Positions 1-64,000 of a stretch of 64,000 nucleotides of DNA are shown here, in pieces. The notes under the pieces are model-generated. The model was given only the letters and a program-made list of their open reading frames with translations, was not told the origin of the DNA and did no database searches. Made by a program: the position numbers and the translations under genes. Each line of letters opens with the position of its first letter. Position 1 is the first letter of the stretch. Source of the DNA: Liquorilactobacillus mali (lineage in GTDB: Bacteria > Bacillota > Bacilli > Lactobacillales > Lactobacillaceae); contig NZ_JQAR01000011.1 of NCBI RefSeq assembly GCF_001437155.1, positions 1 to 64,000 on the forward strand. The letters are read 5' to 3'.

Positions 1-78
1 AAAACCAAAGATTTTTCCAAACCGGCCTTTATTATGGAGACTTATGTCACAGCCTCTCCAGAAAGTAGAAGATTTTGA
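1..78 (+). CDS. 3' end of an unidentified CDS
   Basis: An open frame enters from the left edge and stops at a TGA at 76-78, giving about 25 residues that end in ASPESRRF. It converges on ackA, whose stop lies 15 bp away, and no terminator hairpin is visible between them. The fragment is too short to assign to a family. It could also be chance open sequence. Confidence 0.35.
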   Translation, partial: KTKDFSKPAFIMETYVTASPESRRF

Positions 79-93
79 TTATTAGTGAGTACG

Positions 94-1314
94 CTAATAA
101 TTAACTGCGGATTTACTGAATGATTGTTTAGTTGAAGTCAGTTCATAAGCGTCTCTGGCAATCATCAGTTCTTCATCTGTTGGGATTACCAATAAGCGTG
201 CCTGACTATCAGTGGTTGCAAAATCAAAAGGTGAGTCATGGTATTGATCCTGTATTGACTCAAATTTAATACCCAAACAATTTAGACGCTTGCAAATCAA
301 TTCTCGCACGTGATTATCATTTTCACCGATTCCCCCAGTAAAGACTAGAGCATCGGCACCACCCAATTCAAGCCAGTATGCTCCGATATAATCGCAAATT
401 CGTTTTACAAACATTTTTATTGCCAGTTCAGCTTGTGGGTTTCTTGGAGATTCACGTTCAATTTCGCGCATATCTCGGCTGACTTCAGATACACCCAGTA
501 AACCGGAATGCTGGTTTAAAACTTTCATGCATTCGTCCATATTCGAAAAGGCGTGATGTTTCAGCAAATAAACCAAGGCCGATGGATCAACATCACCGCA
601 GCGAGTACTCATCATTAGTCCTGTTAGAGGAGAGAAACCCATTGAAGTATCAAGACTTTTACCATTTTTAATTGCTGTTACCGAAGCCCCAGAGCCTAGA
701 TGTAATGTAATCAATTTCAATTCATTTAATGGTAACTTCAGCATTTTTGCTGCTTGTTGTGCAACAAAGCGGTGACTTGTACCATGTGCACCATACTTTC
801 TAACTTTATATTTGCGGTAGTATTCAAGCGGTAATGCATACAAAAAGTTTTCTGGTGGTAGATCAGTATGAAAAGAAGTATCAAAGACAGCAATTTGAGG
901 ACAATTTGGTAGTATTAGTTCCGCGTCCAAAATACCAGCGACGTTTGCTGGGTTATGGAGAGGGGCTAGTTCGTTGATGCTTTCTAATTTTTGTATTACC
1001 TCTGGTGTAATTTTTGTTGAATGTTGAAAAAGTTCTCCACCTGCAACAATACGGTGGCCGATCGCAGTAATTTCTTGCGAGGTAGTGATAATTTGGTATT
1101 TCTTTAATAAATCTAAAGCGAGTTCAACAGGTGTAATTTTTCCTGTATAGTGTTGTGCAATTAACTCATGATTCGGTAACGTGATGGTAACTAGTTGATT
1201 AGTTTCATTTGAGTAATCAACCATAATTTTTGCTAAGCGCTGTTCTGTGGGCATTGCAAACAAGCTGATTTTCAACGATGAACTACCGGAATTGATCGAT
1301 AATACTTTTTTCAT
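94..1314 (-). CDS. ackA: Acetate kinase
   Basis: The 406-residue product matches acetate kinase in length and motifs. It makes ATP and acetate from acetyl phosphate in the cytosol, the last step of the phosphotransacetylase-acetate kinase route. Visible family motifs are an N-terminal LSINSGSSSLK, GHRIVAGG, the FDTSFH segment, YGAHGTSHRFV, the HLGSG phosphate loop and FTGGIGEN near the C-terminus. An in-frame TTG lies six bases further upstream, but the ATG at 1314 has better spacing from GGAGGGAG. The gene is divergent from adhE, and a Rex-like palindrome lies just upstream of its start, so both branches of acetyl-CoA disposal probably respond to NADH/NAD. Family assignment is secure; regulation is inferred. 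Confidence 0.97.
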   Translation of the reverse strand: MKKVLSINSGSSSLKISLFAMPTEQRLAKIMVDYSNETNQLVTITLPNHELIAQHYTGKITPVELALDLLKKYQIITTSQEITAIGHRIVAGGELFQHSTKITPEVIQKLESINELAPLHNPANVAGILDAELILPNCPQIAVFDTSFHTDLPPENFLYALPLEYYRKYKVRKYGAHGTSHRFVAQQAAKMLKLPLNELKLITLHLGSGASVTAIKNGKSLDTSMGFSPLTGLMMSTRCGDVDPSALVYLLKHHAFSNMDECMKVLNQHSGLLGVSEVSRDMREIERESPRNPQAELAIKMFVKRICDYIGAYWLELGGADALVFTGGIGENDNHVRELICKRLNCLGIKFESIQDQYHDSPFDFATTDSQARLLVIPTDEELMIARDAYELTSTKQSFSKSAVNY

Positions 1315-1335
1315 CAACAAAATCTCCCTCCATAC

Positions 1336-1353
1336 ATGTGATTATATTCACAC
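1336..1353. promoter_or_regulatory. Rex-like operator upstream of ackA
   Basis: The 18-bp element ATGTGATTATATTCACAC resembles the Gram-positive Rex consensus TTGTGA-N6-TCACAA, with 10 of 12 arm positions matching. It lies 22 bp upstream of the ackA ATG on the divergent side of the ackA/adhE intergenic region. Rex is an NADH-sensing repressor of fermentation genes. Confidence 0.55.
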
Positions 1354-1469
1354 AAAATGGTAACACTATTAAATTTTTTGTCAATTATTAATTTTTGATC
1401 ATTTATAATTGCTTATTTATAGGCTGTTATAAATTATAAAGCTTGTTTTGATTTTATTTTTATTAAGTG

Positions 1470-1498
1470 TTGTAATTCACAAGTGAAAGCGGTATTAT
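1470..1498 (+). promoter_or_regulatory. adhE promoter
   Basis: A -35 box TTGTAA (1470-1475) and a -10 box TATTAT (1493-1498) are separated by 17 bp. An inverted repeat, TTCAC-AA-GTGAA, sits within the spacer at 1477-1488. Transcription would begin near 1505, just before the Rex-like site. Confidence 0.6.
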
Positions 1499-1513
1499 TA
1501 ACTTGTATCAAAA

Positions 1514-1531
1514 TAGTGATTATTTTCACAA
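1514..1531. promoter_or_regulatory. Rex-like operator upstream of adhE
   Basis: TAGTGATTATTTTCACAA matches the Rex consensus TTGTGA-N6-TCACAA at 11 of 12 arm positions. It lies directly downstream of the predicted adhE start of transcription, a position suited to repression. Lactic acid bacteria adhE genes are typical Rex targets. Confidence 0.7.
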
Positions 1532-1570
1532 ATGATTAAAGCAAAATTGACATTTAGGGAGGATTAACAC

Positions 1571-4261
1571 ATGACAATTACTAAAAAAGTTAAAAAAACG
1601 CTTTCTCCTGAAGAAAAAGCGAAACAATATGAACAGGCAGAAGCTTATACTGGTAGTTTGGTTGAGAAAGCCTTGATTGCTGAGAAGTCTTATGCTACTT
1701 ATACTCAAGCTGAGGTTGATAAAATTGTAGCAGCTGCAGCCCTTGCAGGCTCCGAGGCAGCTTTGTTGCTAGCACATGAGGCTGTTGATGAAACTCAACG
1801 TGGTGTTGTTGAAGACAAGGATACAAAAAATCGTTTTGCAACTGAAAATGTTTACAATCTTATTAAAAATGAAAAAACAGTAGGTATTATTGGAGAGAAT
1901 AAGGTTGCCGGTCAAGTTAAAATTGCTGCCCCGCTGGGTGTTTTAGCTGGGATTGTTCCTACTACCAATCCGACATCAACAGCAATGTTCAAAACTTTGT
2001 TGGCTCTAAAGACACGAAATGCAATTATCTTTGCCTTCCATCCGCAAGCACAAAAATGTTCAGCTCATGCCGCTAAAATATTGTATGATGCTGCAATCGC
2101 TGCGGGTGCTCCTAAAAATATCGTTCAGTGGATTGAAGTACCAAGTTTAGACAATACGACAGCCTTGATTCGCAATCCGAAAATTGCTTCAATCTTAGCT
2201 ACTGGTGGTCCTGGGATGGTTAATGCTGCATTGAAATCCGGAAATCCCTCAATGGGTGTGGGTGCAGGAAATGGAGCAATCTTTGTAGATCATACGGCCG
2301 ATTTGGATCGAGCGGTCGAAGATTTGCTGTTATCTAAAAGGTTTGATAATGGAATGATTTGTGCAACTGAAAACTCTGTTGTTGTTGAAGCACCTGTTTA
2401 TAATGACTGGTTGAAAAAGATGCAAGATAAAGGTGCCTATATTGTTCCTAAGAAGGACTATCAAAAAGTTGCCGACTTTGTTTTCAACGATCGACATGGT
2501 GTTAATGGACCAGTTGCTGGGAAAACTGCTAGATGGATTGCAGAGCAATCGGGAGTTGTTTTGCCAGAAGATAAAGACGTTATGTTGTTTGAACTTGATC
2601 CGAAGAATATCGGTGAGAAACTCTCTTCTGAAAAACTTTCACCGCTGCTGTCAGTTTACAAAGCGAAAGATCGTCAAGATGGGATCGAAATTGTCAGCAA
2701 GTTACTCAATTATCAAGGTGCCGGTCATAACGCGGCTATTCAAATTGGTTCGCAGTCGGATCCATTTATTAATGATTATGCAGATCAGACCAAGGCTGCG
2801 CGAATCTTGGTTAATCAACCAGATTCACTTGGTGGGATAGGCGATGTTTATTCTGATGCATTGCGCCCAAGTATGACACTCGGAACTGGATCATGGGGGA
2901 AAAATTCATTGTCACATAATTTATCGACCAGTGATTTATTAAATGTAAAGACTGTTGCTAAACGCCGTAATCGACCTCAATGGGTCCGTTTACCAGAAAA
3001 AATATACTATGAGAAAAATGCAGTTTCCTATCTGCAAGATCAAGTTGAAAATATCAACCGTGCCTTTGTTGTTGCTGATCCCGGAATGGTAAAGTTCGGC
3101 TTTGTTGATAAGCTTTATGAACAATTATCGTTACGCGACGAACCTGTAAAGACTTCGATTTATGGGACAGTTAGACCTGATCCAACGCTAGGCCAAACAA
3201 TTGAAATCGCAAAACAGATGGCTCAATTTGGGCCAGACACTATCATTGCTATCGGTGGTGGTTCGGCTTTGGATGCTGCTAAGATCGCGCGTTTCATTTA
3301 CGAGTACTCTCTTGACCAGCCTGAAGGATTCTTAGATAGTTACGATCAGGTAAGTGAACTCTTTACGCGCTTGCAGCAGAAGTTTATTGATATCAGGAAG
3401 CGAATCGTTAAGTTCCACCATCAATTGAATACTAAGCTAGTAGCTGTTCCAACAACTTCTGGTACAGGTTCCGAAGTGACACCATATGCAGTTATTACTG
3501 ATGATAATACACATGTTAAATATCCATTAACGGATTATGAGCTGACACCACAAATTGCGATTGTTGATCCAGAATTTGTTATGACAGTTCCAAAACGTAC
3601 GGTTGCTTGGTCAGGACTTGATACTTTGTCACATGCACTTGAATCCTATGTTTCAGTAATGGCCTCAGACTTTACTCGTCCATGGGCATTGCAGGCAATC
3701 AAGTTAGTTTTTGAAAACTTGAGCGAATCGTACAAATTTGATGCAAAAAACCCAACACGTGGAGGAGAAAAAGCTCGTGAGAATATGCATTACGCCGCTT
3801 GCTTAGCCGGAATGTCGTTTGCCAATGCTTTCTTAGGGATTAATCATTCATTGGCACACAAAACTGGTGGTGAATTTGGATTACCTCATGGGTTAGCGAT
3901 CTCTATTGCAATGCAGCATGTTGTTCGTTTCAATGGTGTTGCCGGTAAGGTTAAACGGACACCTTTCCCTCGCTATGAAGTCTATAGCGGACAAAAAGAC
4001 TATGCTGATATTGCACGTTTTATCGGTCTTCAAGGTAAAAATGACGCTGAATTGGTTGAAAAGCTTTGCCAAAAGATTGAGGAGTTGATGGCTTCAGTTG
4101 ATGTTACACCAAAATTATCAGCTAACGGTGTTACAAAGGAAAAATTTGAGGCTTCGCTGGATAAATTAGTGGACTTAGTCTATAACGATCAGTGCACACC
4201 AGCTAATCCACGTCAGCCTAGTCTAGATGAAATTCGTCAGATATTGATTGATCAATTTTAG
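1571..4261 (+). CDS. adhE: Bifunctional acetaldehyde-CoA/alcohol dehydrogenase
   Basis: This 896-residue fusion reduces acetyl-CoA to acetaldehyde and then ethanol, oxidising two NADH. The N-terminal half (about 1-450) is a CoA-acylating aldehyde dehydrogenase with its catalytic Cys in GMICATEN near residue 264. The C-terminal half (about 465-896) is an iron-dependent alcohol dehydrogenase with GGGSALDAAK, PTTSGTGSE and the metal-binding region HSLAHKTGGEFGLPHG. Length is normal for the family and both active sites look intact. AdhE proteins usually form long filaments (spirosomes). The RBS AGGGAGGA precedes the ATG. A promoter and Rex-like operator lie upstream and a rho-independent terminator follows, so the gene is probably monocistronic. 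Confidence 0.97.
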   Translation: MTITKKVKKTLSPEEKAKQYEQAEAYTGSLVEKALIAEKSYATYTQAEVDKIVAAAALAGSEAALLLAHEAVDETQRGVVEDKDTKNRFATENVYNLIKNEKTVGIIGENKVAGQVKIAAPLGVLAGIVPTTNPTSTAMFKTLLALKTRNAIIFAFHPQAQKCSAHAAKILYDAAIAAGAPKNIVQWIEVPSLDNTTALIRNPKIASILATGGPGMVNAALKSGNPSMGVGAGNGAIFVDHTADLDRAVEDLLLSKRFDNGMICATENSVVVEAPVYNDWLKKMQDKGAYIVPKKDYQKVADFVFNDRHGVNGPVAGKTARWIAEQSGVVLPEDKDVMLFELDPKNIGEKLSSEKLSPLLSVYKAKDRQDGIEIVSKLLNYQGAGHNAAIQIGSQSDPFINDYADQTKAARILVNQPDSLGGIGDVYSDALRPSMTLGTGSWGKNSLSHNLSTSDLLNVKTVAKRRNRPQWVRLPEKIYYEKNAVSYLQDQVENINRAFVVADPGMVKFGFVDKLYEQLSLRDEPVKTSIYGTVRPDPTLGQTIEIAKQMAQFGPDTIIAIGGGSALDAAKIARFIYEYSLDQPEGFLDSYDQVSELFTRLQQKFIDIRKRIVKFHHQLNTKLVAVPTTSGTGSEVTPYAVITDDNTHVKYPLTDYELTPQIAIVDPEFVMTVPKRTVAWSGLDTLSHALESYVSVMASDFTRPWALQAIKLVFENLSESYKFDAKNPTRGGEKARENMHYAACLAGMSFANAFLGINHSLAHKTGGEFGLPHGLAISIAMQHVVRFNGVAGKVKRTPFPRYEVYSGQKDYADIARFIGLQGKNDAELVEKLCQKIEELMASVDVTPKLSANGVTKEKFEASLDKLVDLVYNDQCTPANPRQPSLDEIRQILIDQF

Positions 4262-4333
4262 AGTCTATTAGCTGATTAAGGTGGGCAAAATTGGCTAGTA
4301 TATAAAATTTATCAATTTTACTGATGGATTTAA

Positions 4334-4359
4334 AGAGCTCTCTTCGGAGGGCTTTTTTT
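4334..4359 (+). terminator. Rho-independent terminator of adhE
   Basis: AGCTCTC and GAGGGCT pair around a TTCG tetraloop and are followed by seven T residues. It lies about 75 bp after the adhE stop. Confidence 0.85.
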
Positions 4360-4554
4360 AGATTATGTATAAGTTTGCCTCACAAGTAGAGTAGCTATAT
4401 TTTCCACCAATTATCGAATTATATATTGCAAAGAAAATATTGTGTCTGCATAATTTCACGTTAGTATTCAAATCTTACCAATTTAGTTACATACTAATAG
4501 TTAGTATATATAAATAACTACTATTTGGAACGTAAATTAATACTTGTAATCACT

Positions 4555-4580
4555 TAAACATTTTTGGAGTTTTCCGATAA
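4555..4580 (+). promoter_or_regulatory. Sigma-D (sigma-28)-like promoter of the first chemoreceptor
   Basis: TAAA (4555-4558), a 14-bp spacer and TCCGATAA (4573-4580) match the flagellar sigma factor pattern TAAA-N14/15-GCCGATAA. The start codon lies about 40 bp further on. The remainder of the 4262-4618 gap is AT-rich sequence with the adhE terminator and nothing else recognised. The same architecture precedes the second chemoreceptor gene. Confidence 0.6.
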
Positions 4581-4618
4581 TATCTTTTGAAACGTTTTAT
4601 AAAGGGATGGTGCGTCAA

Positions 4619-6679
4619 ATGAAAAAAAGTTTAGGTAGGCTTATTGGTGAGATAGTATTTAGTGTTACACTGTTGACTATTCTGGTGTTAATGGCAAGTT
4701 TTTATATTTCAATGACAAAATTATTAACACAACGAAATCTGTTTAGCCAGCAAAGTGCTGTTGAGTCTTTGGTAAATAGTAATAAGAATTTCAAAGTTTC
4801 CACGCAAAAAGAATTAATTAGATTATCAAAAGGGGCAACTTTTAATGGTAAATCATTTAACAATAGTGATATTAAGCGAATATTAACAGATTCGCAAAAT
4901 GCTAATGCACAGATTAAGTATAGTGGGTTTGGAACAAGTAAGGGAGATTATCTTACTTTATCAAAAATGCCCAAGGGTTATGATCCGCGTTCGCGTCCGT
5001 GGTATAAAAAAGCTATCGCCTCATTTGGGAAAGTCGTTTGGACAGCACCTTATCAAGATGCAGAAACTGGTCAAACTGTAACAACGGCTGCAATCGCATT
5101 GAAGAATGCTAGCGGACAGGTAGGTGTACTGGAACTGGATTTGACTTATGACGGAATCAGTCAAGCTATTGATGCAATGAAAATTGGACGAACTGGGAGT
5201 GTTACGTTGGTTCATAAAAATGGCATCGTGATTGTTTCAAATGGGAAATCCAAGAAGTACACATTTAAGCAAGGAAATAGTATAAAAGGACAAACTATTT
5301 TTAAAAAGATTGCTAAGGCAGATGCTATCAAAGGAACTTTGCAAATCGATAAGATTGGAAAAGTATATTACAATAAGGGAAACAAAAATAGTGATAATTG
5401 GAGTTTTGCCGTGGTTGATGGCGATGATTTAAATAGTGAATTGAATTCATTGCTTATTATTACAATCATTGTTGTAATACTTATGTTAATAATTGCAACA
5501 TTATACGCAATCTATTCTTCTAAAGTAATTAAAGCAGCTATTGAAGTTTATGTTAAGCATTTTGAAGCGGCTAGCAAGGGAGAATTTGTTAAGATTAAGT
5601 CTTTTGGTGACAAGAAAAATTGGAAATTATATTTTCAGCCGGCTAAATTAGGTCGTAAAATGAGTGAGCCCGATAAAGATGGTCAAGAGTTTAATCAAAT
5701 TTCGTATCAATATAATGAAATGCTAGATGCTGTTGGTAAATCATTTGTTCAGATTCAAGGTGAAAGCAAGGTCGTTGCCGATAAATCAGATTCTTTGTTA
5801 GAACTATCACAGCAAACCGATAGAGCCACCGAAGAAGTGGCTCAGGCCATTACTGGGATTGCACAAGTTACAACGTCACAAGCTCAAGAAACTTCAGGTA
5901 GTGTAGAACAAGTCAGAAATCTTTCAGATGTTATTACGACATTGCATGATAATGTTAAAAAGATGAATGAACGTTCATCAAATTCAAGCAAATTGAATCA
6001 GAAAAATCTTGATATCTCTAATGAGGTTATAACGAGTTGGCAACAAGAAGTAGCTAATATGCAAGAATTAGAAGATAGTGTTGGTAATTTAAATCAACAA
6101 GTTAAAAATATTAATAAAATCATCAGTGTAATTAATAGTATTTCACAACAAACTAATTTACTAGCTTTAAATGCTTCAATTGAAGCTGCAAGTGCAGGTG
6201 AAGCTGGAAAAGGATTTGCCGTAGTTGCAACAGAAATAAGGAAGCTCTCCGATCAGAGTAAAAAGGCCACCAAGGAAATTGATGATATTTTAGGTGGAAT
6301 TCAATTAGACTCTGAAGAAATGGTCAAAAGAATGGATGATTCTGTGGCCGGAGGAGAACGACAAACAGAATTATTAAACCAAGCTATTAGCTCTTCAAAA
6401 GATGTATTCAGTGTAAATCAGGAATTAATTCAAGATATTCAGGAAATTGAACAAGCAAGTGGAAAAATTACGCAGGTCCAACTTAAAATTGAGGAAAGCT
6501 TAGAAAATATTTCTGCAGCAACGGAAGAAAATTCAGCCGGTGCAGAAGAAGTTTCGGCTAATTCAGAAGAGGTTCAAGCGACTATAGAAGAATTTACTAA
6601 CCATATTGCAGAACTAGGGAAGACAGCTGATACATTGAAAAATGTCGTAGCAAGTTTTAAGTTTGAAAAAGAGGAATAG
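4619..6679 (+). CDS. Methyl-accepting chemotaxis protein (double Cache type)
   Basis: This is a 686-residue transmembrane chemoreceptor. Residues about 10-32 form the first membrane segment. An extracellular Cache region follows, with the ligand-pocket signature [11 protein letters not shown] and PYQDAETG. A second membrane segment lies near 280-300, then the cytoplasmic signalling coiled coil. The hairpin tip is canonical ([19 protein letters not shown], then [14 protein letters not shown]), and this region docks CheA and CheW. The Arg-Pro-Trp-Tyr plus Asp pattern resembles amino-acid-binding dCache domains, so an amino acid ligand is plausible. The start was set at 4619 by comparison with the paralogue at 7515-9578; an in-frame ATG at 4607 lacks RBS spacing. 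A sigma-D-like promoter precedes it. Confidence 0.93.
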
Positions 6680-6721
6680 GTAATTTAATAACTGAAGTTT
6701 GAACTATTAAAAAAATACATT

Positions 6722-6775
6722 CAAAAGTGTACCGCAACAAGAAAAGGTGTTTATTTTCTTGCTGCGGTACTTTTG
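6722..6775 (+). terminator. Long hairpin, probable terminator of the first chemoreceptor
   Basis: CAAAAGTGTACCGCAACAAG and its near-perfect complement (…CTTGCTGCGGTACTTTTG) form a stem of more than 20 bp with one mismatch and a small bulge. It begins about 40 bp after the stop codon. The T-tract after it is short, so it could also act as an mRNA 3' stabiliser. Confidence 0.55.
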
Positions 6776-7420
6776 GCATATGAAAACAGAAAGATGTTGC
6801 AATGCAGTGAAATGTATGGGTTCAGACACTATTTTCAGTTGAACTGTGTTTGAAAGTATCAGAGAACAATTAGTAATAACTGAAGATGATATGTTGATTG
6901 GCACATTAATACAAATTAAAGGCTGAGAAAAAGCTTTGTAAATAAAATTTTAAAAATAGACTAGTTTTTGAACCCTTTCAGGATCTTACAGTCAATAGAA
7001 TTATTGGAGACGTAAACATCCAGGTAGTTAAAAGAAATAATCTTTTTTTGAATAAATTAATCTCAATACTGAATCTCCGTAACCATGCTGTTAGATATTG
7101 TTTTTTGATAGTTCTACAACTGGCATTCACATTGCAGGTAGAATCTAGTCTTAAGACATCTGTTTGAAGTTTGTTCTACAAAGTACATATACTTTTATTA
7201 GAGCTGGCTGAAAAAATTGTTTGGTCATTGGTAATAACCTCCTTATATTATTGAAAAGTCCGTTTTAAGAAAGGCAGAGTGATCTGAAAATCGTAAAAAA
7301 GGAAAGCCGTTCCTGATTTCATCAAAAGGAGAATCTGTCGAGCTTGAAACAGGCATTATTGATTGGAATAAAAGTGATAAACTATATTTTATGGTCTCTG
7401 GAAACATGTTAACTCGAAAT
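6776..7420 (+). other. Non-coding gap with possible decayed gene remnants
   Basis: No intact gene is visible. Two short open stretches look protein-like: about 26 codons ending at 6924 with the segment ITEDDMLIGTLIQIKG, and about 54 codons ending at 7446 with the segment KGESVELETGIIDWNKSD. Neither has a convincing start or RBS, and stops surround them. They may be remains of degraded genes between the two chemoreceptors. I do not recognise the parent family. Confidence 0.25.
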
Positions 7421-7470
7421 AGAAAGAGGAGCCAAGTCAAAAGTTAAATTCTGACTTGGCTCCTCTTTCT
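7421..7470 (-). terminator. Bidirectional terminator-type hairpin after the second chemoreceptor
   Basis: A perfect 19-bp inverted repeat (7421-7439 and 7452-7470) starts with AGAAAGAGGAGCCAAGTCA and has a 12-base loop. It lies 45 bp past the stop of the minus-strand chemoreceptor. The A/T-rich outer arms would supply a weak U-tract in either direction. Confidence 0.7.
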
Positions 7471-7514
7471 ATTCAGGATAAACAATATGATACTTGTAAT
7501 AAGTGGTAATAAAA

Positions 7515-9578
7515 CTATTTTTTGAAGTCAAATTTCTCGATGACTTTTTTCAATGAAGCAGAAGATGCCTGCAGCTGAGCTACGTAATTAGTAAATTCTT
7601 CCATTGATGCTTGTACTTCCTCTGAATTTGCTGAAACTTCTTCTGTACCAGCTGAATTTTCCTCTGTAGAAGCAGCAATATTTTCCAAATCTGTCTGAAT
7701 CTTAGCTTGAATTTTTTCAATTTTTTGACCAGCTTCTTCAAGTTCTTTGATTCCGAGAATTAATTCTTGATTTATGTCGAAAACATTTCTAGAAGACGTA
7801 ATCGCTTGATCGATTAATTTGGTTTGTTTTTCTCCACCTTCAATAGAAACATTCATTTTATTAGCAATATCATCAGCATTATTTCTTATCTTTCCTAGAA
7901 TATCAATAATCTCTTTAGTTGACGTCTTGCTCTGATCGGAGAGCTTTCTAATTTCTGTCGCAACTACGGCAAATCCTTTTCCAGCTTCACCTGCGCTTGC
8001 AGCTTCAATTGAAGCATTTAAAGCTAGTAAATTAGTTTGTTGTGTAATACCACTGATAACAGACACAATCTTGTTAACATTTTGAACTTGTTTATTTAAG
8101 TCTCTAATACCCTCTCCAAGTTCCCTTGTTTTAGCCAATTCATCTTTCCAGTTGTCAGCAACATGATTGGAGAGTTCAAGATTTTCTTGGTTCATCTTAC
8201 CCGAATTCTGTGAATGTTTCATCATGCGATTAGTTTTAATTCCCAAGTCACTAATGATAGTAATTAAATTTTTTAATTGACTTACACTATCAGAGGTCTC
8301 TTGTGCCTGCGAAGTAGTAACTTCGGCAACGCCTGTGATGGCCTGTGCAACTTCTTCTGTTGCTTTGCTTGTTTGCTGTGACAAGGATAATAATGATTCA
8401 GACTTATCCGCAACAGTATCAATTTCTTTTTGTACGCTGTCAATTACTCTACCCACGGCATCGATCATCTTATTGTAGTGAAAACTAATTTTATTAAATT
8501 CATGTCCATTTTCGTCCGGGTTACTAAATCTCCGCCCTAATTCTTTTGGATTGAGGACAACACTGAATGGCTTTCCATTTTCTTCAGGACCATTTATTTT
8601 TGTGAATTTTCCCTTGCTTGAAGCTTCAAAATGCTGGGTATATATTGCAACAGTTTCTCGAATGAATTTTGAAACATACAATGCGAAAAATGATACGATA
8701 AGTATGAATACCAGCATAGTAATAATTGAGATTATTAATAAGGTATGCAATTCTGTTTGTAAGTCATTTTTATCTACAACAGAAAAGGACCATTCGCCCC
8801 CTTTTTTATTATAGAGGATTTGAGAGGTATCACTATTCTTAACCTTTAAGGTTCCCTGTTTTTGTTTTGCGGCTTTAATAGCTTTAATACGACATTTTTT
8901 GAAATACTTTTACCGCTTTTAAAAGTATACTTCTTAGATTTTCCTTGAGAGGCAATTATTGTTCCACTTTTAGACACCAATGTTACGCTACCTGTTCTCC
9001 CAATATTCAAGCCAGAAATGGTCTTTTGAACACCAGCATATGATAGATCAATTCCTAAAACACCAATTATTTGTCCCTGTTTATCTTTCACGGCAATTGC
9101 TGCTGTAGTCAGCATTTTACCAGTTCCAGCATCTTCATAGGGACTTGTCCAAAATACATCTCCATTTTTTTTTGATGGCTCCCTTATACCAAGGACGTTC
9201 ACGTGGATCAAAGCCTGACGGTAATTTGACAAAGGTAATCGTCTCTCCATTGGTAGATCCAAATTCAATTTGTTCCATTGTGACATTGCCTTTTTTAGCC
9301 ATCTTTAAAGCATAGCGAACGTCTTTGGAATTATAATTTGATTTTGAAAAAACGGAAGTTGATGCTATTTTTTCTAGTTCTTGGTTTATTGAACTATGTA
9401 GATTATTATTGCTTTCAACTAGGGTGTTAACAGCACCTTTCTGACTGGTCTCATTGCGCGTGGTCAGCATTGCTTTTGTCGAGAGATATGAAAAAAGCAT
9501 GATTAAAAGAGCATTGGCAACAATGAACCACACCAACAAATTCCAGACAAATCTTCCCAAACTTTTTTTAATTTTCAT
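7515..9578 (-). pseudogene. Methyl-accepting chemotaxis protein, frameshifted twice
   Basis: This paralogue of the 4619-6679 chemoreceptor is read in three pieces. The N-terminal part (9578 to about 9170) carries the first membrane segment and the Cache motif DPRERPWYKGA. The middle part (about 9170-8895) runs from NGDVFWTSPYEDAGTG to [10 protein letters not shown] in another frame. The C-terminal part (about 8895-7515) returns to the first frame, with the second membrane helix and an intact signalling tip ([19 protein letters not shown]). The first shift sits in a run of nine A/T at about 9165-9173 where eight would keep frame. The second is an apparent one-base loss near 8893-8898. About 90 codons are thus out of frame. 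True decay, slippage-based switching or sequencing error are all possible. The ATG at 9578 follows AAGGAG. Confidence 0.8.
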
Positions 9579-9616
9579 CCAATTAAACACTCCTTTTTAT
9601 TAAACGCTTATAAGGT

Positions 9617-9642
9617 TAATCGGGTTCTTTTTCTGAAAATTA
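9617..9642 (-). promoter_or_regulatory. Sigma-D-like promoter of the second chemoreceptor
   Basis: Read on the minus strand, TAAT (9642-9639), a 14-bp spacer and CCCGATTA (9624-9617) resemble TAAA-N14/15-GCCGATAA. It lies about 40 bp upstream of the ATG at 9578, the same distance as for the first chemoreceptor. The match is slightly weaker than at 4555-4580. Confidence 0.5.
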
Positions 9643-9843
9643 AGAGGTTGGAAGTATAAATTTTATTTTGTATGTAATGAGAAATGACTATGTAAAATCA
9701 TCTTTTTTCAACGGATGATTAAAATAATGAGCATAAATTATATTTAATGAAAAGATTTTTATAGTACGGTAGATAATGTGTAAAAAGGTGATTAGAATTT
9801 TTTTGTCTAACTTTGCAAAATTGAACTTAGAACAAATGATAAC

Positions 9844-9852
9844 TGGTATAAT
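9844..9852 (+). promoter_or_regulatory. Extended -10 promoter element of the DUF3290/DUF421 pair
   Basis: TGGTATAAT is an extended -10 box lying about 65 bp upstream of the DUF3290 start. No good -35 box sits at the usual distance, which is common for extended -10 promoters. Confidence 0.5.
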
Positions 9853-9917
9853 TAATAGTAATTAGAGGTGTAGTTTGACACCGAAAAGGTATTAATAATT
9901 GAAAAGGGAAATCTGCG

Positions 9918-10370
9918 ATGAATTTTTATTCTTATGATTACTTAATACAGCAAAATAGTCAGCAAAATATTTTTTATTTTATCAGTATTGTCGTTGTGGC
10001 AATCGTTGCGATAGTGATGGGAACTCTTTGGTGGAGACAACGCACAGAATTAAAGTATCGTGACTTATTTGTTATAATGATGCTTCTGTTATTTCTGGTT
10101 ATTGGAAGTCAGGTGAATGAGTGGCAGAATGTAAAAAACGAGTATAATCAGAAATCACAGGTAATTCGAGTTGTTCAGAGCGCTGCTAAGGAAAAGCATG
10201 TAAGAAAAGAGCAAGTTTGGGCAAATACCACTAATATTACAAACGGGATGTTGATTAAAATTAAACAGCATTTTTATAAAGTAGAAGTGAGTGATGACAG
10301 CAACAGTTTTACTCTGTCCAAGTCAGTTCTAATCAATCGTACAATTCATTACGTGAGGGTGAAAAACTAA
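9918..10370 (+). CDS. DUF3290 family membrane protein
   Basis: The 150-residue product has two N-terminal membrane helices (about residues 18-38 and 48-66) and a basic soluble tail of about 80 residues. Pattern and partner fit DUF3290, a lactobacillus family of unknown role commonly found beside a DUF421 gene. The next gene starts two bases after its stop, so the two are co-transcribed and perhaps form one membrane complex. No enzymatic motif is visible. Confidence 0.8.
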   Translation: MNFYSYDYLIQQNSQQNIFYFISIVVVAIVAIVMGTLWWRQRTELKYRDLFVIMMLLLFLVIGSQVNEWQNVKNEYNQKSQVIRVVQSAAKEKHVRKEQVWANTTNITNGMLIKIKQHFYKVEVSDDSNSFTLSKSVLINRTIHYVRVKN

Positions 10371-10371
10371 A

Positions 10372-11025
10372 ATGTTATCTTATACAGATGTGACAATTAA
10401 ATTAGCAATAGGATTGCTGACGATTATTTTACAAATCAATTTGTCTGGGAAAAGTAATTTGGCTCCCATCAATGCTCTTGATCAGATGCAAAATTATGTT
10501 TTAGGTGGGATTGTTGGTGGAATGATTTACAATGAAAGCGTTACTGTACTGCAATATATTTTGGTTTTACTAATATGGACATTATTGGTAGCAATTCTTA
10601 GATTTATTACTAAGCACAATAAGTATATGAAGTGGTTAATTGACGGTAAACCACAGACCTTGATTAAAAATGGTAAGTTGATTGTTGCTACTGCATTGAA
10701 AAATGGAATGAGTGCCAATGATTTAACATTTCGCTTGCGTACAGAGGGAATTTCAGACATTAAGCAAGTAAAATCAGCAGTACTTGAGCAAAATGGGCAA
10801 TTAACAATTACACAATACGGCGATGAGGCAATCAAGTATCCACTAATTTTGGATGGCCAGGTAAACGAAGACATATTGGAAGAGACAGGTCATGATCTTG
10901 AGTGGCTCAGGGAACAACTAGCGTCTAAGAATTTAGAAATCAAAGATGTTTACTTAGGAACATATGTTGATAAATACTTGAATGTTTTTACATACACTGA
11001 GTCTGCAACAGCTAAGCAGAAATAG
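10372..11025 (+). CDS. DUF421 (YetF-like) membrane protein
   Basis: The 217-residue protein has about three N-terminal membrane helices and a soluble domain. The region from IDGKPQTLIKNGKL through DLTFRLRTEGISDIKQVKSA is typical of the DUF421/YetF C-terminal domain. The family is widespread in Firmicutes with no settled function. It is the second gene of a two-gene unit with DUF3290. The downstream neighbour is convergent and no clear terminator was found between them. Confidence 0.85.
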   Translation: MLSYTDVTIKLAIGLLTIILQINLSGKSNLAPINALDQMQNYVLGGIVGGMIYNESVTVLQYILVLLIWTLLVAILRFITKHNKYMKWLIDGKPQTLIKNGKLIVATALKNGMSANDLTFRLRTEGISDIKQVKSAVLEQNGQLTITQYGDEAIKYPLILDGQVNEDILEETGHDLEWLREQLASKNLEIKDVYLGTYVDKYLNVFTYTESATAKQK

Positions 11026-11079
11026 TGAATTATGATGTAGTTTGCCAAATGGGTAAAGAATTTTGACTGGAAAGAATGT

Positions 11080-11994
11080 TTATTGAATAACGATTTCAGT
11101 ACCTAATTCATTAGCAATGAATTCCAATAATTTTTTTTGCTCATTTGTAAAATAATGGTTGCGTCGATAGGCAATACTTGCGATTAACTGTGGTTGGACT
11201 TCATCCATCAAAGGAATACTTACAATATCAGGGTAATTGTTCTGCGCGGCTTCAGAGAGTATTGTGATGCCAATATTTTGTGAGACCATATTCATTAAAA
11301 AGCTTACGTTATTGGTTTCTAGGACTTCATGCAGTTGTAATTTATTTGCTTTGGACAGAATCTGTGCGACTTTTAAATGAACAAAGTTTTGATTTAATAA
11401 TATGAAGTTTTCACCTTTTAGCTCGGAAAAGTGGACACCTTTCTTCTGTGCTAGAGGATGTTTTTTTGACACGAAGATATGAAAACTACTTACAGCAAAG
11501 TTTTGAACAATTAAGTCATTTTGTGTTGTCTCAGTGAACTCCTCAGTATTTAATGAACCAATCAAAGCAGCATCAATTTTGCCATTTTTTAGAGATCTTT
11601 TGAGGCTGTTAGATCCCGATTCGTAAATTTTGATATGATTCAGCAACCCCCTGTTATTTAGCTTTTCAGCTATTTTATAAAAATATGTATTCTCAATGAC
11701 AGAGGCTAGTCCTAGGCTGAAATTTTTGGCAGTAAGGCGTATAATTTCTTTTTTTGCGGCTTCAAATTCATTAATAATCGTAATTGAATGGCGGAAGAGC
11801 TGCTCCCCTGCGGGTGTGATAATAAGTTCCTTACGTGAAGATTCGCGAAGCATCAGCTTGGCATCAAACAATATTTCTAATCGTTTAATGGAGTTACTGA
11901 TTGCAGGTTGACTAACGTTATAGAACTTGGCAACTTTTGAGAAGTTTTTTAGTATATACAGTTTTCTAAAATACTGGATATCTTGAATATTCAT
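11080..11994 (-). CDS. LysR-family transcriptional regulator
   Basis: This 304-residue regulator has an N-terminal winged helix-turn-helix (residues about 1-60, with FSKVAKFYNVSQPAISNSIKRLE) and a C-terminal periplasmic-binding-like effector domain. The ATG at 11994 has AAGGAG ten bases upstream, better than the in-frame alternative 27 bases earlier. It is divergent from the D-lactate dehydrogenase gene, the usual LysR layout, so dld is its likeliest target. The shared promoter region contains a T-N11-A dyad. The effector is not evident from sequence; a lactate-related molecule is only a guess. Confidence 0.9.
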   Translation of the reverse strand: MNIQDIQYFRKLYILKNFSKVAKFYNVSQPAISNSIKRLEILFDAKLMLRESSRKELIITPAGEQLFRHSITIINEFEAAKKEIIRLTAKNFSLGLASVIENTYFYKIAEKLNNRGLLNHIKIYESGSNSLKRSLKNGKIDAALIGSLNTEEFTETTQNDLIVQNFAVSSFHIFVSKKHPLAQKKGVHFSELKGENFILLNQNFVHLKVAQILSKANKLQLHEVLETNNVSFLMNMVSQNIGITILSEAAQNNYPDIVSIPLMDEVQPQLIASIAYRRNHYFTNEQKKLLEFIANELGTEIVIQ

Positions 11995-12014
11995 ATAGAT
12001 GTTGCTCCTTTTTA

Positions 12015-12029
12015 ATAACATATAGTTAT
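12015..12029. promoter_or_regulatory. Candidate LysR box
   Basis: ATAACATATAGTTAT has perfect 5-bp arms (ATAAC/GTTAT) around a 5-bp centre and satisfies the T-N11-A rule for LysR binding. It lies 20 bp upstream of the regulator's start. A second dyad (CTTATA-N8-TATAAG) occurs at 12059-12078, nearer the dld side. Confidence 0.4.
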
Positions 12030-12144
12030 AGTATTTGTTAAATTTGATTATACACTTACTTATAATATATCCTATAAGATGTTTTTTACACAGATATTAA
12101 AATACAGGTAATTAGTATAAATTTTGTTTGATAAGGGAGAAAAA

Positions 12145-13827
12145 ATGTCAACAGTTGAAGAATTAAACGCAGTTGTCGGGAAAAAACATGTTATTACAAA
12201 TAAAGCTAAGTCACTACGTTTTCGAAAGGGATATCGTTCTGGCAAGGGGGATGCGTTGGCCGTTGTCTTTCCAGCTAATCTTGTGGAGCTTTGGCAAGTG
12301 CTAACGATATTGCATCGACATGATATCATCATCATTATGCAGGCTTCCAATACAAGTCTAACAGAGGGATCTATACCCGCAGATGGATATGATCGTGAAG
12401 TTGTTGTTGTAAGTGGACATCGCATTAAGGACTTGCAGTTAATTAATCATGGGAAACAAGTGTTAGCATTCCCTGGAACAACATTGTTTAAATTGGAAAA
12501 TGCTTTGAAACCAATTAATCGTGAGCCGCATTCAGTGATTGGGTCATCGACTTTAGGTGCTTCTGTGGTTGGGGGAGTCAGCAATAATTCTGGTGGCGCA
12601 TTAATCCGTCGCGGACCTGCATATACAGAATTGTCATTGTATGCAAGAATTGACGAGAATGATGAACTTCATTTAGTCAATCATTTGGGGATTGATTTAG
12701 GAACGACACCAGAAGAAATTCTGACTAATTTAGAGCAGCGTAATTTTGATGTTGATAACGTGAAGAAGGCCGAGCATTATGGCCATATTCCAAATTATCA
12801 AGCACGTGTACGTGATGTTGAGGCTGACACACCAGCACGTTATAATGCTGATCCGCATCAATTGTATGAAGTCTCAGGCTCTGCAGGCAAGGTTGCTACC
12901 TTTGCAGTACGCCTTGATACCTTCCCTAAAGATGGTGAATCACAAGTCTTTTATATTGGGACAAACCATCCTAGTGTACTAGAAGATCTCAGACGTCATA
13001 TCATGAAGAATTTTGAAAACTTACCAGTTTCAGGGGAATACATGCACAGTGAAGCGTATACTTTGGCAAAAAAGTATGGTAAAGATTCACTGATTGTTAT
13101 TGATAGATTGGGAACAGATTTCCTACCATATTTGTTTTCTTTAAAGGCAACAGCTGAAAGAATATTAGGACATTTTCATTTTATTAAACCATATCTACCA
13201 GATAGAGTTCTGCAAAAACTTGGAATGTTATTTCCAAATCAGTTACCAAAACGTTTAGAAGAGTTCCATGAAAAATATGAGCATTATCTTATCTTAAAAA
13301 TGGAAGGTGCTGGTATCCAAGAGGCACGTGAATATTTAAAAGATTATTTTCAAACGGCTGAAGGGGACTATTTTGAAGCAACTCCTAAGGAAACGAAGAG
13401 GGCTGAACTTCATCGTTATGTAACAGCGGGGATCGCAATTCGTTATCAAGAAGTCTTTCAAGATACAATTACCGATATTTTACCTATCGATGTTGCATTG
13501 AGACGTAATGAATATGATTGGTTTGAAAAATTGCCAAAGGAAATTGAAGATAAGATCGAACATAAATTATATTATGGGCATTTTTTGGATCATGTTATGC
13601 ATCAGGACTATATTCTAAAACCTGGTGTGGATCCGCATGAATTAAAGGAAGAAATGTTGAAATTATTGGATAAACGTGGTGCAATTTATCCTGCAGAACA
13701 TAATGTTGGGCATTTATACAAGGCAGCACCGTCATTGGTTGCACATTATAAGAAGAACGATCCAACAAATAGTTTTAACCCTGGAGTTGGTAAGACAACA
13801 ACACAAAAATACTGGGGTGAGTATTAA
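12145..13827 (+). CDS. dld: Quinone-type FAD D-lactate dehydrogenase
   Basis: The 560-residue protein matches the Dld family, peripheral membrane flavoproteins that oxidise D-lactate to pyruvate and pass electrons to quinone. The N-terminal FAD-binding region shows LTEGSIPADGYDREVVVVS and GTTLFKLENALKPINREPHSVIGSS. The C-terminal region carries the Dld-type membrane-binding and cap segments and ends in NPGVGKTT. Length is close to the roughly 570 residues of the E. coli enzyme. The ATG at 12145 follows AAGGGAG; an in-frame TTG at 12124 is less likely. This differs from the NAD-dependent fermentative LDHs and implies at least some quinone-linked electron flow. It is divergent from a LysR regulator that probably controls it. 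Confidence 0.93.
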   Translation: MSTVEELNAVVGKKHVITNKAKSLRFRKGYRSGKGDALAVVFPANLVELWQVLTILHRHDIIIIMQASNTSLTEGSIPADGYDREVVVVSGHRIKDLQLINHGKQVLAFPGTTLFKLENALKPINREPHSVIGSSTLGASVVGGVSNNSGGALIRRGPAYTELSLYARIDENDELHLVNHLGIDLGTTPEEILTNLEQRNFDVDNVKKAEHYGHIPNYQARVRDVEADTPARYNADPHQLYEVSGSAGKVATFAVRLDTFPKDGESQVFYIGTNHPSVLEDLRRHIMKNFENLPVSGEYMHSEAYTLAKKYGKDSLIVIDRLGTDFLPYLFSLKATAERILGHFHFIKPYLPDRVLQKLGMLFPNQLPKRLEEFHEKYEHYLILKMEGAGIQEAREYLKDYFQTAEGDYFEATPKETKRAELHRYVTAGIAIRYQEVFQDTITDILPIDVALRRNEYDWFEKLPKEIEDKIEHKLYYGHFLDHVMHQDYILKPGVDPHELKEEMLKLLDKRGAIYPAEHNVGHLYKAAPSLVAHYKKNDPTNSFNPGVGKTTTQKYWGEY

Positions 13828-13954
13828 AAAAGTAACAAATATAAATTTGTACTGGGCTAAAAGTTAGATTTGAGATGTAGTTTATAGTTTATTATAATTA
13901 GGAATTGAAATTGTGATAATAATAAAACTATATGTCAGTTAGGTTGTGTATCGC

Positions 13955-15196
13955 GTGAATAACTTTTTAAAAAAAAGTAATTTTGTTCTTTTGTTCTCTA
14001 CGATTATGCTTGGAATTATAGTCGGAATTAGTTCGCTATTGCTGAGCCTTTTGCTAGATGGAGTTGAAAGATTATTTCTTAGCTTTCAGGAAAGTGCAGG
14101 AAATCCGGCATCATTAGAGATACTCCCAGTACATCGACTCTTATCTGTTTTTATTGGGGCAATAGTTGCGGCATTTATTTGGTGGATTATTAGAACAAGA
14201 GTCAAAAGGCCAGTGACTATCGCCAAAGGGCTAGCGGGTGAGAAAATGCCTCCTGTACAAACTGCAATACATGTAATGACTCAGATCTTCTATGTGGGAA
14301 CAGGCGGCTCAGTTGGGCGAGAACTAGCACCGCGTGAAGCTGGGGCGATGCTCGCACAATGCTGGAATGGCCTATTGCATAGATTACGGCTTGACTTATC
14401 TGAAGATGACAGCAAATTATTAATTGCTGCTGCTGCTGGTGCAGGATTTGCCGGCATCTATAGTGCCCCTTTCACCGGAATGCTTTTTTGTGTGGAAATA
14501 TTACTTAAAAAGGTAACGAAAAAAGCGATTGTAGTAAGTTTAATCATGTCCTCAATTGCAATGCTTATTGGTACAATTGTAAAAGGCTTCGGACCGTATT
14601 ATTTAGTTGGTAACCAACAATTTTCACTGACTTTTTTAATATTTGTGCTCATTGTTGCACCTCTTTGTGGAATACTAGGTGCAATTTTCCGTAGGAGTTT
14701 CAAATGGGCTGGAAAGTTCCAGGCAAAAGGAAATTGTATTCTATGGCAATTACCACTACTGGGATTAGTAACGGGGATAGCTGCTATATCATTTCCACAG
14801 ATTATGGGGAATGGGCGTGCACTAGCACAATTGTCTATTGATACCTTTAACCAGCAAATGATCTGGCTATTACTCGTTGGTGCCTTGGCAAAGGCGATTA
14901 TTACAGTATTCACTATTCGAGCAGGTGCTTCTGGTGGAACGTTAACTCCTTCAATTGCAATTGGAGCAGTGATTGGAACTGTTTTAGGAATAATCTTTCA
15001 TTCTTTTTTTATTGCTATTCCGATTTGGCAATGTTCATTATTAGGAGCATGTACGCTATTGGCGGCTTCACAACAAGCACCTCTGATGGCTTTGATGATG
15101 ATCATTGAGATCAGTCATCTGAATTATTCTGCTTTTTTGCCTCTTGGAATTGGTGTTGCACTGGCAATAGCAGCTTCAAAATTGATTCCAGAATAA
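13955..15196 (+). CDS. ClC-family chloride channel/transporter
   Basis: A 413-residue polytopic protein with about ten membrane helices. It carries the ClC signatures GTGGSVGRELAPREAGAM (anion-pore region) and AGAGFAGIYSAPFTG, plus a later RAGASGGTLTPS loop. It lacks C-terminal CBS domains. ClC proteins move chloride or exchange it for protons. The Arg-Glu-Leu-Ala version of the usual GREGP motif places it in a bacterial side branch, so the ion specificity is open. The start is uncertain: GTG at 13955 is better spaced from TTAGG than GTG at 13946. Confidence 0.88.
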   Translation: MNNFLKKSNFVLLFSTIMLGIIVGISSLLLSLLLDGVERLFLSFQESAGNPASLEILPVHRLLSVFIGAIVAAFIWWIIRTRVKRPVTIAKGLAGEKMPPVQTAIHVMTQIFYVGTGGSVGRELAPREAGAMLAQCWNGLLHRLRLDLSEDDSKLLIAAAAGAGFAGIYSAPFTGMLFCVEILLKKVTKKAIVVSLIMSSIAMLIGTIVKGFGPYYLVGNQQFSLTFLIFVLIVAPLCGILGAIFRRSFKWAGKFQAKGNCILWQLPLLGLVTGIAAISFPQIMGNGRALAQLSIDTFNQQMIWLLLVGALAKAIITVFTIRAGASGGTLTPSIAIGAVIGTVLGIIFHSFFIAIPIWQCSLLGACTLLAASQQAPLMALMMIIEISHLNYSAFLPLGIGVALAIAASKLIPE

Positions 15197-15255
15197 TTGA
15201 ATTAACAAATTGAGATGTCTTGGAAACTATATGATGGTTTATATGAAATAAACAG

Positions 15256-15296
15256 AGGGACTGGATCAAGAATTAACTTTTGATCCAGTCCCTTTT
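15256..15296 (+). terminator. Rho-independent terminator of the ClC gene
   Basis: A perfect 14-bp stem, AGGGACTGGATCAA paired with TTGATCCAGTCCCT, has a 10-base loop and is followed by TTTT. It could serve both strands, since an Ldh_2 gene converges from the right. The rest of 15297-15414 shows nothing recognisable. Confidence 0.9.
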
Positions 15297-15414
15297 ACTT
15301 ATTTAGCGTATATAAAAACAGGAGGGCACTTTTCTTCACTATAAACATATACAGATATAAATAATAGCTTAACCCCACTGTATACGACTAGTAAATGACT
15401 ATACCTTTATCAAA

Positions 15415-16503
15415 TTATGATAAATACTCTTTAAAGGAAACACCTAGACGTGTTGCAATTGACTTAATTTCAGAAATTGTAACATCATCGATTTTGATTC
15501 CATTTTCTTTTGCATCAAGGTAACTAATTTGTTCTTTATCACCATGAACATAGATTGTGCGACCGGTAACAGCAGGCAATTCGCGGATTTCTTGCAGATA
15601 ATCAGAAAAGCGGGCAATAATCGCTTCTTTATTGCCAAAAATGTCTGGGTCAATTGCAATGAAACTTTGACATGGGCCAACTTCAGGATTGCTGCCATCA
15701 ATTTCAGATGAGATGTCGCCTTGTGAAAGAATCGAGGTGAATATTTCTACTATTATACCTAAACCAAATCCCTTATGACCACCTGTCAGTTCAGAAACTC
15801 CACCGAGTGGGGTTAAACCAACATTTGATTTTGGAACACGGAGTAAGTCTAAATCCTGATCATTGGTATGATCATATATGGGGTCGATCCCATCTTTGGC
15901 TACCCAAAATTCAGGGAAATCTTTTCCTAATTTACGATAGACTTCAATTTTACCTTGTGGAACAGTAGTAGTCGCAAAATCAAGTATAAAGTTATGCGGT
16001 TTAGCAGGCATTGCAAACCCAATTGGGTTAGTTCCTACAAATGGTTGGGTTGAATTGGTCGGCACCATTCCAGGACGAGAATTTGTTGAAGACATTCCGA
16101 TTAATCCTTGTTCTGCAGCCATATTTGCATAGAAACCGGCTATTCCATAATGGCTTGATTTCTTTGTAGTGACAATGCCCACTCCATGTTCTTTGGCTTT
16201 TTTGATTGCAAGGTTCATGCTGTAGATCCCATTTAATTGACCAATTCCAAAATGAGCGTCAATGACAGCACTAACAGTAGTTTCCTTTACAATTTCAGGA
16301 GTACTATTGATTTTAATCTTACCGTTTTGAATGAATTTATCGTACATGGTCATGCGCTGAACTCCATGTGACTCAATTCCATGCATATCAGTATAAATCA
16401 ATGTATGAGCAATTTTTTTGCTGTCAGCAGATGAAAAACCGTAAGCTTTGTAGATTTTAACGACGAGTTGAAGCATTTTTTCACTATCATATTTCTTAAT
16501 CAC
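15415..16503 (-). CDS. Malate/L-lactate dehydrogenase family (Ldh_2) oxidoreductase
   Basis: The 362-residue product belongs to the Ldh_2/MDH-type-2 family of NAD(P)-dependent 2-hydroxyacid dehydrogenases, unrelated to classical LDH. Visible signatures are the N-terminal TDMHGIESHGVQRM, SSHYGIAGFYANMAAEQG with the likely active-site His, VGTNPIGFAMP and TGGHKGFGLGIIVEIFTS. Substrates in the family include malate, L-lactate, sulfolactate, ureidoglycolate and 2,3-diketogulonate, and sequence alone does not settle which applies. The GTG at 16503 follows GGAAGGG at a good distance. It is divergent from the YagU-like gene. Confidence 0.85.
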   Translation of the reverse strand: MIKKYDSEKMLQLVVKIYKAYGFSSADSKKIAHTLIYTDMHGIESHGVQRMTMYDKFIQNGKIKINSTPEIVKETTVSAVIDAHFGIGQLNGIYSMNLAIKKAKEHGVGIVTTKKSSHYGIAGFYANMAAEQGLIGMSSTNSRPGMVPTNSTQPFVGTNPIGFAMPAKPHNFILDFATTTVPQGKIEVYRKLGKDFPEFWVAKDGIDPIYDHTNDQDLDLLRVPKSNVGLTPLGGVSELTGGHKGFGLGIIVEIFTSILSQGDISSEIDGSNPEVGPCQSFIAIDPDIFGNKEAIIARFSDYLQEIRELPAVTGRTIYVHGDKEQISYLDAKENGIKIDDVTISEIKSIATRLGVSFKEYLS

Positions 16504-16789
16504 ATTAATCACCCTTCCATTTTTAGGAGAATTACAACGACATTTTAGCATAAAAAACATATATCTAAAGTAAGTATTGATGAAATTAATTGGGATTTTC
16601 TATGATTATCAAATGGAAATTCATGTAAAATTTAAAAAAAGTTTTATATAATTTATAGTTTAGATTAGCTTTAAATAATTAATGGACATGGATTTGACTA
16701 TGAATGTGTTAATATGAGCAAATATATAATATTTCTCTTTTTAATATATTTATATTCCCAATATTAGGAGCTTATATTACACGATCTAT

Positions 16790-16817
16790 TTGACAAATCA
16801 TTCACAAATAGTATGAT
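16790..16817 (+). promoter_or_regulatory. Promoter of the YagU-like gene
   Basis: TTGACA (16790-16795) and TATGAT (16812-16817) are 16 bp apart, with a short leader to the ATG at 16846. The rest of the 16504-16789 intergenic stretch is AT-rich and shows no further recognisable element. Confidence 0.6.
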
Positions 16818-16845
16818 AATTAACTGTAAGAAGGGGGAAGAATTA

Positions 16846-17385
16846 ATGTTAAATTTATCAAAACCAAAGATATCTTTTAAAACAATTGTTTGGAAGAGTA
16901 TATGGTATGGTTTTATAGCTGGTATGATTTCAGGAATGGTCAAAATTGGATGGGAGAATATTTTGCCTCCCCGTACTTTGGCTAGAAATGCCACAAATCC
17001 ACCACAGCACTTATTAGAACAATTCGGAATGTCTTCAAAAGCTGTTCATGCGTTTGTTTATTATTCTACGGATCAAAAAGTATATTTTGTTGCACTGATT
17101 ATTCATTTTGCATTTTCAATTGTTTTTGCGGCATTATTCATTTTCTTGGCACAATATTGGAAGAAAACAACATTATGGCAGGGCGCTGCATATGGTATTG
17201 TGATTTGGATCGCATTCCATATAATTATTATGCCAGCAATGGGAACTGTGCCAGCACCTTGGAACCAACCATTCGATGAACATTTTTCAGAATTTTTCGG
17301 ACATATTGTTTGGGCATGGTCGATTTATGCAGTTGCAGTTTGCCTAGCAAAAAATGAAAAGAAAAATAAATTGGAAAATTTATAA
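16846..17385 (+). CDS. YagU-like (DUF1440) membrane protein
   Basis: The 179-residue protein has about four membrane helices, including segments near residues 18-36, 82-106 and 112-134. It matches the YagU/DUF1440 family through the start IWYGFIAGMISGMVKIGWE, the PP-R segment and a conserved C-terminal GHIVWAW. E. coli YagU has been linked to acid resistance; the biochemical role is unknown. The ATG follows AAGGGGGAAG, a strong RBS. It appears monocistronic, with a weak terminator about 30 bp after the stop. Confidence 0.82.
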   Translation: MLNLSKPKISFKTIVWKSIWYGFIAGMISGMVKIGWENILPPRTLARNATNPPQHLLEQFGMSSKAVHAFVYYSTDQKVYFVALIIHFAFSIVFAALFIFLAQYWKKTTLWQGAAYGIVIWIAFHIIIMPAMGTVPAPWNQPFDEHFSEFFGHIVWAWSIYAVAVCLAKNEKKNKLENL

Positions 17386-17415
17386 TTTTTGGTAGACCGC
17401 TATTATTAAAACTTA

Positions 17416-17456
17416 CGAGAGTTGCGACAAAAGTAGGGTGTTGCTGCTCTTTTTTT
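17416..17456 (+). terminator. Rho-independent terminator after the YagU-like gene
   Basis: An imperfect stem (GAGAGTTGCGACA with TGTTGCTGCTC) is followed by seven T residues. The following 17457-17709 stretch is AT-rich with nothing recognised. Confidence 0.65.
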
Positions 17457-17721
17457 ATAGATTTCTTCAGAAAAATTTTGGTTTAAATTTAGCAATGGTC
17501 TATTATTGATTTTGAATAAGTTTATTGATGATTCAAGAATAAGGTAGTAGACTTCAATTGTAAAAAGAATAAGTCTAAAAATTTGATTGCTGAATAAAGA
17601 ATTGCTACGGCTTTATTCCTGAAAAACGAGACGCACTATTTTTATTTGTTATAAAGTATGTAGTCTTTGCAGCATTTTTAATAATAGACTAACAAAATAT
17701 GTTGTATATGGAGGTATGAAA

Positions 17722-18312
17722 TTGAGTGTACAAATTGATTCTTTATCTGCCGTAGGCTCCCAAATTGAGGGTTTACAAATTATTAATGCAAAAATGGTGA
17801 CTGAAGGTCGTGGAACTGTTCGTGAACTTTACCGTCAGAGTAGTTATTCTGAAATTCTACCAAGCACTGTTTCTGCATGGAGCCAAGTGAATTTAACAAG
17901 AACTCAGCTTGGTGCGGTTCGCGGGCTTCATGGTGAGGCTATGTCAAAACTTGTCACTGTTGCTTATGGTTCTGCTTTGGGTGCGTATGTAGATACGAGA
18001 CCAAATAGTAAGACAATAGGTGCGGTTGTGACAGTTCGTCTCACGCCAGGGATTCAAGTCTTTGTTCCTCAAGGGGTGTGCAATGGATTTCAAGCACTTG
18101 ACGACAACACTGAATATCTATACTTTTTTGATAATGAATGGGCTCCAGGAATGGCAGGAGTAGCATTATCTCCCTTAGATCCAGGGTTGAATATTGACTG
18201 GCCAATTCATATTGATCCAAATAACCGTGAGCAGATATCTGAAAAAGACTCAAAGGCACCGAGTCTTAATGAGGTACTTGACCTTTTGTCTTCAAAGAAG
18301 CGTAAAGATTAA
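17722..18312 (+). CDS. RmlC-like dTDP-4-dehydrorhamnose 3,5-epimerase family protein
   Basis: The 196-residue cupin belongs to the RmlC family, which epimerises dTDP-4-keto-6-deoxyglucose at C3 and C5. The catalytic His is visible in RGLHGEA and the barrel motif reads FVPQGVCNGFQALDD. In most RmlC proteins this segment is V-P-x-G-F-A-H-G-F, so the usual second His is Asn here. The gene stands alone, without rmlA, rmlB or rmlD beside it, so the product may be a divergent epimerase or have another sugar substrate. GGAGG sits one base before an ATG at 17716, too close; TTG at 17722 has seven-base spacing and is preferred. Confidence 0.8.
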   Translation: MSVQIDSLSAVGSQIEGLQIINAKMVTEGRGTVRELYRQSSYSEILPSTVSAWSQVNLTRTQLGAVRGLHGEAMSKLVTVAYGSALGAYVDTRPNSKTIGAVVTVRLTPGIQVFVPQGVCNGFQALDDNTEYLYFFDNEWAPGMAGVALSPLDPGLNIDWPIHIDPNNREQISEKDSKAPSLNEVLDLLSSKKRKD

Positions 18313-18409
18313 AACTGATTAAGCTAGAGAAAAACAAGTTAGAAAATTTATAATTTTTATAGCTATCCGCCATATGCGTGTTAAGAAAAGAGAGTATATT
18401 TTAATTAAT

Positions 18410-18457
18410 AAAGAAGAGAATGAGCAGAATATAATTGCTGCTGAGCTCTTCTTTTTT
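18410..18457 (+). terminator. Rho-independent terminator of the RmlC-like gene
   Basis: AAGAAGAG pairs with CTCTTCTT around an inner imperfect GAGCAG/CTGCTG stem, and six T residues follow. It lies about 100 bp after the stop. Confidence 0.7.
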
Positions 18458-18505
18458 AATTTGGAATAAATGCAAATTCTGTTAAGTGTTGTGACAATCT
18501 TTTTT

Positions 18506-18514
18506 TGGTATAAT
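18506..18514 (+). promoter_or_regulatory. Extended -10 promoter of the amidotransferase-like gene
   Basis: TGGTATAAT forms an extended -10 element about 75 bp upstream of the start at 18591. A TTGTGA lies 14 bp upstream of the -10, too close to be a standard -35. Confidence 0.45.
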
Positions 18515-18590
18515 TATACTGATAGAAATTAGAACGTATAGATTCATATAATGAAACGAACGATTTATTGAAATTAATCGGAGGATAAGT

Positions 18591-19316
18591 ATGACTAAAA
18601 AACCAATTATTGGTATTTCGGGAAGTATTATTAAAGACCAAGGGGGAATATTTCCAGGTTATCGACGCGCATATGTAAATAATGATTACATCAGAGCTGT
18701 GAATAACAATGGAGGAATTGCACTAATTTTACCAACAAGTCCTGCCGAAACGGCTAAGCAAATTATTGACGCAGTAGACGGCTTGATTCTTTCAGGAGGG
18801 CAAGACGTAAGTCCTTTTAATTATGGTGAAGAAATTCAGCAGAAATGTGGTGCAATTTTTCCAGAAAGGGATGAATTTGAGTTTGCATTACTTGAGGCGG
18901 CAGAAGAGAAAAAGATACCGGTATTAGGTATTTATAGAGGTGCGCAAATAATAAATGTTTACCGAGGAGGGTCACTGTATCAGGATATTTCATATCGTGA
19001 TGAACATACGTTACGTCATTTTCAACTTCAAGGTCCATCTGTTCCAACGCATAAGATAAAGATTACAGGAAGTTCTTTGTTAAATAGAATTATACAAAAG
19101 GATAGCGTGATCGTTAATTCATTTCACCATCAGCTAGTTAAATCTGTGCCGGCAAGTTTACAGATTACGGGGACAACTTCTGATGGGGTAGTAGAAGCAT
19201 TTGAAGATTCTAACTTTGAATTCTTTCTAGGTGTTCAATTTCATCCGGAAATGTTAATTGATAGCGTTGAGAGTGCAAATAAAGTATTTCAGAGAATGGT
19301 GGAAGCCGCGAAATAA
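18591..19316 (+). CDS. C26-type glutamine amidotransferase-like protein without the nucleophile Cys
   Basis: The 241-residue protein has the full fold signature of the PuuD-like gamma-glutamyl-GABA hydrolase group: DGLILSGGQDVSPF, PVLGI-x-RGAQ, RGGSLYQDI and a C-terminal GVQFHPEM. The family nucleophile is the Cys of G-I-C-R-G. Here the codon is TAT and the motif reads GIYRGAQ. The catalytic His and Glu of HPE remain. It is therefore probably not a working hydrolase, unless another residue substitutes or the base is a sequencing error. The ATG follows CGGAGG. The next gene, a lipoprotein, starts 43 bp later on the same strand and may be co-transcribed. Confidence 0.85.
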   Translation: MTKKPIIGISGSIIKDQGGIFPGYRRAYVNNDYIRAVNNNGGIALILPTSPAETAKQIIDAVDGLILSGGQDVSPFNYGEEIQQKCGAIFPERDEFEFALLEAAEEKKIPVLGIYRGAQIINVYRGGSLYQDISYRDEHTLRHFQLQGPSVPTHKIKITGSSLLNRIIQKDSVIVNSFHHQLVKSVPASLQITGTTSDGVVEAFEDSNFEFFLGVQFHPEMLIDSVESANKVFQRMVEAAK

Positions 19317-19359
19317 TTAGGGTAGATTATTGGGAAATATGAAATTTGGGGGAATTATC

Positions 19360-20253
19360 ATGAAAAAAGAGAAGAAATCTATTTTATTATTGGTTTTATT
19401 ATCTGCAGGCCTATTGACAGCATGTGGGAACCAAAAACAAGCATCAAGTTCCAGTAAAAAAATAAGTTCAGAGCAGACTTCCGCGGAGAAGAGTTCTAAT
19501 TCTTCTCAAAAAAGTAGTAGTAAAAAGAGTTCTGCTGCTGTCGTTGAGTCCTCATCTTCTGCTAAAAATACAACTGGTTCGAGCACGTCTAACTCGACAT
19601 CTGCATCCAGTGGCAGCAGTGTTGCTTCAACAAATCGGTTAAATACATTCAACCAGCAGCTGCGTAAAACTCTGGGCAATGTTATCTTGCCAACTGTCGA
19701 TGGGTTAGGAACTGGGAGTGACAAATTAAATGTTCGTTATGAGGGAGATCAGGCTAATTATACAATTAGTTATAGCGTTGGCAGTGTTGCACGCCAATTT
19801 AATGATTCTGCAGTAACAAACGAAATACCATATGTACAGCTAAAAAAGACATCTTATGGTACTTCAAGTGAAGCAAGTGCACAAGTCGATTATGTGAGTC
19901 AAGATGATTTGAATGGTTTACCTACTATAGATTTAGGTCACAATATAACAGGTTACGAAGATGCTGGAGCAGGACAAAGATATCTTTCGTGGCATGAAGG
20001 AAAGTGGTTGATAACGGTCCATGCGGCCGCAGTTAATCAACAGGATCCTAAGCCTTTAGCTACGAATATTGTAAATATGCTGGAGTCTTATAGATTACCA
20101 GCACCTACGCAATATGGAGCAATCAGAGCGGATGTGGCTAATTCATATGGTAGCCGCAACCAAGTGATTACATGGCAGCAAAATAACGTAGTATATCAAT
20201 TGAGTGCGCATGACATTACAACAGCTATCAAAATGGCAGCAAGTATGAAATAA
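19360..20253 (+). CDS. Putative lipoprotein with Ser-rich linker
   Basis: The 297-residue protein has a lipoprotein signal (KKEKKS, hydrophobic stretch, lipobox LLTAC), so it should be anchored outside the membrane through its Cys near residue 23. Residues about 27-90 are Ser/Lys/Ala-rich and probably span the wall. The C-terminal part (about 95-297) is an unrecognised globular domain containing QLRKTLGNVILPTVDGLGTG and a repeated Tyr-rich pattern. Lactobacilli carry many such proteins of unknown function. ATG 19360 follows a GGGGG RBS; an upstream in-frame start at 19330 lacks one. Confidence 0.75.
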   Translation: MKKEKKSILLLVLLSAGLLTACGNQKQASSSSKKISSEQTSAEKSSNSSQKSSSKKSSAAVVESSSSAKNTTGSSTSNSTSASSGSSVASTNRLNTFNQQLRKTLGNVILPTVDGLGTGSDKLNVRYEGDQANYTISYSVGSVARQFNDSAVTNEIPYVQLKKTSYGTSSEASAQVDYVSQDDLNGLPTIDLGHNITGYEDAGAGQRYLSWHEGKWLITVHAAAVNQQDPKPLATNIVNMLESYRLPAPTQYGAIRADVANSYGSRNQVITWQQNNVVYQLSAHDITTAIKMAASMK

Positions 20254-20289
20254 TTATTTTTTAAGACTAAGTCAGCAGAGTTTAATATC

Positions 20290-20326
20290 TTGAAAAAGTG
20301 ATAAGTATTAGTCTTTTTCAAATTTT
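20290..20326 (+). terminator. Rho-independent terminator of the lipoprotein gene
   Basis: TTGAAAAAG and CTTTTTCAA form a perfect 9-bp stem around a 14-base loop. An AT-rich tail follows. It separates the lipoprotein gene from the alarmone synthetase unit. Confidence 0.65.
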
Positions 20327-20440
20327 ATCCATACTTATTTAATATTTGTGTGTTACTTTGGATTATAGTGCTATATAAAAAATCAATTCTTAATTTTACG
20401 TATTAAAAATATTAAATTAGTAATTGAGGGACTGAATAAT

Positions 20441-21052
20441 ATGGAAATATACGGAACTTATGGGAAATATCTTCCAGAAATAAAAGATGAAATTATGCAT
20501 AAAATTGATGAACTTAATCACGAAATTGATGGACAAGGTGGAAGAAAGTTGTATGAGCATTTAATCGGGAGGGTCAAATGTGAAGACAGCATGATTGAAA
20601 AGTGCCAAAGAAAGGGTTTGGCGCTGACACCTAAGAGTGCACTTGGCAACTGCAAGGATGCAATTGGAATTAGAGTCGTATGTAATTTTATTGATGATAT
20701 CTATAAATTGGTCGATCTTTTGAAAGCACAGGAATGGTGTAGAGTAATCAAAGAAAAGGATTATGTTTCAAAATCAAAGCCTAATGGTTACAGAAGCTAT
20801 CATTTGATTATAAAGGTTAGTACCCCATACCCAGATATTTATGAGAAAAAACCTGGTGAATATTATGCCGAGATTCAGTTGAGAACGATTGCTATGGATT
20901 CTTGGGCAAGTTTGGAGCATGAATTAAAATATAAGCACAATATTAAGAACCCAGAGCAGATAGGCAATGAGCTGAAGCGCTGCGCAGATCAGTTGGCCTC
21001 ATGTGATGTGCAAATGCAAACAATTAGGCAAGTAATTCATGAGTATGATTAG
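20441..21052 (+). CDS. Small alarmone synthetase-like protein (RelA/SpoT domain)
   Basis: The 203-residue protein consists only of a RelA/SpoT synthetase domain, as in RelQ/RelP. It would transfer pyrophosphate from ATP to GDP or GTP to make (p)ppGpp, without a hydrolase domain. Key family motifs are present: GRVKCEDSMIEK, DAIGIRVVC with the metal-binding Asp, SKPNGYRSYH with the guanine-stacking Tyr, and EIQLRTIAMDSWASLEH. Activity is therefore plausible. It lies directly upstream of a response regulator (gap 11 bp) and sensor kinase on the same strand, suggesting one transcript. Whether it is the main RelQ or an extra copy cannot be told from this window. Confidence 0.85.
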   Translation: MEIYGTYGKYLPEIKDEIMHKIDELNHEIDGQGGRKLYEHLIGRVKCEDSMIEKCQRKGLALTPKSALGNCKDAIGIRVVCNFIDDIYKLVDLLKAQEWCRVIKEKDYVSKSKPNGYRSYHLIIKVSTPYPDIYEKKPGEYYAEIQLRTIAMDSWASLEHELKYKHNIKNPEQIGNELKRCADQLASCDVQMQTIRQVIHEYD

Positions 21053-21063
21053 GGAGTGACATG

Positions 21064-21750
21064 ATGCGAATATTACTGGCTGAAGATGAAAAAGAATTAT
21101 CAAGAGTTTTAATAGCTGCTATGCAGAGTACAGGGTATGAAGTTGTGCCAGTGTATAATGGTTTAGAAGCTGTAAAAAAGGCTGAGGCAGAGGTTTATGA
21201 TGCCATGCTTTTTGATGTTATGATGCCTGTAATGACTGGTATAGAAGCAGTACAAAAAATCCGTGCTGCCGGGAATCAAACATACATTATCATGCTGACT
21301 GCAATGGCAGAAGTTGATGACAAAGTTACAGGATTAGATGCGGGGGCTGATGATTATATAACAAAGCCGTTTTCTCTAAAAGAGTTACTTGCACGGCTGA
21401 GGTCCTTGGAACGGAGAAATGAAAATTACACTGAAGATACACTAGATTTTGGAGATATAACATTAATAACGACAGAGCAGAGATTGGAAAGTTATAACTC
21501 AATCAGCCTATCTGCAGAAGAAACAAAACTGTTAAATATACTCATTCTGAATTCTGAGAAAAAGTTAGATAACAAGACATTAATTGAACATACTTGGGGC
21601 AAAAATGAAAAAATCGATTCAGAGATGCTTTGGATTTATATTTCCTACTTAAGACAGAAACTGCAGTCTGTTAACGCACATGTAGGTATTTGTGGTAATA
21701 AAGGGGGACCTTACCAACTTATTAATAATAGTAAGGAGGATCCTAAATGA
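21064..21750 (+). CDS. OmpR-family response regulator
   Basis: The 228-residue regulator has an N-terminal receiver with acidic residues AEDE, the phosphorylation Asp in DAMLFDVMMP near residue 52 and the conserved Lys in TKPF. A C-terminal winged-helix domain (about 130-228) contains LSAEETKLLNIL and the SYLRQKL recognition helix. Of two adjacent ATG codons, 21064 is better spaced from GGGAG. The sensor kinase start overlaps its stop by four bases (ATGA), so the two are translationally coupled. The signal and target genes are unknown. Confidence 0.93.
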   Translation: MRILLAEDEKELSRVLIAAMQSTGYEVVPVYNGLEAVKKAEAEVYDAMLFDVMMPVMTGIEAVQKIRAAGNQTYIIMLTAMAEVDDKVTGLDAGADDYITKPFSLKELLARLRSLERRNENYTEDTLDFGDITLITTEQRLESYNSISLSAEETKLLNILILNSEKKLDNKTLIEHTWGKNEKIDSEMLWIYISYLRQKLQSVNAHVGICGNKGGPYQLINNSKEDPK

Positions 21751-22994
21751 TCCAAAAAATTCGCTATAGCTTTATCTATATGTCGACTGTCGCACTATTC
21801 ATTGTATTAGTTACACTTACGGGCAGTATTGTGGGTGTGTCATATTATAGGGCAAAGCAGCAAATTAATAATGTACTCATAATACTTCTGCAAAATAATG
21901 GAAAAATAGATGCACAGATTAATACTCAAAATGTTAGAAAACGTTTTGGGCCAACATTCAATCAGGAAAGCCTATACCAATATCGCTATTTTAGTGTTTC
22001 ATTCAACAGTGAAGGTAAACAAGTAGCTTTAGATAACTCTCATATTGTCAGTGTACCCAGAGAAACCATAGCTAGCCTAGGTTATCAAGTGTTTAAGAGT
22101 AAGCAGAAGTCTGGTACTGTTCGATCTGAGGTATCAAGCTACGCTTATAAAACTCAAAAAAAGAATGGGAGAACAACAATTGTTTTCCTTGATCAATCTG
22201 TAATTATGGAAAGCACCAATAATATTATGAAGATTGGCCTGATTTTAGGAATAACAAGTCTAATTCTGTTTACTTTGATGTTGATCGCTGTGTCCAAACG
22301 AGCAATTAGGCCAATTGTATTAGCAGATAAGCGACAACGGGAATTTGTTACAAATGCTGGACATGAGTTAAAAACACCATTGTCAATAATCAAGGCCAAT
22401 AATGAGCTGCAGGAAATGACAACGGGGCAAACAGAATGGACCATAAGTAATGAACAACAGGTTGATCGTTTGACAAAGCTGATAAATAATTTGATCTCAT
22501 TAGCTCGTTTAGAAGAACAGCAGCGACTAAACTTATCGGTGATTGAGGCTTCAGAGATACTTGAACATGCAACAAATAGTTTTAAGTCTGTTGTTTCGCA
22601 AGAAAATAAAAAGCTGAAAATTACTATTTCTCCTAGTCTTAGGATAAATGCAGAAGAAAATAGTTTCCTTGAGCTTTGCAATATTTTACTGGATAATGCC
22701 AATAAGTATTGCGATGACGGGGGGACAGTAAGTGTGGCATGGGTCCCTGACAAAAAGCTTAAGAAAGTAACCTTAATGGTAGGTAATACTTATGCTAAAG
22801 GCAAGAGTATCAATTATAGCAAATTTTTTGAGCGATTCTATCGAAATGATAAGTCACGAAACAGCGCGAAAAAAGGATTTGGGATAGGTCTTTCAATGGC
22901 AGCGAATATAGTTGATGCTTTTAATGGAAAAATAGGAGTAAGTTATCAGAAAGAAACTATTTTCTTCAGAGCTACATTTAAGCTTGTAAGATAG
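21747..22994 (+). CDS. Sensor histidine kinase
   Basis: A 415-residue membrane kinase with a helix at about 10-32, an extracellular region of roughly 125 residues and a second helix at about 160-180. No clear HAMP domain follows. The H-box reads FVTNAGHELKTPLSIIK with the phospho-accepting His. The ATPase domain shows NILLDNANKYC (N-box) and KGFGIGLSMA (G-box). It pairs with the response regulator just upstream. The extracellular domain is not recognised and gives no hint of the stimulus. Confidence 0.92.
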   Translation: MIQKIRYSFIYMSTVALFIVLVTLTGSIVGVSYYRAKQQINNVLIILLQNNGKIDAQINTQNVRKRFGPTFNQESLYQYRYFSVSFNSEGKQVALDNSHIVSVPRETIASLGYQVFKSKQKSGTVRSEVSSYAYKTQKKNGRTTIVFLDQSVIMESTNNIMKIGLILGITSLILFTLMLIAVSKRAIRPIVLADKRQREFVTNAGHELKTPLSIIKANNELQEMTTGQTEWTISNEQQVDRLTKLINNLISLARLEEQQRLNLSVIEASEILEHATNSFKSVVSQENKKLKITISPSLRINAEENSFLELCNILLDNANKYCDDGGTVSVAWVPDKKLKKVTLMVGNTYAKGKSINYSKFFERFYRNDKSRNSAKKGFGIGLSMAANIVDAFNGKIGVSYQKETIFFRATFKLVR

Positions 22995-23005
22995 CCTCTT
23001 TTGAG

Positions 23006-23614
23006 CTACTCACTCTTACTGATTTCCTTTTTTATGCGGTACACAGTACCATGACTAATTCCGTATTTGGTGACAAGTTCTGCTACGGAGTGTCCATTAC
23101 TGAGATCTTTTTTTATCGCAAAATAAATTTTTCTTTTCTGAGGGTTTGGTGAATTAGCACCATATAGAACGGGGCGTCTATAAAGGACGTCCCGTTTTTT
23201 TGCTAGTGCAATTCCCTCTCTCTGGCGCTCCTTAATTTTTTCACGTTCACTTTGAGCTTGAAATTTGAACACGGTCACTAAAATATCGGTTAACATATTT
23301 CTTAAATTTATGTCTGGAACATTTGAAAAGTCAGGTAAGTCTAGACTCTGCAGTGACGCGCTCTTTTTTTTAATATACTGAATAATTTCTGTTAAATCAT
23401 CAGCATTTCTTCCAAGACGATCTAGACTTGTAACATAAACAATATCATTTTTTTTAATACACTTTAATAAATTTAAAAGTTCAGAGCGGTTATTAATATT
23501 CTTTCCAGATTCTTTTTCCGAAAAAATTTTCTCTACTGGAATTTTTTTAAGCTGTTCAATTTGTCGCGCTAAGTTCTGATCTTTTGTAGATACTCGTACA
23601 TAACCAAATTTCAT
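23006..23614 (-). CDS. Serine recombinase (invertase/resolvase family)
   Basis: The 202-residue protein matches small serine recombinases. It has the N-terminal catalytic Ser in FGYVRVSTKDQ, the YVTSLDRLGRN motif with the active-site Arg residues, a long E-helix region (QAQSEREKIKERQREGIALAKK) and a C-terminal helix-turn-helix (SVAELVTKYGISHGTVYRIKKE). Size fits Hin/Gin-type invertases and Tn3-type resolvases. No transposase or inverted-repeat transposon ends are visible nearby. It is divergent from the EAL gene, and the 394-bp gap between them holds two copies of a palindrome that could be its crossover sites. ATG 23614 is the likely start; its RBS is weak. Confidence 0.9.
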   Translation of the reverse strand: MKFGYVRVSTKDQNLARQIEQLKKIPVEKIFSEKESGKNINNRSELLNLLKCIKKNDIVYVTSLDRLGRNADDLTEIIQYIKKKSASLQSLDLPDFSNVPDINLRNMLTDILVTVFKFQAQSEREKIKERQREGIALAKKRDVLYRRPVLYGANSPNPQKRKIYFAIKKDLSNGHSVAELVTKYGISHGTVYRIKKEISKSE

Positions 23615-23641
23615 ATAATAACATCCCAAATAAATAATTAT

Positions 23642-23651
23642 GAATATATTC
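23642..23651. repeat. Perfect 10-bp palindrome near the recombinase start
   Basis: GAATATATTC is a perfect palindrome 28 bp upstream of the recombinase start. It may be a binding site for the recombinase or another regulator, but AT-rich palindromes this short also arise by chance. Confidence 0.3.
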
Positions 23652-23680
23652 GTATTTTTCTGATATTCATATTCTACTAT

Positions 23681-23690
23681 GGGTAGACCC
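23681..23690. repeat. Candidate recombinase crossover site, copy 1 (GGGT-AG-ACCC)
   Basis: GGGTAGACCC has 4-bp complementary arms around an asymmetric AG dinucleotide, the layout of a serine-recombinase core. The second copy at 23889-23898 has CT at the centre, so the two are in inverted orientation. With flanks, both read TGGGT-NN-ACCCTAAT. Confidence 0.4.
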
Positions 23691-23706
23691 TAATTAACAT
23701 GACTTT

Positions 23707-23735
23707 ACTATAGAATAGGACTTTATGAATGTCAA
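23707..23735 (-). promoter_or_regulatory. Near-consensus promoter pointing at the recombinase
   Basis: Read on the minus strand, TTGACA (23735-23730), a 17-bp spacer and TATAGT (23712-23707) form a strong promoter about 95 bp upstream of the recombinase start. It lies inside the segment bounded by the two GGGT-NN-ACCC elements. Confidence 0.65.
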
Positions 23736-23822
23736 ACAAGCTTTAAAATTAAAAATATAGTGTGCATATTCAATGAATTTAAATGCGATTTCTCAAATAA
23801 GTGGTAAAAAATGATTATTTTT

Positions 23823-23850
23823 TTGTTACAAATCGATATGCATTTATAAG
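23823..23850 (+). promoter_or_regulatory. Weaker promoter pointing at the EAL gene
   Basis: TTGTTA (23823-23828), a 16-bp spacer and TATAAG (23845-23850) lie on the plus strand about 160 bp before the EAL start. A hairpin at 23864-23896 sits just downstream and could dampen transcription. Confidence 0.4.
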
Positions 23851-23863
23851 AATTATTGAGAAA

Positions 23864-23896
23864 GTAGGCCCAAAATAATTTCAATTTTGGGTCTAC
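23864..23896. repeat. 13-bp hairpin overlapping crossover site copy 2
   Basis: GTAGGCCCAAAAT and ATTTTGGGTCTAC pair with a single G-T wobble around AATTTCA. No T-tract follows on the plus strand, so it is not a typical terminator. Its right arm contains most of the second GGGTCTACCC element. Confidence 0.5.
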
Positions 23897-23898
23897 CC
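23889..23898. repeat. Candidate recombinase crossover site, copy 2 (GGGT-CT-ACCC)
   Basis: GGGTCTACCC is the exact reverse complement of the element at 23681-23690, 208 bp away. As with Hin-type sites, orientation would be defined by the central dinucleotide. Confidence 0.4.
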
Positions 23899-24008
23899 TA
23901 ATAAAAAATAGATTCAATGGTTATATTTTTCTATCAAAAGATGTCTAAATAATTTATAAAAAAGAATATCTTACTTTGGAAAGTTTGGTACAAGGAGGTA
24001 TTACTCCA

Positions 24009-24725
24009 GTGAACATTAAAAACAATGAATGTAGCAAAAGTTTGCTAAATAATTTATTTTTTTGCTTGCAGCCAATTATTAGAAATGGTGATGATAGCAA
24101 TATAAATGAATATGAGTTACTCCTAAGAAGGAAAAAAGATCAAAAGTTTCCTGAAGTTGAATTTGAGTATCTGAGTCAAAACAACAACAGGAATGAATTG
24201 TTAATGGCGTGGAGCTACAGAGAAATTCAAAAGTTCTTGGAACTAAATACGCAGTGTCTACTATGGATAAATATTAATCCTCAACAGCTTTCCTTTAATT
24301 CGACATATTTATTTTTGAAAAGCCTAAAAAAGTTCAGAAAAAATATCAAGATAGAAATAACAGAGCAGATTCCTGATAAAGGGGTGGATAAAAGTACAAG
24401 TCTAAGTTGTATACGCAAGATAAGGGAAATGGAATATGAAGTTGCAATTGATGACATCGGAATGGGCCTTAATACGCTTTCATTTGTGTTAGAAAATATT
24501 ACGCAAATTAGCAGGTTAAAGTTATCACTAGTTTCTCTTAGGCTGTTAAACCAAGAAGAGCTGATACTATTAATTAAATTCTGGAAGTTAGTTGCGAATG
24601 AAGCTAAGCTAGAACTTGTGGTTGAGGGAATTGATTCTGAGGAATTAAGAGTACTGGTTTCAAACATTGGTATTACAATGCAGCAAGGTTTTTTATGGGA
24701 AAACGAATTTAAATATCTTTACTAA
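24009..24725 (+). CDS. EAL-domain c-di-GMP phosphodiesterase
   Basis: The 238-residue protein is a stand-alone EAL domain, which hydrolyses c-di-GMP to pGpG. The signature is ELL in EYELLLRR instead of EAL, but the metal and catalytic residues look present: Asn in WININPQQ, Glu in IEITEQ, the Asp pair in AIDDIGMG, Lys in RLKLS, Glu in VVEGID and a final QQGFLW. Activity is likely but not certain, because the usual K-x-D after loop 6 reads KLS. The start is GTG at 24009, nine bases after a consensus AAGGAGGT. No GGDEF partner lies in the window. It is divergent from the serine recombinase. Confidence 0.85.
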   Translation: MNIKNNECSKSLLNNLFFCLQPIIRNGDDSNINEYELLLRRKKDQKFPEVEFEYLSQNNNRNELLMAWSYREIQKFLELNTQCLLWININPQQLSFNSTYLFLKSLKKFRKNIKIEITEQIPDKGVDKSTSLSCIRKIREMEYEVAIDDIGMGLNTLSFVLENITQISRLKLSLVSLRLLNQEELILLIKFWKLVANEAKLELVVEGIDSEELRVLVSNIGITMQQGFLWENEFKYLY

Positions 24726-24726
24726 A

Positions 24727-24775
24727 AAAGACTTTTTAAGTTTGAAGAATATCTTCAGAATTAAAAAGTCTTTTT
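24727..24775. terminator. Bidirectional terminator between EAL and permease genes
   Basis: A stem of AAAAGACTTTTTAA with TTAAAAAGTCTTTT and an inner GAAG/CTTC hairpin is flanked by A and T runs on both sides. It can serve both converging genes. Confidence 0.8.
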
Positions 24776-24811
24776 ATTTAAAAATCATTGTTACAGTATA
24801 AGGGGGAAGAA

Positions 24812-26188
24812 TTAACTTTGATTATTAGGGTGAGTCTTCCAAAATATCACTGACATAACAATCAAGAAGAGTGCTCCAACCATTACTGAAATCCTAGTTT
24901 CTGGATTGAAAAACATAAATAACAAAGTTAGAAATAATGCAAAAAGAGCAAAATAACTACTAAATGGATATAAGGGTAACTTGAAAGGATGATTTGCTAA
25001 TTCATTCTTTTTTAGTTTGCGGAATTTTAACTGGCTAAATAGGATTACAAACCATGGCACCATTCCTGGTAGAACACTTGAACTATAGACTAAGACAAAA
25101 ATATTAGAACTACTTTTAACAAAATAAGGTAAAACTTCATTTAGTATTAAGCCAAGTAAAATTCCAAGAGAAATTGTCAAAACCGGCAAGACCGGTACAC
25201 CTTTTGATGATAATTTTGTAAACTTTGCATTGATTTCTTTTTTTAAACCAAGTGTATAAATCATACGGCTTGAACTAAATATTCCAGAATTGCAACCTGA
25301 CATTGCAGCTGTTACAAGTACGAAGTTGATGATTGCAGCAGCGGCGGAAATCCCCACACGCGAGAACGTTTCAACGAATGGAGAGCCAACTTTAGCCAAC
25401 TGATTCCAAGGATAGATTGTGACAATGACGAAAATCGAACCAATATAAAATAACAGAATACGAGCAACAATAGATTTAATTGATTTAATAACAGTAACCT
25501 GTGGGTCCTTCGCCTCGCCAGCAGTGATTCCAATAACTTCGATTCCCTGATATGAGGCAATTACAATTGAAAGAGCAAAAATAAAGCCCTTAAAACCACC
25601 TGTAAAAAATCCACCATGTGACCACAAATTAGAAAAACCAATTGGGTGCCAGTTATTTCCTAAGCCCAAAAGAATTACGAGTGCTCCTAAGATTAACATG
25701 AAAATAATGGTTAAAACCTTAATTAACGCAAACCAGAATTCAAGTTCACCATATGCTTTAACTGAGACCAGATTTGCTATGCAAAGTGTAATAATAACGA
25801 TTGTTCCCGAAATCCAGTCGGGAAGATTCGGCCACCAATAATTTAAATACTGGCCAACAGCGATTACCTCGCTAATACCAACCACTAGATATTGAAAAAT
25901 GTTACTCCAGGCAGTGAGATAACCAGCAAGCGGATGAATATATTCTGAGGCATACTTTGCAAAAGATCCTGTTGAAGGATCAACATAAAGCATCTCGCCC
26001 AGTGCGCGCATTACTATATACAATACTAGTCCTGCTAAACCATAGGCCAATAAAACGGATGGGCCAGTCCATTTGATTGTAGCGGCAGAACCCATAAAGA
26101 GCCCAACCCCGATTGTGCCGCCTAAAGCAATCATCTGCATTTGACGTGAAGATAAAGCACGATTTAATTCTTTATTGTTTCTTTTCAC
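24812..26188 (-). CDS. AAT-family amino acid permease
   Basis: A 458-residue, 12-helix amino acid/proton symporter of the APC superfamily. It begins with the conserved IALGGTIGVGLFMGSA segment and has the family loop [10 protein letters not shown] and CNSGIFSSSRM. It resembles the CycA/AapA/GabP group, but sequence does not fix the substrate. The start is GTG 26188 after AGGAG. A strong hairpin with a U-tract lies in its leader only about 20 bp before the start codon, so expression may be controlled by attenuation. Confidence 0.9.
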   Translation of the reverse strand: MKRNNKELNRALSSRQMQMIALGGTIGVGLFMGSAATIKWTGPSVLLAYGLAGLVLYIVMRALGEMLYVDPSTGSFAKYASEYIHPLAGYLTAWSNIFQYLVVGISEVIAVGQYLNYWWPNLPDWISGTIVIITLCIANLVSVKAYGELEFWFALIKVLTIIFMLILGALVILLGLGNNWHPIGFSNLWSHGGFFTGGFKGFIFALSIVIASYQGIEVIGITAGEAKDPQVTVIKSIKSIVARILLFYIGSIFVIVTIYPWNQLAKVGSPFVETFSRVGISAAAAIINFVLVTAAMSGCNSGIFSSSRMIYTLGLKKEINAKFTKLSSKGVPVLPVLTISLGILLGLILNEVLPYFVKSSSNIFVLVYSSSVLPGMVPWFVILFSQLKFRKLKKNELANHPFKLPLYPFSSYFALFALFLTLLFMFFNPETRISVMVGALFLIVMSVIFWKTHPNNQS

Positions 26189-26206
26189 TATTACACTCCT
26201 CTGACA

Positions 26207-26243
26207 GAAAAAAAGACTGCGACAAAATGATTTTTTGTCACAG
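26207..26243 (-). terminator. Terminator in the leader of the AAT permease
   Basis: On the minus strand CTGTGACAAAA pairs with TTTTGTCGCAG and is followed by TCTTTTTTT, a textbook rho-independent terminator. It ends about 18 bp before the permease start, leaving no room for a promoter in between. Transcripts must cross it. A sequence GTCACA at 26299-26294 could pair with TGTGAC of the 5' arm and act as antiterminator. Confidence 0.65.
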
Positions 26244-26612
26244 CTTTTCTGCTAATTTATGCGATAAACGCATTTTTTCATTAACTAATTCTTTGTGACT
26301 AACAAAAAACTGACCATACTGACATAATTGCGGAACCAACAAGTTACAAAAAAAATTAAATTTTGATATCTTTTAAAAAAATTAAGAATGCATAATTCTC
26401 ATAATAAATTAATAAATCAATTTTAACCTATTTGCTTTAAAAATACAATGCTGTAAAAAACTTTGCTTTTTTAATTATTCACTGCATAGAGCACTCTTTT
26501 TGTAATATAGAGTGAATGACATTGAATTTTTATACTACTTGACAAGCAGACCAAAAATGTTACTTTTGAATAGTAATTTAATAAGATTAATTAAAATTTA
26601 TGGAGAATTAAG
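26244..26612. other. Divergent permease promoter region
   Basis: No gene over about 12 codons is credible here. On the minus strand it holds the presumed leader of the AAT permease, including a possible promoter TTGATT-N17-AATTAT near 26420-26390 and short open frames such as MRLSHKLAEKL running into the terminator stem. The plus-strand promoter of the YjeM-like gene was not pinned down. Confidence 0.35.
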
Positions 26613-28109
26613 ATGACAGACAAAAGGCAACTTACATTAATGAGTGTGATGCTCATGATATTTACTTCTACATTTTCGTTCGATAATACCTCAATTGCGT
26701 ACTACACTATGGGGGATGCCGGAATCATATGGTATGTTCTGGCTGCCCTTTTCTTTTTTGTTCCTTCAACGCTGATGTTTTCAGAATTTGGCGTTGCAAT
26801 GCGTGATGAACCAGGTGGAGTCTTTTCATGGTTAGAAAAGTCTTTAGGGTTGAAATGGGCATTCATTGGTGGTTTTATATGGATTGCATCTTGGATAATC
26901 TTGACTGTTTCAACAGTTTCTAAAATCTGGATAATGTTGTCTACAACGATTAGCGGTTCGGATAAAACTGGACAATGGCATATTTTGGGCCTGAATTCAA
27001 CTGAAACAATTGGTTTTATCAGCATATTATTCATCATAGTTGTTACAGCAATTTCTGTGAGGGGACTAGATAAAGTTTCTAGTTTGGCAGCAATTGGTGG
27101 AGTAGCAGCAGTTATTTTGGCATTATTTTTTATAGGAGCAAGTCTTTTTTTTCTTGTTCTGAATGGTTTCAAACTGGCAGAACCAATTAATTTTCCAAAG
27201 AGTTTCATTGAATCACCCCGACCAAGTTATCAATCAACTAGCCAAATGATTTCTTTTCTAATTTATGCTGTCTACGCATATGCGGGGATTGAAGCATTAG
27301 GCGGTATTTCGGATAAAATGAAAAATTCAAGAAAAAATTTTCCAATTGCTTTAGGCATTAGCGCATTACTGATTACAGCAGCTTATGCAGTTATTATCTT
27401 TTTATGGAGTGCTTCTGCAAATTGGCACGAAGTATTCCAAAGGAATGGCGTGAATTTAGGTAATACAACATATATTTTGATGAGTAACTTAGGATATAGT
27501 ATTGGTAATACTCTTAGGTTATCATCCGGCCAATCTGAATCATTGAGTTTCTTCTTTGCTCGCTTTGGATCCTTCACAATGCTATTGAGTTATCTGGGTT
27601 CCTTTTTTGTAATTGTCTATATGCCGATAAAGTCATTTATCTTAGGAACCCCTAAAAAATTATGGCCAAAATCATTGCCAGCGCTTAATCGCTTTGGAAT
27701 GCCAAGCAATGCTATGTGGTGGCAAGCACTGATTGTTTGCATACTGATTGCATTGACTTCATTTGGCAATAATTCTGCAAAAGCCTTTTATGAGATTCTA
27801 ACATTGATGGATAATGTTTCATCTACCTTGCCATATTTGTTCTTAGTAAGTGCTTTTATTTTCTTTAAGCACAATCAAAAAATTGTGAAACCCTATGAGA
27901 TTTTTAAGGTGAAATGGAAGTATGTGACTATTGTTATTGCAGTTAACTTTGTCCTTTTAATAGGGGTTGTTTCGACAATGATTGATGCAATTTCAACTAA
28001 AAATTATTTGAACCTCTTTTTGGAATTAGTTGGACCAGTCTTATTTGGGGTTATTGGTTATTGGCTTTATGTACTGTACGAAAGACGCATAAAAAGATTG
28101 GGAAAATAA
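26613..28109 (+). CDS. yjeM: YjeM-like APC-family amino acid transporter
   Basis: The 498-residue protein has about 12 membrane helices and matches the YjeM group of glutamate/GABA-type antiporters. Typical segments are TFSFDNTSIAYYTMGDA, a GVFSWLEKSLG stretch and AYAGIEALGGISDKMKN. It lacks the N-terminal GG-x-IG-x-G motif of classical AAT permeases. Substrate is unproven. The ATG follows GGAG at seven bases. Its stop lies only 14 bp before the Met T-box promoter, and no separate terminator is visible. Confidence 0.85.
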   Translation: MTDKRQLTLMSVMLMIFTSTFSFDNTSIAYYTMGDAGIIWYVLAALFFFVPSTLMFSEFGVAMRDEPGGVFSWLEKSLGLKWAFIGGFIWIASWIILTVSTVSKIWIMLSTTISGSDKTGQWHILGLNSTETIGFISILFIIVVTAISVRGLDKVSSLAAIGGVAAVILALFFIGASLFFLVLNGFKLAEPINFPKSFIESPRPSYQSTSQMISFLIYAVYAYAGIEALGGISDKMKNSRKNFPIALGISALLITAAYAVIIFLWSASANWHEVFQRNGVNLGNTTYILMSNLGYSIGNTLRLSSGQSESLSFFFARFGSFTMLLSYLGSFFVIVYMPIKSFILGTPKKLWPKSLPALNRFGMPSNAMWWQALIVCILIALTSFGNNSAKAFYEILTLMDNVSSTLPYLFLVSAFIFFKHNQKIVKPYEIFKVKWKYVTIVIAVNFVLLIGVVSTMIDAISTKNYLNLFLELVGPVLFGVIGYWLYVLYERRIKRLGK

Positions 28110-28122
28110 TTTAATTTTTGGG

Positions 28123-28151
28123 TTGACATATAGATTATGAAGTATTAGAAT
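28123..28151 (+). promoter_or_regulatory. Promoter of the methionine operon
   Basis: TTGACA (28123-28128) and TAGAAT (28146-28151) with a 17-bp spacer, directly upstream of the Met T-box leader. Confidence 0.75.
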
Positions 28152-28157
28152 TCCATT

Positions 28158-28446
28158 AAGCTATTAGAACGATATGAATAATCTTGTGAGAAGAAGAGTA
28201 GCTGATTATAATTTTTTACAGAAAGTCTGTCATTGCTGAGAGCGGATATTAATTAGGTTAGTGAAGATGAGCTTTGAGATAGAGATATTTGGTAGATTGC
28301 TGAATATCCGGTAGGAACCGTTAGCTTCCCAGGCATAGTATCTATTATGTGCTGATGAGACACTTTTTTAAGTGTGAACAAGGGTGGTATAGCGCTAATT
28401 CGCCCCTTACCTGTTTCTATGAGACGGGTAGGGGGCTTTTTTGTTG
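28158..28446 (+). promoter_or_regulatory. T-box riboswitch, Met type (first)
   Basis: A long structured leader carries the T-box hallmarks: a Stem I region with GCTGAGAGCGG, a GGAACCGTTA linker segment and the T-box core AGGGTGGTATAGCG at 28381-28394 (consensus AGGGTGGNACCGCG, two mismatches). A terminator follows, with a stem from about 28402 and GGGGGCTTTTTT. The candidate specifier codon is ATG at 28267-28269, in GAAG-ATG-AGC-TTTGAG, so uncharged tRNA-Met should prevent termination. The downstream genes are methionine genes, which agrees. Met-specific T-boxes are known in Lactobacillales. Confidence 0.85.
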
Positions 28447-28508
28447 TTTTAATAGTCTGAGCTGTTGTCAAGTACTGGTTTTAAGTCAATGAAAGGTGGA
28501 TTTTAATT

Positions 28509-29639
28509 ATGGTTAATTCAACAGTTACAAAATTACATTATGATATTGTGGGTAGTTTTTTGAGACCCGATGAGTTAAAGAAGGCCCGTGAGGATTTTCA
28601 TAATAAGAAGATTACTGCAGAAGAATTACAAAAAGTTGAGAATGATTTGATTAGCAAATTAGTCGAGAAAGAAAAAGAAAGTGGTTTGAAAATTGTAACA
28701 GATGGTGAATTCAGAAGAAGTTATTGGCACCTAGATACATTTTGGGGGTTTGAGGGAATCGAACACGTTAAGCCTAGTCATGGATATCTATTCCATGATG
28801 AAGAAACCAGAGCCGATTCTGCAAGGGTCGTTGGGAAAATAAAATTTAAGGAAGATCATCCGGATTTATTAGCTTACAAGTTTCTAGCAAAATTAGTTGA
28901 AAACGATAGTGAAATAACTGCACGACAAAGTATTCCAGCACCTGCTCAATTTTATTCAGAACTTGTTAGGGATGAAGCAAATACTGAAGCCTTAAGGAAA
29001 GTTTATCAGGATGATGATGAGTTGATTGCTGACATTGGTAAAGCATACCATGAATTGATTCTTGCATTATATGAGGCAGGTTGCCGAGATATTAAGTTAG
29101 ACGATTGTACATGGGGAATGGTCGTCGATAACAATTATTGGGCTACTCGTGCAAGCGAAGGACTAGATCGGCAAGAAATCCAAAAGGTATATCTCGCAGC
29201 TAATAATGCAGCATTGGCAGATCTTCCAGATGACTTAAGAATCAGTACACATGTCTGTCGTGGAAATTATCATTCGACATGGGCTGCTTCAGGTGGATAT
29301 GCACCAGTAGCAGATTATCTTTTTGCAAAAGAAAATGTTTCTGCATTTTACCTTGAATTCGATGATAACCGTTCGGGGGACTTTGCACCATTAGCCAAGG
29401 TCCCAGAAGGAAAAGATGTCGTCTTGGGATTAGTAACAAGCAAACACCCAGAGCTTGAATCACCAGAATCTCTGATTGCTAGAGTGAATGAGGCTACACA
29501 GTATGTTCCACTAGAACACTTGCAACTGAGTACACAATGTGGATTTGCCTCAACTGAAGAGGGAAATAAATTATCACCAGATCAACAATGGGCAAAAATT
29601 AAATTGGTAATTGACACGGCAAAACAGATTTGGAAATAA
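28509..29639 (+). CDS. MetE-like cobalamin-independent methionine synthase family protein
   Basis: This 376-residue protein corresponds to the C-terminal catalytic half of MetE, as in the YxjG/YxjH group. Zinc ligands expected for the family are visible in ISTHVCRGN (His, Cys) and LSTQCGFAS (Cys); DGEFRRSYW and KLDDCTWG also fit. These short forms are thought to methylate homocysteine with a methyl donor other than polyglutamyl methyl-folate, but the donor is not established here. It is the first gene behind a Met T-box and is followed by metY, so a methionine role is firm. Confidence 0.9.
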   Translation: MVNSTVTKLHYDIVGSFLRPDELKKAREDFHNKKITAEELQKVENDLISKLVEKEKESGLKIVTDGEFRRSYWHLDTFWGFEGIEHVKPSHGYLFHDEETRADSARVVGKIKFKEDHPDLLAYKFLAKLVENDSEITARQSIPAPAQFYSELVRDEANTEALRKVYQDDDELIADIGKAYHELILALYEAGCRDIKLDDCTWGMVVDNNYWATRASEGLDRQEIQKVYLAANNAALADLPDDLRISTHVCRGNYHSTWAASGGYAPVADYLFAKENVSAFYLEFDDNRSGDFAPLAKVPEGKDVVLGLVTSKHPELESPESLIARVNEATQYVPLEHLQLSTQCGFASTEEGNKLSPDQQWAKIKLVIDTAKQIWK

Positions 29640-29734
29640 TACATTGAAAATGAAGCCGATTGTTATTCAATGACGAAATTTAGTATATTTTGATTTTTCA
29701 AAACAAACATGAATTGAAATAGGAGGAACCCACC

Positions 29735-31015
29735 ATGACAAGAGAACAATTGCATTTTGAAACGTTGCAGGTACATGCTGGACAAAAGGTTGATGAAACT
29801 GGAGCTCGTGCCGTTCCAATATATCAAACAACATCTTATGTATTTAAAGATGCGGCGCAAGCAGCTGCACGCTTTGCTCTTCAAGATCCTGGGAATATCT
29901 ATAGTCGTTTGACCAATCCGACAACAGCAGTTGTTGATGAACGTATTGCAGAATTGGAACATGGAACTGGTGGAGTGACACTGGCAACAGGTGCAGCTGC
30001 GATTACGGCAGCAATTACCAATATTGCTGGTCAAGGTGATGAGATTATTTCAGCAAGTACGATTTATGGTGGAACTTATAATTTATTTAATGTAACTCTG
30101 CCCAAGCTGGGAATTAAAACACATTTCGTAGATTCAGACGACCCGAATAATTTTGCTGAAGAAATAAATGAGCACACAAAAGCAATTTATGTTGAAACAA
30201 TCGGTAACCCGGATATTAATCTGATTGACCTTGAAGCAATTGCAAAGATTGCCCATGACCATGGAATTTTGGTTATTTCTGATAACACGTTTGCTTCACC
30301 ATACTTGTATCGACCACTCGATCATGGAGCAGATATCGTAGTTGAGTCCGCAACTAAGTTCATTGGCGGACATGGAACTGCAATGGGCGGAACAATTGTA
30401 GAAAATGACAAATTCGATTATCAAAAGAGTGGAAGATATCCAGAATTTACGACACCAGATCCTCAGTATAATGGATTAATTTTTGCTGATTTAGCTGGCG
30501 GAGCATTTACGACAAAGGTTCGCGCTGAAGGGTTACGTGATACCGGAGCTGCCATAAGTCCATTTAATTCTTTCTTACTACTTCAAGGATTAGAAACATT
30601 GTCACTAAGAGTAGAACGTCATGTTGAAAATACAAGAAAAGTTATTGAATTTTTGCAAGCACATCCGAAAGTATCTTGGATTAAGTATCCTGAATTAGCA
30701 GATAATAAGTATAAAGAATTAGCTAAGAGAGATTTTCCAAATGGAGTGGGTTCCATCTTTACTTTAGGATTAACAGGCGGAGAAAAGGCAGGGAAAGAAT
30801 TAATTGAGAACCTTGAAATCTTTTCATTGCTGGCTAATGTAGGAGATGCAAAGTCACTAATCATCCATCCAGCATCGACAACGCATGCACAGTTGAACGA
30901 AGATGAATTATTACAGGCTGGAATCACACCAGATTTGATTAGAATTTCAATTGGAATTGAAAATGCCGAAGACTTAATTGCGGACCTTAAACAAGCATTA
31001 GACAAGATTGAATAG
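29735..31015 (+). CDS. metY: O-acetylhomoserine sulfhydrylase
   Basis: A 426-residue PLP enzyme of the Cys/Met metabolism family. It forms homocysteine from O-acetylhomoserine and sulfide. The PLP Lys lies in [16 protein letters not shown] near residue 207, with the N-terminal ETLQVHAGQ, the YSRLTNPT cofactor motif and [13 protein letters not shown] near the C-terminus. Length (about 425-430) and the insert after the PLP Lys favour MetY over MetB/MetC. It lies 95 bp after the MetE-like gene with a strong AGGAGG RBS, so homocysteine synthesis and methylation share one T-box. Confidence 0.94.
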
Positions 31016-31042
31016 TACTCAAGAGAGTGAAAGGCGGAAAAG

Positions 31043-31750
31043 GTGGATGATCAATTAACAAGGAAACGGGCAATCATCGAGACGATGCCTACTGTTCTTG
31101 GATATGTTGGAATTGGAATAACTGTTGGAATCGTCGGCAGAGCCTCGGGGTTGACAGTATTAGAAGTCTTATTAATGTCAATGATTACGTATGGCGGGTC
31201 TGTTCAATTTGTTATAATTAGTATGATTATTAAACATAGTGAGTTACTGCCAATTATTTTGGCAACCTTCCTAGTAAATGCAAGAATGATCCTGATCAGT
31301 ATGTCAGTTGCACCCTATTTAGAGAAAGAGTCAGTCTTTAAAAATATATTATTGGGTTCGCTGTTGACTGATGAAACATATGTATTGAGTATGAATAAAA
31401 TTAATTATACAAAAAAAAGATTGAATTTCGAATGGCTTAATATAAGTAATCTGATAGCATATTTTACGTGGGCAATTGCATCACTTACTGGAGCTTTGAT
31501 AGGCGATTATGTAGGAACACCACAGAAATTCGGTTTGGACTTTGCGTTAGTTGCGATGTTCATTGGTCTACTGTATCTGCAAATCATCAGTGAACGAGAA
31601 ATCAAGATGATGTTGCAATTATTGGTTGTTTTATTCACATTACTTGCAATATATATCGGATTGATTTTTATTCCTGCAAATATACTAATTTTGTTAGTAA
31701 CAATTTTAGGATGTTTCTTTGGAGTGATAATGAAAAATGTATTCTTTTAA
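31043..31750 (+). CDS. azlC: AzlC-family branched-chain amino acid/methionine exporter subunit
   Basis: A 235-residue membrane protein with about seven to eight helices. The family segment GITVGIVGRASGLTVLEVLLMSMITYGGSVQF and a following NARM motif identify the large subunit of AzlCD/BrnFE-type exporters. C. glutamicum BrnFE exports methionine as well as Leu, Ile and Val. Position in a Met T-box operon makes methionine a likely substrate here. GTG 31043 is the apparent start. The azlD start overlaps the 3' end by 14 bp. Confidence 0.88.
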   Translation: MDDQLTRKRAIIETMPTVLGYVGIGITVGIVGRASGLTVLEVLLMSMITYGGSVQFVIISMIIKHSELLPIILATFLVNARMILISMSVAPYLEKESVFKNILLGSLLTDETYVLSMNKINYTKKRLNFEWLNISNLIAYFTWAIASLTGALIGDYVGTPQKFGLDFALVAMFIGLLYLQIISEREIKMMLQLLVVLFTLLAIYIGLIFIPANILILLVTILGCFFGVIMKNVFF

Positions 31751-32066
31751 TTATGTGTTTACGATTATTATATCTTCTGGGTTTGTAGTCTGGCTGTCTA
31801 AAGTTTTTCCTCTGGTGATTTTGAAGAAATATAAATTGAATGAAAAAACAGTGAGTTTTTTGAGTTTTGTCCCAATCACAATAATGTCTGCTCTCTGGTT
31901 TGAAAGTTTATTTGTTCAGCATCTAGGACAGTTGCCAAGTTTAAATATTGAGAACTTAGTGGCGTCAGTTCCAACGATCCTAAGTGCAATATTAACTAGA
32001 AGCCTTTTGGTAATTGTAGTTGTTGGAATTATCTCCTTAGCTTTTATCAGGGTGATTGGAATATAG
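31737..32066 (+). CDS. azlD: AzlD-family exporter small subunit
   Basis: A 109-residue protein with four predicted membrane helices. LSKVFPLVILKKYKLNEKTVSFLSFVP and the final SLAFIRVIG are typical of AzlD. It overlaps azlC and would form the exporter with it. Last gene of the methionine operon, followed by a terminator-like hairpin. Confidence 0.88.
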   Translation: MYSFNYVFTIIISSGFVVWLSKVFPLVILKKYKLNEKTVSFLSFVPITIMSALWFESLFVQHLGQLPSLNIENLVASVPTILSAILTRSLLVIVVVGIISLAFIRVIGI

Positions 32067-32088
32067 ATTTTGAAACAACAAATAACGA

Positions 32089-32180
32089 AAAAAAGAACCG
32101 CGATAATTATTTGATGAACTCTTGAATTAGATCAAAATCTGATTTTCGAGAATCATTACATTTTATCGCAGTTCTTTTTA
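32089..32180. terminator. Bidirectional terminator with long loop
   Basis: AAAAAGAACCGCGATAA pairs with TTATCGCAGTTCTTTTT, one mismatch, across a loop of about 60 bases that holds a smaller AT stem. It lies between the convergent azlD and the ABC exporter genes. Confidence 0.65.
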
Positions 32181-32191
32181 TTTTATTTTGA

Positions 32192-34036
32192 TTATTCGAC
32201 TGGTACAGTAAATTGACTATTGTATAAGTCTGCATAAAACCCATTTTGTTGCATTAATGAGTCATGATTTCCGGTTTCAACAATGGAGCCATGATTCATT
32301 ACCAGTATATTATCTGCATCACGAATTGTAGAAAGACGGTGGGCAACTACGAAGCTAGTACGATTGTTAAGTAAGCGTCCCATTGCTTTTTGAATAAGAA
32401 TTTCGGTTCTAGTATCAACCGAACTGGTCGCTTCGTCTAAAATTAAGATATCTGGATTTGCTAAGAAAGCACGTGCAATTGTTAGGAGCTGGCGCTGGCC
32501 TTGTGATATATTCGAAGCTTCTTCATTCAAAATTGTTTGGTAGCCACCAGGTAATTGTCGAATGAATGTATCAGCATGGGCGGCTTTAGCGGCTTGATAG
32601 ACTTCTTTTTCTGAAGCATTTTCACGCCCGTATTTGATATTATCATAAATCGAACCGGTGAAGAGCCAGGTGTCTTGCAAAACCATTGCAAAATGTGAAC
32701 GGACTTGTTCACGCGTTAGATTTCTAGTATCACGGCCATCAAGTTTAAGTGAGCCGCCTTTAATATCATAAAAGCGTTCAAGCAAATTGATCAAAGTAGT
32801 TTTACCGGCACCTGTCGGACCTACAATAGCAACCTTCTCACCGGATTTAACTGTAAGATTCATATCCTTAATTAGAATTTCGCTGTTATTGTAGCCAAAA
32901 GTGACATGCTCAAATTTAATTTTTGCGATATTTTGTGATTCATCTGCTATAGCAACACTGGTATCTTGCATTTCTTCTTCATCTAATACCTGAAAAATAC
33001 GCTCAGCGGACGCAACCGTGGCCTGAATAGTGTTAGCCAAATTGGCAAGTTGTGTAATTGGTTGAGTAAATTGGTTGACGTATTGTAAGAAGGCCTGAAT
33101 ATTTCCAAGTGTGATTTGACCGTTTGCTACTTTTAAACCACCAACAACGGCAACAAAGACATAGCCAATGTTAGAAACAAAGTTCATGAGCGGCATAATA
33201 AGACCGGAGATAAATTGAGCCTTCCAAGAAGAACGATAGTAGGTATTGTTTTGCTCTTTAAATTTCTTGATACTTGACTCTTCTTTGTTGAAAGTTTTAA
33301 CAACGGTATGCCCAGAAAAGCTTTCTTCGATTTGATCATTAAGCAGTCCTAAGCTCTTTTGCTGTGCTGCAAAATACTTCTGGGAACGTGGAGCTACCAG
33401 TGAAATAACAAGTACACCTAGCGGAACCGTAATACAAGCAATTAAAGTCATTTCCCAACTGATTGAAAGCATCATGAACAAGACACCAACAAAAGTTACT
33501 GCACTCGTGACAATCTGTGCGAGGCTTTGTTGAAGTGTTCCGGCAATATTATCCATATCGTTAATTGCACGAGACATGATATCACCATTTGAATGAGTAT
33601 CGTAATATACGATTGGAAGCCGCTGCAGTTTTGACTTAAGGTCTTGACGAAGTCGGAAAACGATTTTTTGTGAGACATTAGCCATGATTAATTGCTGGAA
33701 GAAAGATAGAGAAGCTGAAAGAGCATACATGACACTGACAGTCAGTAAAATATTTTTAATTTTTGTAAAATCGATTGGAAACGAGTTGAGCTGTTGCCCA
33801 GCTTTCATTTCTTTGTATCCTTTTAGGAAACCATTATAAATAGTAGTGGTTGCTTCGCCTAAAATTTTGGGTGAAAGGATTTGGAATATTACAGAACCGA
33901 TAGCGAATGCAACAACGATGAATAAGAACCATTTCCATGGTGCCATGTATTTACACAAACGCCATGTTGTTTGCCAAAAATTTTTTGGCTTTTCTGTTAC
34001 TTTACCAATATTGCCTGCTGGCCCGTGATTAGCCAT
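32192..34036 (-). CDS. Heterodimeric ABC multidrug exporter, second half (ATPase-competent)
   Basis: A 614-residue exporter half with a six-helix membrane domain (about 40-345) and a nucleotide-binding domain. Motifs are Walker A GPTGAGKTTL, an off-consensus signature NISQGQRQ, a complete Walker B ILILDEATS with the catalytic Glu, and the H-loop VVAHR. Together with the adjacent half it fits LmrCD/BmrCD-type exporters, where one site is catalytic. Its start overlaps the stop of the preceding gene by one base (TAATG), so translation is coupled. The likely role is efflux of drugs, bile salts or peptides; the substrate is not deducible. Confidence 0.92.
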   Translation of the reverse strand: MANHGPAGNIGKVTEKPKNFWQTTWRLCKYMAPWKWFLFIVVAFAIGSVIFQILSPKILGEATTTIYNGFLKGYKEMKAGQQLNSFPIDFTKIKNILLTVSVMYALSASLSFFQQLIMANVSQKIVFRLRQDLKSKLQRLPIVYYDTHSNGDIMSRAINDMDNIAGTLQQSLAQIVTSAVTFVGVLFMMLSISWEMTLIACITVPLGVLVISLVAPRSQKYFAAQQKSLGLLNDQIEESFSGHTVVKTFNKEESSIKKFKEQNNTYYRSSWKAQFISGLIMPLMNFVSNIGYVFVAVVGGLKVANGQITLGNIQAFLQYVNQFTQPITQLANLANTIQATVASAERIFQVLDEEEMQDTSVAIADESQNIAKIKFEHVTFGYNNSEILIKDMNLTVKSGEKVAIVGPTGAGKTTLINLLERFYDIKGGSLKLDGRDTRNLTREQVRSHFAMVLQDTWLFTGSIYDNIKYGRENASEKEVYQAAKAAHADTFIRQLPGGYQTILNEEASNISQGQRQLLTIARAFLANPDILILDEATSSVDTRTEILIQKAMGRLLNNRTSFVVAHRLSTIRDADNILVMNHGSIVETGNHDSLMQQNGFYADLYNSQFTVPVE

Positions 34037-35763
34037 TAGATATCCTCTCCTTTCAATTGTGACTTAATAATTTCTTGATAGGTTGAGTTACTCTTTTTTA
34101 GTTCTGTGTGCGTTCCTTGACCAACATTTTGTCCCTCGTCAAGGACAATGATTTGATTAGCCGTCGTAACGGTTGCAATTCTCTGAGCGACTATGATAAC
34201 GATGCTTTGACTAATTTTAGTATCGTTAGATAAAGCCTTACGCAATTTTGCATCTGTTTTAAAATCAAGCGCAGAGAATGAATCATCAAAGATATAGACG
34301 GATGCTGGTTTAATAATTGCACGAGCAATTGCGAGTCGTTGCCGCTGGCCACCTGAAAAATTGGCTCCGTTATGCTCCACAATGGAGTCTAGGCCATTAT
34401 CCAGAGTGTTAACAAATTCAGTTGCTTGGGCAATTTCGAGTGCATGCCACATTTCATCCTCCGTTGCATCTGGTTTTCCAACTTGCAAATTACTGCGAAT
34501 TGTACCTTCAAATAGGAAGGCCTTTTGTTGAACAAATGCAATCTTTTCATGAAGCTTACTTTGTGACAGTGTGGAAATATCTGTTCCATTAAGATTGATT
34601 TGACCTGATTCAATGTCATATAATCTCGGAATCAGATTTATCAAAGTTGATTTACCTGCACCAGTTCCGCCAATGATTGCGAGTGTTTCACCTGAATGTA
34701 GGTTGAAGCTGATTGAATCAAGTGCTCGACGTTCGGCATGAGCATAGCGAAAGGCAACATTTTTAAATTCGAGTGATAGTTCAGAATTATTCAAGAGAGC
34801 AGGATTTGTATCTTCCTTAATTGAATATTCTGTATCTAGGACCTCTTGAATACGAACCGCTGCTGCCTGAGCCCTTGGAATAAATACAAAAACCATTGAG
34901 AGCATCATGAAACTAAATAGAATCATTGCAGCATAAGTCATAAATGATACTAAGTTTCCTATTTCCATTGAACGGTTGGAAACTAAGTTAGCTCCAATCC
35001 AGATAATTCCGATATTTGTTCCATTCAGAATCAATGTCATAATTGGAAACATTAAGGATACTAGGCTGAATGCTTTGATTGCAGTATCTGTATATGATTT
35101 ATTTGCATCTTCAAAACGATTTTGTTCAAAACTATCCTGTCGGAAGGCCCTGACAACACGAACCCCAGTTAAGCCTTCACGAAAAACAAGGTTAATGCGG
35201 TCAATCTTTTTTTGTAAACTGCTGAATAATGGACCGGCAAATGACATAACAATTCCAATTGCAATTGCTAATAGTGGAAGTGATACAAGAAATACGATTG
35301 TAAGTTTCTTTTCACTTAAATAGGCCATTATAATACCGCCAATTAACATTGCGGGTGCCTGAAGCATCATCCGCAAAATCATAACTGTTACATTTTGGAT
35401 TTGTAATACGTCGTTTGTTGTTCTTGTTGTGAGCGAAGAGGCACCAAATTTATCAACTTCGTGATTTCCAAAATTAAGAACTTTTTCAAATAATGCATTC
35501 CGTAATTTAGTACCAAGTCTTTGAGCTTGAGTAGACGCAAAGAAAACATTGCCAGCTGAAGCTAAAATTCCAATTAGTGCAATTCCTAACATTTTTGCAC
35601 CAGTCTTCCAAATATATGTTGTGTTACCGGTTGCTACCCCTTTATTGATCATATCAGAAGTAAGCGTTGGTAAATTGAGGTTACATAAAACCTGGATGAT
35701 CATGAATAATGCAGCGGCTAAGACAGGCCATTTTTCTAAACGGTTGCGAACTAATTTGTACAT
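34036..35763 (-). CDS. Heterodimeric ABC multidrug exporter, first half (degenerate ATPase site)
   Basis: The 575-residue partner has the same domain order. Walker A is GGTGAGKSTL and the signature NFSGGQRQR is canonical, but Walker B reads VYIFDDSFS with Asp replacing the catalytic Glu. The H-loop reads IVAQR with Gln for His. Such paired losses mark the non-catalytic half of heterodimeric exporters such as LmrC. ATG 35763 follows GGAGG. It starts 23 bp after the TetR stop. Confidence 0.92.
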   Translation of the reverse strand: MYKLVRNRLEKWPVLAAALFMIIQVLCNLNLPTLTSDMINKGVATGNTTYIWKTGAKMLGIALIGILASAGNVFFASTQAQRLGTKLRNALFEKVLNFGNHEVDKFGASSLTTRTTNDVLQIQNVTVMILRMMLQAPAMLIGGIIMAYLSEKKLTIVFLVSLPLLAIAIGIVMSFAGPLFSSLQKKIDRINLVFREGLTGVRVVRAFRQDSFEQNRFEDANKSYTDTAIKAFSLVSLMFPIMTLILNGTNIGIIWIGANLVSNRSMEIGNLVSFMTYAAMILFSFMMLSMVFVFIPRAQAAAVRIQEVLDTEYSIKEDTNPALLNNSELSLEFKNVAFRYAHAERRALDSISFNLHSGETLAIIGGTGAGKSTLINLIPRLYDIESGQINLNGTDISTLSQSKLHEKIAFVQQKAFLFEGTIRSNLQVGKPDATEDEMWHALEIAQATEFVNTLDNGLDSIVEHNGANFSGGQRQRLAIARAIIKPASVYIFDDSFSALDFKTDAKLRKALSNDTKISQSIVIIVAQRIATVTTANQIIVLDEGQNVGQGTHTELKKSNSTYQEIIKSQLKGEDI

Positions 35764-35786
35764 AATCGACCTCCATAACATCTGAA

Positions 35787-36410
35787 TTAATTTATTTTTG
35801 CAGCTCCGTATTTAAGCCAAGAAAGCATTGTAAGGCATCTCTCTTGGATCGCAGTGACAGAAAGTGGTTTTTCACCTTTTTGTTGATAGTGAAAGTAATT
35901 TCTAATAGAACTAAAGAAGATATTCAACATCAGATTGACCAAATCGCGAAATTCTTCAAATGATTCAATTTTTAAAAGCGATAAATCAGTTTGTTCATAT
36001 AGTTTCTGAACCAATTGATGCATATTCCCATGTCCCAATGACCTCTGGAGACGGAAATCGTGTGCTTCAATCATTGTTTGATAAAATTCAGAATAACTTC
36101 CTTCTATCACATCCATAATACTTACTGTGAAAAACTGTTTGGATGCTTCGAATAAATCACCAGCGTTCTTCTGCAAAATAGATAGGTAAAGTTCATTTCG
36201 TTCTTTTTGAATTCGTCCAACAAAATAGAGATAACAATCTAATTTATTATCGAAATATTGGTAGAAGCTACCTCTAGGAATGCCAGCAGCTTCGACAATT
36301 TCACTGATTGCTGAATCATCGAAACTTTTTCTCGAAAATTCATGACTGATTGCAGCGAAGAGTCTCGCTTTTTTGGGGAGAGCAAGATTGAAAAAAGTAT
36401 CTTTGGGCAT
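35787..36410 (-). CDS. TetR/AcrR-family regulator of the ABC exporter
   Basis: The 207-residue repressor has an N-terminal helix-turn-helix (FDDSAISEIVEAAGIPRGSFYQYFDNK) and a helical ligand-binding domain. It heads the operon with the two exporter genes, so it probably represses its own transcription and is released by an exported compound. ATG 36410 follows AAGGAGG. The operator-like palindromes lie between promoter and RBS. Confidence 0.9.
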   Translation of the reverse strand: MPKDTFFNLALPKKARLFAAISHEFSRKSFDDSAISEIVEAAGIPRGSFYQYFDNKLDCYLYFVGRIQKERNELYLSILQKNAGDLFEASKQFFTVSIMDVIEGSYSEFYQTMIEAHDFRLQRSLGHGNMHQLVQKLYEQTDLSLLKIESFEEFRDLVNLMLNIFFSSIRNYFHYQQKGEKPLSVTAIQERCLTMLSWLKYGAAKIN

Positions 36411-36436
36411 TATAACTTCCTCCTTTTTATGACGAC

Positions 36437-36457
36437 TTGTCATGTGACAATGTGTCA
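36437..36457. promoter_or_regulatory. Operator-like palindromes of the TetR regulator
   Basis: Two overlapping dyads, TTGTCA-TG-TGACAA (36437-36450) and TGACA-ATG-TGTCA (36445-36457), abut the -10 box of the regulator's promoter. This is where TetR-type autorepression would act. Confidence 0.6.
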
Positions 36458-36485
36458 TTATAGTTTATTAAAAAAGAAAAAACAA
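36457..36485 (-). promoter_or_regulatory. Promoter of the TetR-ABC exporter operon
   Basis: On the minus strand TTGTTT (36485-36480) and TATAAT (36462-36457) are separated by exactly 17 bp. The operator dyads start at the -10 box. Confidence 0.65.
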
Positions 36486-36615
36486 GAGCAATTCAAAAAT
36501 AATAAGAAAGATTAAAGATAGGCAGATAATTTATATTATTTTTAAAAAATCTAATGTAATAAATATTGTGCACTAATAAACTTTCTCATCTATATAAATT
36601 TTTTTTGATTAGTTA

Positions 36616-36643
36616 TTGAATATTTCCGTGAGTGTGCTAGAAT
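36616..36643 (+). promoter_or_regulatory. Promoter of the haem uptake operon
   Basis: TTGAAT (36616-36621), a 16-bp spacer and TAGAAT (36638-36643) preceded by TGC form an extended -10 promoter. The Fur-like box lies 15 bp downstream. Confidence 0.55.
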
Positions 36644-36656
36644 TAGTTCAACTTAA

Positions 36657-36673
36657 TTGATATTGATTCTCAA
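36657..36673. promoter_or_regulatory. Fur box
   Basis: TTGATATTGATTCTCAA contains TGATATT-G-ATTCTCA, matching the Bacillus-type 7-1-7 Fur consensus TGATAAT-N-ATTATCA at 12 of 14 positions. It lies just after the predicted transcription start of the NEAT operon, so iron-loaded Fur would repress haem uptake. Confidence 0.7.
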
Positions 36674-36696
36674 TTAAAGAATAGGGGGAATACTTA

Positions 36697-38082
36697 ATGA
36701 AAAAGAAGTTTGTTTTTGTGTTAATGATTGCGTTTGCATTTTTTACACTGGCCTTTAAAACCGCGAATGCGAATGCAGATAGCGTAAAAGTCTTGCCATC
36801 AGGTACATATACATTGAATGTTGGATATTATAAAGACGAGGCTACAACCACTGCTTCATCAATGGATAATATGTGGGGTACATCTGTACAACTTGTTGTT
36901 GATTCAAGCAATGAGGCAAAATTAATTTTTTCTCAAGTATCGGGCATGTCAATAATGACTGGTGCTAATTTCGATGGGCACTCGCTAGTTGAAAAAAGTG
37001 AAGGAAATACCGGTACGTGGACTGCTAGCTTAACGTCTCAAGAGGCTTTAGATTTAGTTAATGGTGATGTGTATTTAGCAGATGTAAGTTATAGTTCTGG
37101 TGGATATAATGGAAATCCTAGTTTTTATGTAAAAATTAATAGTGGTGTACCTGATGCAGTTATTAAGACAATTTCTGATGCAGATTCATCAAGTTCCAGT
37201 TCAGCAAGTTCATCATCGAGTTCGGCAAGTTCAAGTGGCGCATCAAGCTCTAATGCAACTTCAACGAGTTCCAGTTCAGCAAGTTCAAGTAGCGCACCAA
37301 GTTCTAATGCAACTTCAACAAGTTCAAGTAGCAGTGCAGCAAGTTCAAGCAGTGTATCAAGCTCTAATGCAAGTTCAATAAGTTCAAGTGCCGCTTCAAC
37401 AAATTCTGTTGAAACAGCAACAGTTGAATATCATCAGGTTGATGGTAACGGTAATGATCTAAATGTTTTGTCCATGATTCAAGAGGATGGTATCTGGGAT
37501 ACAACAATTAAGATCCAAAAGAATGCTGATGGAACAGCAACTGTTACAATTACACAAGGTAAAATGATGGATTACATGACAACGGTTAAATTTGATGGTG
37601 TAGAAATGACCAAAAACGTCGCTTCAGCAGATGCAACAAGTGGAACATGGACTGCTGTTTTGAGCAAAGAAAAAGCTGCTGATTTAACAGCAGGTAACAA
37701 AATTTTGCTTGATATGACATATACAGTTCCTAATATGTTTACTCATAATGTTCAAGCATTGGCAGTCATTAAAAGTATCACTGGAGGAACAAGTGTGGAA
37801 ACTGATAATGATGGTAAAGCTGCAACAACTGGGGGAAATGGAGATATTGAAGATGTAGTTGCACCAGCTAAGGCAGTTTCTACAGATCCAAGTGATAGTT
37901 CATCAAGTACAGATGGTTCTGTAAATTTAAGTGCTGATAGTTCTGTGAAATCAAGTGGAACAACTCTTCCACAAACAGGTGAGTCTAATTATTCCTATGC
38001 TTCAATCTTAGGTGTCTTGGCACTTATTACTGCGGTTGGATTAGGAGGAACACTTTTAAGTATTAGGAGATTTAGTAAATGA
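36697..38082 (+). CDS. LPxTG-anchored surface protein with two NEAT-like domains
   Basis: The 461-residue protein has a signal peptide (about 1-28), a first NEAT-like domain (about 30-165), a Ser-rich linker (about 167-240), a second NEAT-like domain (about 243-370) and a second flexible stretch. It ends in the sorting signal LPQTG near residue 430, a hydrophobic helix and a basic tail. NEAT domains bind haem or haemoproteins in Isd systems. Neither domain shows the Y-x-x-x-Y haem-ligand motif, so this protein may capture haemoprotein or act as a spacer for the next one. It is first in a Fur-box operon with a haem-type ABC transporter. Confidence 0.8.
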   Translation: MKKKFVFVLMIAFAFFTLAFKTANANADSVKVLPSGTYTLNVGYYKDEATTTASSMDNMWGTSVQLVVDSSNEAKLIFSQVSGMSIMTGANFDGHSLVEKSEGNTGTWTASLTSQEALDLVNGDVYLADVSYSSGGYNGNPSFYVKINSGVPDAVIKTISDADSSSSSSASSSSSSASSSGASSSNATSTSSSSASSSSAPSSNATSTSSSSSAASSSSVSSSNASSISSSAASTNSVETATVEYHQVDGNGNDLNVLSMIQEDGIWDTTIKIQKNADGTATVTITQGKMMDYMTTVKFDGVEMTKNVASADATSGTWTAVLSKEKAADLTAGNKILLDMTYTVPNMFTHNVQALAVIKSITGGTSVETDNDGKAATTGGNGDIEDVVAPAKAVSTDPSDSSSSTDGSVNLSADSSVKSSGTTLPQTGESNYSYASILGVLALITAVGLGGTLLSIRRFSK

Positions 38083-38942
38083 GAATTAAATATTTATTAT
38101 TAGTTGCAGGGACTTTCTTATTGGTTTTCTTTATGAAAACGATAGAAGTTTCTGCTTCTTCGTATCAAGTTAACTATACAATTGAAAAATATGGGACATC
38201 GCAGACATCTATTGCGGATGCGTATTTTGTGAAGCCAGCAACTGTTTCTGTTGGGCAAGGACAATATAATGTTAGTATTACGATCAAAACAAGCCATGAT
38301 CTAGGTTCATTTCCTGTACAAATTTTGAATATTAATGGTCAGGGACCACAGGTCAGCAAAAGCACCTCTGGAAACGAAGATTATTACACTTTTTCCTTTA
38401 CTACAAAGTCTGTAAAGCAGTCGATGTCAGGTAATATGAAAGTTGATATTGATAGCATGGATTACCATCACACGTATGGTTTTACCTTGCTAATGAATGG
38501 TGGCAGTGTTCCTGAACTTACTAGTAGTTCATCTTCGGTCAGCCAGCAAAGTACTGCACAAAGTACTGCACAAACTATTGCAGCAAGTTCGAAGCAAAAC
38601 AACAGTTCAATATCCAGCAGCAGTGCAGCTAATAAAACTGCATCTTCAAACAGCACTAGTTCAACTGCCGCAACGACTTCTTCTAGTTCTGTCTCAATAG
38701 AATCTTCTGCCACTTCAAACATATCCAGTCAGAGTACAAGTAAGACAGCTAGTAAAAAGGAAAATAGCAGTAAAAAAACTAAGGATAAAGAAGATAAAAC
38801 AAAAAAGAATAAGAACAAGAAAAAAGAAAACAAGAATAAAAGCAAAAATAGTAATAAGAGTGTGCTCGGATTTTCAATAACGGCAATTTTAATTGGTGGC
38901 TGTGTTGGAGCGTGGGGGTTGATTCGCCATTATAAGATCTAA
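38079..38942 (+). CDS. Membrane-anchored NEAT-domain haem-binding protein
   Basis: The 287-residue protein has a signal peptide (about 1-27), one NEAT domain (about 28-150), a Ser/Thr-rich stretch, a strongly Lys-rich stretch (about 225-265) and a C-terminal membrane helix. There is no LPxTG, so it is held by the membrane. The NEAT domain ends with MDYHHTYGFTL, containing the Y-x-x-x-Y pattern that ligates haem iron in IsdA/IsdC-type domains. Its start overlaps the previous stop (ATGA). It could relay haem from the wall protein to the ABC importer. Confidence 0.8.
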   Translation: MRIKYLLLVAGTFLLVFFMKTIEVSASSYQVNYTIEKYGTSQTSIADAYFVKPATVSVGQGQYNVSITIKTSHDLGSFPVQILNINGQGPQVSKSTSGNEDYYTFSFTTKSVKQSMSGNMKVDIDSMDYHHTYGFTLLMNGGSVPELTSSSSSVSQQSTAQSTAQTIAASSKQNNSSISSSSAANKTASSNSTSSTAATTSSSSVSIESSATSNISSQSTSKTASKKENSSKKTKDKEDKTKKNKNKKKENKNKSKNSNKSVLGFSITAILIGGCVGAWGLIRHYKI

Positions 38943-38985
38943 AAAAGTAATAAAAATAATTTCAGGTATTATTATTTTAGTTGCA

Positions 38986-39810
38986 GTGCTTGGATTGGTG
39001 TATTTGAGTCAGCAAAAGCTGGATAGTCAATCATCAGAAAAACAGCCTAGAATAGTTACGACAACGGTAGCCATTACGGATGTTTTCGCCAACTTAAATA
39101 TGAAATTGGTCGGTGTTCCGAGTGATAGTAGTCTTCAAAAAGTACCTAGTAAATACCATAATGTTACGCGTGTGGGCAATCATGTGAGTATTAATTGGGA
39201 TAATCTGTTGACGGCTAAACCCGATATAGTCTATGTAGACTCTGAACTGACGGATGAGTATCAAAGTAAGTTAAAAGAACAAAAGGTACGTATGAAGTCC
39301 TTGAATTTTCAAAATTACGAGAGTTTAGTAAAGAGCATTAAGTACTTGGGTAGAAAGTATGATAGACAAAAAGATGCACAAAAGTTACTTTCACGAATAA
39401 AGATAAGGAATGTCAGCAGAGTTAAGAAACCCAAGGTATTGATATTAATGGGAATGCCGGGCGGAAGTTTTTTGGCAATGAACTCAAAAACGTATCTAGG
39501 TGATTTAGTTAAAAGAGCTGGTGGTGAGGTAGTTGGTGCAAGTCCGACTTCGCTTTATACCACAGCAAGCAGTGAAACAATTGCAGAGGCTAATCCGGAT
39601 ATTGTTATTCGGTTAGCGCATGCAATGCCTAAACAGGTAAAAGCGGCCTTTGTAACAACTTTCAAACAGAGCCCTTATAATAATTTGAAAGCAGTCAAGG
39701 AGAAACATGTCTACGATGTAGAAGCACCAAAGTTTTCACCAACAGCTAACTTGAAAGTTAGACAAGCATACAATCAGGTAAAGAGGTGGCTTGATCAAGT
39801 TGACAAATAA
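38986..39810 (+). CDS. Haem/iron ABC transporter substrate-binding protein (IsdE-like)
   Basis: The C-terminal 250 residues are a periplasmic-binding fold of the FecB/IsdE type. Segments include VTTTVAITDVFANLNMKLVGVP, LLTAKPDIVYVDSE and SETIAEANPDIVIRLAHAMPK. It would deliver haem to the FecCD-type permease encoded next. The first canonical start is GTG 38986, but the open frame runs back to 38923 and encodes RSKKVIKII followed by a hydrophobic helix, an obvious membrane anchor with no ATG, GTG or TTG. An ATT at 38929, preceded by GGGGG, may be the true start. No lipobox Cys is present, so it is anchored by the helix. Confidence 0.82.
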   Translation: MLGLVYLSQQKLDSQSSEKQPRIVTTTVAITDVFANLNMKLVGVPSDSSLQKVPSKYHNVTRVGNHVSINWDNLLTAKPDIVYVDSELTDEYQSKLKEQKVRMKSLNFQNYESLVKSIKYLGRKYDRQKDAQKLLSRIKIRNVSRVKKPKVLILMGMPGGSFLAMNSKTYLGDLVKRAGGEVVGASPTSLYTTASSETIAEANPDIVIRLAHAMPKQVKAAFVTTFKQSPYNNLKAVKEKHVYDVEAPKFSPTANLKVRQAYNQVKRWLDQVDK

Positions 39811-40717
39811 GCAAAAAAAAAGTTTTGGGTTAATGCTTTTAGGATGTATTTTTCTAGTTTTTTTTCAGTTAATATTCAGAATAGGAAACCAGAGCAATTG
39901 GCAACTAATTATTATTCAATTAAGACTGCCAAGGTTAATATTTGAACTTGGAACAGGGTTTGCTATAGGATTAAGCGCATTGTTGCTGGCAGCAACATTG
40001 AGACAGCCATATCTTGATGGTTCCATGATAGGGATTGCAAGCGGTTCGGAATTAATGATTGCACTAATAACGGTTTTAGTACCAAATTCATTGATTTATC
40101 GTGTCTTAGTTGGGACAGTTGCGGGAATATTGTGTTTGTTATTACTGCGCGGCAGTATCTTCAAATATCATAATCATGTTTTGTTCTTAGTTATAGGTGG
40201 ATTTTGCCTTGCAATGTTTTTCAATGCCCTCACAACTATCTTGACTGAAAGTAGTGGTTGGACTGGTAAAAGCCTAGCAAATGTCACATGGCTTGATGTT
40301 GGCTGGTTGGTCCTGATTGTTTCAGTAGCAATTGCTTCTTGGAGAAAAAATAGCAGATATTTACAATACTTTGCTTTGCCTGAGCTGCAGACCAAACAAC
40401 TTGGGATCGATGAAGCTAAAATTGCCTTGAATTTACAGTTAATTGCAGCAGGGTTATTAGGTGCAGTAACTGCTGTTTTAGGAACTGTTTTCTTTGCAGG
40501 AGTGGTAATTAATCAGTTGATTCGTGAATACACTCATCTTGGAATAATCGCAAGAATACCATTTGTTATTATTTTTAGCATTTTGGATGTTCTTTTGGCA
40601 GATACGGTCGCACATTTTATTTTATATCCGACGGAATTACCTACGAATGCAGTTTTACTAGTATTACTAGCACCTGCATTCTTATTGCTACTAATGAGGT
40701 GGTCGCGTGCAGTTTGA
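39800..40717 (+). CDS. FecCD-family haem/iron ABC permease (IsdF-like)
   Basis: An approximately 305-residue polytopic permease of the FecCD/BtuC family. Recognisable segments are LRLPRLIFELGTGFAIGLSALLLAATLRQPYLDGSMIGIASG at the N-terminus and LGTVFFAGVVINQLIREYTH near the coupling region. It should form the channel for the binding protein and ATPase on either side. The start is a TTG, 39800 by RBS spacing from AGAGGTGG (39791 is an alternative), and it overlaps the upstream stop by 11 bases. Confidence 0.88.
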   Translation: MTNKQKKSFGLMLLGCIFLVFFQLIFRIGNQSNWQLIIIQLRLPRLIFELGTGFAIGLSALLLAATLRQPYLDGSMIGIASGSELMIALITVLVPNSLIYRVLVGTVAGILCLLLLRGSIFKYHNHVLFLVIGGFCLAMFFNALTTILTESSGWTGKSLANVTWLDVGWLVLIVSVAIASWRKNSRYLQYFALPELQTKQLGIDEAKIALNLQLIAAGLLGAVTAVLGTVFFAGVVINQLIREYTHLGIIARIPFVIIFSILDVLLADTVAHFILYPTELPTNAVLLVLLAPAFLLLLMRWSRAV

Positions 40718-41369
40718 AGAGTTAACAATGGAATACAACAATAAACCGGTTTTTCAAGAAATCAGCGGAACCTTACAAAGTCAACAGATAACAGTTCTTT
40801 TAGGTCCGAATGGCAGCGGGAAGACAACCTTGATGATGGCGATGGCCCAACTTAAGAATCCTAGCAAGGGAAAAATAATAAAAAATGAAGAAACGGTTTT
40901 TTACTTGTCGCAGAAGAATCAAGTTTTTGATTATGTTACAGTAGGACAATTACTTGAAATTGCTCAATTGCATGGTAGGAGAAAGGACATTATTAATGTA
41001 GAAAAAACAATAAAAAATTTAGGATTGTTGGAATTACTGACTAGTGATATTAATACTTTGTCAGGAGGCCAGCAGCAAAGAACATGGTTAGCATACGCTT
41101 TTTTGCAGGCAACAGACATTTTATTACTTGATGAACCTTTGACATATTTAGATGTGAAATATCAGCAAGTCTTGTATAACATGATAATGGAAGGAAAAGA
41201 AAAGGGACAGACTTTTCTTGTTAGTTTACATGACATTGAGTTCACACGTAGATGTAGTGATAATATTTGGTTTTTGACAGCCAATCAGCTAGTTTCAGGA
41301 ACAAAAGAGCAGCTTTTGACACAGGCGTCGATTTATCAGTATTTGGGAGTTAAAAACTATTTTATATAG
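40707..41369 (+). CDS. Haem/iron ABC transporter ATPase
   Basis: The 220-residue ATPase has Walker A LGPNGSGKTTL, Q-loop FYLSQK, signature LSGGQQQR, Walker B ILLLDEP and the H-loop SLHD. It resembles FecE/IsdL-type subunits and overlaps the permease gene by 11 bp. GTG 40707 follows GAGGTGG. It is the last gene of the haem uptake operon, with a terminator about 55 bp downstream. Confidence 0.9.
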   Translation: MQFEELTMEYNNKPVFQEISGTLQSQQITVLLGPNGSGKTTLMMAMAQLKNPSKGKIIKNEETVFYLSQKNQVFDYVTVGQLLEIAQLHGRRKDIINVEKTIKNLGLLELLTSDINTLSGGQQQRTWLAYAFLQATDILLLDEPLTYLDVKYQQVLYNMIMEGKEKGQTFLVSLHDIEFTRRCSDNIWFLTANQLVSGTKEQLLTQASIYQYLGVKNYFI

Positions 41370-41425
41370 TAAATACTGTGAATTTGATAGTGAACAAAAT
41401 TCAAAAAAGATAATAAATAGTGAAG

Positions 41426-41469
41426 TAGAGTGAATTGAAATTTAATTTTCGATGCACTTTATTTTTTTT
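41426..41469 (+). terminator. Terminator of the haem uptake operon
   Basis: TAGAGTG-A-ATTGAAA pairs with TTTTCGAT-G-CACTTTA and is followed by eight T residues. Confidence 0.75.
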
Positions 41470-41533
41470 ATGAAAAAAATAAATATAATAATAAAAGTAA
41501 GAATAATAGGTGAAGCAATTTGTTTTACAAAAA

Positions 41534-41547
41534 AGTTAGCGCTTACA
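41534..41547. promoter_or_regulatory. CcpA cre site upstream of acnA
   Basis: AGTTAGCGCTTACA (reverse TGTAAGCGCTAACT) matches TGWAANCGNTNWCA at 13 of 14 positions. It sits in the spacer of a possible promoter (TTTACA 41524-41529, TAATTA 41548-41553) and about 80 bp upstream of a second one. CcpA represses citrate-cycle genes in relatives such as B. subtilis. Confidence 0.65.
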
Positions 41548-41624
41548 TAATTATTTAGAAAAAATGCAAAGCAATAAAGTTTATAAATAATAAAGAAAAA
41601 GGATGAATTAACATAGGATGTAAG

Positions 41625-41652
41625 TTGCCCATTATTAAAATTATGTTAAAAT
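41625..41652 (+). promoter_or_regulatory. Promoter near acnA
   Basis: TTGCCC (41625-41630), a 16-bp spacer and TAAAAT (41647-41652) lie about 45 bp before the acnA start. Quality is moderate. The rest of 41370-41696 holds the terminator and cre site listed separately. Confidence 0.45.
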
Positions 41653-41696
41653 AGCGGAAATTAAAAGGTATCAAGAAAAAGGATGGAGGGTTAATT

Positions 41697-44306
41697 ATGT
41701 CAGACACTTATAGCAATGATGTCGTGATCGGTGGCAAAAAGTACCAGTATTACAATATCGATAAATTTATGGTGGATCATGGTAAGAAGATTCAAGAGCT
41801 ACCATATTCAATTAGAATTTTATTAGAGTTGACGTTGCGTAAAAGTGAAACAAATGCAGAAATGCGACAATTTCTATCTAATTTTCTGGATTGGGATCAA
41901 AAACATGATCATGATATTCCATATAAACCTGAACGAGTAATATTGCAAGATTTTACAGGAGTACCTGCGTTGGTTGATTTAGCGGCAATGCGCGAGGAAT
42001 ATGAAGCTCGCGGACAAAATCCGAATGAGATAAATCCTGATGTTCCAGTTCATCTCGTGATCGATCACTCTGTTCAAGTTGATATGGCTGGGAATGAAGA
42101 TGCATTTGAATATAACATTAAACAAGAATTCAAGCGTAATCGGGAACGTTATTTATTTTTAAAGTGGGCACAGGAAAGTTTTGATAATCTATCTGTAATT
42201 CCTCCAGATACCGGAATTATTCACCAGGTTAATCTTGAATATCTTTCGTCAGTCATCAGACAATCTGATGATCCAGTACCAGTCTTATTTCCGGATACTT
42301 TGGTAGGTACAGATTCACATACTACGATGATCAATGCGCTGGGTGTGCTTGGCTGGGGAGTAGGCGGGATTGAAGCCGAAGCCAGCATGCTGGGACAAGA
42401 ATCATACTTTCCAATGCCACAAGTTGTAGGGGTACGTCTGACAGGAGAGCTGCCTGCTACTGCAACTGCAACAGATTTAGCGTTGACCTTAACCCATGTG
42501 CTAAGAGATTTTAATGTTGTTGGGAAGTTTGTTGAATTCTATGGACCAGGTTTAAAGAATTTACCACTGGCTAATTGCGCAACAATTTCAAATATGGCTC
42601 CTGAATACGGAGCTACATGTGGGTTCTTCCCAATTGATCAACAGACAATTGATTATTTGCGGCTGACAGATCGTACTAAAGGGCAAATTGAGATTGTTGA
42701 AGCATATGCACGGGAAAATTCTTTGATCTATCAAGAAAATCAAGATAGTCAAAGAAAATATTCAGAATATGTGGAACTAGATTTAAGTGAGGTTGAAAGC
42801 AGTGTTGCTGGGCCTAAGAGACCGCAGGACTTGGTCAAGTTGCCTCAACTTGCACAGCAGTTCAGAAAGTATGATGAGCTAGATGATTGCGTTGTTAGTA
42901 TTGAGGAGGAAAATTTTCAGTTGCGTCCAGGTGCATTAGGAATTGCTGCAATCACGAGTTGTACAAATACATCAAATCCGGAAATTTTGATTACAGCAGG
43001 TTTACTAGCTAAGAAGGCAGTCGAAAATGGTTTGAAGATTCCAGAGTATGTAAAGACCTCTTTTGCACCTGGTTCACGCGTAGTTACAGAATATCTTGCT
43101 GCTGCGAAATTACAAGAGTATCTTGATGATTTAGGATTCAACATAGTTGGTTATGGCTGTACGACATGTATTGGTAATTCAGGAAAGTTAAAAGATGGCG
43201 TGCAGGAAGTAATTGCGGAAACTGGGTATCCGCTGGCAGCGATTGAAAGCGGTAATCGTAATTTTGAAGGTAGAGTAAATCCGCTTATTAAGGACACATA
43301 TTTAGCTTCACCTCCATTAGTCGTTGCGTATGCATTGGCAGGTACGCTGGATATTGACCTAAGTAAAGAAGCACTTGGATACAATCAAAAGAAAGAACCG
43401 GTATATTTAACGGATCTTTGGCCTGCTGCTGAAGAAGTAAGTGAAGTAATACACAAATATTTGAAACCAAGCTTATTCTCTAAAAATTATGGAAATATTT
43501 TTAAACAAAATGCAAGCTGGAATGACCTTCCAAGCACTAAGTCAACCAATTACAATTGGGATAAAAAATCAACATATCTTGCTTCACCACCGTTATTTGA
43601 AAAGAATGAAGAAAATTTGACTGGCTTGAGAGTGTTAGCAAAATTAGGTGATTCAATTACTACTGATCACATCTCCCCGGCTGGGTTCATAGGTCAAAGA
43701 ACGCCAGCAGGAAAATATTTGTTATCACGAGGGGTAAAACCTCAGGATTTTAATTCCTATGGCTCACGACGGGGGAACCACGAAGTTATGATTAGAGGAA
43801 CACTTGCAAATATTCGTCTTCAAAATCAGCTGACTCCAGATAAACAAGGTGGTTTTACCAAGAATTGGTTAACCGGTGAAGAAACTACAATTTATGATGC
43901 TGCAATGAGTTATCGTGCAAAAAAAATAGGCTCAATAATTTTGGCTGGAAAGGACTATGGGATGGGATCATCTCGAGACTGGGCAGCAAAGGGAGTTCAA
44001 TTGTTAGGTGTCAAGGCCGTTATTGCTGAGAGTTTCGAAAGAATTCATCGTTCTAATTTGGTAATGATGGGAGTTTTGCCGCTGCAATATTTACCAAATG
44101 AAAATGCACAATCACTTAAACTAGATGGGGCAGAAAGTTTTTCAATTGAATTAGATGGGAAATACGCTCACATAACAGCCAAATCTGCAAATAAGATTAC
44201 TAGGTTTGATGTGGTTTCGCGGTTTGATGCACCTATTGATATCAAGTATTATCAGTCAAATGGAATTTTGCCATATGTATTAGAAAAAAAGATTGCTGGT
44301 AACTAA
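41697..44306 (+). CDS. acnA: Aconitate hydratase
   Basis: The 869-residue enzyme isomerises citrate to isocitrate through a [4Fe-4S] cluster. Cluster Cys residues are visible in AITSCTNTSNPE and GYGCTTCIGNSG. Other conserved parts are VGTDSHTTMINALGVLGWGVGGIEAE, GDSITTDHISPAG and MGSSRDWAAKG. Length and order match AcnA/CitB. Gaps of 27 and 17 bp to gltA and icd make a three-gene operon converting oxaloacetate and acetyl-CoA to 2-oxoglutarate, a partial oxidative citrate cycle for glutamate supply. The ATG follows GGAGGG. Confidence 0.96.
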   Translation: MSDTYSNDVVIGGKKYQYYNIDKFMVDHGKKIQELPYSIRILLELTLRKSETNAEMRQFLSNFLDWDQKHDHDIPYKPERVILQDFTGVPALVDLAAMREEYEARGQNPNEINPDVPVHLVIDHSVQVDMAGNEDAFEYNIKQEFKRNRERYLFLKWAQESFDNLSVIPPDTGIIHQVNLEYLSSVIRQSDDPVPVLFPDTLVGTDSHTTMINALGVLGWGVGGIEAEASMLGQESYFPMPQVVGVRLTGELPATATATDLALTLTHVLRDFNVVGKFVEFYGPGLKNLPLANCATISNMAPEYGATCGFFPIDQQTIDYLRLTDRTKGQIEIVEAYARENSLIYQENQDSQRKYSEYVELDLSEVESSVAGPKRPQDLVKLPQLAQQFRKYDELDDCVVSIEEENFQLRPGALGIAAITSCTNTSNPEILITAGLLAKKAVENGLKIPEYVKTSFAPGSRVVTEYLAAAKLQEYLDDLGFNIVGYGCTTCIGNSGKLKDGVQEVIAETGYPLAAIESGNRNFEGRVNPLIKDTYLASPPLVVAYALAGTLDIDLSKEALGYNQKKEPVYLTDLWPAAEEVSEVIHKYLKPSLFSKNYGNIFKQNASWNDLPSTKSTNYNWDKKSTYLASPPLFEKNEENLTGLRVLAKLGDSITTDHISPAGFIGQRTPAGKYLLSRGVKPQDFNSYGSRRGNHEVMIRGTLANIRLQNQLTPDKQGGFTKNWLTGEETTIYDAAMSYRAKKIGSIILAGKDYGMGSSRDWAAKGVQLLGVKAVIAESFERIHRSNLVMMGVLPLQYLPNENAQSLKLDGAESFSIELDGKYAHITAKSANKITRFDVVSRFDAPIDIKYYQSNGILPYVLEKKIAGN

Positions 44307-44333
44307 GTTATTATACAAAGGAGGAGAATTGGG

Positions 44334-45416
44334 ATGGATTATCCAAGAGGACTGGCAGGTGTAGTGGTCGACCAAACTAAAATAAGTTCTACGGCTGGGG
44401 CACATTTAACTTATGCAGGGTACCCGATCGAAGAATTGAGTGAAGCTTCGTTTGAAGAAGTTGTTTTTTTACTGTGGCATACAAGACTGCCTAGTGAGCA
44501 GGAACTTCGCGATTTTCGGGCTGATTTGGTTAGTAAGATGATTTTACCTGCTGAAACAATTCGTTTATTACTATACATTGCCAAGGAACCACAGCATCCA
44601 ATGAGTATTCTCAGAACGACAACATCTCTTTTGGGAACGACAAACGATGTTGAACATGATGAACCACCTAAAATCTTAGCAAAAATGTTAACAGCAATTG
44701 CTGCTATTTTGCGAATTAGAGATAATGAAACGTTAATTGATGTTGACCCTAATTTGAGTGTTGTTGAGAACTTTTTATACATGATTAGGGGAGAACGGCC
44801 CGACGCAAAACTAACTAAAATGTTTTCGAGCGTCATGATTTTACAAGCTGATCATGAGTTTAATGCCTCGACATTTACTGCTCGTGTTGTTGCTTCAACT
44901 TTTGCTGATTATTATTCATGCCTAACAGCAGCGGTTTCTGCCTTAAAAGGTCCACTTCATGGCGGTGCTAATGAACGTGTTTTTGAGATGATTGAAGACA
45001 TTGAGAAGAAGCAGATTAAGCCTAAAGACTATGTTGAACTTCAACTGAAGAAAAAGCGTAAAATAATGGGATTTGGTCATCGAATTTATAAGAACGGAGA
45101 TCCCCGTGCATTTATTTTGGAAAAGATTGCAGCAGAATTGGCTCCGCAAACTGGAAATGAACGATATTTCAAGATTCAGCAAGAACTTGCCGAATATATG
45201 TTAGAGCGGTTTGGGCTTCATCCGAATGTCGACTACTATACTGCTTTGATATATCATTGCTTAGGTCTTGATAAATCAGTTTTTACTATGATTTTTGCAA
45301 CTTGTAGGACTGCAGGCTGGTTAGCTCATATTATGGAGCAACGTCAAGAAAATTGTCTGATTCGTCCTAACTCAGAATATGTTGGGCCAATTGACCGACA
45401 CTGCGCAAAGAAATAA
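44334..45416 (+). CDS. gltA: Citrate synthase
   Basis: The 360-residue protein condenses oxaloacetate with acetyl-CoA. Family residues are visible in the active-site blocks GPLHGGANE (His) and GFGHRIYKNGDPRA (His, Arg), plus AGWLAHIMEQ near the C-terminus. Length is that of the Gram-positive CitZ/CitA type. Second gene of the acn-gltA-icd operon, preceded by GGAGGAG. Confidence 0.95.
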   Translation: MDYPRGLAGVVVDQTKISSTAGAHLTYAGYPIEELSEASFEEVVFLLWHTRLPSEQELRDFRADLVSKMILPAETIRLLLYIAKEPQHPMSILRTTTSLLGTTNDVEHDEPPKILAKMLTAIAAILRIRDNETLIDVDPNLSVVENFLYMIRGERPDAKLTKMFSSVMILQADHEFNASTFTARVVASTFADYYSCLTAAVSALKGPLHGGANERVFEMIEDIEKKQIKPKDYVELQLKKKRKIMGFGHRIYKNGDPRAFILEKIAAELAPQTGNERYFKIQQELAEYMLERFGLHPNVDYYTALIYHCLGLDKSVFTMIFATCRTAGWLAHIMEQRQENCLIRPNSEYVGPIDRHCAKK

Positions 45417-45433
45417 TTAAGGTGGAATGATAA

Positions 45434-46711
45434 ATGAAACAACCAGAAAAATTAAAACTTGTCGATGGCAAACTGCTTGTACCTGATAATCCAATAATTC
45501 CTTTTATTGCAGGAGATGGAATCGGGCCGGAAATATGGCAGGCAGCACAGCGTGTTTTTGATAGTGCTGTCAATAAGATCTATGGTGATAGCCGGCAAAT
45601 TCACTGGAAAAAGGTTTTAGCTGGTGAGGCTTCTTATCGAAATAGTGGAAGCTGGCTTCCAGACGAAACTTTAGCGGCTTTCAAGGAATATTTAGTTGCT
45701 ATTAAGGGCCCGCTGACAACACCTGTTGGGGAAGGACACCGTTCAATTAATGTGACACTAAGACAGGAATTGGATTTATTTGCATGTGTCCGACCGGTAC
45801 ACTATTATGCGGGGACCCCATCACCTGTTAAGCATCCAGAAAATGTTGATATTACCGTTTTTAGAGAAAATACAGAGGATATTTATGCTGGAATTGATTT
45901 TGAGAGTGGTTCGGCAGAGGCAAAAAAATTATTAGATTTATTAAAGGATAATCACCAAGAACATAAAGTTCGCTTTCCTAGAACATCATCTTTTGCAATT
46001 AAACCAGTTTCAAGTGAAGGCTCTAAGAGAATCGTAAGAGCGGCTCTTGATTATGCGATTTCGCAAAAGAAAAGTTATTTGACCCTTGTACATAAGGGAA
46101 ATATCATGAAAAAAACGGAAGGCAATTTTAAAAAATGGGGCTATGAGGTTGTGGCAGAGTTAAAAAATCAAGTATTTACAAGTGTCGAATACAATCAAAT
46201 TAAGCAACAGCAAAATAAGACCGCTGCGGATAAAGCTCAACTACAAGCAAAAAAGGATGGCAAGGTGATTGTCAATGATATTATTGCCGATAACTTTTTT
46301 CAACAGTCATTATTACATCCTGAAAATTTTGATGTAGTTGCAACACTGAACTTGAACGGAGACTATATATCAGATGCTCTAGCTGCTCAAGTTGGTGGTA
46401 TTGGGATCGCACCTGGTGCAAATATTAATTATCAGACTAAGCGAGCTGTTTTTGAAGCTACACATGGGACGGCTCCTCAATTTGCGGGACAAAATAAGCT
46501 GAATCCAACTTCACTGATTCTTTCAGGAGTAATGTTATTTGAATATATCGGGTGGAATGAAGTTGCGGGGGAAATTAAACGTGCGGTCGCGACTGCAATT
46601 AAACAACAAAAGGTGACAGTTGATTTTGCAGCAGCATTACCACAAGCAACTGAATTATCAACAAGCGGATTTGCGGATTACTTGATTGAACTAATAACCA
46701 AAAATGAATAA
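45434..46711 (+). CDS. icd: Isocitrate dehydrogenase
   Basis: A 425-residue homodimeric-type isocitrate dehydrogenase giving 2-oxoglutarate and CO2. Substrate-site motifs are RSINVTLRQELDLFACVRPV, FRENTEDIYAGID and the metal-binding NGDYISDALAAQVGG. Four residues that set NADP preference in E. coli Icd (Lys344, Tyr345, Tyr391, Arg395) align with Gln, Phe, Val and Ala here (THGTAPQFAGQ and VTVDFAA). NADP use is therefore doubtful and NAD more likely. An insert of about 20 residues rich in Gln/Lys near 250-275 is also unusual relative to E. coli. Confidence 0.94.
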   Translation: MKQPEKLKLVDGKLLVPDNPIIPFIAGDGIGPEIWQAAQRVFDSAVNKIYGDSRQIHWKKVLAGEASYRNSGSWLPDETLAAFKEYLVAIKGPLTTPVGEGHRSINVTLRQELDLFACVRPVHYYAGTPSPVKHPENVDITVFRENTEDIYAGIDFESGSAEAKKLLDLLKDNHQEHKVRFPRTSSFAIKPVSSEGSKRIVRAALDYAISQKKSYLTLVHKGNIMKKTEGNFKKWGYEVVAELKNQVFTSVEYNQIKQQQNKTAADKAQLQAKKDGKVIVNDIIADNFFQQSLLHPENFDVVATLNLNGDYISDALAAQVGGIGIAPGANINYQTKRAVFEATHGTAPQFAGQNKLNPTSLILSGVMLFEYIGWNEVAGEIKRAVATAIKQQKVTVDFAAALPQATELSTSGFADYLIELITKNE

Positions 46712-46923
46712 TTAATAGAACTAGCCAAGTTTTGTTGACATTGTTTAAAGTGAACGACCTTTTAATTATTTTTAGAGATTACAGACAAGCATGGTGTATA
46801 AACCAAAATTTTCTAATTATAGTTGTCCTAAGTTATATAGAACCTATTAATTTACGTTAAAATTCATTAGTATGGATAGAGTGTCAGAAAATTCATTAAA
46901 GTAAAAAATATTTAAAAAAATGA

Positions 46924-46952
46924 TTGACGTAATAATTGATGAGCGTTAAAAT
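46924..46952 (+). promoter_or_regulatory. Promoter of the mmuP operon leader
   Basis: TTGACG (46924-46929) and TAAAAT (46947-46952) with a 17-bp spacer, immediately upstream of two tandem T-boxes. Confidence 0.7.
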
Positions 46953-46957
46953 AACTT

Positions 46958-47232
46958 TAAGTTTTTATTAAAGATGATAATCTTATGAGAAGAAGAGTAA
47001 CTGTGAGGGCTAATTATAAGAGAGCCTAGGATGCTGAGAATAGGTATTAGTGCGATTAGTGAAGATGGACTTTGAACAAGTGGTATTTGGTTATAAGCTA
47101 GGTATTCGGTAGGAACCGTTAAATTCCCAGGTATTTTTGTACTGTTGAGGCACATTTGGTGCGAAAAAGGGTGGTACCACGAGTAATTTCGTCCCTTGCT
47201 TGATAATTATTTATGAGCAAGGGACTTTTTTT
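46958..47232 (+). promoter_or_regulatory. T-box riboswitch, Met type (second; tandem copy 1)
   Basis: The leader shares long blocks with the methionine operon T-box at 28158-28446 (GAGAAGAAGAGTA, TTAGTGAAGATG, CGGTAGGAACCGTTA). The core AGGGTGGTACCACG is at 47168-47181. A terminator with GTCCCTTGCT/AGCAAGGGAC and a long T run ends near 47232. Candidate specifier ATG at 47065-47067 in GAAG-ATG-GAC-TTTGA. Uncharged tRNA-Met would permit read-through into a second T-box. Confidence 0.87.
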
Positions 47233-47299
47233 GTAGATAAAATTGGAAGAAAGGTTTTGTTATTCTTTATTATAGTTAGTAGTGTATATCTGAGTCATT

Positions 47300-47580
47300 T
47301 ATTTATGAAAGATGAGTATTTTGTTTGAACATGCACAGAGAGACTACGACGCTGAGAGTAGTTCATGAAAGGCAAGAGAAGATGGTCTTTTTAGAAAAAT
47401 TGATTGCGAGCTGATAAGAAGTGAGCATGAGACGGTTATGCCCGTTAGCGTATCAGGGTTATGATTTCTAGAGTGGAATCAGGACTCGTTGAGAATTGTT
47501 AAGATGACTTAGCAATCAAAGATCGAGTGGTACCGCGATTAATCGCCTCGTAGTCTAAATTGACTATGAGGTTTTTATTA
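47300..47580 (+). promoter_or_regulatory. T-box riboswitch, Met type (third; tandem copy 2)
   Basis: A second complete T-box follows about 70 bp after the first one's terminator, with GCTGAGAGTAG, core GAGTGGTACCGCGA at 47524-47537 and a terminator CCTCGTAGTC/GACTATGAGG plus TTTTTA. Candidate specifier ATG at 47382-47384 in GAAG-ATG-GTC-TTT. Sequence differs widely from copy 1, so it is not a recent duplication. No strong promoter lies between the two, so both probably act on one transcript. Confidence 0.82.
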
Positions 47581-47587
47581 GCATAAA

Positions 47588-47617
47588 AATTATGGATTTT
47601 ATAAAAAATCCATAATT
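47588..47617 (+). repeat. Perfect hairpin in the mmuP leader
   Basis: AATTATGGATTTT and AAAATCCATAATT form a 13-bp stem with an ATAA loop just after the second T-box terminator. No T-run follows. It could stabilise the 5' end of a processed mRNA. The remaining 47618-47805 leader shows nothing recognisable. Confidence 0.5.
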
Positions 47618-47805
47618 CGAATTTGAAATTAAGCAATTCAATTAATAGAGTCGAAGGTACTTAACGCTTGAGATAGTAAGAGATAAAAGTATTTGAAGAG
47701 AAATATCCAATATTTTTTTAGAAAAGAAATATGTAACAGTGCTAGTCTTGTATTAAGCGTGGTTGAAATTTTTTAAAATAGTTATTTAAGAATGGAGAAT
47801 TTGTT

Positions 47806-49197
47806 ATGACAGATAAAGGCGAAAAATTGAAGCGAGAGATGACGGTAAGGCATCTATTTATGATTTCCTTAGGTGGTGTAATTGGAACTGGTCTTTTCTT
47901 GAGCTCGGGTTATACAATTCATCAAGCAGGGCCCGTGGGAACGATTCTAGCCTATGGAATTGGTGCGGTAATTGTTTATTTAGTAATGCTTTGCCTGGGA
48001 GAATTGGCAGTTGCTATGCCACAAACAGGTTCTTTCCATGTTTATGCAACACGTTTTATCGGACCCGCAACGGGATTTACTGTTGCTATTTTGTACTGGC
48101 TTACATGGACTGTTGCATTAGGTTCAGAATTTACAGCCGCAGGATTGATTATGCAAAACTGGTTTCCTAGAACGCCAACATGGTGTTGGAGTTTGTTATT
48201 CATGATCATTATTTTTGCTTCTAATGCATTTTCTGTTCGTTTTTTTGCTGAAACAGAATTTTGGTTTGCAAGTATTAAAGTATTGGCAATTATTTTCTTT
48301 ATTGGAGTTGGGATACTTGCTATCTTCGGAATATTCTCTTTTAAGAAATATAATCCGCAACCATTATTTCACAATCTTTATGCAAATGGGCTTTTTCCCA
48401 CAGGATTTAAAGGTGTTTTTACCACAATGCTAACTGTTAATTTTGCTTTCTCAGGAACAGAATTAATTGGTGTCACTGCTGGAGAAGCTAAGGACCCAGC
48501 TAGAACAATCCCCAAAGCAATTCACACAACACTTTGGCGACTAATTATTTTTTTCATTGGCAGTATTACCGTAATGGCAACACTTATTCCTTGGAAACAA
48601 GCAGGAGTAGGTCAAAGCCCATTTGTTCTTGTTTTTAAGAGTATTGGGCTTCCATTTGCAGGCGACATTATGAATTTTGTAATTTTAACAGCAATTTTGT
48701 CAGCTGCTAATTCCGGCCTTTATGCTTCAACCAGAATGTTATGGTCGTTATCGCACGAGAAAATGATTAACTCTTTTTTTGCTAAAACGACAAACAATGG
48801 AGTTCCATTGTATGCATTAACAGCTAGCATGCTGGGCGGAATTCTAGCACTGTTGTCAAGTGTTGTAGCAGCATCAACTGTTTATTTAGTATTGGTTTCA
48901 ATTTCAGGACTTGCGGTTGTATTAGTTTGGGCAGCAATTGCACTTTCAGCAATTAATTTCCGAAAAAATTGGATAAAAGAAGGTCATAAAGTTAATGAAC
49001 TTAAATTTGTGACACCTGGATATCCCTTTATCCCATGGACCGCATTAATAGCCAGTTTATTGTCGTGTATTCTAATTGTATTTGATTCAACTCAAAGACC
49101 AGCATTATTTTATATGATACCTTTTGTTCTAGGGTGTTATGGCCTGTATTTTTTCAAGAGAAAACATGAGGAAAAAGTTGAGAAGGAGGAATCTTAA
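47806..49197 (+). CDS. mmuP: S-methylmethionine permease (APC family)
   Basis: A 463-residue, 12-helix AAT-type permease. The N-terminus [25 protein letters not shown] and the loop [24 protein letters not shown] fit the MmuP group. The substrate is inferred from context: it is followed by the homocysteine S-methyltransferase mmuM, with start and stop nearly touching, and is preceded by two Met T-boxes. A general amino acid permease cannot be excluded. RBS GGAG at eight bases. Confidence 0.88.
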
Positions 49198-49198
49198 G

Positions 49199-50140
49199 GT
49201 GAGAGCACCATTATTGGAATTATTAAATGAGAGAAAATTATTGGTACTTGATGGAGCAATGGCAACGGAACTTGAAAAAGCTGGGGTAGATACTGCTAAT
49301 GAACTATGGTCGGCAACTGCTCTTCTCGACGCATCGAAGAAAATAACAGAAGTGCATCAGGAATATTTTAATGCCGGAGCAGATATCGCAATAACGAATA
49401 CCTATCAAGCAACAAAGCAGGCATTTATGAAACAAGGAATAAGTGCTGACGAGAGTGTTGCATTGATAAAACAAGCTGTTTTTTGCGCGCAGGAAGCAAG
49501 AGATAGGGCCTCAGAAAACAAAAAATTATTATTGGCAGGAAGTATTGGACCTTATGGAGCCTTTCTAGCCAATGGTAGTGAATACACTGGCAATTATCAT
49601 TTGTCTATTAAATCTTTCCAAGATTTTCACTATCCAAGGATGCAAGCTCTGTTTGAGGCTGGAGCAGATTTATTTGCTATTGAAACTCAGCCTAACTTTG
49701 TTGAGATTGAAGCCGTTACGGAGTTACTAGAGAGAAAATTTCCAAAAATGACTGCCTGGGTAGCACTTAGTATAAAGGATAGTAAACAATTATGTGATGG
49801 TACACCTTTGAAAAAGGTCGTGAAGTATCTTGACCAATTCGAGAGTATTAGTGCAATTGGAGTTAATTGTACGGCTATGGAGAATATAACTCCTGCATTG
49901 AATGAAATTCACTCATTAACAACAAAGCCATTAATCGTCTATCCCAATAATGGTGATATATATGATCCTATTTCGAAAAAATGGCAAGTTAACGACAAAG
50001 CTCAGAAATTTAGTGATTTAGTTCCAACTTGGATTAAGTCAGGAGCTAAAATAATTGGCGGTTGTTGTCGTACTACGCCACATGATATTCGGGAAATATC
50101 CATGGCTTTGACGCACGTAAGATCTGAGCTAACTTCTTAG
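49199..50140 (+). CDS. mmuM: Homocysteine S-methyltransferase
   Basis: The 313-residue enzyme transfers a methyl group from S-methylmethionine to homocysteine, giving two methionines. The zinc-binding Cys residues are in IGVNCTAMENI and IIGGCCRTTPHDI; the N-terminus shows VLDGAMATELEKAG. The start is GTG 49199, nine bases after AAGGAGG, one base past the mmuP stop. Together with MmuP it lets the cell use plant-derived S-methylmethionine. Confidence 0.94.
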   Translation: MRAPLLELLNERKLLVLDGAMATELEKAGVDTANELWSATALLDASKKITEVHQEYFNAGADIAITNTYQATKQAFMKQGISADESVALIKQAVFCAQEARDRASENKKLLLAGSIGPYGAFLANGSEYTGNYHLSIKSFQDFHYPRMQALFEAGADLFAIETQPNFVEIEAVTELLERKFPKMTAWVALSIKDSKQLCDGTPLKKVVKYLDQFESISAIGVNCTAMENITPALNEIHSLTTKPLIVYPNNGDIYDPISKKWQVNDKAQKFSDLVPTWIKSGAKIIGGCCRTTPHDIREISMALTHVRSELTS

Positions 50141-50268
50141 TAAAAAGTCTTTTTTTAATGTTTTCAATAGCAAACAATTTCTAGAGTCCGAGCGTTATTA
50201 AATGTTTAATCATAGTTTTGAATATACAATGGAAAATATTTGCATAATCATTGAAGGAGGTTTATTAA

Positions 50269-51112
50269 GTGAAGAACAAAATTATTGTTTTACTAGTCGT
50301 GGTTGCAATTGCTATCGTTGCTTTTTTTTCATTTGGAGTGAATAAGGAAAATGACGAACAAAAAATTATTATGGGGTCACAGGGAACAGATACACAGGTT
50401 TGGGAGCATATTGCTAAGAGTAAAGAAGATGGGTCTAAAAATTACAGTCAAAGATTTTACAGATTCTGCATCGCTGGATAAGGGCGTTGCTGATGGAAAA
50501 CTTGATGTAAATGCATTCCAATCTTATGCGTACCTGGTGACATACAATGAAGGGAACAAAGACGGACAGCTAGCAGTTCTAGGAACAACATATATTCAGC
50601 CGATGGGACTATATTCTAAAAAATATAGTAAATTAGGCAGTATACCTGATGGATCAACCTTGGCAATTGCCAATGATCCAGCTGCGGAAAGTCGTGGGTT
50701 AAAGTTGCTTGCATCTGCTGGTTTGCTGCAATTAAAACAGCATGGATCAAATGTTTTAGTAACGCCTCAAGACATAAAAAAGAATCCACATAACTATAAA
50801 ATTACAACAATTTTATCGACCAATGCACCAAGTGTTCTAAAAGATAATAGTGTAGCAGCAGTCGCAATTGATAATACTACTGCACAAGAAGCTGGTCTCA
50901 ATGTTTTCAAGGATTCCATTTATCATGAGAAACTTGAACAAAATACTAAAGCAAATGTTAACGTAATTGTAACGACTAAGAAGAATGCAAATAATGCAAC
51001 GTACAAAAAATTAGTTAAGCTTTATCATAACAAAGCAATTCAAAAGTATATTCAGAAGAAATTTCCAGGAAAGGTTGAAGTTAATAAGTCAGTTAAGTAT
51101 TTAAAAAACTAA
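50269..51112 (+). pseudogene. metQ: MetQ-like methionine-binding protein, frameshifted
   Basis: Two overlapping frames together encode one NlpA/MetQ-type binding protein. The first (from GTG 50269, after GGAGG) gives a membrane anchor and IIMGSQGTDTQVWEHIAKSKED. The second continues from about 50433 with GLKITVKDFTDS through IPDGSTLAIANDPAAESRGLKLL to the end. A GGG at 50431-50433 where GG would keep frame explains the break. No lipobox Cys is seen in the anchor. No metN or metI is adjacent, so it would be an orphan receptor. Real inactivation and a sequencing indel are both possible. Confidence 0.8.
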
Positions 51113-51130
51113 AAAAGGATATTAAATAAA

Positions 51131-52465
51131 ATGAAAATTACGTTGACGGGTGATAGCTTATTTTCAAGTCGAAATTTGAATAAGAGAATCGAAAAAAATA
51201 TATGTAGTTTTTTACAAGAATCAGATGCAGTCTTTACTAATGCGGAATTTTGTACTCCCAAAAATCAAACGGCACCAGCGGCAGGTCGTGGTTACGTCAC
51301 GGCAGTGAGAGAAAATCGTCTAGATGAGCTAAAAAAACTGGGTTTTAATCTTGTAAATTTTGCTAATAATCATACTGGTGATTTTGGTGTACAAGGTATT
51401 ATGGATACAATCCATGCTGCCGAAGCACGAGATTTAGATTCAATTGGGCTTGGGAGAAGTTTAGATGAAGCTAACCAGCCTAGATTCTTAGATACAGAAA
51501 GCGGTCGCGTTGCAGTTGTTGCCGCTTCCGCAACACGTTCAGAGATTTTTCTAGCAAGTAATGGAGGTAACGGAGTACCGGCTCGTCCTGGGTTGAACCC
51601 GTTACGATGGGAACAAATATATGTTGTACCAGCAGCAGATTTTGATAATCTAAAAAAGATAAACAATCGATTAGGCTTGAGTGAAAGTATTGATGTGGGG
51701 ACTGAAATTGAGCGATGGGAGCCCCTACCAGCGGATGAGATTTACGTTGGTTCAATGTATCAAGATAAAATACATTTTAAGAAGGGTAAGGATTATCAGG
51801 TCAGAACGACGCTTAACCTAGCAGATGCAGCTGCATTGATTAAGCAGGTTCGTGATGCAAAAAACAGGGCAAACTTTACGATTTTTAGCTTACACACGCA
51901 TGAAGGATTAAATGAGAATTGGTACGCAGACAAACCAGCTGATTTCGTGAGAGAAATTGCACGGCAAGCTATTGATGCTGGAGCAGATGTTGTGATTGGA
52001 CACGGAGCGCATTTTTTGCGGGGAATCGAATTATATCACGGTAAACCAATTTTTTATAATCTTGGTAGTTTCTTAATGGAATTTGAAGCAGGTGAGTCGA
52101 TAATCCCACCTGAAATGTATGAGGCTTACCAACTACCGGATTCGTCACTTCCTTTTGTACTGCATCGTAAACGAGCTTACAATAATGGCAAACTTGCTGG
52201 TTTTAACAGCAAACGGATCTTTTCGGCGGGTTTAGCTTTACAAATTGATTTTGTTGATGGAAAAGCCGAGTATCGTTTATTACCGCTCGACTTGCAAATG
52301 GATGCACCTGATTCTTTAAAGCGTGGTATTCCAAAAATTGCGAGCAAAGATTTTACTGCAAAAACGATTCAGCGCATGCAGATGCTGAGTAACAGTTTTG
52401 AAACTAAAGTTAGTTTTGAATATAAAACTGGAAAGCTAAAATTAGAAAAAATAAATTTTTGTTGA
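51131..52465 (+). CDS. CapA-family metallophosphatase-like protein
   Basis: The 444-residue protein belongs to the CapA/PgsA family of calcineurin-like folds. Metal-site motifs are visible: LTGDSLFS, FTNAEF, NFANNHTGDFG, FSLHTHEG and VIGHGAHFLRGIELYHGKPIFYNLGSF. In poly-gamma-glutamate operons CapA has a transport or release role, but no capB/capC is near and no N-terminal anchor is visible, so its job here is open. The trp operon promoter lies at its 3' end. Confidence 0.85.
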   Translation: MKITLTGDSLFSSRNLNKRIEKNICSFLQESDAVFTNAEFCTPKNQTAPAAGRGYVTAVRENRLDELKKLGFNLVNFANNHTGDFGVQGIMDTIHAAEARDLDSIGLGRSLDEANQPRFLDTESGRVAVVAASATRSEIFLASNGGNGVPARPGLNPLRWEQIYVVPAADFDNLKKINNRLGLSESIDVGTEIERWEPLPADEIYVGSMYQDKIHFKKGKDYQVRTTLNLADAAALIKQVRDAKNRANFTIFSLHTHEGLNENWYADKPADFVREIARQAIDAGADVVIGHGAHFLRGIELYHGKPIFYNLGSFLMEFEAGESIIPPEMYEAYQLPDSSLPFVLHRKRAYNNGKLAGFNSKRIFSAGLALQIDFVDGKAEYRLLPLDLQMDAPDSLKRGIPKIASKDFTAKTIQRMQMLSNSFETKVSFEYKTGKLKLEKINFC

Positions 52466-52490
52466 CAAAAAGGTAGTAAAGTTTTAAGAT
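52462..52490 (+). promoter_or_regulatory. Promoter of the trp operon
   Basis: TTGACA (52462-52467) and TAAGAT (52485-52490) with a 17-bp spacer. The -35 box overlaps the stop codon of the CapA-like gene. Confidence 0.8.
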
Positions 52491-52495
52491 AACTG

Positions 52496-52803
52496 TAATT
52501 TAATATTCGTCCATACAAACCGATGAAGTGGAGATCAAGATAGTTGTGCACATACAGAGAACCGGCGTTGCTGAGAGCCCGGTTGAACGCAAGCTGTTAA
52601 ATGGACCACTGAGGGTGCGGTTAAAGCATGAAAAGTGTTAGTACTCCGTAACGTAAGATACACGTCAGATATCAGGGATGTGATTGCATCCTGTAAAGAG
52701 TGTGGTTTATTAAGCAGTAATTGACTGCTTTTTGAGCTACGAATTAAGGTGGTACCGCGGAAAATCCGTCCTTAGCAGGTAACTGTTATGGACGGATTTT
52801 TTT
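52496..52803 (+). promoter_or_regulatory. T-box riboswitch, Trp type (copy 1, before trpE)
   Basis: A full T-box leader with GTTGCTGAGAGCCCGG, the core AAGGTGGTACCGCGG near 52746-52760 and a strong terminator (AAATCCGTCC with GGACGGATTT, then T7). Candidate specifier TGG at 52602-52604, in TTAAA-TGG-ACC-ACTGAG, matching tRNA-Trp. Low Trp-tRNA charging should open trpE and trpG. Confidence 0.92.
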
Positions 52804-52821
52804 GTAGAAAGGAGTAACAAA

Positions 52822-54303
52822 ATGTTTCCTGAAATTGATGAGTTAAAAAAGATTGCTTCGTCTTATAATTTTGTCCCAGTTGCTAAGCGTTTATCTTTAA
52901 CAAAAGACGAGGAAGAACAGTTATTACTATCCCTGGCACGCGATAAGGAGACAGTTTATTTTTCAGGTGGGAATCATGCACTTGGAAATTATAGTTATTT
53001 TGTAATTCAACCAACACGAAGCATTACCGTCTTAGATGGGGTTTTAATTGATAGCAGCAAACATGGGGACAAAGCAGTAAAAGGTGTAAATCCTCACAAT
53101 TATTTGGAGAGAATCCTAAAGGAGCATGAACAGCCTGTTATTTCAGGGCTTCCACCCTTTACTGGAGGACTAATAGGCTATTTCTCATATGAATATACTA
53201 AATATTATCAAAGGCATATTAATTTTCAGCATACCAATCCAGATAATATTCAAGACATCGGATTATTCTGTTGTGACAAATTAATTGCGTATAATCGTGA
53301 TAAATCAGAAGTGAGCTTGATCATCAGTATTGCAACTGAAAATTTAGAAGCTAACTATAAGCAGGCAAAAGAGAAACTTGAAGAACTGAAAACAAGGGTG
53401 TTTGCACGAATTGGCAAAACTTATGAAATGCCACAATTGAAGATGACCGGTGATTTTCAAATGCATTTTAATGAAGCTGAGTATTCAAATAAAGTTCAAA
53501 TTGCAAAAGAACATATCACGGTAGGAGATATTTTTCAATTAATCATGTCCAATCCGCAGAAAGTAAACTTGACTGGTGATTTATTACCGCTTTTAAGGCA
53601 ATTAATGATAGATGAACCGCATGCTTATCACTTTTATTTTAAGCAAAAAGACTTTGCCGCCGTAGCGGCTTCACCTGAAACATTGATTACGAGACAAGGA
53701 CAAGAACTTGCAAGTTATCCTTTGGCAGGAACCCGAAAGCTGACAGATGATGATGCAAAGAATCGAAAAAATTGTGCAGAATTATTAGGCAGTGCAAAAG
53801 AATTAGCAGAGCATAACATGTTAGTTGATCTTGGGAGAAATGATCTTGGACAGATAAGCAAATTTGGAACAATTCATGTCACAAAGCATGCTTTTCTAGA
53901 AAAGTTTTCGACCGTTGTTCATTTAGCATCTGTCATTAAAAGTCAGGCATTGCCAGAGAAAAGTGCATTGGATGTCTTAGATGCTGTTTTTCCAGCGGGA
54001 ACCTTGTCGGGGGCACCAAAAGTTAAGGCAATTCAAATTATTAATGAATTGGAACACTTTAAACGAGGAATCTATGGCGGCTGTTTCGGCTATATGAGCT
54101 TTTCAGGTGCTCTTGATATGGCAATTGGAATTCGATTACTGCATAGGAACGGACGAAATGGTATTTTGCATACAGGAGCTGGGATTGTGGCCGATAGTAT
54201 AGCAAAAAATGAATATCAGGAATGTCTGAATAAATCGAGATCAGTAAGAAATGCATTGGCTAAGGTTAGTGTTAGAGGTGAAAAAAATGGAATTACTAAT
54301 TGA
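52822..54303 (+). CDS. trpE: Anthranilate synthase component I
   Basis: The 493-residue chorismate-binding enzyme makes anthranilate with TrpG. The C-terminal active domain (about 215-480) has IFQLIMSNPQ, YPLAGTRKL, HNMLVDLGRNDLG and VFPAGTLSGAPKVKAI. The Ala in P-L-A-G-T is typical of TrpE (PabB has Lys), supporting anthranilate over aminodeoxychorismate. The N-terminal Trp-feedback motif L-L-E-S is not recognisable: the region reads VYFSGGNHALGNYSYF. Feedback inhibition may be weak or absent. It is first in the operon behind a Trp T-box. Confidence 0.94.
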   Translation: MFPEIDELKKIASSYNFVPVAKRLSLTKDEEEQLLLSLARDKETVYFSGGNHALGNYSYFVIQPTRSITVLDGVLIDSSKHGDKAVKGVNPHNYLERILKEHEQPVISGLPPFTGGLIGYFSYEYTKYYQRHINFQHTNPDNIQDIGLFCCDKLIAYNRDKSEVSLIISIATENLEANYKQAKEKLEELKTRVFARIGKTYEMPQLKMTGDFQMHFNEAEYSNKVQIAKEHITVGDIFQLIMSNPQKVNLTGDLLPLLRQLMIDEPHAYHFYFKQKDFAAVAASPETLITRQGQELASYPLAGTRKLTDDDAKNRKNCAELLGSAKELAEHNMLVDLGRNDLGQISKFGTIHVTKHAFLEKFSTVVHLASVIKSQALPEKSALDVLDAVFPAGTLSGAPKVKAIQIINELEHFKRGIYGGCFGYMSFSGALDMAIGIRLLHRNGRNGILHTGAGIVADSIAKNEYQECLNKSRSVRNALAKVSVRGEKNGITN

Positions 54304-54859
54304 TAATTATGATAGTTTTACCTATAACTTGTATCAGCAAATTGGCCAATTTACTTCTGATATTGTGGTAAAAAAGAATGATGAGGTTGATTGTGATGCA
54401 ATTGCGAGGTTAAAGCCAGAACATATTATTATTTCGCCAGGTCCAGGCCGTCCAAATGATGCAGGTAATTGTGTGGAGATCGTTGACAAATTTGCCGGTA
54501 AAATTCCAATATTGGGTGTTTGCATGGGATTAGAGGTAATCGCTGCAGCATTTGATACCGATGTTGTTATTGCACCAAAGCTGATGCACGGGAAAGTCGA
54601 TACTATCAAGGTAGAATATGTTGATGAGATTTTAAAGGGAACACCCCGTAAATTCCAAGCAGCTAGATATCACTCGTTAATTGCGGATTATCAACAGTTA
54701 CCTTCGAATTTTAATATTACAAGCGTCTCAAGTGATAATGAATTAATGTCTTTTTCAGATAGTCAAAAGCACATATATGCAATTCAATATCATCCAGAAT
54801 CAATTATGACGGATAGAGCGGTTGGAGATACGATTATTCGGAACTTCTTAAAAGTTTAA
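54287..54859 (+). CDS. trpG: Anthranilate synthase component II (glutamine amidotransferase)
   Basis: The 190-residue class I amidotransferase supplies ammonia to TrpE. The catalytic Cys lies in GVCMGLEVIAAAF and the His-Glu pair in QYHPESIM. In most TrpG proteins the nucleophile motif is GVCLGHQ, so Leu-Glu in place of His-Gln is unusual, although the triad is intact. ATG 54287 overlaps the trpE 3' end by 17 bp. The second Trp T-box lies between this gene and trpD. Confidence 0.93.
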   Translation: MELLIDNYDSFTYNLYQQIGQFTSDIVVKKNDEVDCDAIARLKPEHIIISPGPGRPNDAGNCVEIVDKFAGKIPILGVCMGLEVIAAAFDTDVVIAPKLMHGKVDTIKVEYVDEILKGTPRKFQAARYHSLIADYQQLPSNFNITSVSSDNELMSFSDSQKHIYAIQYHPESIMTDRAVGDTIIRNFLKV

Positions 54860-54889
54860 CTAGTAAAAAATAATAAATTGAAAATTTAA

Positions 54890-55189
54890 TATTTATCCAT
54901 ACAAACTACTGAAGTGGAGATCAAGATAGTTGTGCACATACAGAGAACCGGCGTTGCTGAGAGTCCGGTTGAACGCAAGCTGTTAAATGGACCACTGAGG
55001 GTGCGGTCAAAGCACGAAAAATGTTAGTACTCCGCAACGTAAGACTCACGTTAGATGTCAGGGATGTGATTGCATCCTGTAAGAGTGTGTGTTTCATAGG
55101 CACAGTAGCTAACTGGCTTGAGATTGCAAATTAAGGTGGTACCGCGGAAAATCCGTCCTTAACAGGTGACTGTTATGGGCGTTTTTTTA
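54890..55189 (+). promoter_or_regulatory. T-box riboswitch, Trp type (copy 2, between trpG and trpD)
   Basis: Nearly identical to copy 1 through Stem I, including GTTGCTGAGAG and the specifier TGG at 54988-54990, and again at the core GGTGGTACCGCGGAAAATCC. The region between Stem I and the core differs more. The terminator (CGTCCTTAACAG with CTGTTATGGGCG, then T7) has more mismatches than in copy 1. Homology starts near ATTTAATATT, just downstream of where the copy 1 promoter ends, and no strong promoter is seen here. It therefore looks like an internal second checkpoint in one operon. Confidence 0.92.
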
Positions 55190-55203
55190 TAGGAGGAGAA
55201 AAG

Positions 55204-55254
55204 ATGGAAGAATTTCGATGGCGGATTCTTTTAAAACATGGGTTGCACATATAG
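55204..55254 (+). CDS. 16-codon mini-ORF before trpD
   Basis: ATG at 55204 follows a strong AGGAGGAG and encodes MEEFRWRILLKHGLHI, ending at TAG 55252-55254. It contains one Trp codon. It lies between the T-box terminator and trpD, where no other gene fits. It may be a leader peptide, a translational coupling device or the remains of a gene lost when the T-box was duplicated. No function is known. Confidence 0.4.
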   Translation: MEEFRWRILLKHGLHI

Positions 55255-55280
55255 AAATAATTCTTAGGGAGGATATAAAT

Positions 55281-56306
55281 ATGATAAAAGAAGCAATAAA
55301 AAAAGTTGTTAGTGGCAGTAATCTGAGTTATGAGGAAATGAATCGGGTAACAGATGAAATAATGTCAGGCAAAGCTACGGATATTCAGATTGCCGCATTT
55401 TTGACAGCATTAGCAGAAAAAAAGGAAACAGTCGATGAGATCGCAGGAGCGGCTCAATCAATGAGGGAGCATGCGCTAAATTTTGATTCCAGTCAAAAAG
55501 AAACACTTGAAATCGTAGGAACTGGTGGCGATAATGCCCATACATTCAATATCTCCACAACAACAGCCTTTGTTGTTTCGGCGACCGGAATATCAGTGAC
55601 AAAGCATGGCAACAGAGCGGCTTCATCTTTGAGTGGTGCGGCGGATGTATTAGAGGCTCTAGGAGCGAAAATAAATATCGATCCTAAAAAATCGTCTGAA
55701 ATCCTAGATAAAATTGGCATTTGTTTTCTATTTGCGCAAGAGTATCATCAAGCGATGCGTTACGTTGCAAAGGTCCGCAAAGAGTTGGCTTTTAGAACTA
55801 TTTTTAATATCTTAGGACCACTTGCAAACCCGGCTGGAGCAAAGATGCAATTAATGGGTGTATATGATGATCAGCTACTCCAAGTTATACCTGGAGTAAT
55901 GCAGCGATTAGGTGCTAATTCAGGGATGATTGTTCATGGAACCGATGGACTAGATGAAATTACATTAACCGGTCCAACTAAGGTAGCCGAGTTCAATGAA
56001 AAAGAAATAAAAAATTACGAATTGATGCCAGAACAATTCGGCTTTCATAGTTGTACGGAACAAGATTTGGTTGGAGGAACTCCACAAGAAAATGCAAAAA
56101 TTACCCGTGATATTTTGAGCGGAGTGACCGGCCCCAAGCGAGATGTTGTACTTTTGAATGCTGCAGCTGCAATTCATATTGTACATCCTGAGGTTGATTT
56201 TTTTGAAGGAATTCGTGAAGCAAAAGAAGCAATAGACAGCAAAAGGGCATTAGCTAAGCTAAATGACTTCATTAAACTGACGAATGATGACGAGGTAACC
56301 GTATGA
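55281..56306 (+). CDS. trpD: Anthranilate phosphoribosyltransferase
   Basis: The 341-residue enzyme joins anthranilate and PRPP. The PRPP loop reads GTGGDNAHTFNIST and KHGNRAASSLSGAADVLEALG is typical. ATG 55281 follows AGGGAGG; an upstream in-frame start would overlap the mini-ORF and lacks an RBS. The trpC start overlaps its stop by four bases. Confidence 0.95.
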   Translation: MIKEAIKKVVSGSNLSYEEMNRVTDEIMSGKATDIQIAAFLTALAEKKETVDEIAGAAQSMREHALNFDSSQKETLEIVGTGGDNAHTFNISTTTAFVVSATGISVTKHGNRAASSLSGAADVLEALGAKINIDPKKSSEILDKIGICFLFAQEYHQAMRYVAKVRKELAFRTIFNILGPLANPAGAKMQLMGVYDDQLLQVIPGVMQRLGANSGMIVHGTDGLDEITLTGPTKVAEFNEKEIKNYELMPEQFGFHSCTEQDLVGGTPQENAKITRDILSGVTGPKRDVVLLNAAAAIHIVHPEVDFFEGIREAKEAIDSKRALAKLNDFIKLTNDDEVTV

Positions 56307-57085
56307 TACTAGATGATTTGGTTGCAGCAACATCTGAACGACTTGAGTTATGCAAAAAGAAAGTAACGTTTGAAGAATTAAAGTTGCTTAGTAGGCAGAG
56401 TAAAAGCAAGGGGCTTGCGGAATCTTTTAAACAGAATTTGAGGGCTGACGGGCTGAGTGTAATTGCAGAGGTAAAGCAAGCTTCTCCCTCAAAAGGGATA
56501 ATCGTTAACGAATTTCCTTATTTGGAGATTGCTAAGGAATATCAAGCTGCAGGAGTTAGCGCGATATCTGTGTTAACGGAAGAAAAATATTTCCATGGGA
56601 AGCTAGAATATCTGAGAGAAATAGCTCAGAAAAGTGAACTACCAATCTTACGGAAAGACTTTGTAATCGATCCATATATGATTTATGAAGCTCGGGCTGC
56701 AGGAGCAACACTTATTTTATTGATTGTGGCGATTCTCAGTGATGAACAATTAAATGAGTATTTGGAATTGGCACGTGATTTGGGAATGGAGGCAATTGTA
56801 GAAGTTCATAATCATCATGAATTAACACGAGCTTTAAATACGGATGCAGCGATTATTGGGATTAATAACCGAGACTTGACTAATTTCAAGGTTAGTCTAG
56901 AAACTACTTGCAAACTCAGCGCTTTGGTTCCAGAAAATCGGTTGGTGATTTCAGAGAGTGGGATACAAAGTGGAAAAGACATAACCTATTTGCAAGATAA
57001 TGCAAGAATTAATGGAGTTTTAGTTGGAGAGTATTTAATGCGTGCAAAGAATAAAAAAGATACAATTTTAAAGATGAAAGGATAA
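56303..57085 (+). CDS. trpC: Indole-3-glycerol phosphate synthase
   Basis: A 260-residue TIM-barrel enzyme. Catalytic motifs are VIAEVKQASPSKG (Glu, Lys), LRKDFVIDPYMIYEARAAGA (Lys), IIGINNRDL and ISESGI. It is encoded separately from TrpF. Overlaps trpD (ATGA); trpF starts three bases after its stop. Confidence 0.96.
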   Translation: MILDDLVAATSERLELCKKKVTFEELKLLSRQSKSKGLAESFKQNLRADGLSVIAEVKQASPSKGIIVNEFPYLEIAKEYQAAGVSAISVLTEEKYFHGKLEYLREIAQKSELPILRKDFVIDPYMIYEARAAGATLILLIVAILSDEQLNEYLELARDLGMEAIVEVHNHHELTRALNTDAAIIGINNRDLTNFKVSLETTCKLSALVPENRLVISESGIQSGKDITYLQDNARINGVLVGEYLMRAKNKKDTILKMKG

Positions 57086-57088
57086 GAA

Positions 57089-57682
57089 ATGACTAAAGTA
57101 AAGATTTGTGGCATCAAAGATTTAAAAACAGTTGCCATCCTAAATCGGACCCTCCCTGATTATGTGGGCTTTGTCTTTGCTAAAAGCTCACGTCAAGTAA
57201 GCATTGAGCAGGCAAAAAAAATTCGTAAGCAGCTTTTACCTTGTATCAAAACAATCGGTGTCTTTACAGAGTTTAAGAAACAAACCATTGAAATTTTAAT
57301 TGAACAGAAAATAATTCAGGGAGTCCAATTTCATACTAAGATTTCGACTGTAGAAGTTGATAATCTCCAAAGCAAAGGTTTATTGATTTTTCAAATAGCA
57401 AACAAAACGACAAAGCCCGCTAAAAAAGTGGATTACTGGATGTTTGATTCAAAAGTACCAGGTTCGGGACAATTGGCTGATTGGAATCAGATTGATGCAA
57501 AAGGACATCCATTCATAGTTGCAGGTGGATTAAATGCAGATAATGTGGGTACTGTCATTTCTAAGTTGCATCCAGAAATTGTTGATGTTAGTTCTGGAGT
57601 AGAGATAAATGGTCAAAAAAATGATAATGAAATAGCTAAATTTATAAGGAGTGTTAAAGATGCAGACGAAAAAAACAAGTGA
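57089..57682 (+). CDS. trpF: Phosphoribosylanthranilate isomerase
   Basis: The 197-residue barrel protein catalyses the Amadori step before TrpC. The general base Cys is in KVKICGIKD and the catalytic Asp is expected near [16 protein letters not shown]; the phosphate site reads [10 protein letters not shown] and DVSSGVE. The central part is somewhat divergent. trpB starts inside its 3' end. Confidence 0.94.
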
Positions 57683-58865
57683 ATTAAACGGGCGTTTCGG
57701 TCAATATGGAGGACAATACATTCCTGAGACTTTGATGAGTGAAGTGACTAAGTTGGCAAAGGCATACGAACGTTATCGAAATGATCCTGACTTTCAAGCG
57801 GAAATGATGGATCTATTGAAGAACTATGCAAATCGGCCATCGTTGTTATATTACGCTAAAAGAATGACTGCAGATCTTGGCGGTGCTCAGATTTATTTTA
57901 AGCGGGAAGATTTGAATCATACTGGTTCACACAAAATAAATAATGTGATTGGACAGATACTTTTAGCAAAGAAAATGGGTAAAACTAGAGTAATTGCTGA
58001 GACTGGTGCTGGACAGCATGGGGTAGCTACGGCTACAGTTGCCGCCCTTATGGGAATGGAATGTGAAATCTTCATGGGTCAAGTAGACACAAAAAGACAA
58101 GCATTGAATGTATATCGAATGGAGCTTTTAGGGGCAAAAGTCAATTCAATCACAACTGGAACGGGAACCTTAAAAGATGCAGTTAATGCCGCAATGCAGG
58201 AATGGAGCAGAAGAACCAGTGATACACATTATGTCATTGGTTCCGTGATGGGTCCATATCCATTTCCGACAATGGTTAGTGATTTCCAGTCTATTATTAG
58301 CAAGGAAATCAAACAGCAGTTGCAGGAAGAGACAGGAAAGCTGCCTGATGCAGTAGTTGCATGTGTTGGCGGCGGAAGTAATGCTATGGGGGCTTTCTAT
58401 CATTTTATTGATGAGCCCACTGTAAGGTTAATTGGTTGCGAGGCTGCAGGTAAAGGTGTTGATACAAAACAGCATGCAGCAACGATCGAGCGCGGTAGTG
58501 TAGGAATTTTTCATGGAATGAAATCAAAGTTTCTTCAAAATGAAGACGGACAAATAGATCAAGTATATTCAATCTCTGCAGGACTTGATTATCCAGGAAT
58601 CGGCCCACAGCACGCAGCCTTGGCAGATACTAAACGTGCAGAATATGTTGGAATTACTGATGATGAAGCTGTTGAAGCTTTTGAATATATTGCTCGTCAA
58701 GAGGGAATTATTGCGGCGATTGAAAGCTGCCATGCAGTTGCCTATGTGATGAAGCTTGCACCACAGATGAAAAAAGATCAGATTATTGTTTGCAATCTTT
58801 CGGGACGAGGAGACAAAGATGTCGCAGCTATTGCGAGATACAAAGGAGAGAAAATTTATGACTGA
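57660..58865 (+). CDS. trpB: Tryptophan synthase beta subunit
   Basis: The 401-residue PLP enzyme condenses indole and serine. The PLP Lys is in HTGSHKINN, the ammonia-path [10 protein letters not shown] and the phosphate loop GGGSNAMG are present. ATG 57660 follows AAGGAG. It overlaps trpA by eight bases. Confidence 0.97.
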
Positions 58866-59661
58866 GCAAAGATTAAGAGAGGCCTTTGGCAAGCAGCATA
58901 AAACATTTATTGGGTTTGTTACGGCGGGTGATCCGACTTTTGATAAGTCAGTTGCTTCAATTTTAGCATTGGATGCAGGTGGGGCAGATGTTGTAGAAGT
59001 TGGAATACCATTTAGTGATCCTGTTGCAGATGGGCCGGTTATTCAAGACGCAGACTTGCGAGCTTTCGCAGCTGGAATAACGACTACTAAAGTATTTGAA
59101 TTGGTTGAAGAAGTGCGAAGGAAGAGCGATGTATCCCTAGTGTTATTAGTTTATTTGAATAATATTTTCAAATATGGTTATGACCGTTTCTTTTCTAAGT
59201 GTAAACAAGTTGGGATAGATGGTGTGATCATACCAGATCTACCAATGGAAGAACGAGGAGAAGTGTTGCCATTTGCACACAAGTATCAATGTGCACTGAT
59301 TCCATTAGTATCTCCGACTTCAGCAAAACGGATTCCACAAATCGTTCAAGGAACCACAGGCTTCGTATATGTTGTTTCTTCAATGGGAGTCACGGGGGTC
59401 AGAAGCCAGCTTGATTCTAATTTAGAGGACATGATTGCAGCAATTCGTAATTCAACAGATGCTCCTATTGCAGTTGGTTTCGGTATTCATACACCTGAGC
59501 AGGCGGCTAAAATCGCAGCGATTGCAGATGGCGTAATTGTGGGATCAGCAATTGTTAAGATAATTGCTCAAAATACGGCAGAAACATCTAAAAAAATTAC
59601 AGAGTATACTAGAAAAATGAGCAAAGCAATTTATAAAATAAATAGAGAAAAAAGTTTATAA
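58858..59661 (+). CDS. trpA: Tryptophan synthase alpha subunit
   Basis: The 267-residue barrel subunit cleaves indole-3-glycerol phosphate and channels indole to TrpB. Catalytic Glu and Asp lie in [15 protein letters not shown]; the loop [13 protein letters not shown] and [11 protein letters not shown] are typical. ATG 58858 follows AAAGGAG. It is the last trp gene; no separate trp terminator is seen before the next promoter. Confidence 0.97.
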
Positions 59662-59668
59662 AAACTTG

Positions 59669-59697
59669 TTGATAGCGCTTACAATGGCTGGTATTAT
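59669..59697 (+). promoter_or_regulatory. Promoter of the beta-glucoside operon
   Basis: TTGATA (59669-59674) and TATTAT (59692-59697) with a 17-bp spacer. The cre site covers the -35 box. Confidence 0.65.
59670..59683. promoter_or_regulatory. CcpA cre site of the beta-glucoside operon
   Basis: TGATAGCGCTTACA (reverse TGTAAGCGCTATCA) fits TGWAANCGNTNWCA at all 14 positions. Overlap with the -35 box implies catabolite repression by CcpA. Confidence 0.85.
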
Positions 59698-59715
59698 AAT
59701 CACATAAAGCAGAGC

Positions 59716-59794
59716 GTGTTACTGATTCGATCAGGCATTAACCCACTTTTAGATTGGTTGTTATAAAAAGCAACCATCTAGGGCGGGTTTTTTT
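59716..59794 (+). promoter_or_regulatory. RAT antiterminator and overlapping terminator before licT
   Basis: A ribonucleic antiterminator sequence at 59716-59744 (GTGTTACTG…CAGGCATTAACCC) overlaps the 5' arm of a terminator whose stem includes AGATTGGTTG with CAACCATCT and ends in GGGTTTTTTT. Binding of LicT would stabilise the RAT hairpin and allow read-through. Confidence 0.88.
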
Positions 59795-59821
59795 AATACT
59801 TAATTTCTGGAGGAAGTGATC

Positions 59822-60691
59822 ATGAAATTTATTAAGAATTTTAATAATAATGCTGCTTTAGTTGAAGATGAACAAGGTACTGAATGGATTGTGATTGGGA
59901 ATGGTGTAGGTTTTGGTAAGAAGAAAGGAATGCTAGTTGATGAAGGGAGGATAGAACGTCGCTTTGTAACTGCTGAAAAGAATAGCCTGGATATTGAGAG
60001 TTTCAAAGAAATTGAATCGCAATCATTAGAATTAACGACAAAAGTTATTGAATTGGTTGAACCTTTACTGAAAATCAGGTTTAATGATTATCAATATTTT
60101 GTTCTTGCAGACCATATTGATTTTTCTTTAAAACGGGCTCATGAAGGAATCGAGATTAGTGATGGAACCGTTATTTGGGAAATCAGTAAGTTATTCAGCG
60201 AAGAATATCAGGCGGCAAAAGAAGCCATTAACTTGATAAATCAACAGGCACGTGTTCAATTACCAAAAAATGAGATTGTCTTTATGACATACCATTTTGT
60301 GAATGCAAGCATGGATGGTTCACGGCTTCAAGATACAATCAAAATTACGAAATTGATTTCCGGAATTATTGATATCATACAATACCAATTTCATCTGACG
60401 TTAGATACAGAATCTTTTAATTATAGTCGTTTTGTTACGCATCTACGTGCATTGATGGTTCAAAGAGTTAGTAAAACAAGTATGATGGCTAGTGAACTAG
60501 ATCCCGCATTACTCAAGTTAATGCAGCTGAAATATCCACTTGCATATGAAACAACTGAACGAATTGGTGATTATCTGCAGAAAGAAACAAACTGGAAGTT
60601 GCAGCCGGATGATAAAGTCTATTTGACCTTACATGTCTGGCGTGTGACCCATCGGCAAAAAAATAATAAAAGTATTTTGGTGTGTTACTGA
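59822..60691 (+). CDS. licT: BglG/LicT-family transcription antiterminator
   Basis: The 289-residue protein has an RNA-binding CAT domain (about 1-56, with FNNNAALVEDEQG and GNGVGFGKKKG) and two PTS regulation domains. Candidate phosphorylated His residues are in VLADHIDFSLKRAHEG, FMTYHFVNAS, RFVTHLRALM and LTLHVWRVTHRQ. It binds the two RAT elements here. The bglP EII component would inhibit it when sugar is absent and HPr activate it. ATG 59822 follows GGAGGAAG. Its stop codon lies inside the second RAT. Confidence 0.94.
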   Translation: MKFIKNFNNNAALVEDEQGTEWIVIGNGVGFGKKKGMLVDEGRIERRFVTAEKNSLDIESFKEIESQSLELTTKVIELVEPLLKIRFNDYQYFVLADHIDFSLKRAHEGIEISDGTVIWEISKLFSEEYQAAKEAINLINQQARVQLPKNEIVFMTYHFVNASMDGSRLQDTIKITKLISGIIDIIQYQFHLTLDTESFNYSRFVTHLRALMVQRVSKTSMMASELDPALLKLMQLKYPLAYETTERIGDYLQKETNWKLQPDDKVYLTLHVWRVTHRQKNNKSILVCY

Positions 60692-60771
60692 TAAAGCAGG
60701 CATTAACCCAGAGACTTTGCAAATTATTTTATCCTAATTGGATAAATATTGCGTGGTTGTCTGGGTTTTTA
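60680..60771 (+). promoter_or_regulatory. Second RAT antiterminator and terminator before bglP
   Basis: GTGTTACTGATAAAGCAGG followed by CATTAACCC overlaps the licT stop codon. A terminator (AACCCAGA with TCTGGGTT, then TTTA) follows. It gives independent antitermination control over bglP and the glucosidase. Confidence 0.85.
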
Positions 60772-60795
60772 TTTTGAATTTAGGAGATGAAAAAA

Positions 60796-64000
<3,205 letters not shown>

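Follow-up and report, generated by a model that had tools for sequence, protein, structure and literature searches.

The window, which is the whole stretch of DNA that was analyzed (64,000 nucleotides), contains a small serine recombinase gene and a gene for a predicted c-di-GMP phosphodiesterase in divergent arrangement, with a pair of oppositely oriented short sites between them. The locus has the following features:

23006 to 23614, minus strand: Sin-like small serine recombinase, 202 aa, with its ATG at 23614 (Pfam Resolvase, E 2.5e-31)
23170 to 23194, no strand assigned: 25-bp micro-inversion in the recombinase gene, by which residues 142-147 change from GVYKGR to DVLYRR
23681 to 23690, plus strand: recombinase-side crossover site GGGT-AG-ACCC (GGGTAGACCC), core AG at 23685-23686
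23687 to 23892, no strand assigned: putative invertible segment, 206 bp between the 2-bp cores, which aligns to Lactobacillus sp. UCMA15818 solely as the reverse complement
23707 to 23735, minus strand: predicted outward promoter TTGACA-N17-TATAGT, 11/12 consensus, facing the recombinase in the window
23869 to 23891, minus strand: hairpin adjoining the EAL-side site, weakly terminator-like
23889 to 23898, minus strand: EAL-side crossover site GGGT-CT-ACCC (GGGTCTACCC), in opposite orientation, core CT at 23893-23894
23992 to 23998, plus strand: Shine-Dalgarno sequence AAGGAGG of the EAL gene, assigned from the sequence
24009 to 24725, plus strand: predicted EAL-domain c-di-GMP phosphodiesterase, 238 aa, GTG start (Pfam EAL, E 2.6e-19)

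A first-pass annotation had described the GGGT-NN-ACCC pair with cores AG and CT, a 198-bp interior between a minus-strand serine recombinase and a plus-strand EAL gene, and a TTGACA-N17-TATAGT promoter pointing at the recombinase. The sites lie where it had placed them, the two Pfam matches bear out the identity of the genes, and the promoter (minus strand, 23735-23707) is the top match of the region. The interior measures 198 bp from arm to arm and 206 bp from core to core.

The recombinase has Ser9, Arg7, Arg43, Arg66 and Arg69, all of them residues that a catalytically active enzyme is expected to have. Among PDB structures it best matches Sin (2r0q, E 5.6e-40); the alignment spans residues 2-197 and takes in the C-terminal DNA-binding domain. 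The L. mali recombinase matches the same structure at E 1.6e-42. Gin and Hin structures match at E about 1e-11 and rank far below Sin and gamma-delta. By full-length homology the enzyme is of the Sin/Tn552 type and is not closest to Hin/Gin, the type that the first-pass annotation had invoked. Five orthologues are 69-94% identical. A profile scan of viral contigs found no relative of the recombinase, and 444 plasmid records retrieved in the recombinase search were rejected as orthologues, all being below 60% identity.

The EAL protein, when aligned to 3kzp, Bd1971 and its orthologues, retains the catalytic positions E (of the EAL motif), N, E, D, D, K, E and Q, and is predicted to hydrolyze c-di-GMP. 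The genome encodes two GGDEF proteins, whose contig also carries a family 2 glycosyltransferase and a further EAL protein; flagellin genes lie elsewhere, and no PilZ domain was found in the genome. The GGDEF proteins, the glycosyltransferase and the flagellin genes make an output of c-di-GMP on polysaccharide or motility plausible. In L. acidophilus, c-di-GMP genes affect exopolysaccharide and co-aggregation (PMC6123363). A congener that has no orthologue of the recombinase (G010) carries an in-frame RelA_SpoT and EAL fusion of 307 aa (L120:4744-5667), in which the N-terminal part of a small alarmone synthetase is joined to the C-terminal half of the EAL protein. This fusion apparently arose by deletion of everything between the two, the switch included.

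The pattern GGGTNNACCC has two copies in the 64-kb window compared to 0.14 expected, a count reached in 2 of 100 shuffles. Pattern searches of the 2.44-Mb genome, the source of all genome-wide site counts given here, found seven copies of GGGTNNACCC, and the exact 10-mer GGGTAGACCC at this locus only, one per strand. Arms that are identical over 10 bp only, as they are in the window, count against an inverton. An inverting serine recombinase requires equal, non-palindromic 2-bp cores. The eight loci whose sites are of the Liquorilactobacillus type have AG or AA cores, identical within each pair and none of them self-complementary; the half-site consensus of these loci, read outward from the core, is A-C-C-C-(T/A)-A-A. 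The Lacticaseibacillus sites, not placed in register with this alignment, are outside the count.

Related palindromes occur elsewhere in the genome. Three of the five other copies of GGGTNNACCC have the form GGGTATACCC, with a self-complementary TA core, and are located directly upstream of other serine recombinase genes or fragments; they sit inside terminator-like hairpins, so that they lend the sites only weak support. Upstream of other serine recombinase genes or fragments of this genome, terminator-like palindromes with a TA core read GGCCANTAGGGTATACCCTANTGG (L118:1501, L119:246 and L115:1501). Within the window, a near-perfect palindrome, TATGAATATATTC(A/G)TA, lies at approximately 23639-23654, between the recombinase-side site and the recombinase gene, and is perfect in L. 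mali. It is possibly an operator, an accessory site or a basal promoter.

The genome of the window belongs to a Liquorilactobacillus that stands close to L. mali. Divergent recombinase and EAL genes with the site pair between them are found in five Liquorilactobacillus species, the arrangement of the window recurring in L. mali (G006), Lactobacillus sp. UCMA15818 (G012), L. ghanensis (G005) and a further congener (G001). Aligning this region in relatives and looking for both orientations was the check that had been proposed for the locus, and both exist, in two Liquorilactobacillus pairs. The comparison uses the DNA between the two cores, with one assembly per species. The segments of the window and L. 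mali have the same orientation (198/206 identical), while that of UCMA15818 aligns to the window as the reverse complement (172/208, z 24.1, against z 2.7 for the direct alignment). The flanks of these two loci are in place, with 44/45 positions identical on the recombinase side and 32/49 on the EAL side. After the junction TATTCTACTAT-GGGT-AG-ACCC, the window continues with TAATTAAC and UCMA15818 with AAAATTGAAATT, which in the window stands at the opposite end of the segment.

The segments of L. ghanensis and G001 are also mutually inverted (z 14.4 versus 4.0 direct). Their sites are GGGT-AA-ACTC and GGGT-TT-ACCC, and the variant half-site ACTC moves with the promoter end, lying beside the recombinase in L. 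ghanensis and beside the EAL gene in G001. Between species, the outer half-sites are fixed and the inner half-sites swap with the segment. Because ACTC travels with the promoter end and the outer half-sites stay, exchange is placed at the central 2-bp core. Together these alignments provide strong comparative evidence that the window and L. mali versus UCMA15818, and L. ghanensis versus G001, represent independent inversions with fixed flanks.

The predicted promoter is conserved in position. Its position and direction were compared over the eight loci of the site consensus, except that L. mali stands in for the second Oenococcus. Seven of the eight have a TTGAC[A/G] hexamer at 48-50 bp from the core and O. 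oeni has none; the -10 matches behind this conserved -35 vary in quality and spacing. The promoter points to the recombinase in the window, L. mali, L. ghanensis, L. sicerae and Ligilactobacillus ubinensis, and to the EAL gene in UCMA15818 and G001. Judged by consensus match only, its direction changes with the orientation of the segment, as would be expected if inversion turned it toward the EAL gene, which the first-pass annotation had proposed. That annotation was largely right: promoter inversion stood, and the Hin/Gin type did not; nor did a weaker promoter already facing the EAL gene, since at the thresholds used no plus-strand match was found within the segment or over the last 100 bp ahead of the EAL gene. 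A basal recombinase promoter outside the segment was sought by eye and none was established; a TATATATTCA-like stretch upstream of the recombinase gene is shared and is only suggestive of one. At the segment end equivalent to that of the window's hairpin, L. ghanensis and G001 have strong hairpins (-21 and -16 kcal/mol), while that of the window is weak. A hairpin at the end opposite the promoter may insulate the silent gene.

We consider it highly probable that the 206-bp segment is an invertible promoter (inverton), and that the adjacent recombinase flips the promoter between itself and the EAL gene. This reading draws on the position of the recombinase next to a site pair that is otherwise absent from the genome of the window, and on the retained catalytic residues of the EAL protein in a genome that encodes two GGDEF proteins. 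The opposite orientations of sister species very probably mean that the c-di-GMP enzyme has a self-encoded on/off switch. Comparison across the loci establishes, at the level of sequence, inversion with fixed flanks, exchange at the core and a conserved outward promoter, whose activity is a prediction.

In the proposed mechanism, the Sin-like recombinase would cut both GGGT-NN-ACCC sites at the 2-bp core and rejoin them with the segment reversed. In orientation R, that of the window, the promoter would transcribe the recombinase, and the EAL phosphodiesterase would be off or low. In orientation E, transcription of the EAL gene would start from the same promoter, with some 130 nt of leader, and the recombinase would be left without its main promoter, so that return from this orientation would need a basal recombinase promoter. 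With the promoter serving only one of the two genes at a time, the segment would flip readily out of the recombinase state, and the EAL state would be more stable. The adjacent recombinase is the presumed actor, and flipping within one strain would be expected together with this feedback. The consequences would presumably extend to c-di-GMP and hence to surface or exopolysaccharide traits and motility.

The recombinase of the window has a peculiarity of its own. At 23170-23194, the coding strand of the relatives matches the plus strand of the window, and small inverted repeats bound the inverted 25 bp. GVYKG[RK]P is kept in all five orthologues, and Sin has GVYKGRP. In the Sin and gamma-delta complexes, helix E enters the minor groove (PMC2428073), and we infer that the GVYKGRP motif corresponds to the end of this helix, the exact residue mapping included. 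The recombinase of the window may be impaired and the switch in this strain locked; alternatively, the micro-inversion may be an assembly error. With a motif altered that even Sin shares, switch activity in the window strain is uncertain.

Beyond Liquorilactobacillus, a contig scan with the recombinase alignment found relatives in Oenococcus oeni, Lig. ubinensis, L. sicerae, several Lacticaseibacillus and Furfurilactobacillus. The related recombinase adjoins the site pair in Liquorilactobacillus, Oenococcus, Ligilactobacillus and five of the six Lacticaseibacillus loci seen. Five Lacticaseibacillus loci carry a 338-bp segment upstream of the recombinase, in one orientation in L075 and L078 and in the other in L076, L077 and L079, next to a gene for a collagen-binding surface protein of roughly 1500 aa. 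As reverse complements these segments are identical at 329-337 of 338-339 positions (best 337/338), with flanks identical at 57-60/60 and 78-80/80. This near-identity across species suggests that the module spread recently, and the set is therefore taken to show recent flips and not many independent ones.

The targets of the segment differ among these relatives. In O. oeni and L. sicerae, the target is the first gene of a WxL-type surface-protein operon; the L. sicerae gene has no Pfam match, and its neighbor encodes a WxL-interacting protein. In Lig. ubinensis, the target is a large secreted protein, followed by WxL genes. UCMA15818 has WxL and WxL-interacting-protein genes after the EAL gene, and L. 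ghanensis has, by reading, similar-looking genes beside the recombinase; the stretches in these two species are L038:7763-9396 and L040:6740-8390. These WxL-type neighbors may link c-di-GMP turnover with the WxL surface complex. By reading of ORFs, the switched surface-protein operon of L. sicerae adjoins a flagellar gene cluster (L072:1118-4889).

In the recombinase tree, O. oeni, L. sicerae, Lig. ubinensis and both EAL-linked groups form one clade of eight (support 96/99), within which the two EAL-linked groups are separate sub-clades; at least one exchange, gain or loss of the target would accordingly have taken place. The recombinase clades correspond to the site variants. On balance we lean toward a broader view in which a Lactobacillaceae lineage of Sin-like resolvases became a family of self-encoded promoter invertases. 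In such a family, one promoter would serve exclusively the recombinase or the target, each flip to the target would cut recombinase transcription and make the switch asymmetric, and the targets would alternate between surface adhesin complexes and c-di-GMP phosphodiesterases.

Other explanations were weighed against the inverton. A resolvase-derived recombinase might flip the promoter very rarely, over evolutionary time only, leaving strains effectively fixed with no phase variation. The comparisons are all between species, the recombinase of the window has a change in a conserved motif, and enzymes of the Sin type act mainly as resolvases (PMC2428073), yet inverted Lacticaseibacillus segments are up to 99.7% identical, so that their flips are recent, and the site pair, promoter position and core identity are kept across genera; we regard this explanation as unlikely. 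It is more doubtful still that a different recombinase inverts the segment in trans, with the adjacent plasmid-type resolvase as a bystander. Other serine recombinases are encoded in the same genome, and the recombinase of the C. difficile pdcB switch had not been identified (PMC9286219), but the recurrence of the related recombinase beside the site pair across genera, and the way in which recombinase clades and site variants go together, argue against it. A reading of the repeats as static operators or terminators between divergent genes, to which the short near-palindromes, the adjoining hairpin and the similar GGGTATACCC palindromes within terminator-like hairpins elsewhere in the genome would conform, is ruled out almost completely by interiors that are reverse-complemented between fixed flanks in three separate genome sets, in Liquorilactobacillus and Lacticaseibacillus. 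Homologous recombination between 10-bp arms was rejected as implausible on general knowledge.

An inverton at this locus would add to the phase variation of second-messenger enzymes, by which many traits are changed with one DNA flip. A phase-variable enzyme of this kind has been shown in C. difficile; here it would occur in food-associated lactobacilli of the wine and cider type with a compact cis-encoded module. At about 1.7 kb in all, the module (recombinase, two sites and one shared promoter) is small enough for work in a laboratory Lactobacillus or in E. coli, and it provides an independent switch of the serine-recombinase kind. Searches of the open-access literature turned up no account of the locus. 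In a survey of gut invertons, invertase genes were generally not placed under inverton promoters, with one potential exception (PMC11892184), and feedback through a promoter that drives either recombinase or target is unusual by that standard.

Several known systems resemble parts of this one. The pdcB (Cdi2) and pdcC switches of C. difficile also set the expression of an EAL phosphodiesterase by an invertible promoter, on a segment of 174 bp that is similar to the 206 bp here (PMC9286219). However, the pdcB switch has 19-bp inverted repeats, which are 840 bp away from pdcB, and had no recombinase identified in that study (PMC9286219), whereas the window encodes a serine recombinase beside the segment and a promoter common to both genes. 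Sin, Tn552 BinR and beta-type recombinases are the best full-length sequence match, C-terminal DNA-binding domain included. Sin itself is a resolvase that acts at an 86-bp res site with accessory site II and requires its accessory sites (PMC2428073), in contrast to the inverted sites and promoter inversion seen here. The Hin/Gin invertases (hix, gix) and Bacteroides Mpi share the 2-bp core exchange and the inverting promoter segment; the present enzyme matches Gin and Hin structures much more weakly than it does Sin (E about 1e-11 versus 1e-40) and is encoded outside the segment. The msa promoter of Lactiplantibacillus plantarum is also invertible, in the same family and with a surface phenotype, but no dedicated recombinase was identified there and its target is an adhesin and not a signaling enzyme (PMC8493755). 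Invertible promoters are thus already known, including one for an EAL gene in C. difficile (PMC9286219) and one in L. plantarum (PMC8493755). What appears to be new is the combination of a Sin-like promoter invertase beside its segment, a promoter common to invertase and target, and a c-di-GMP locus in a lactobacillus.
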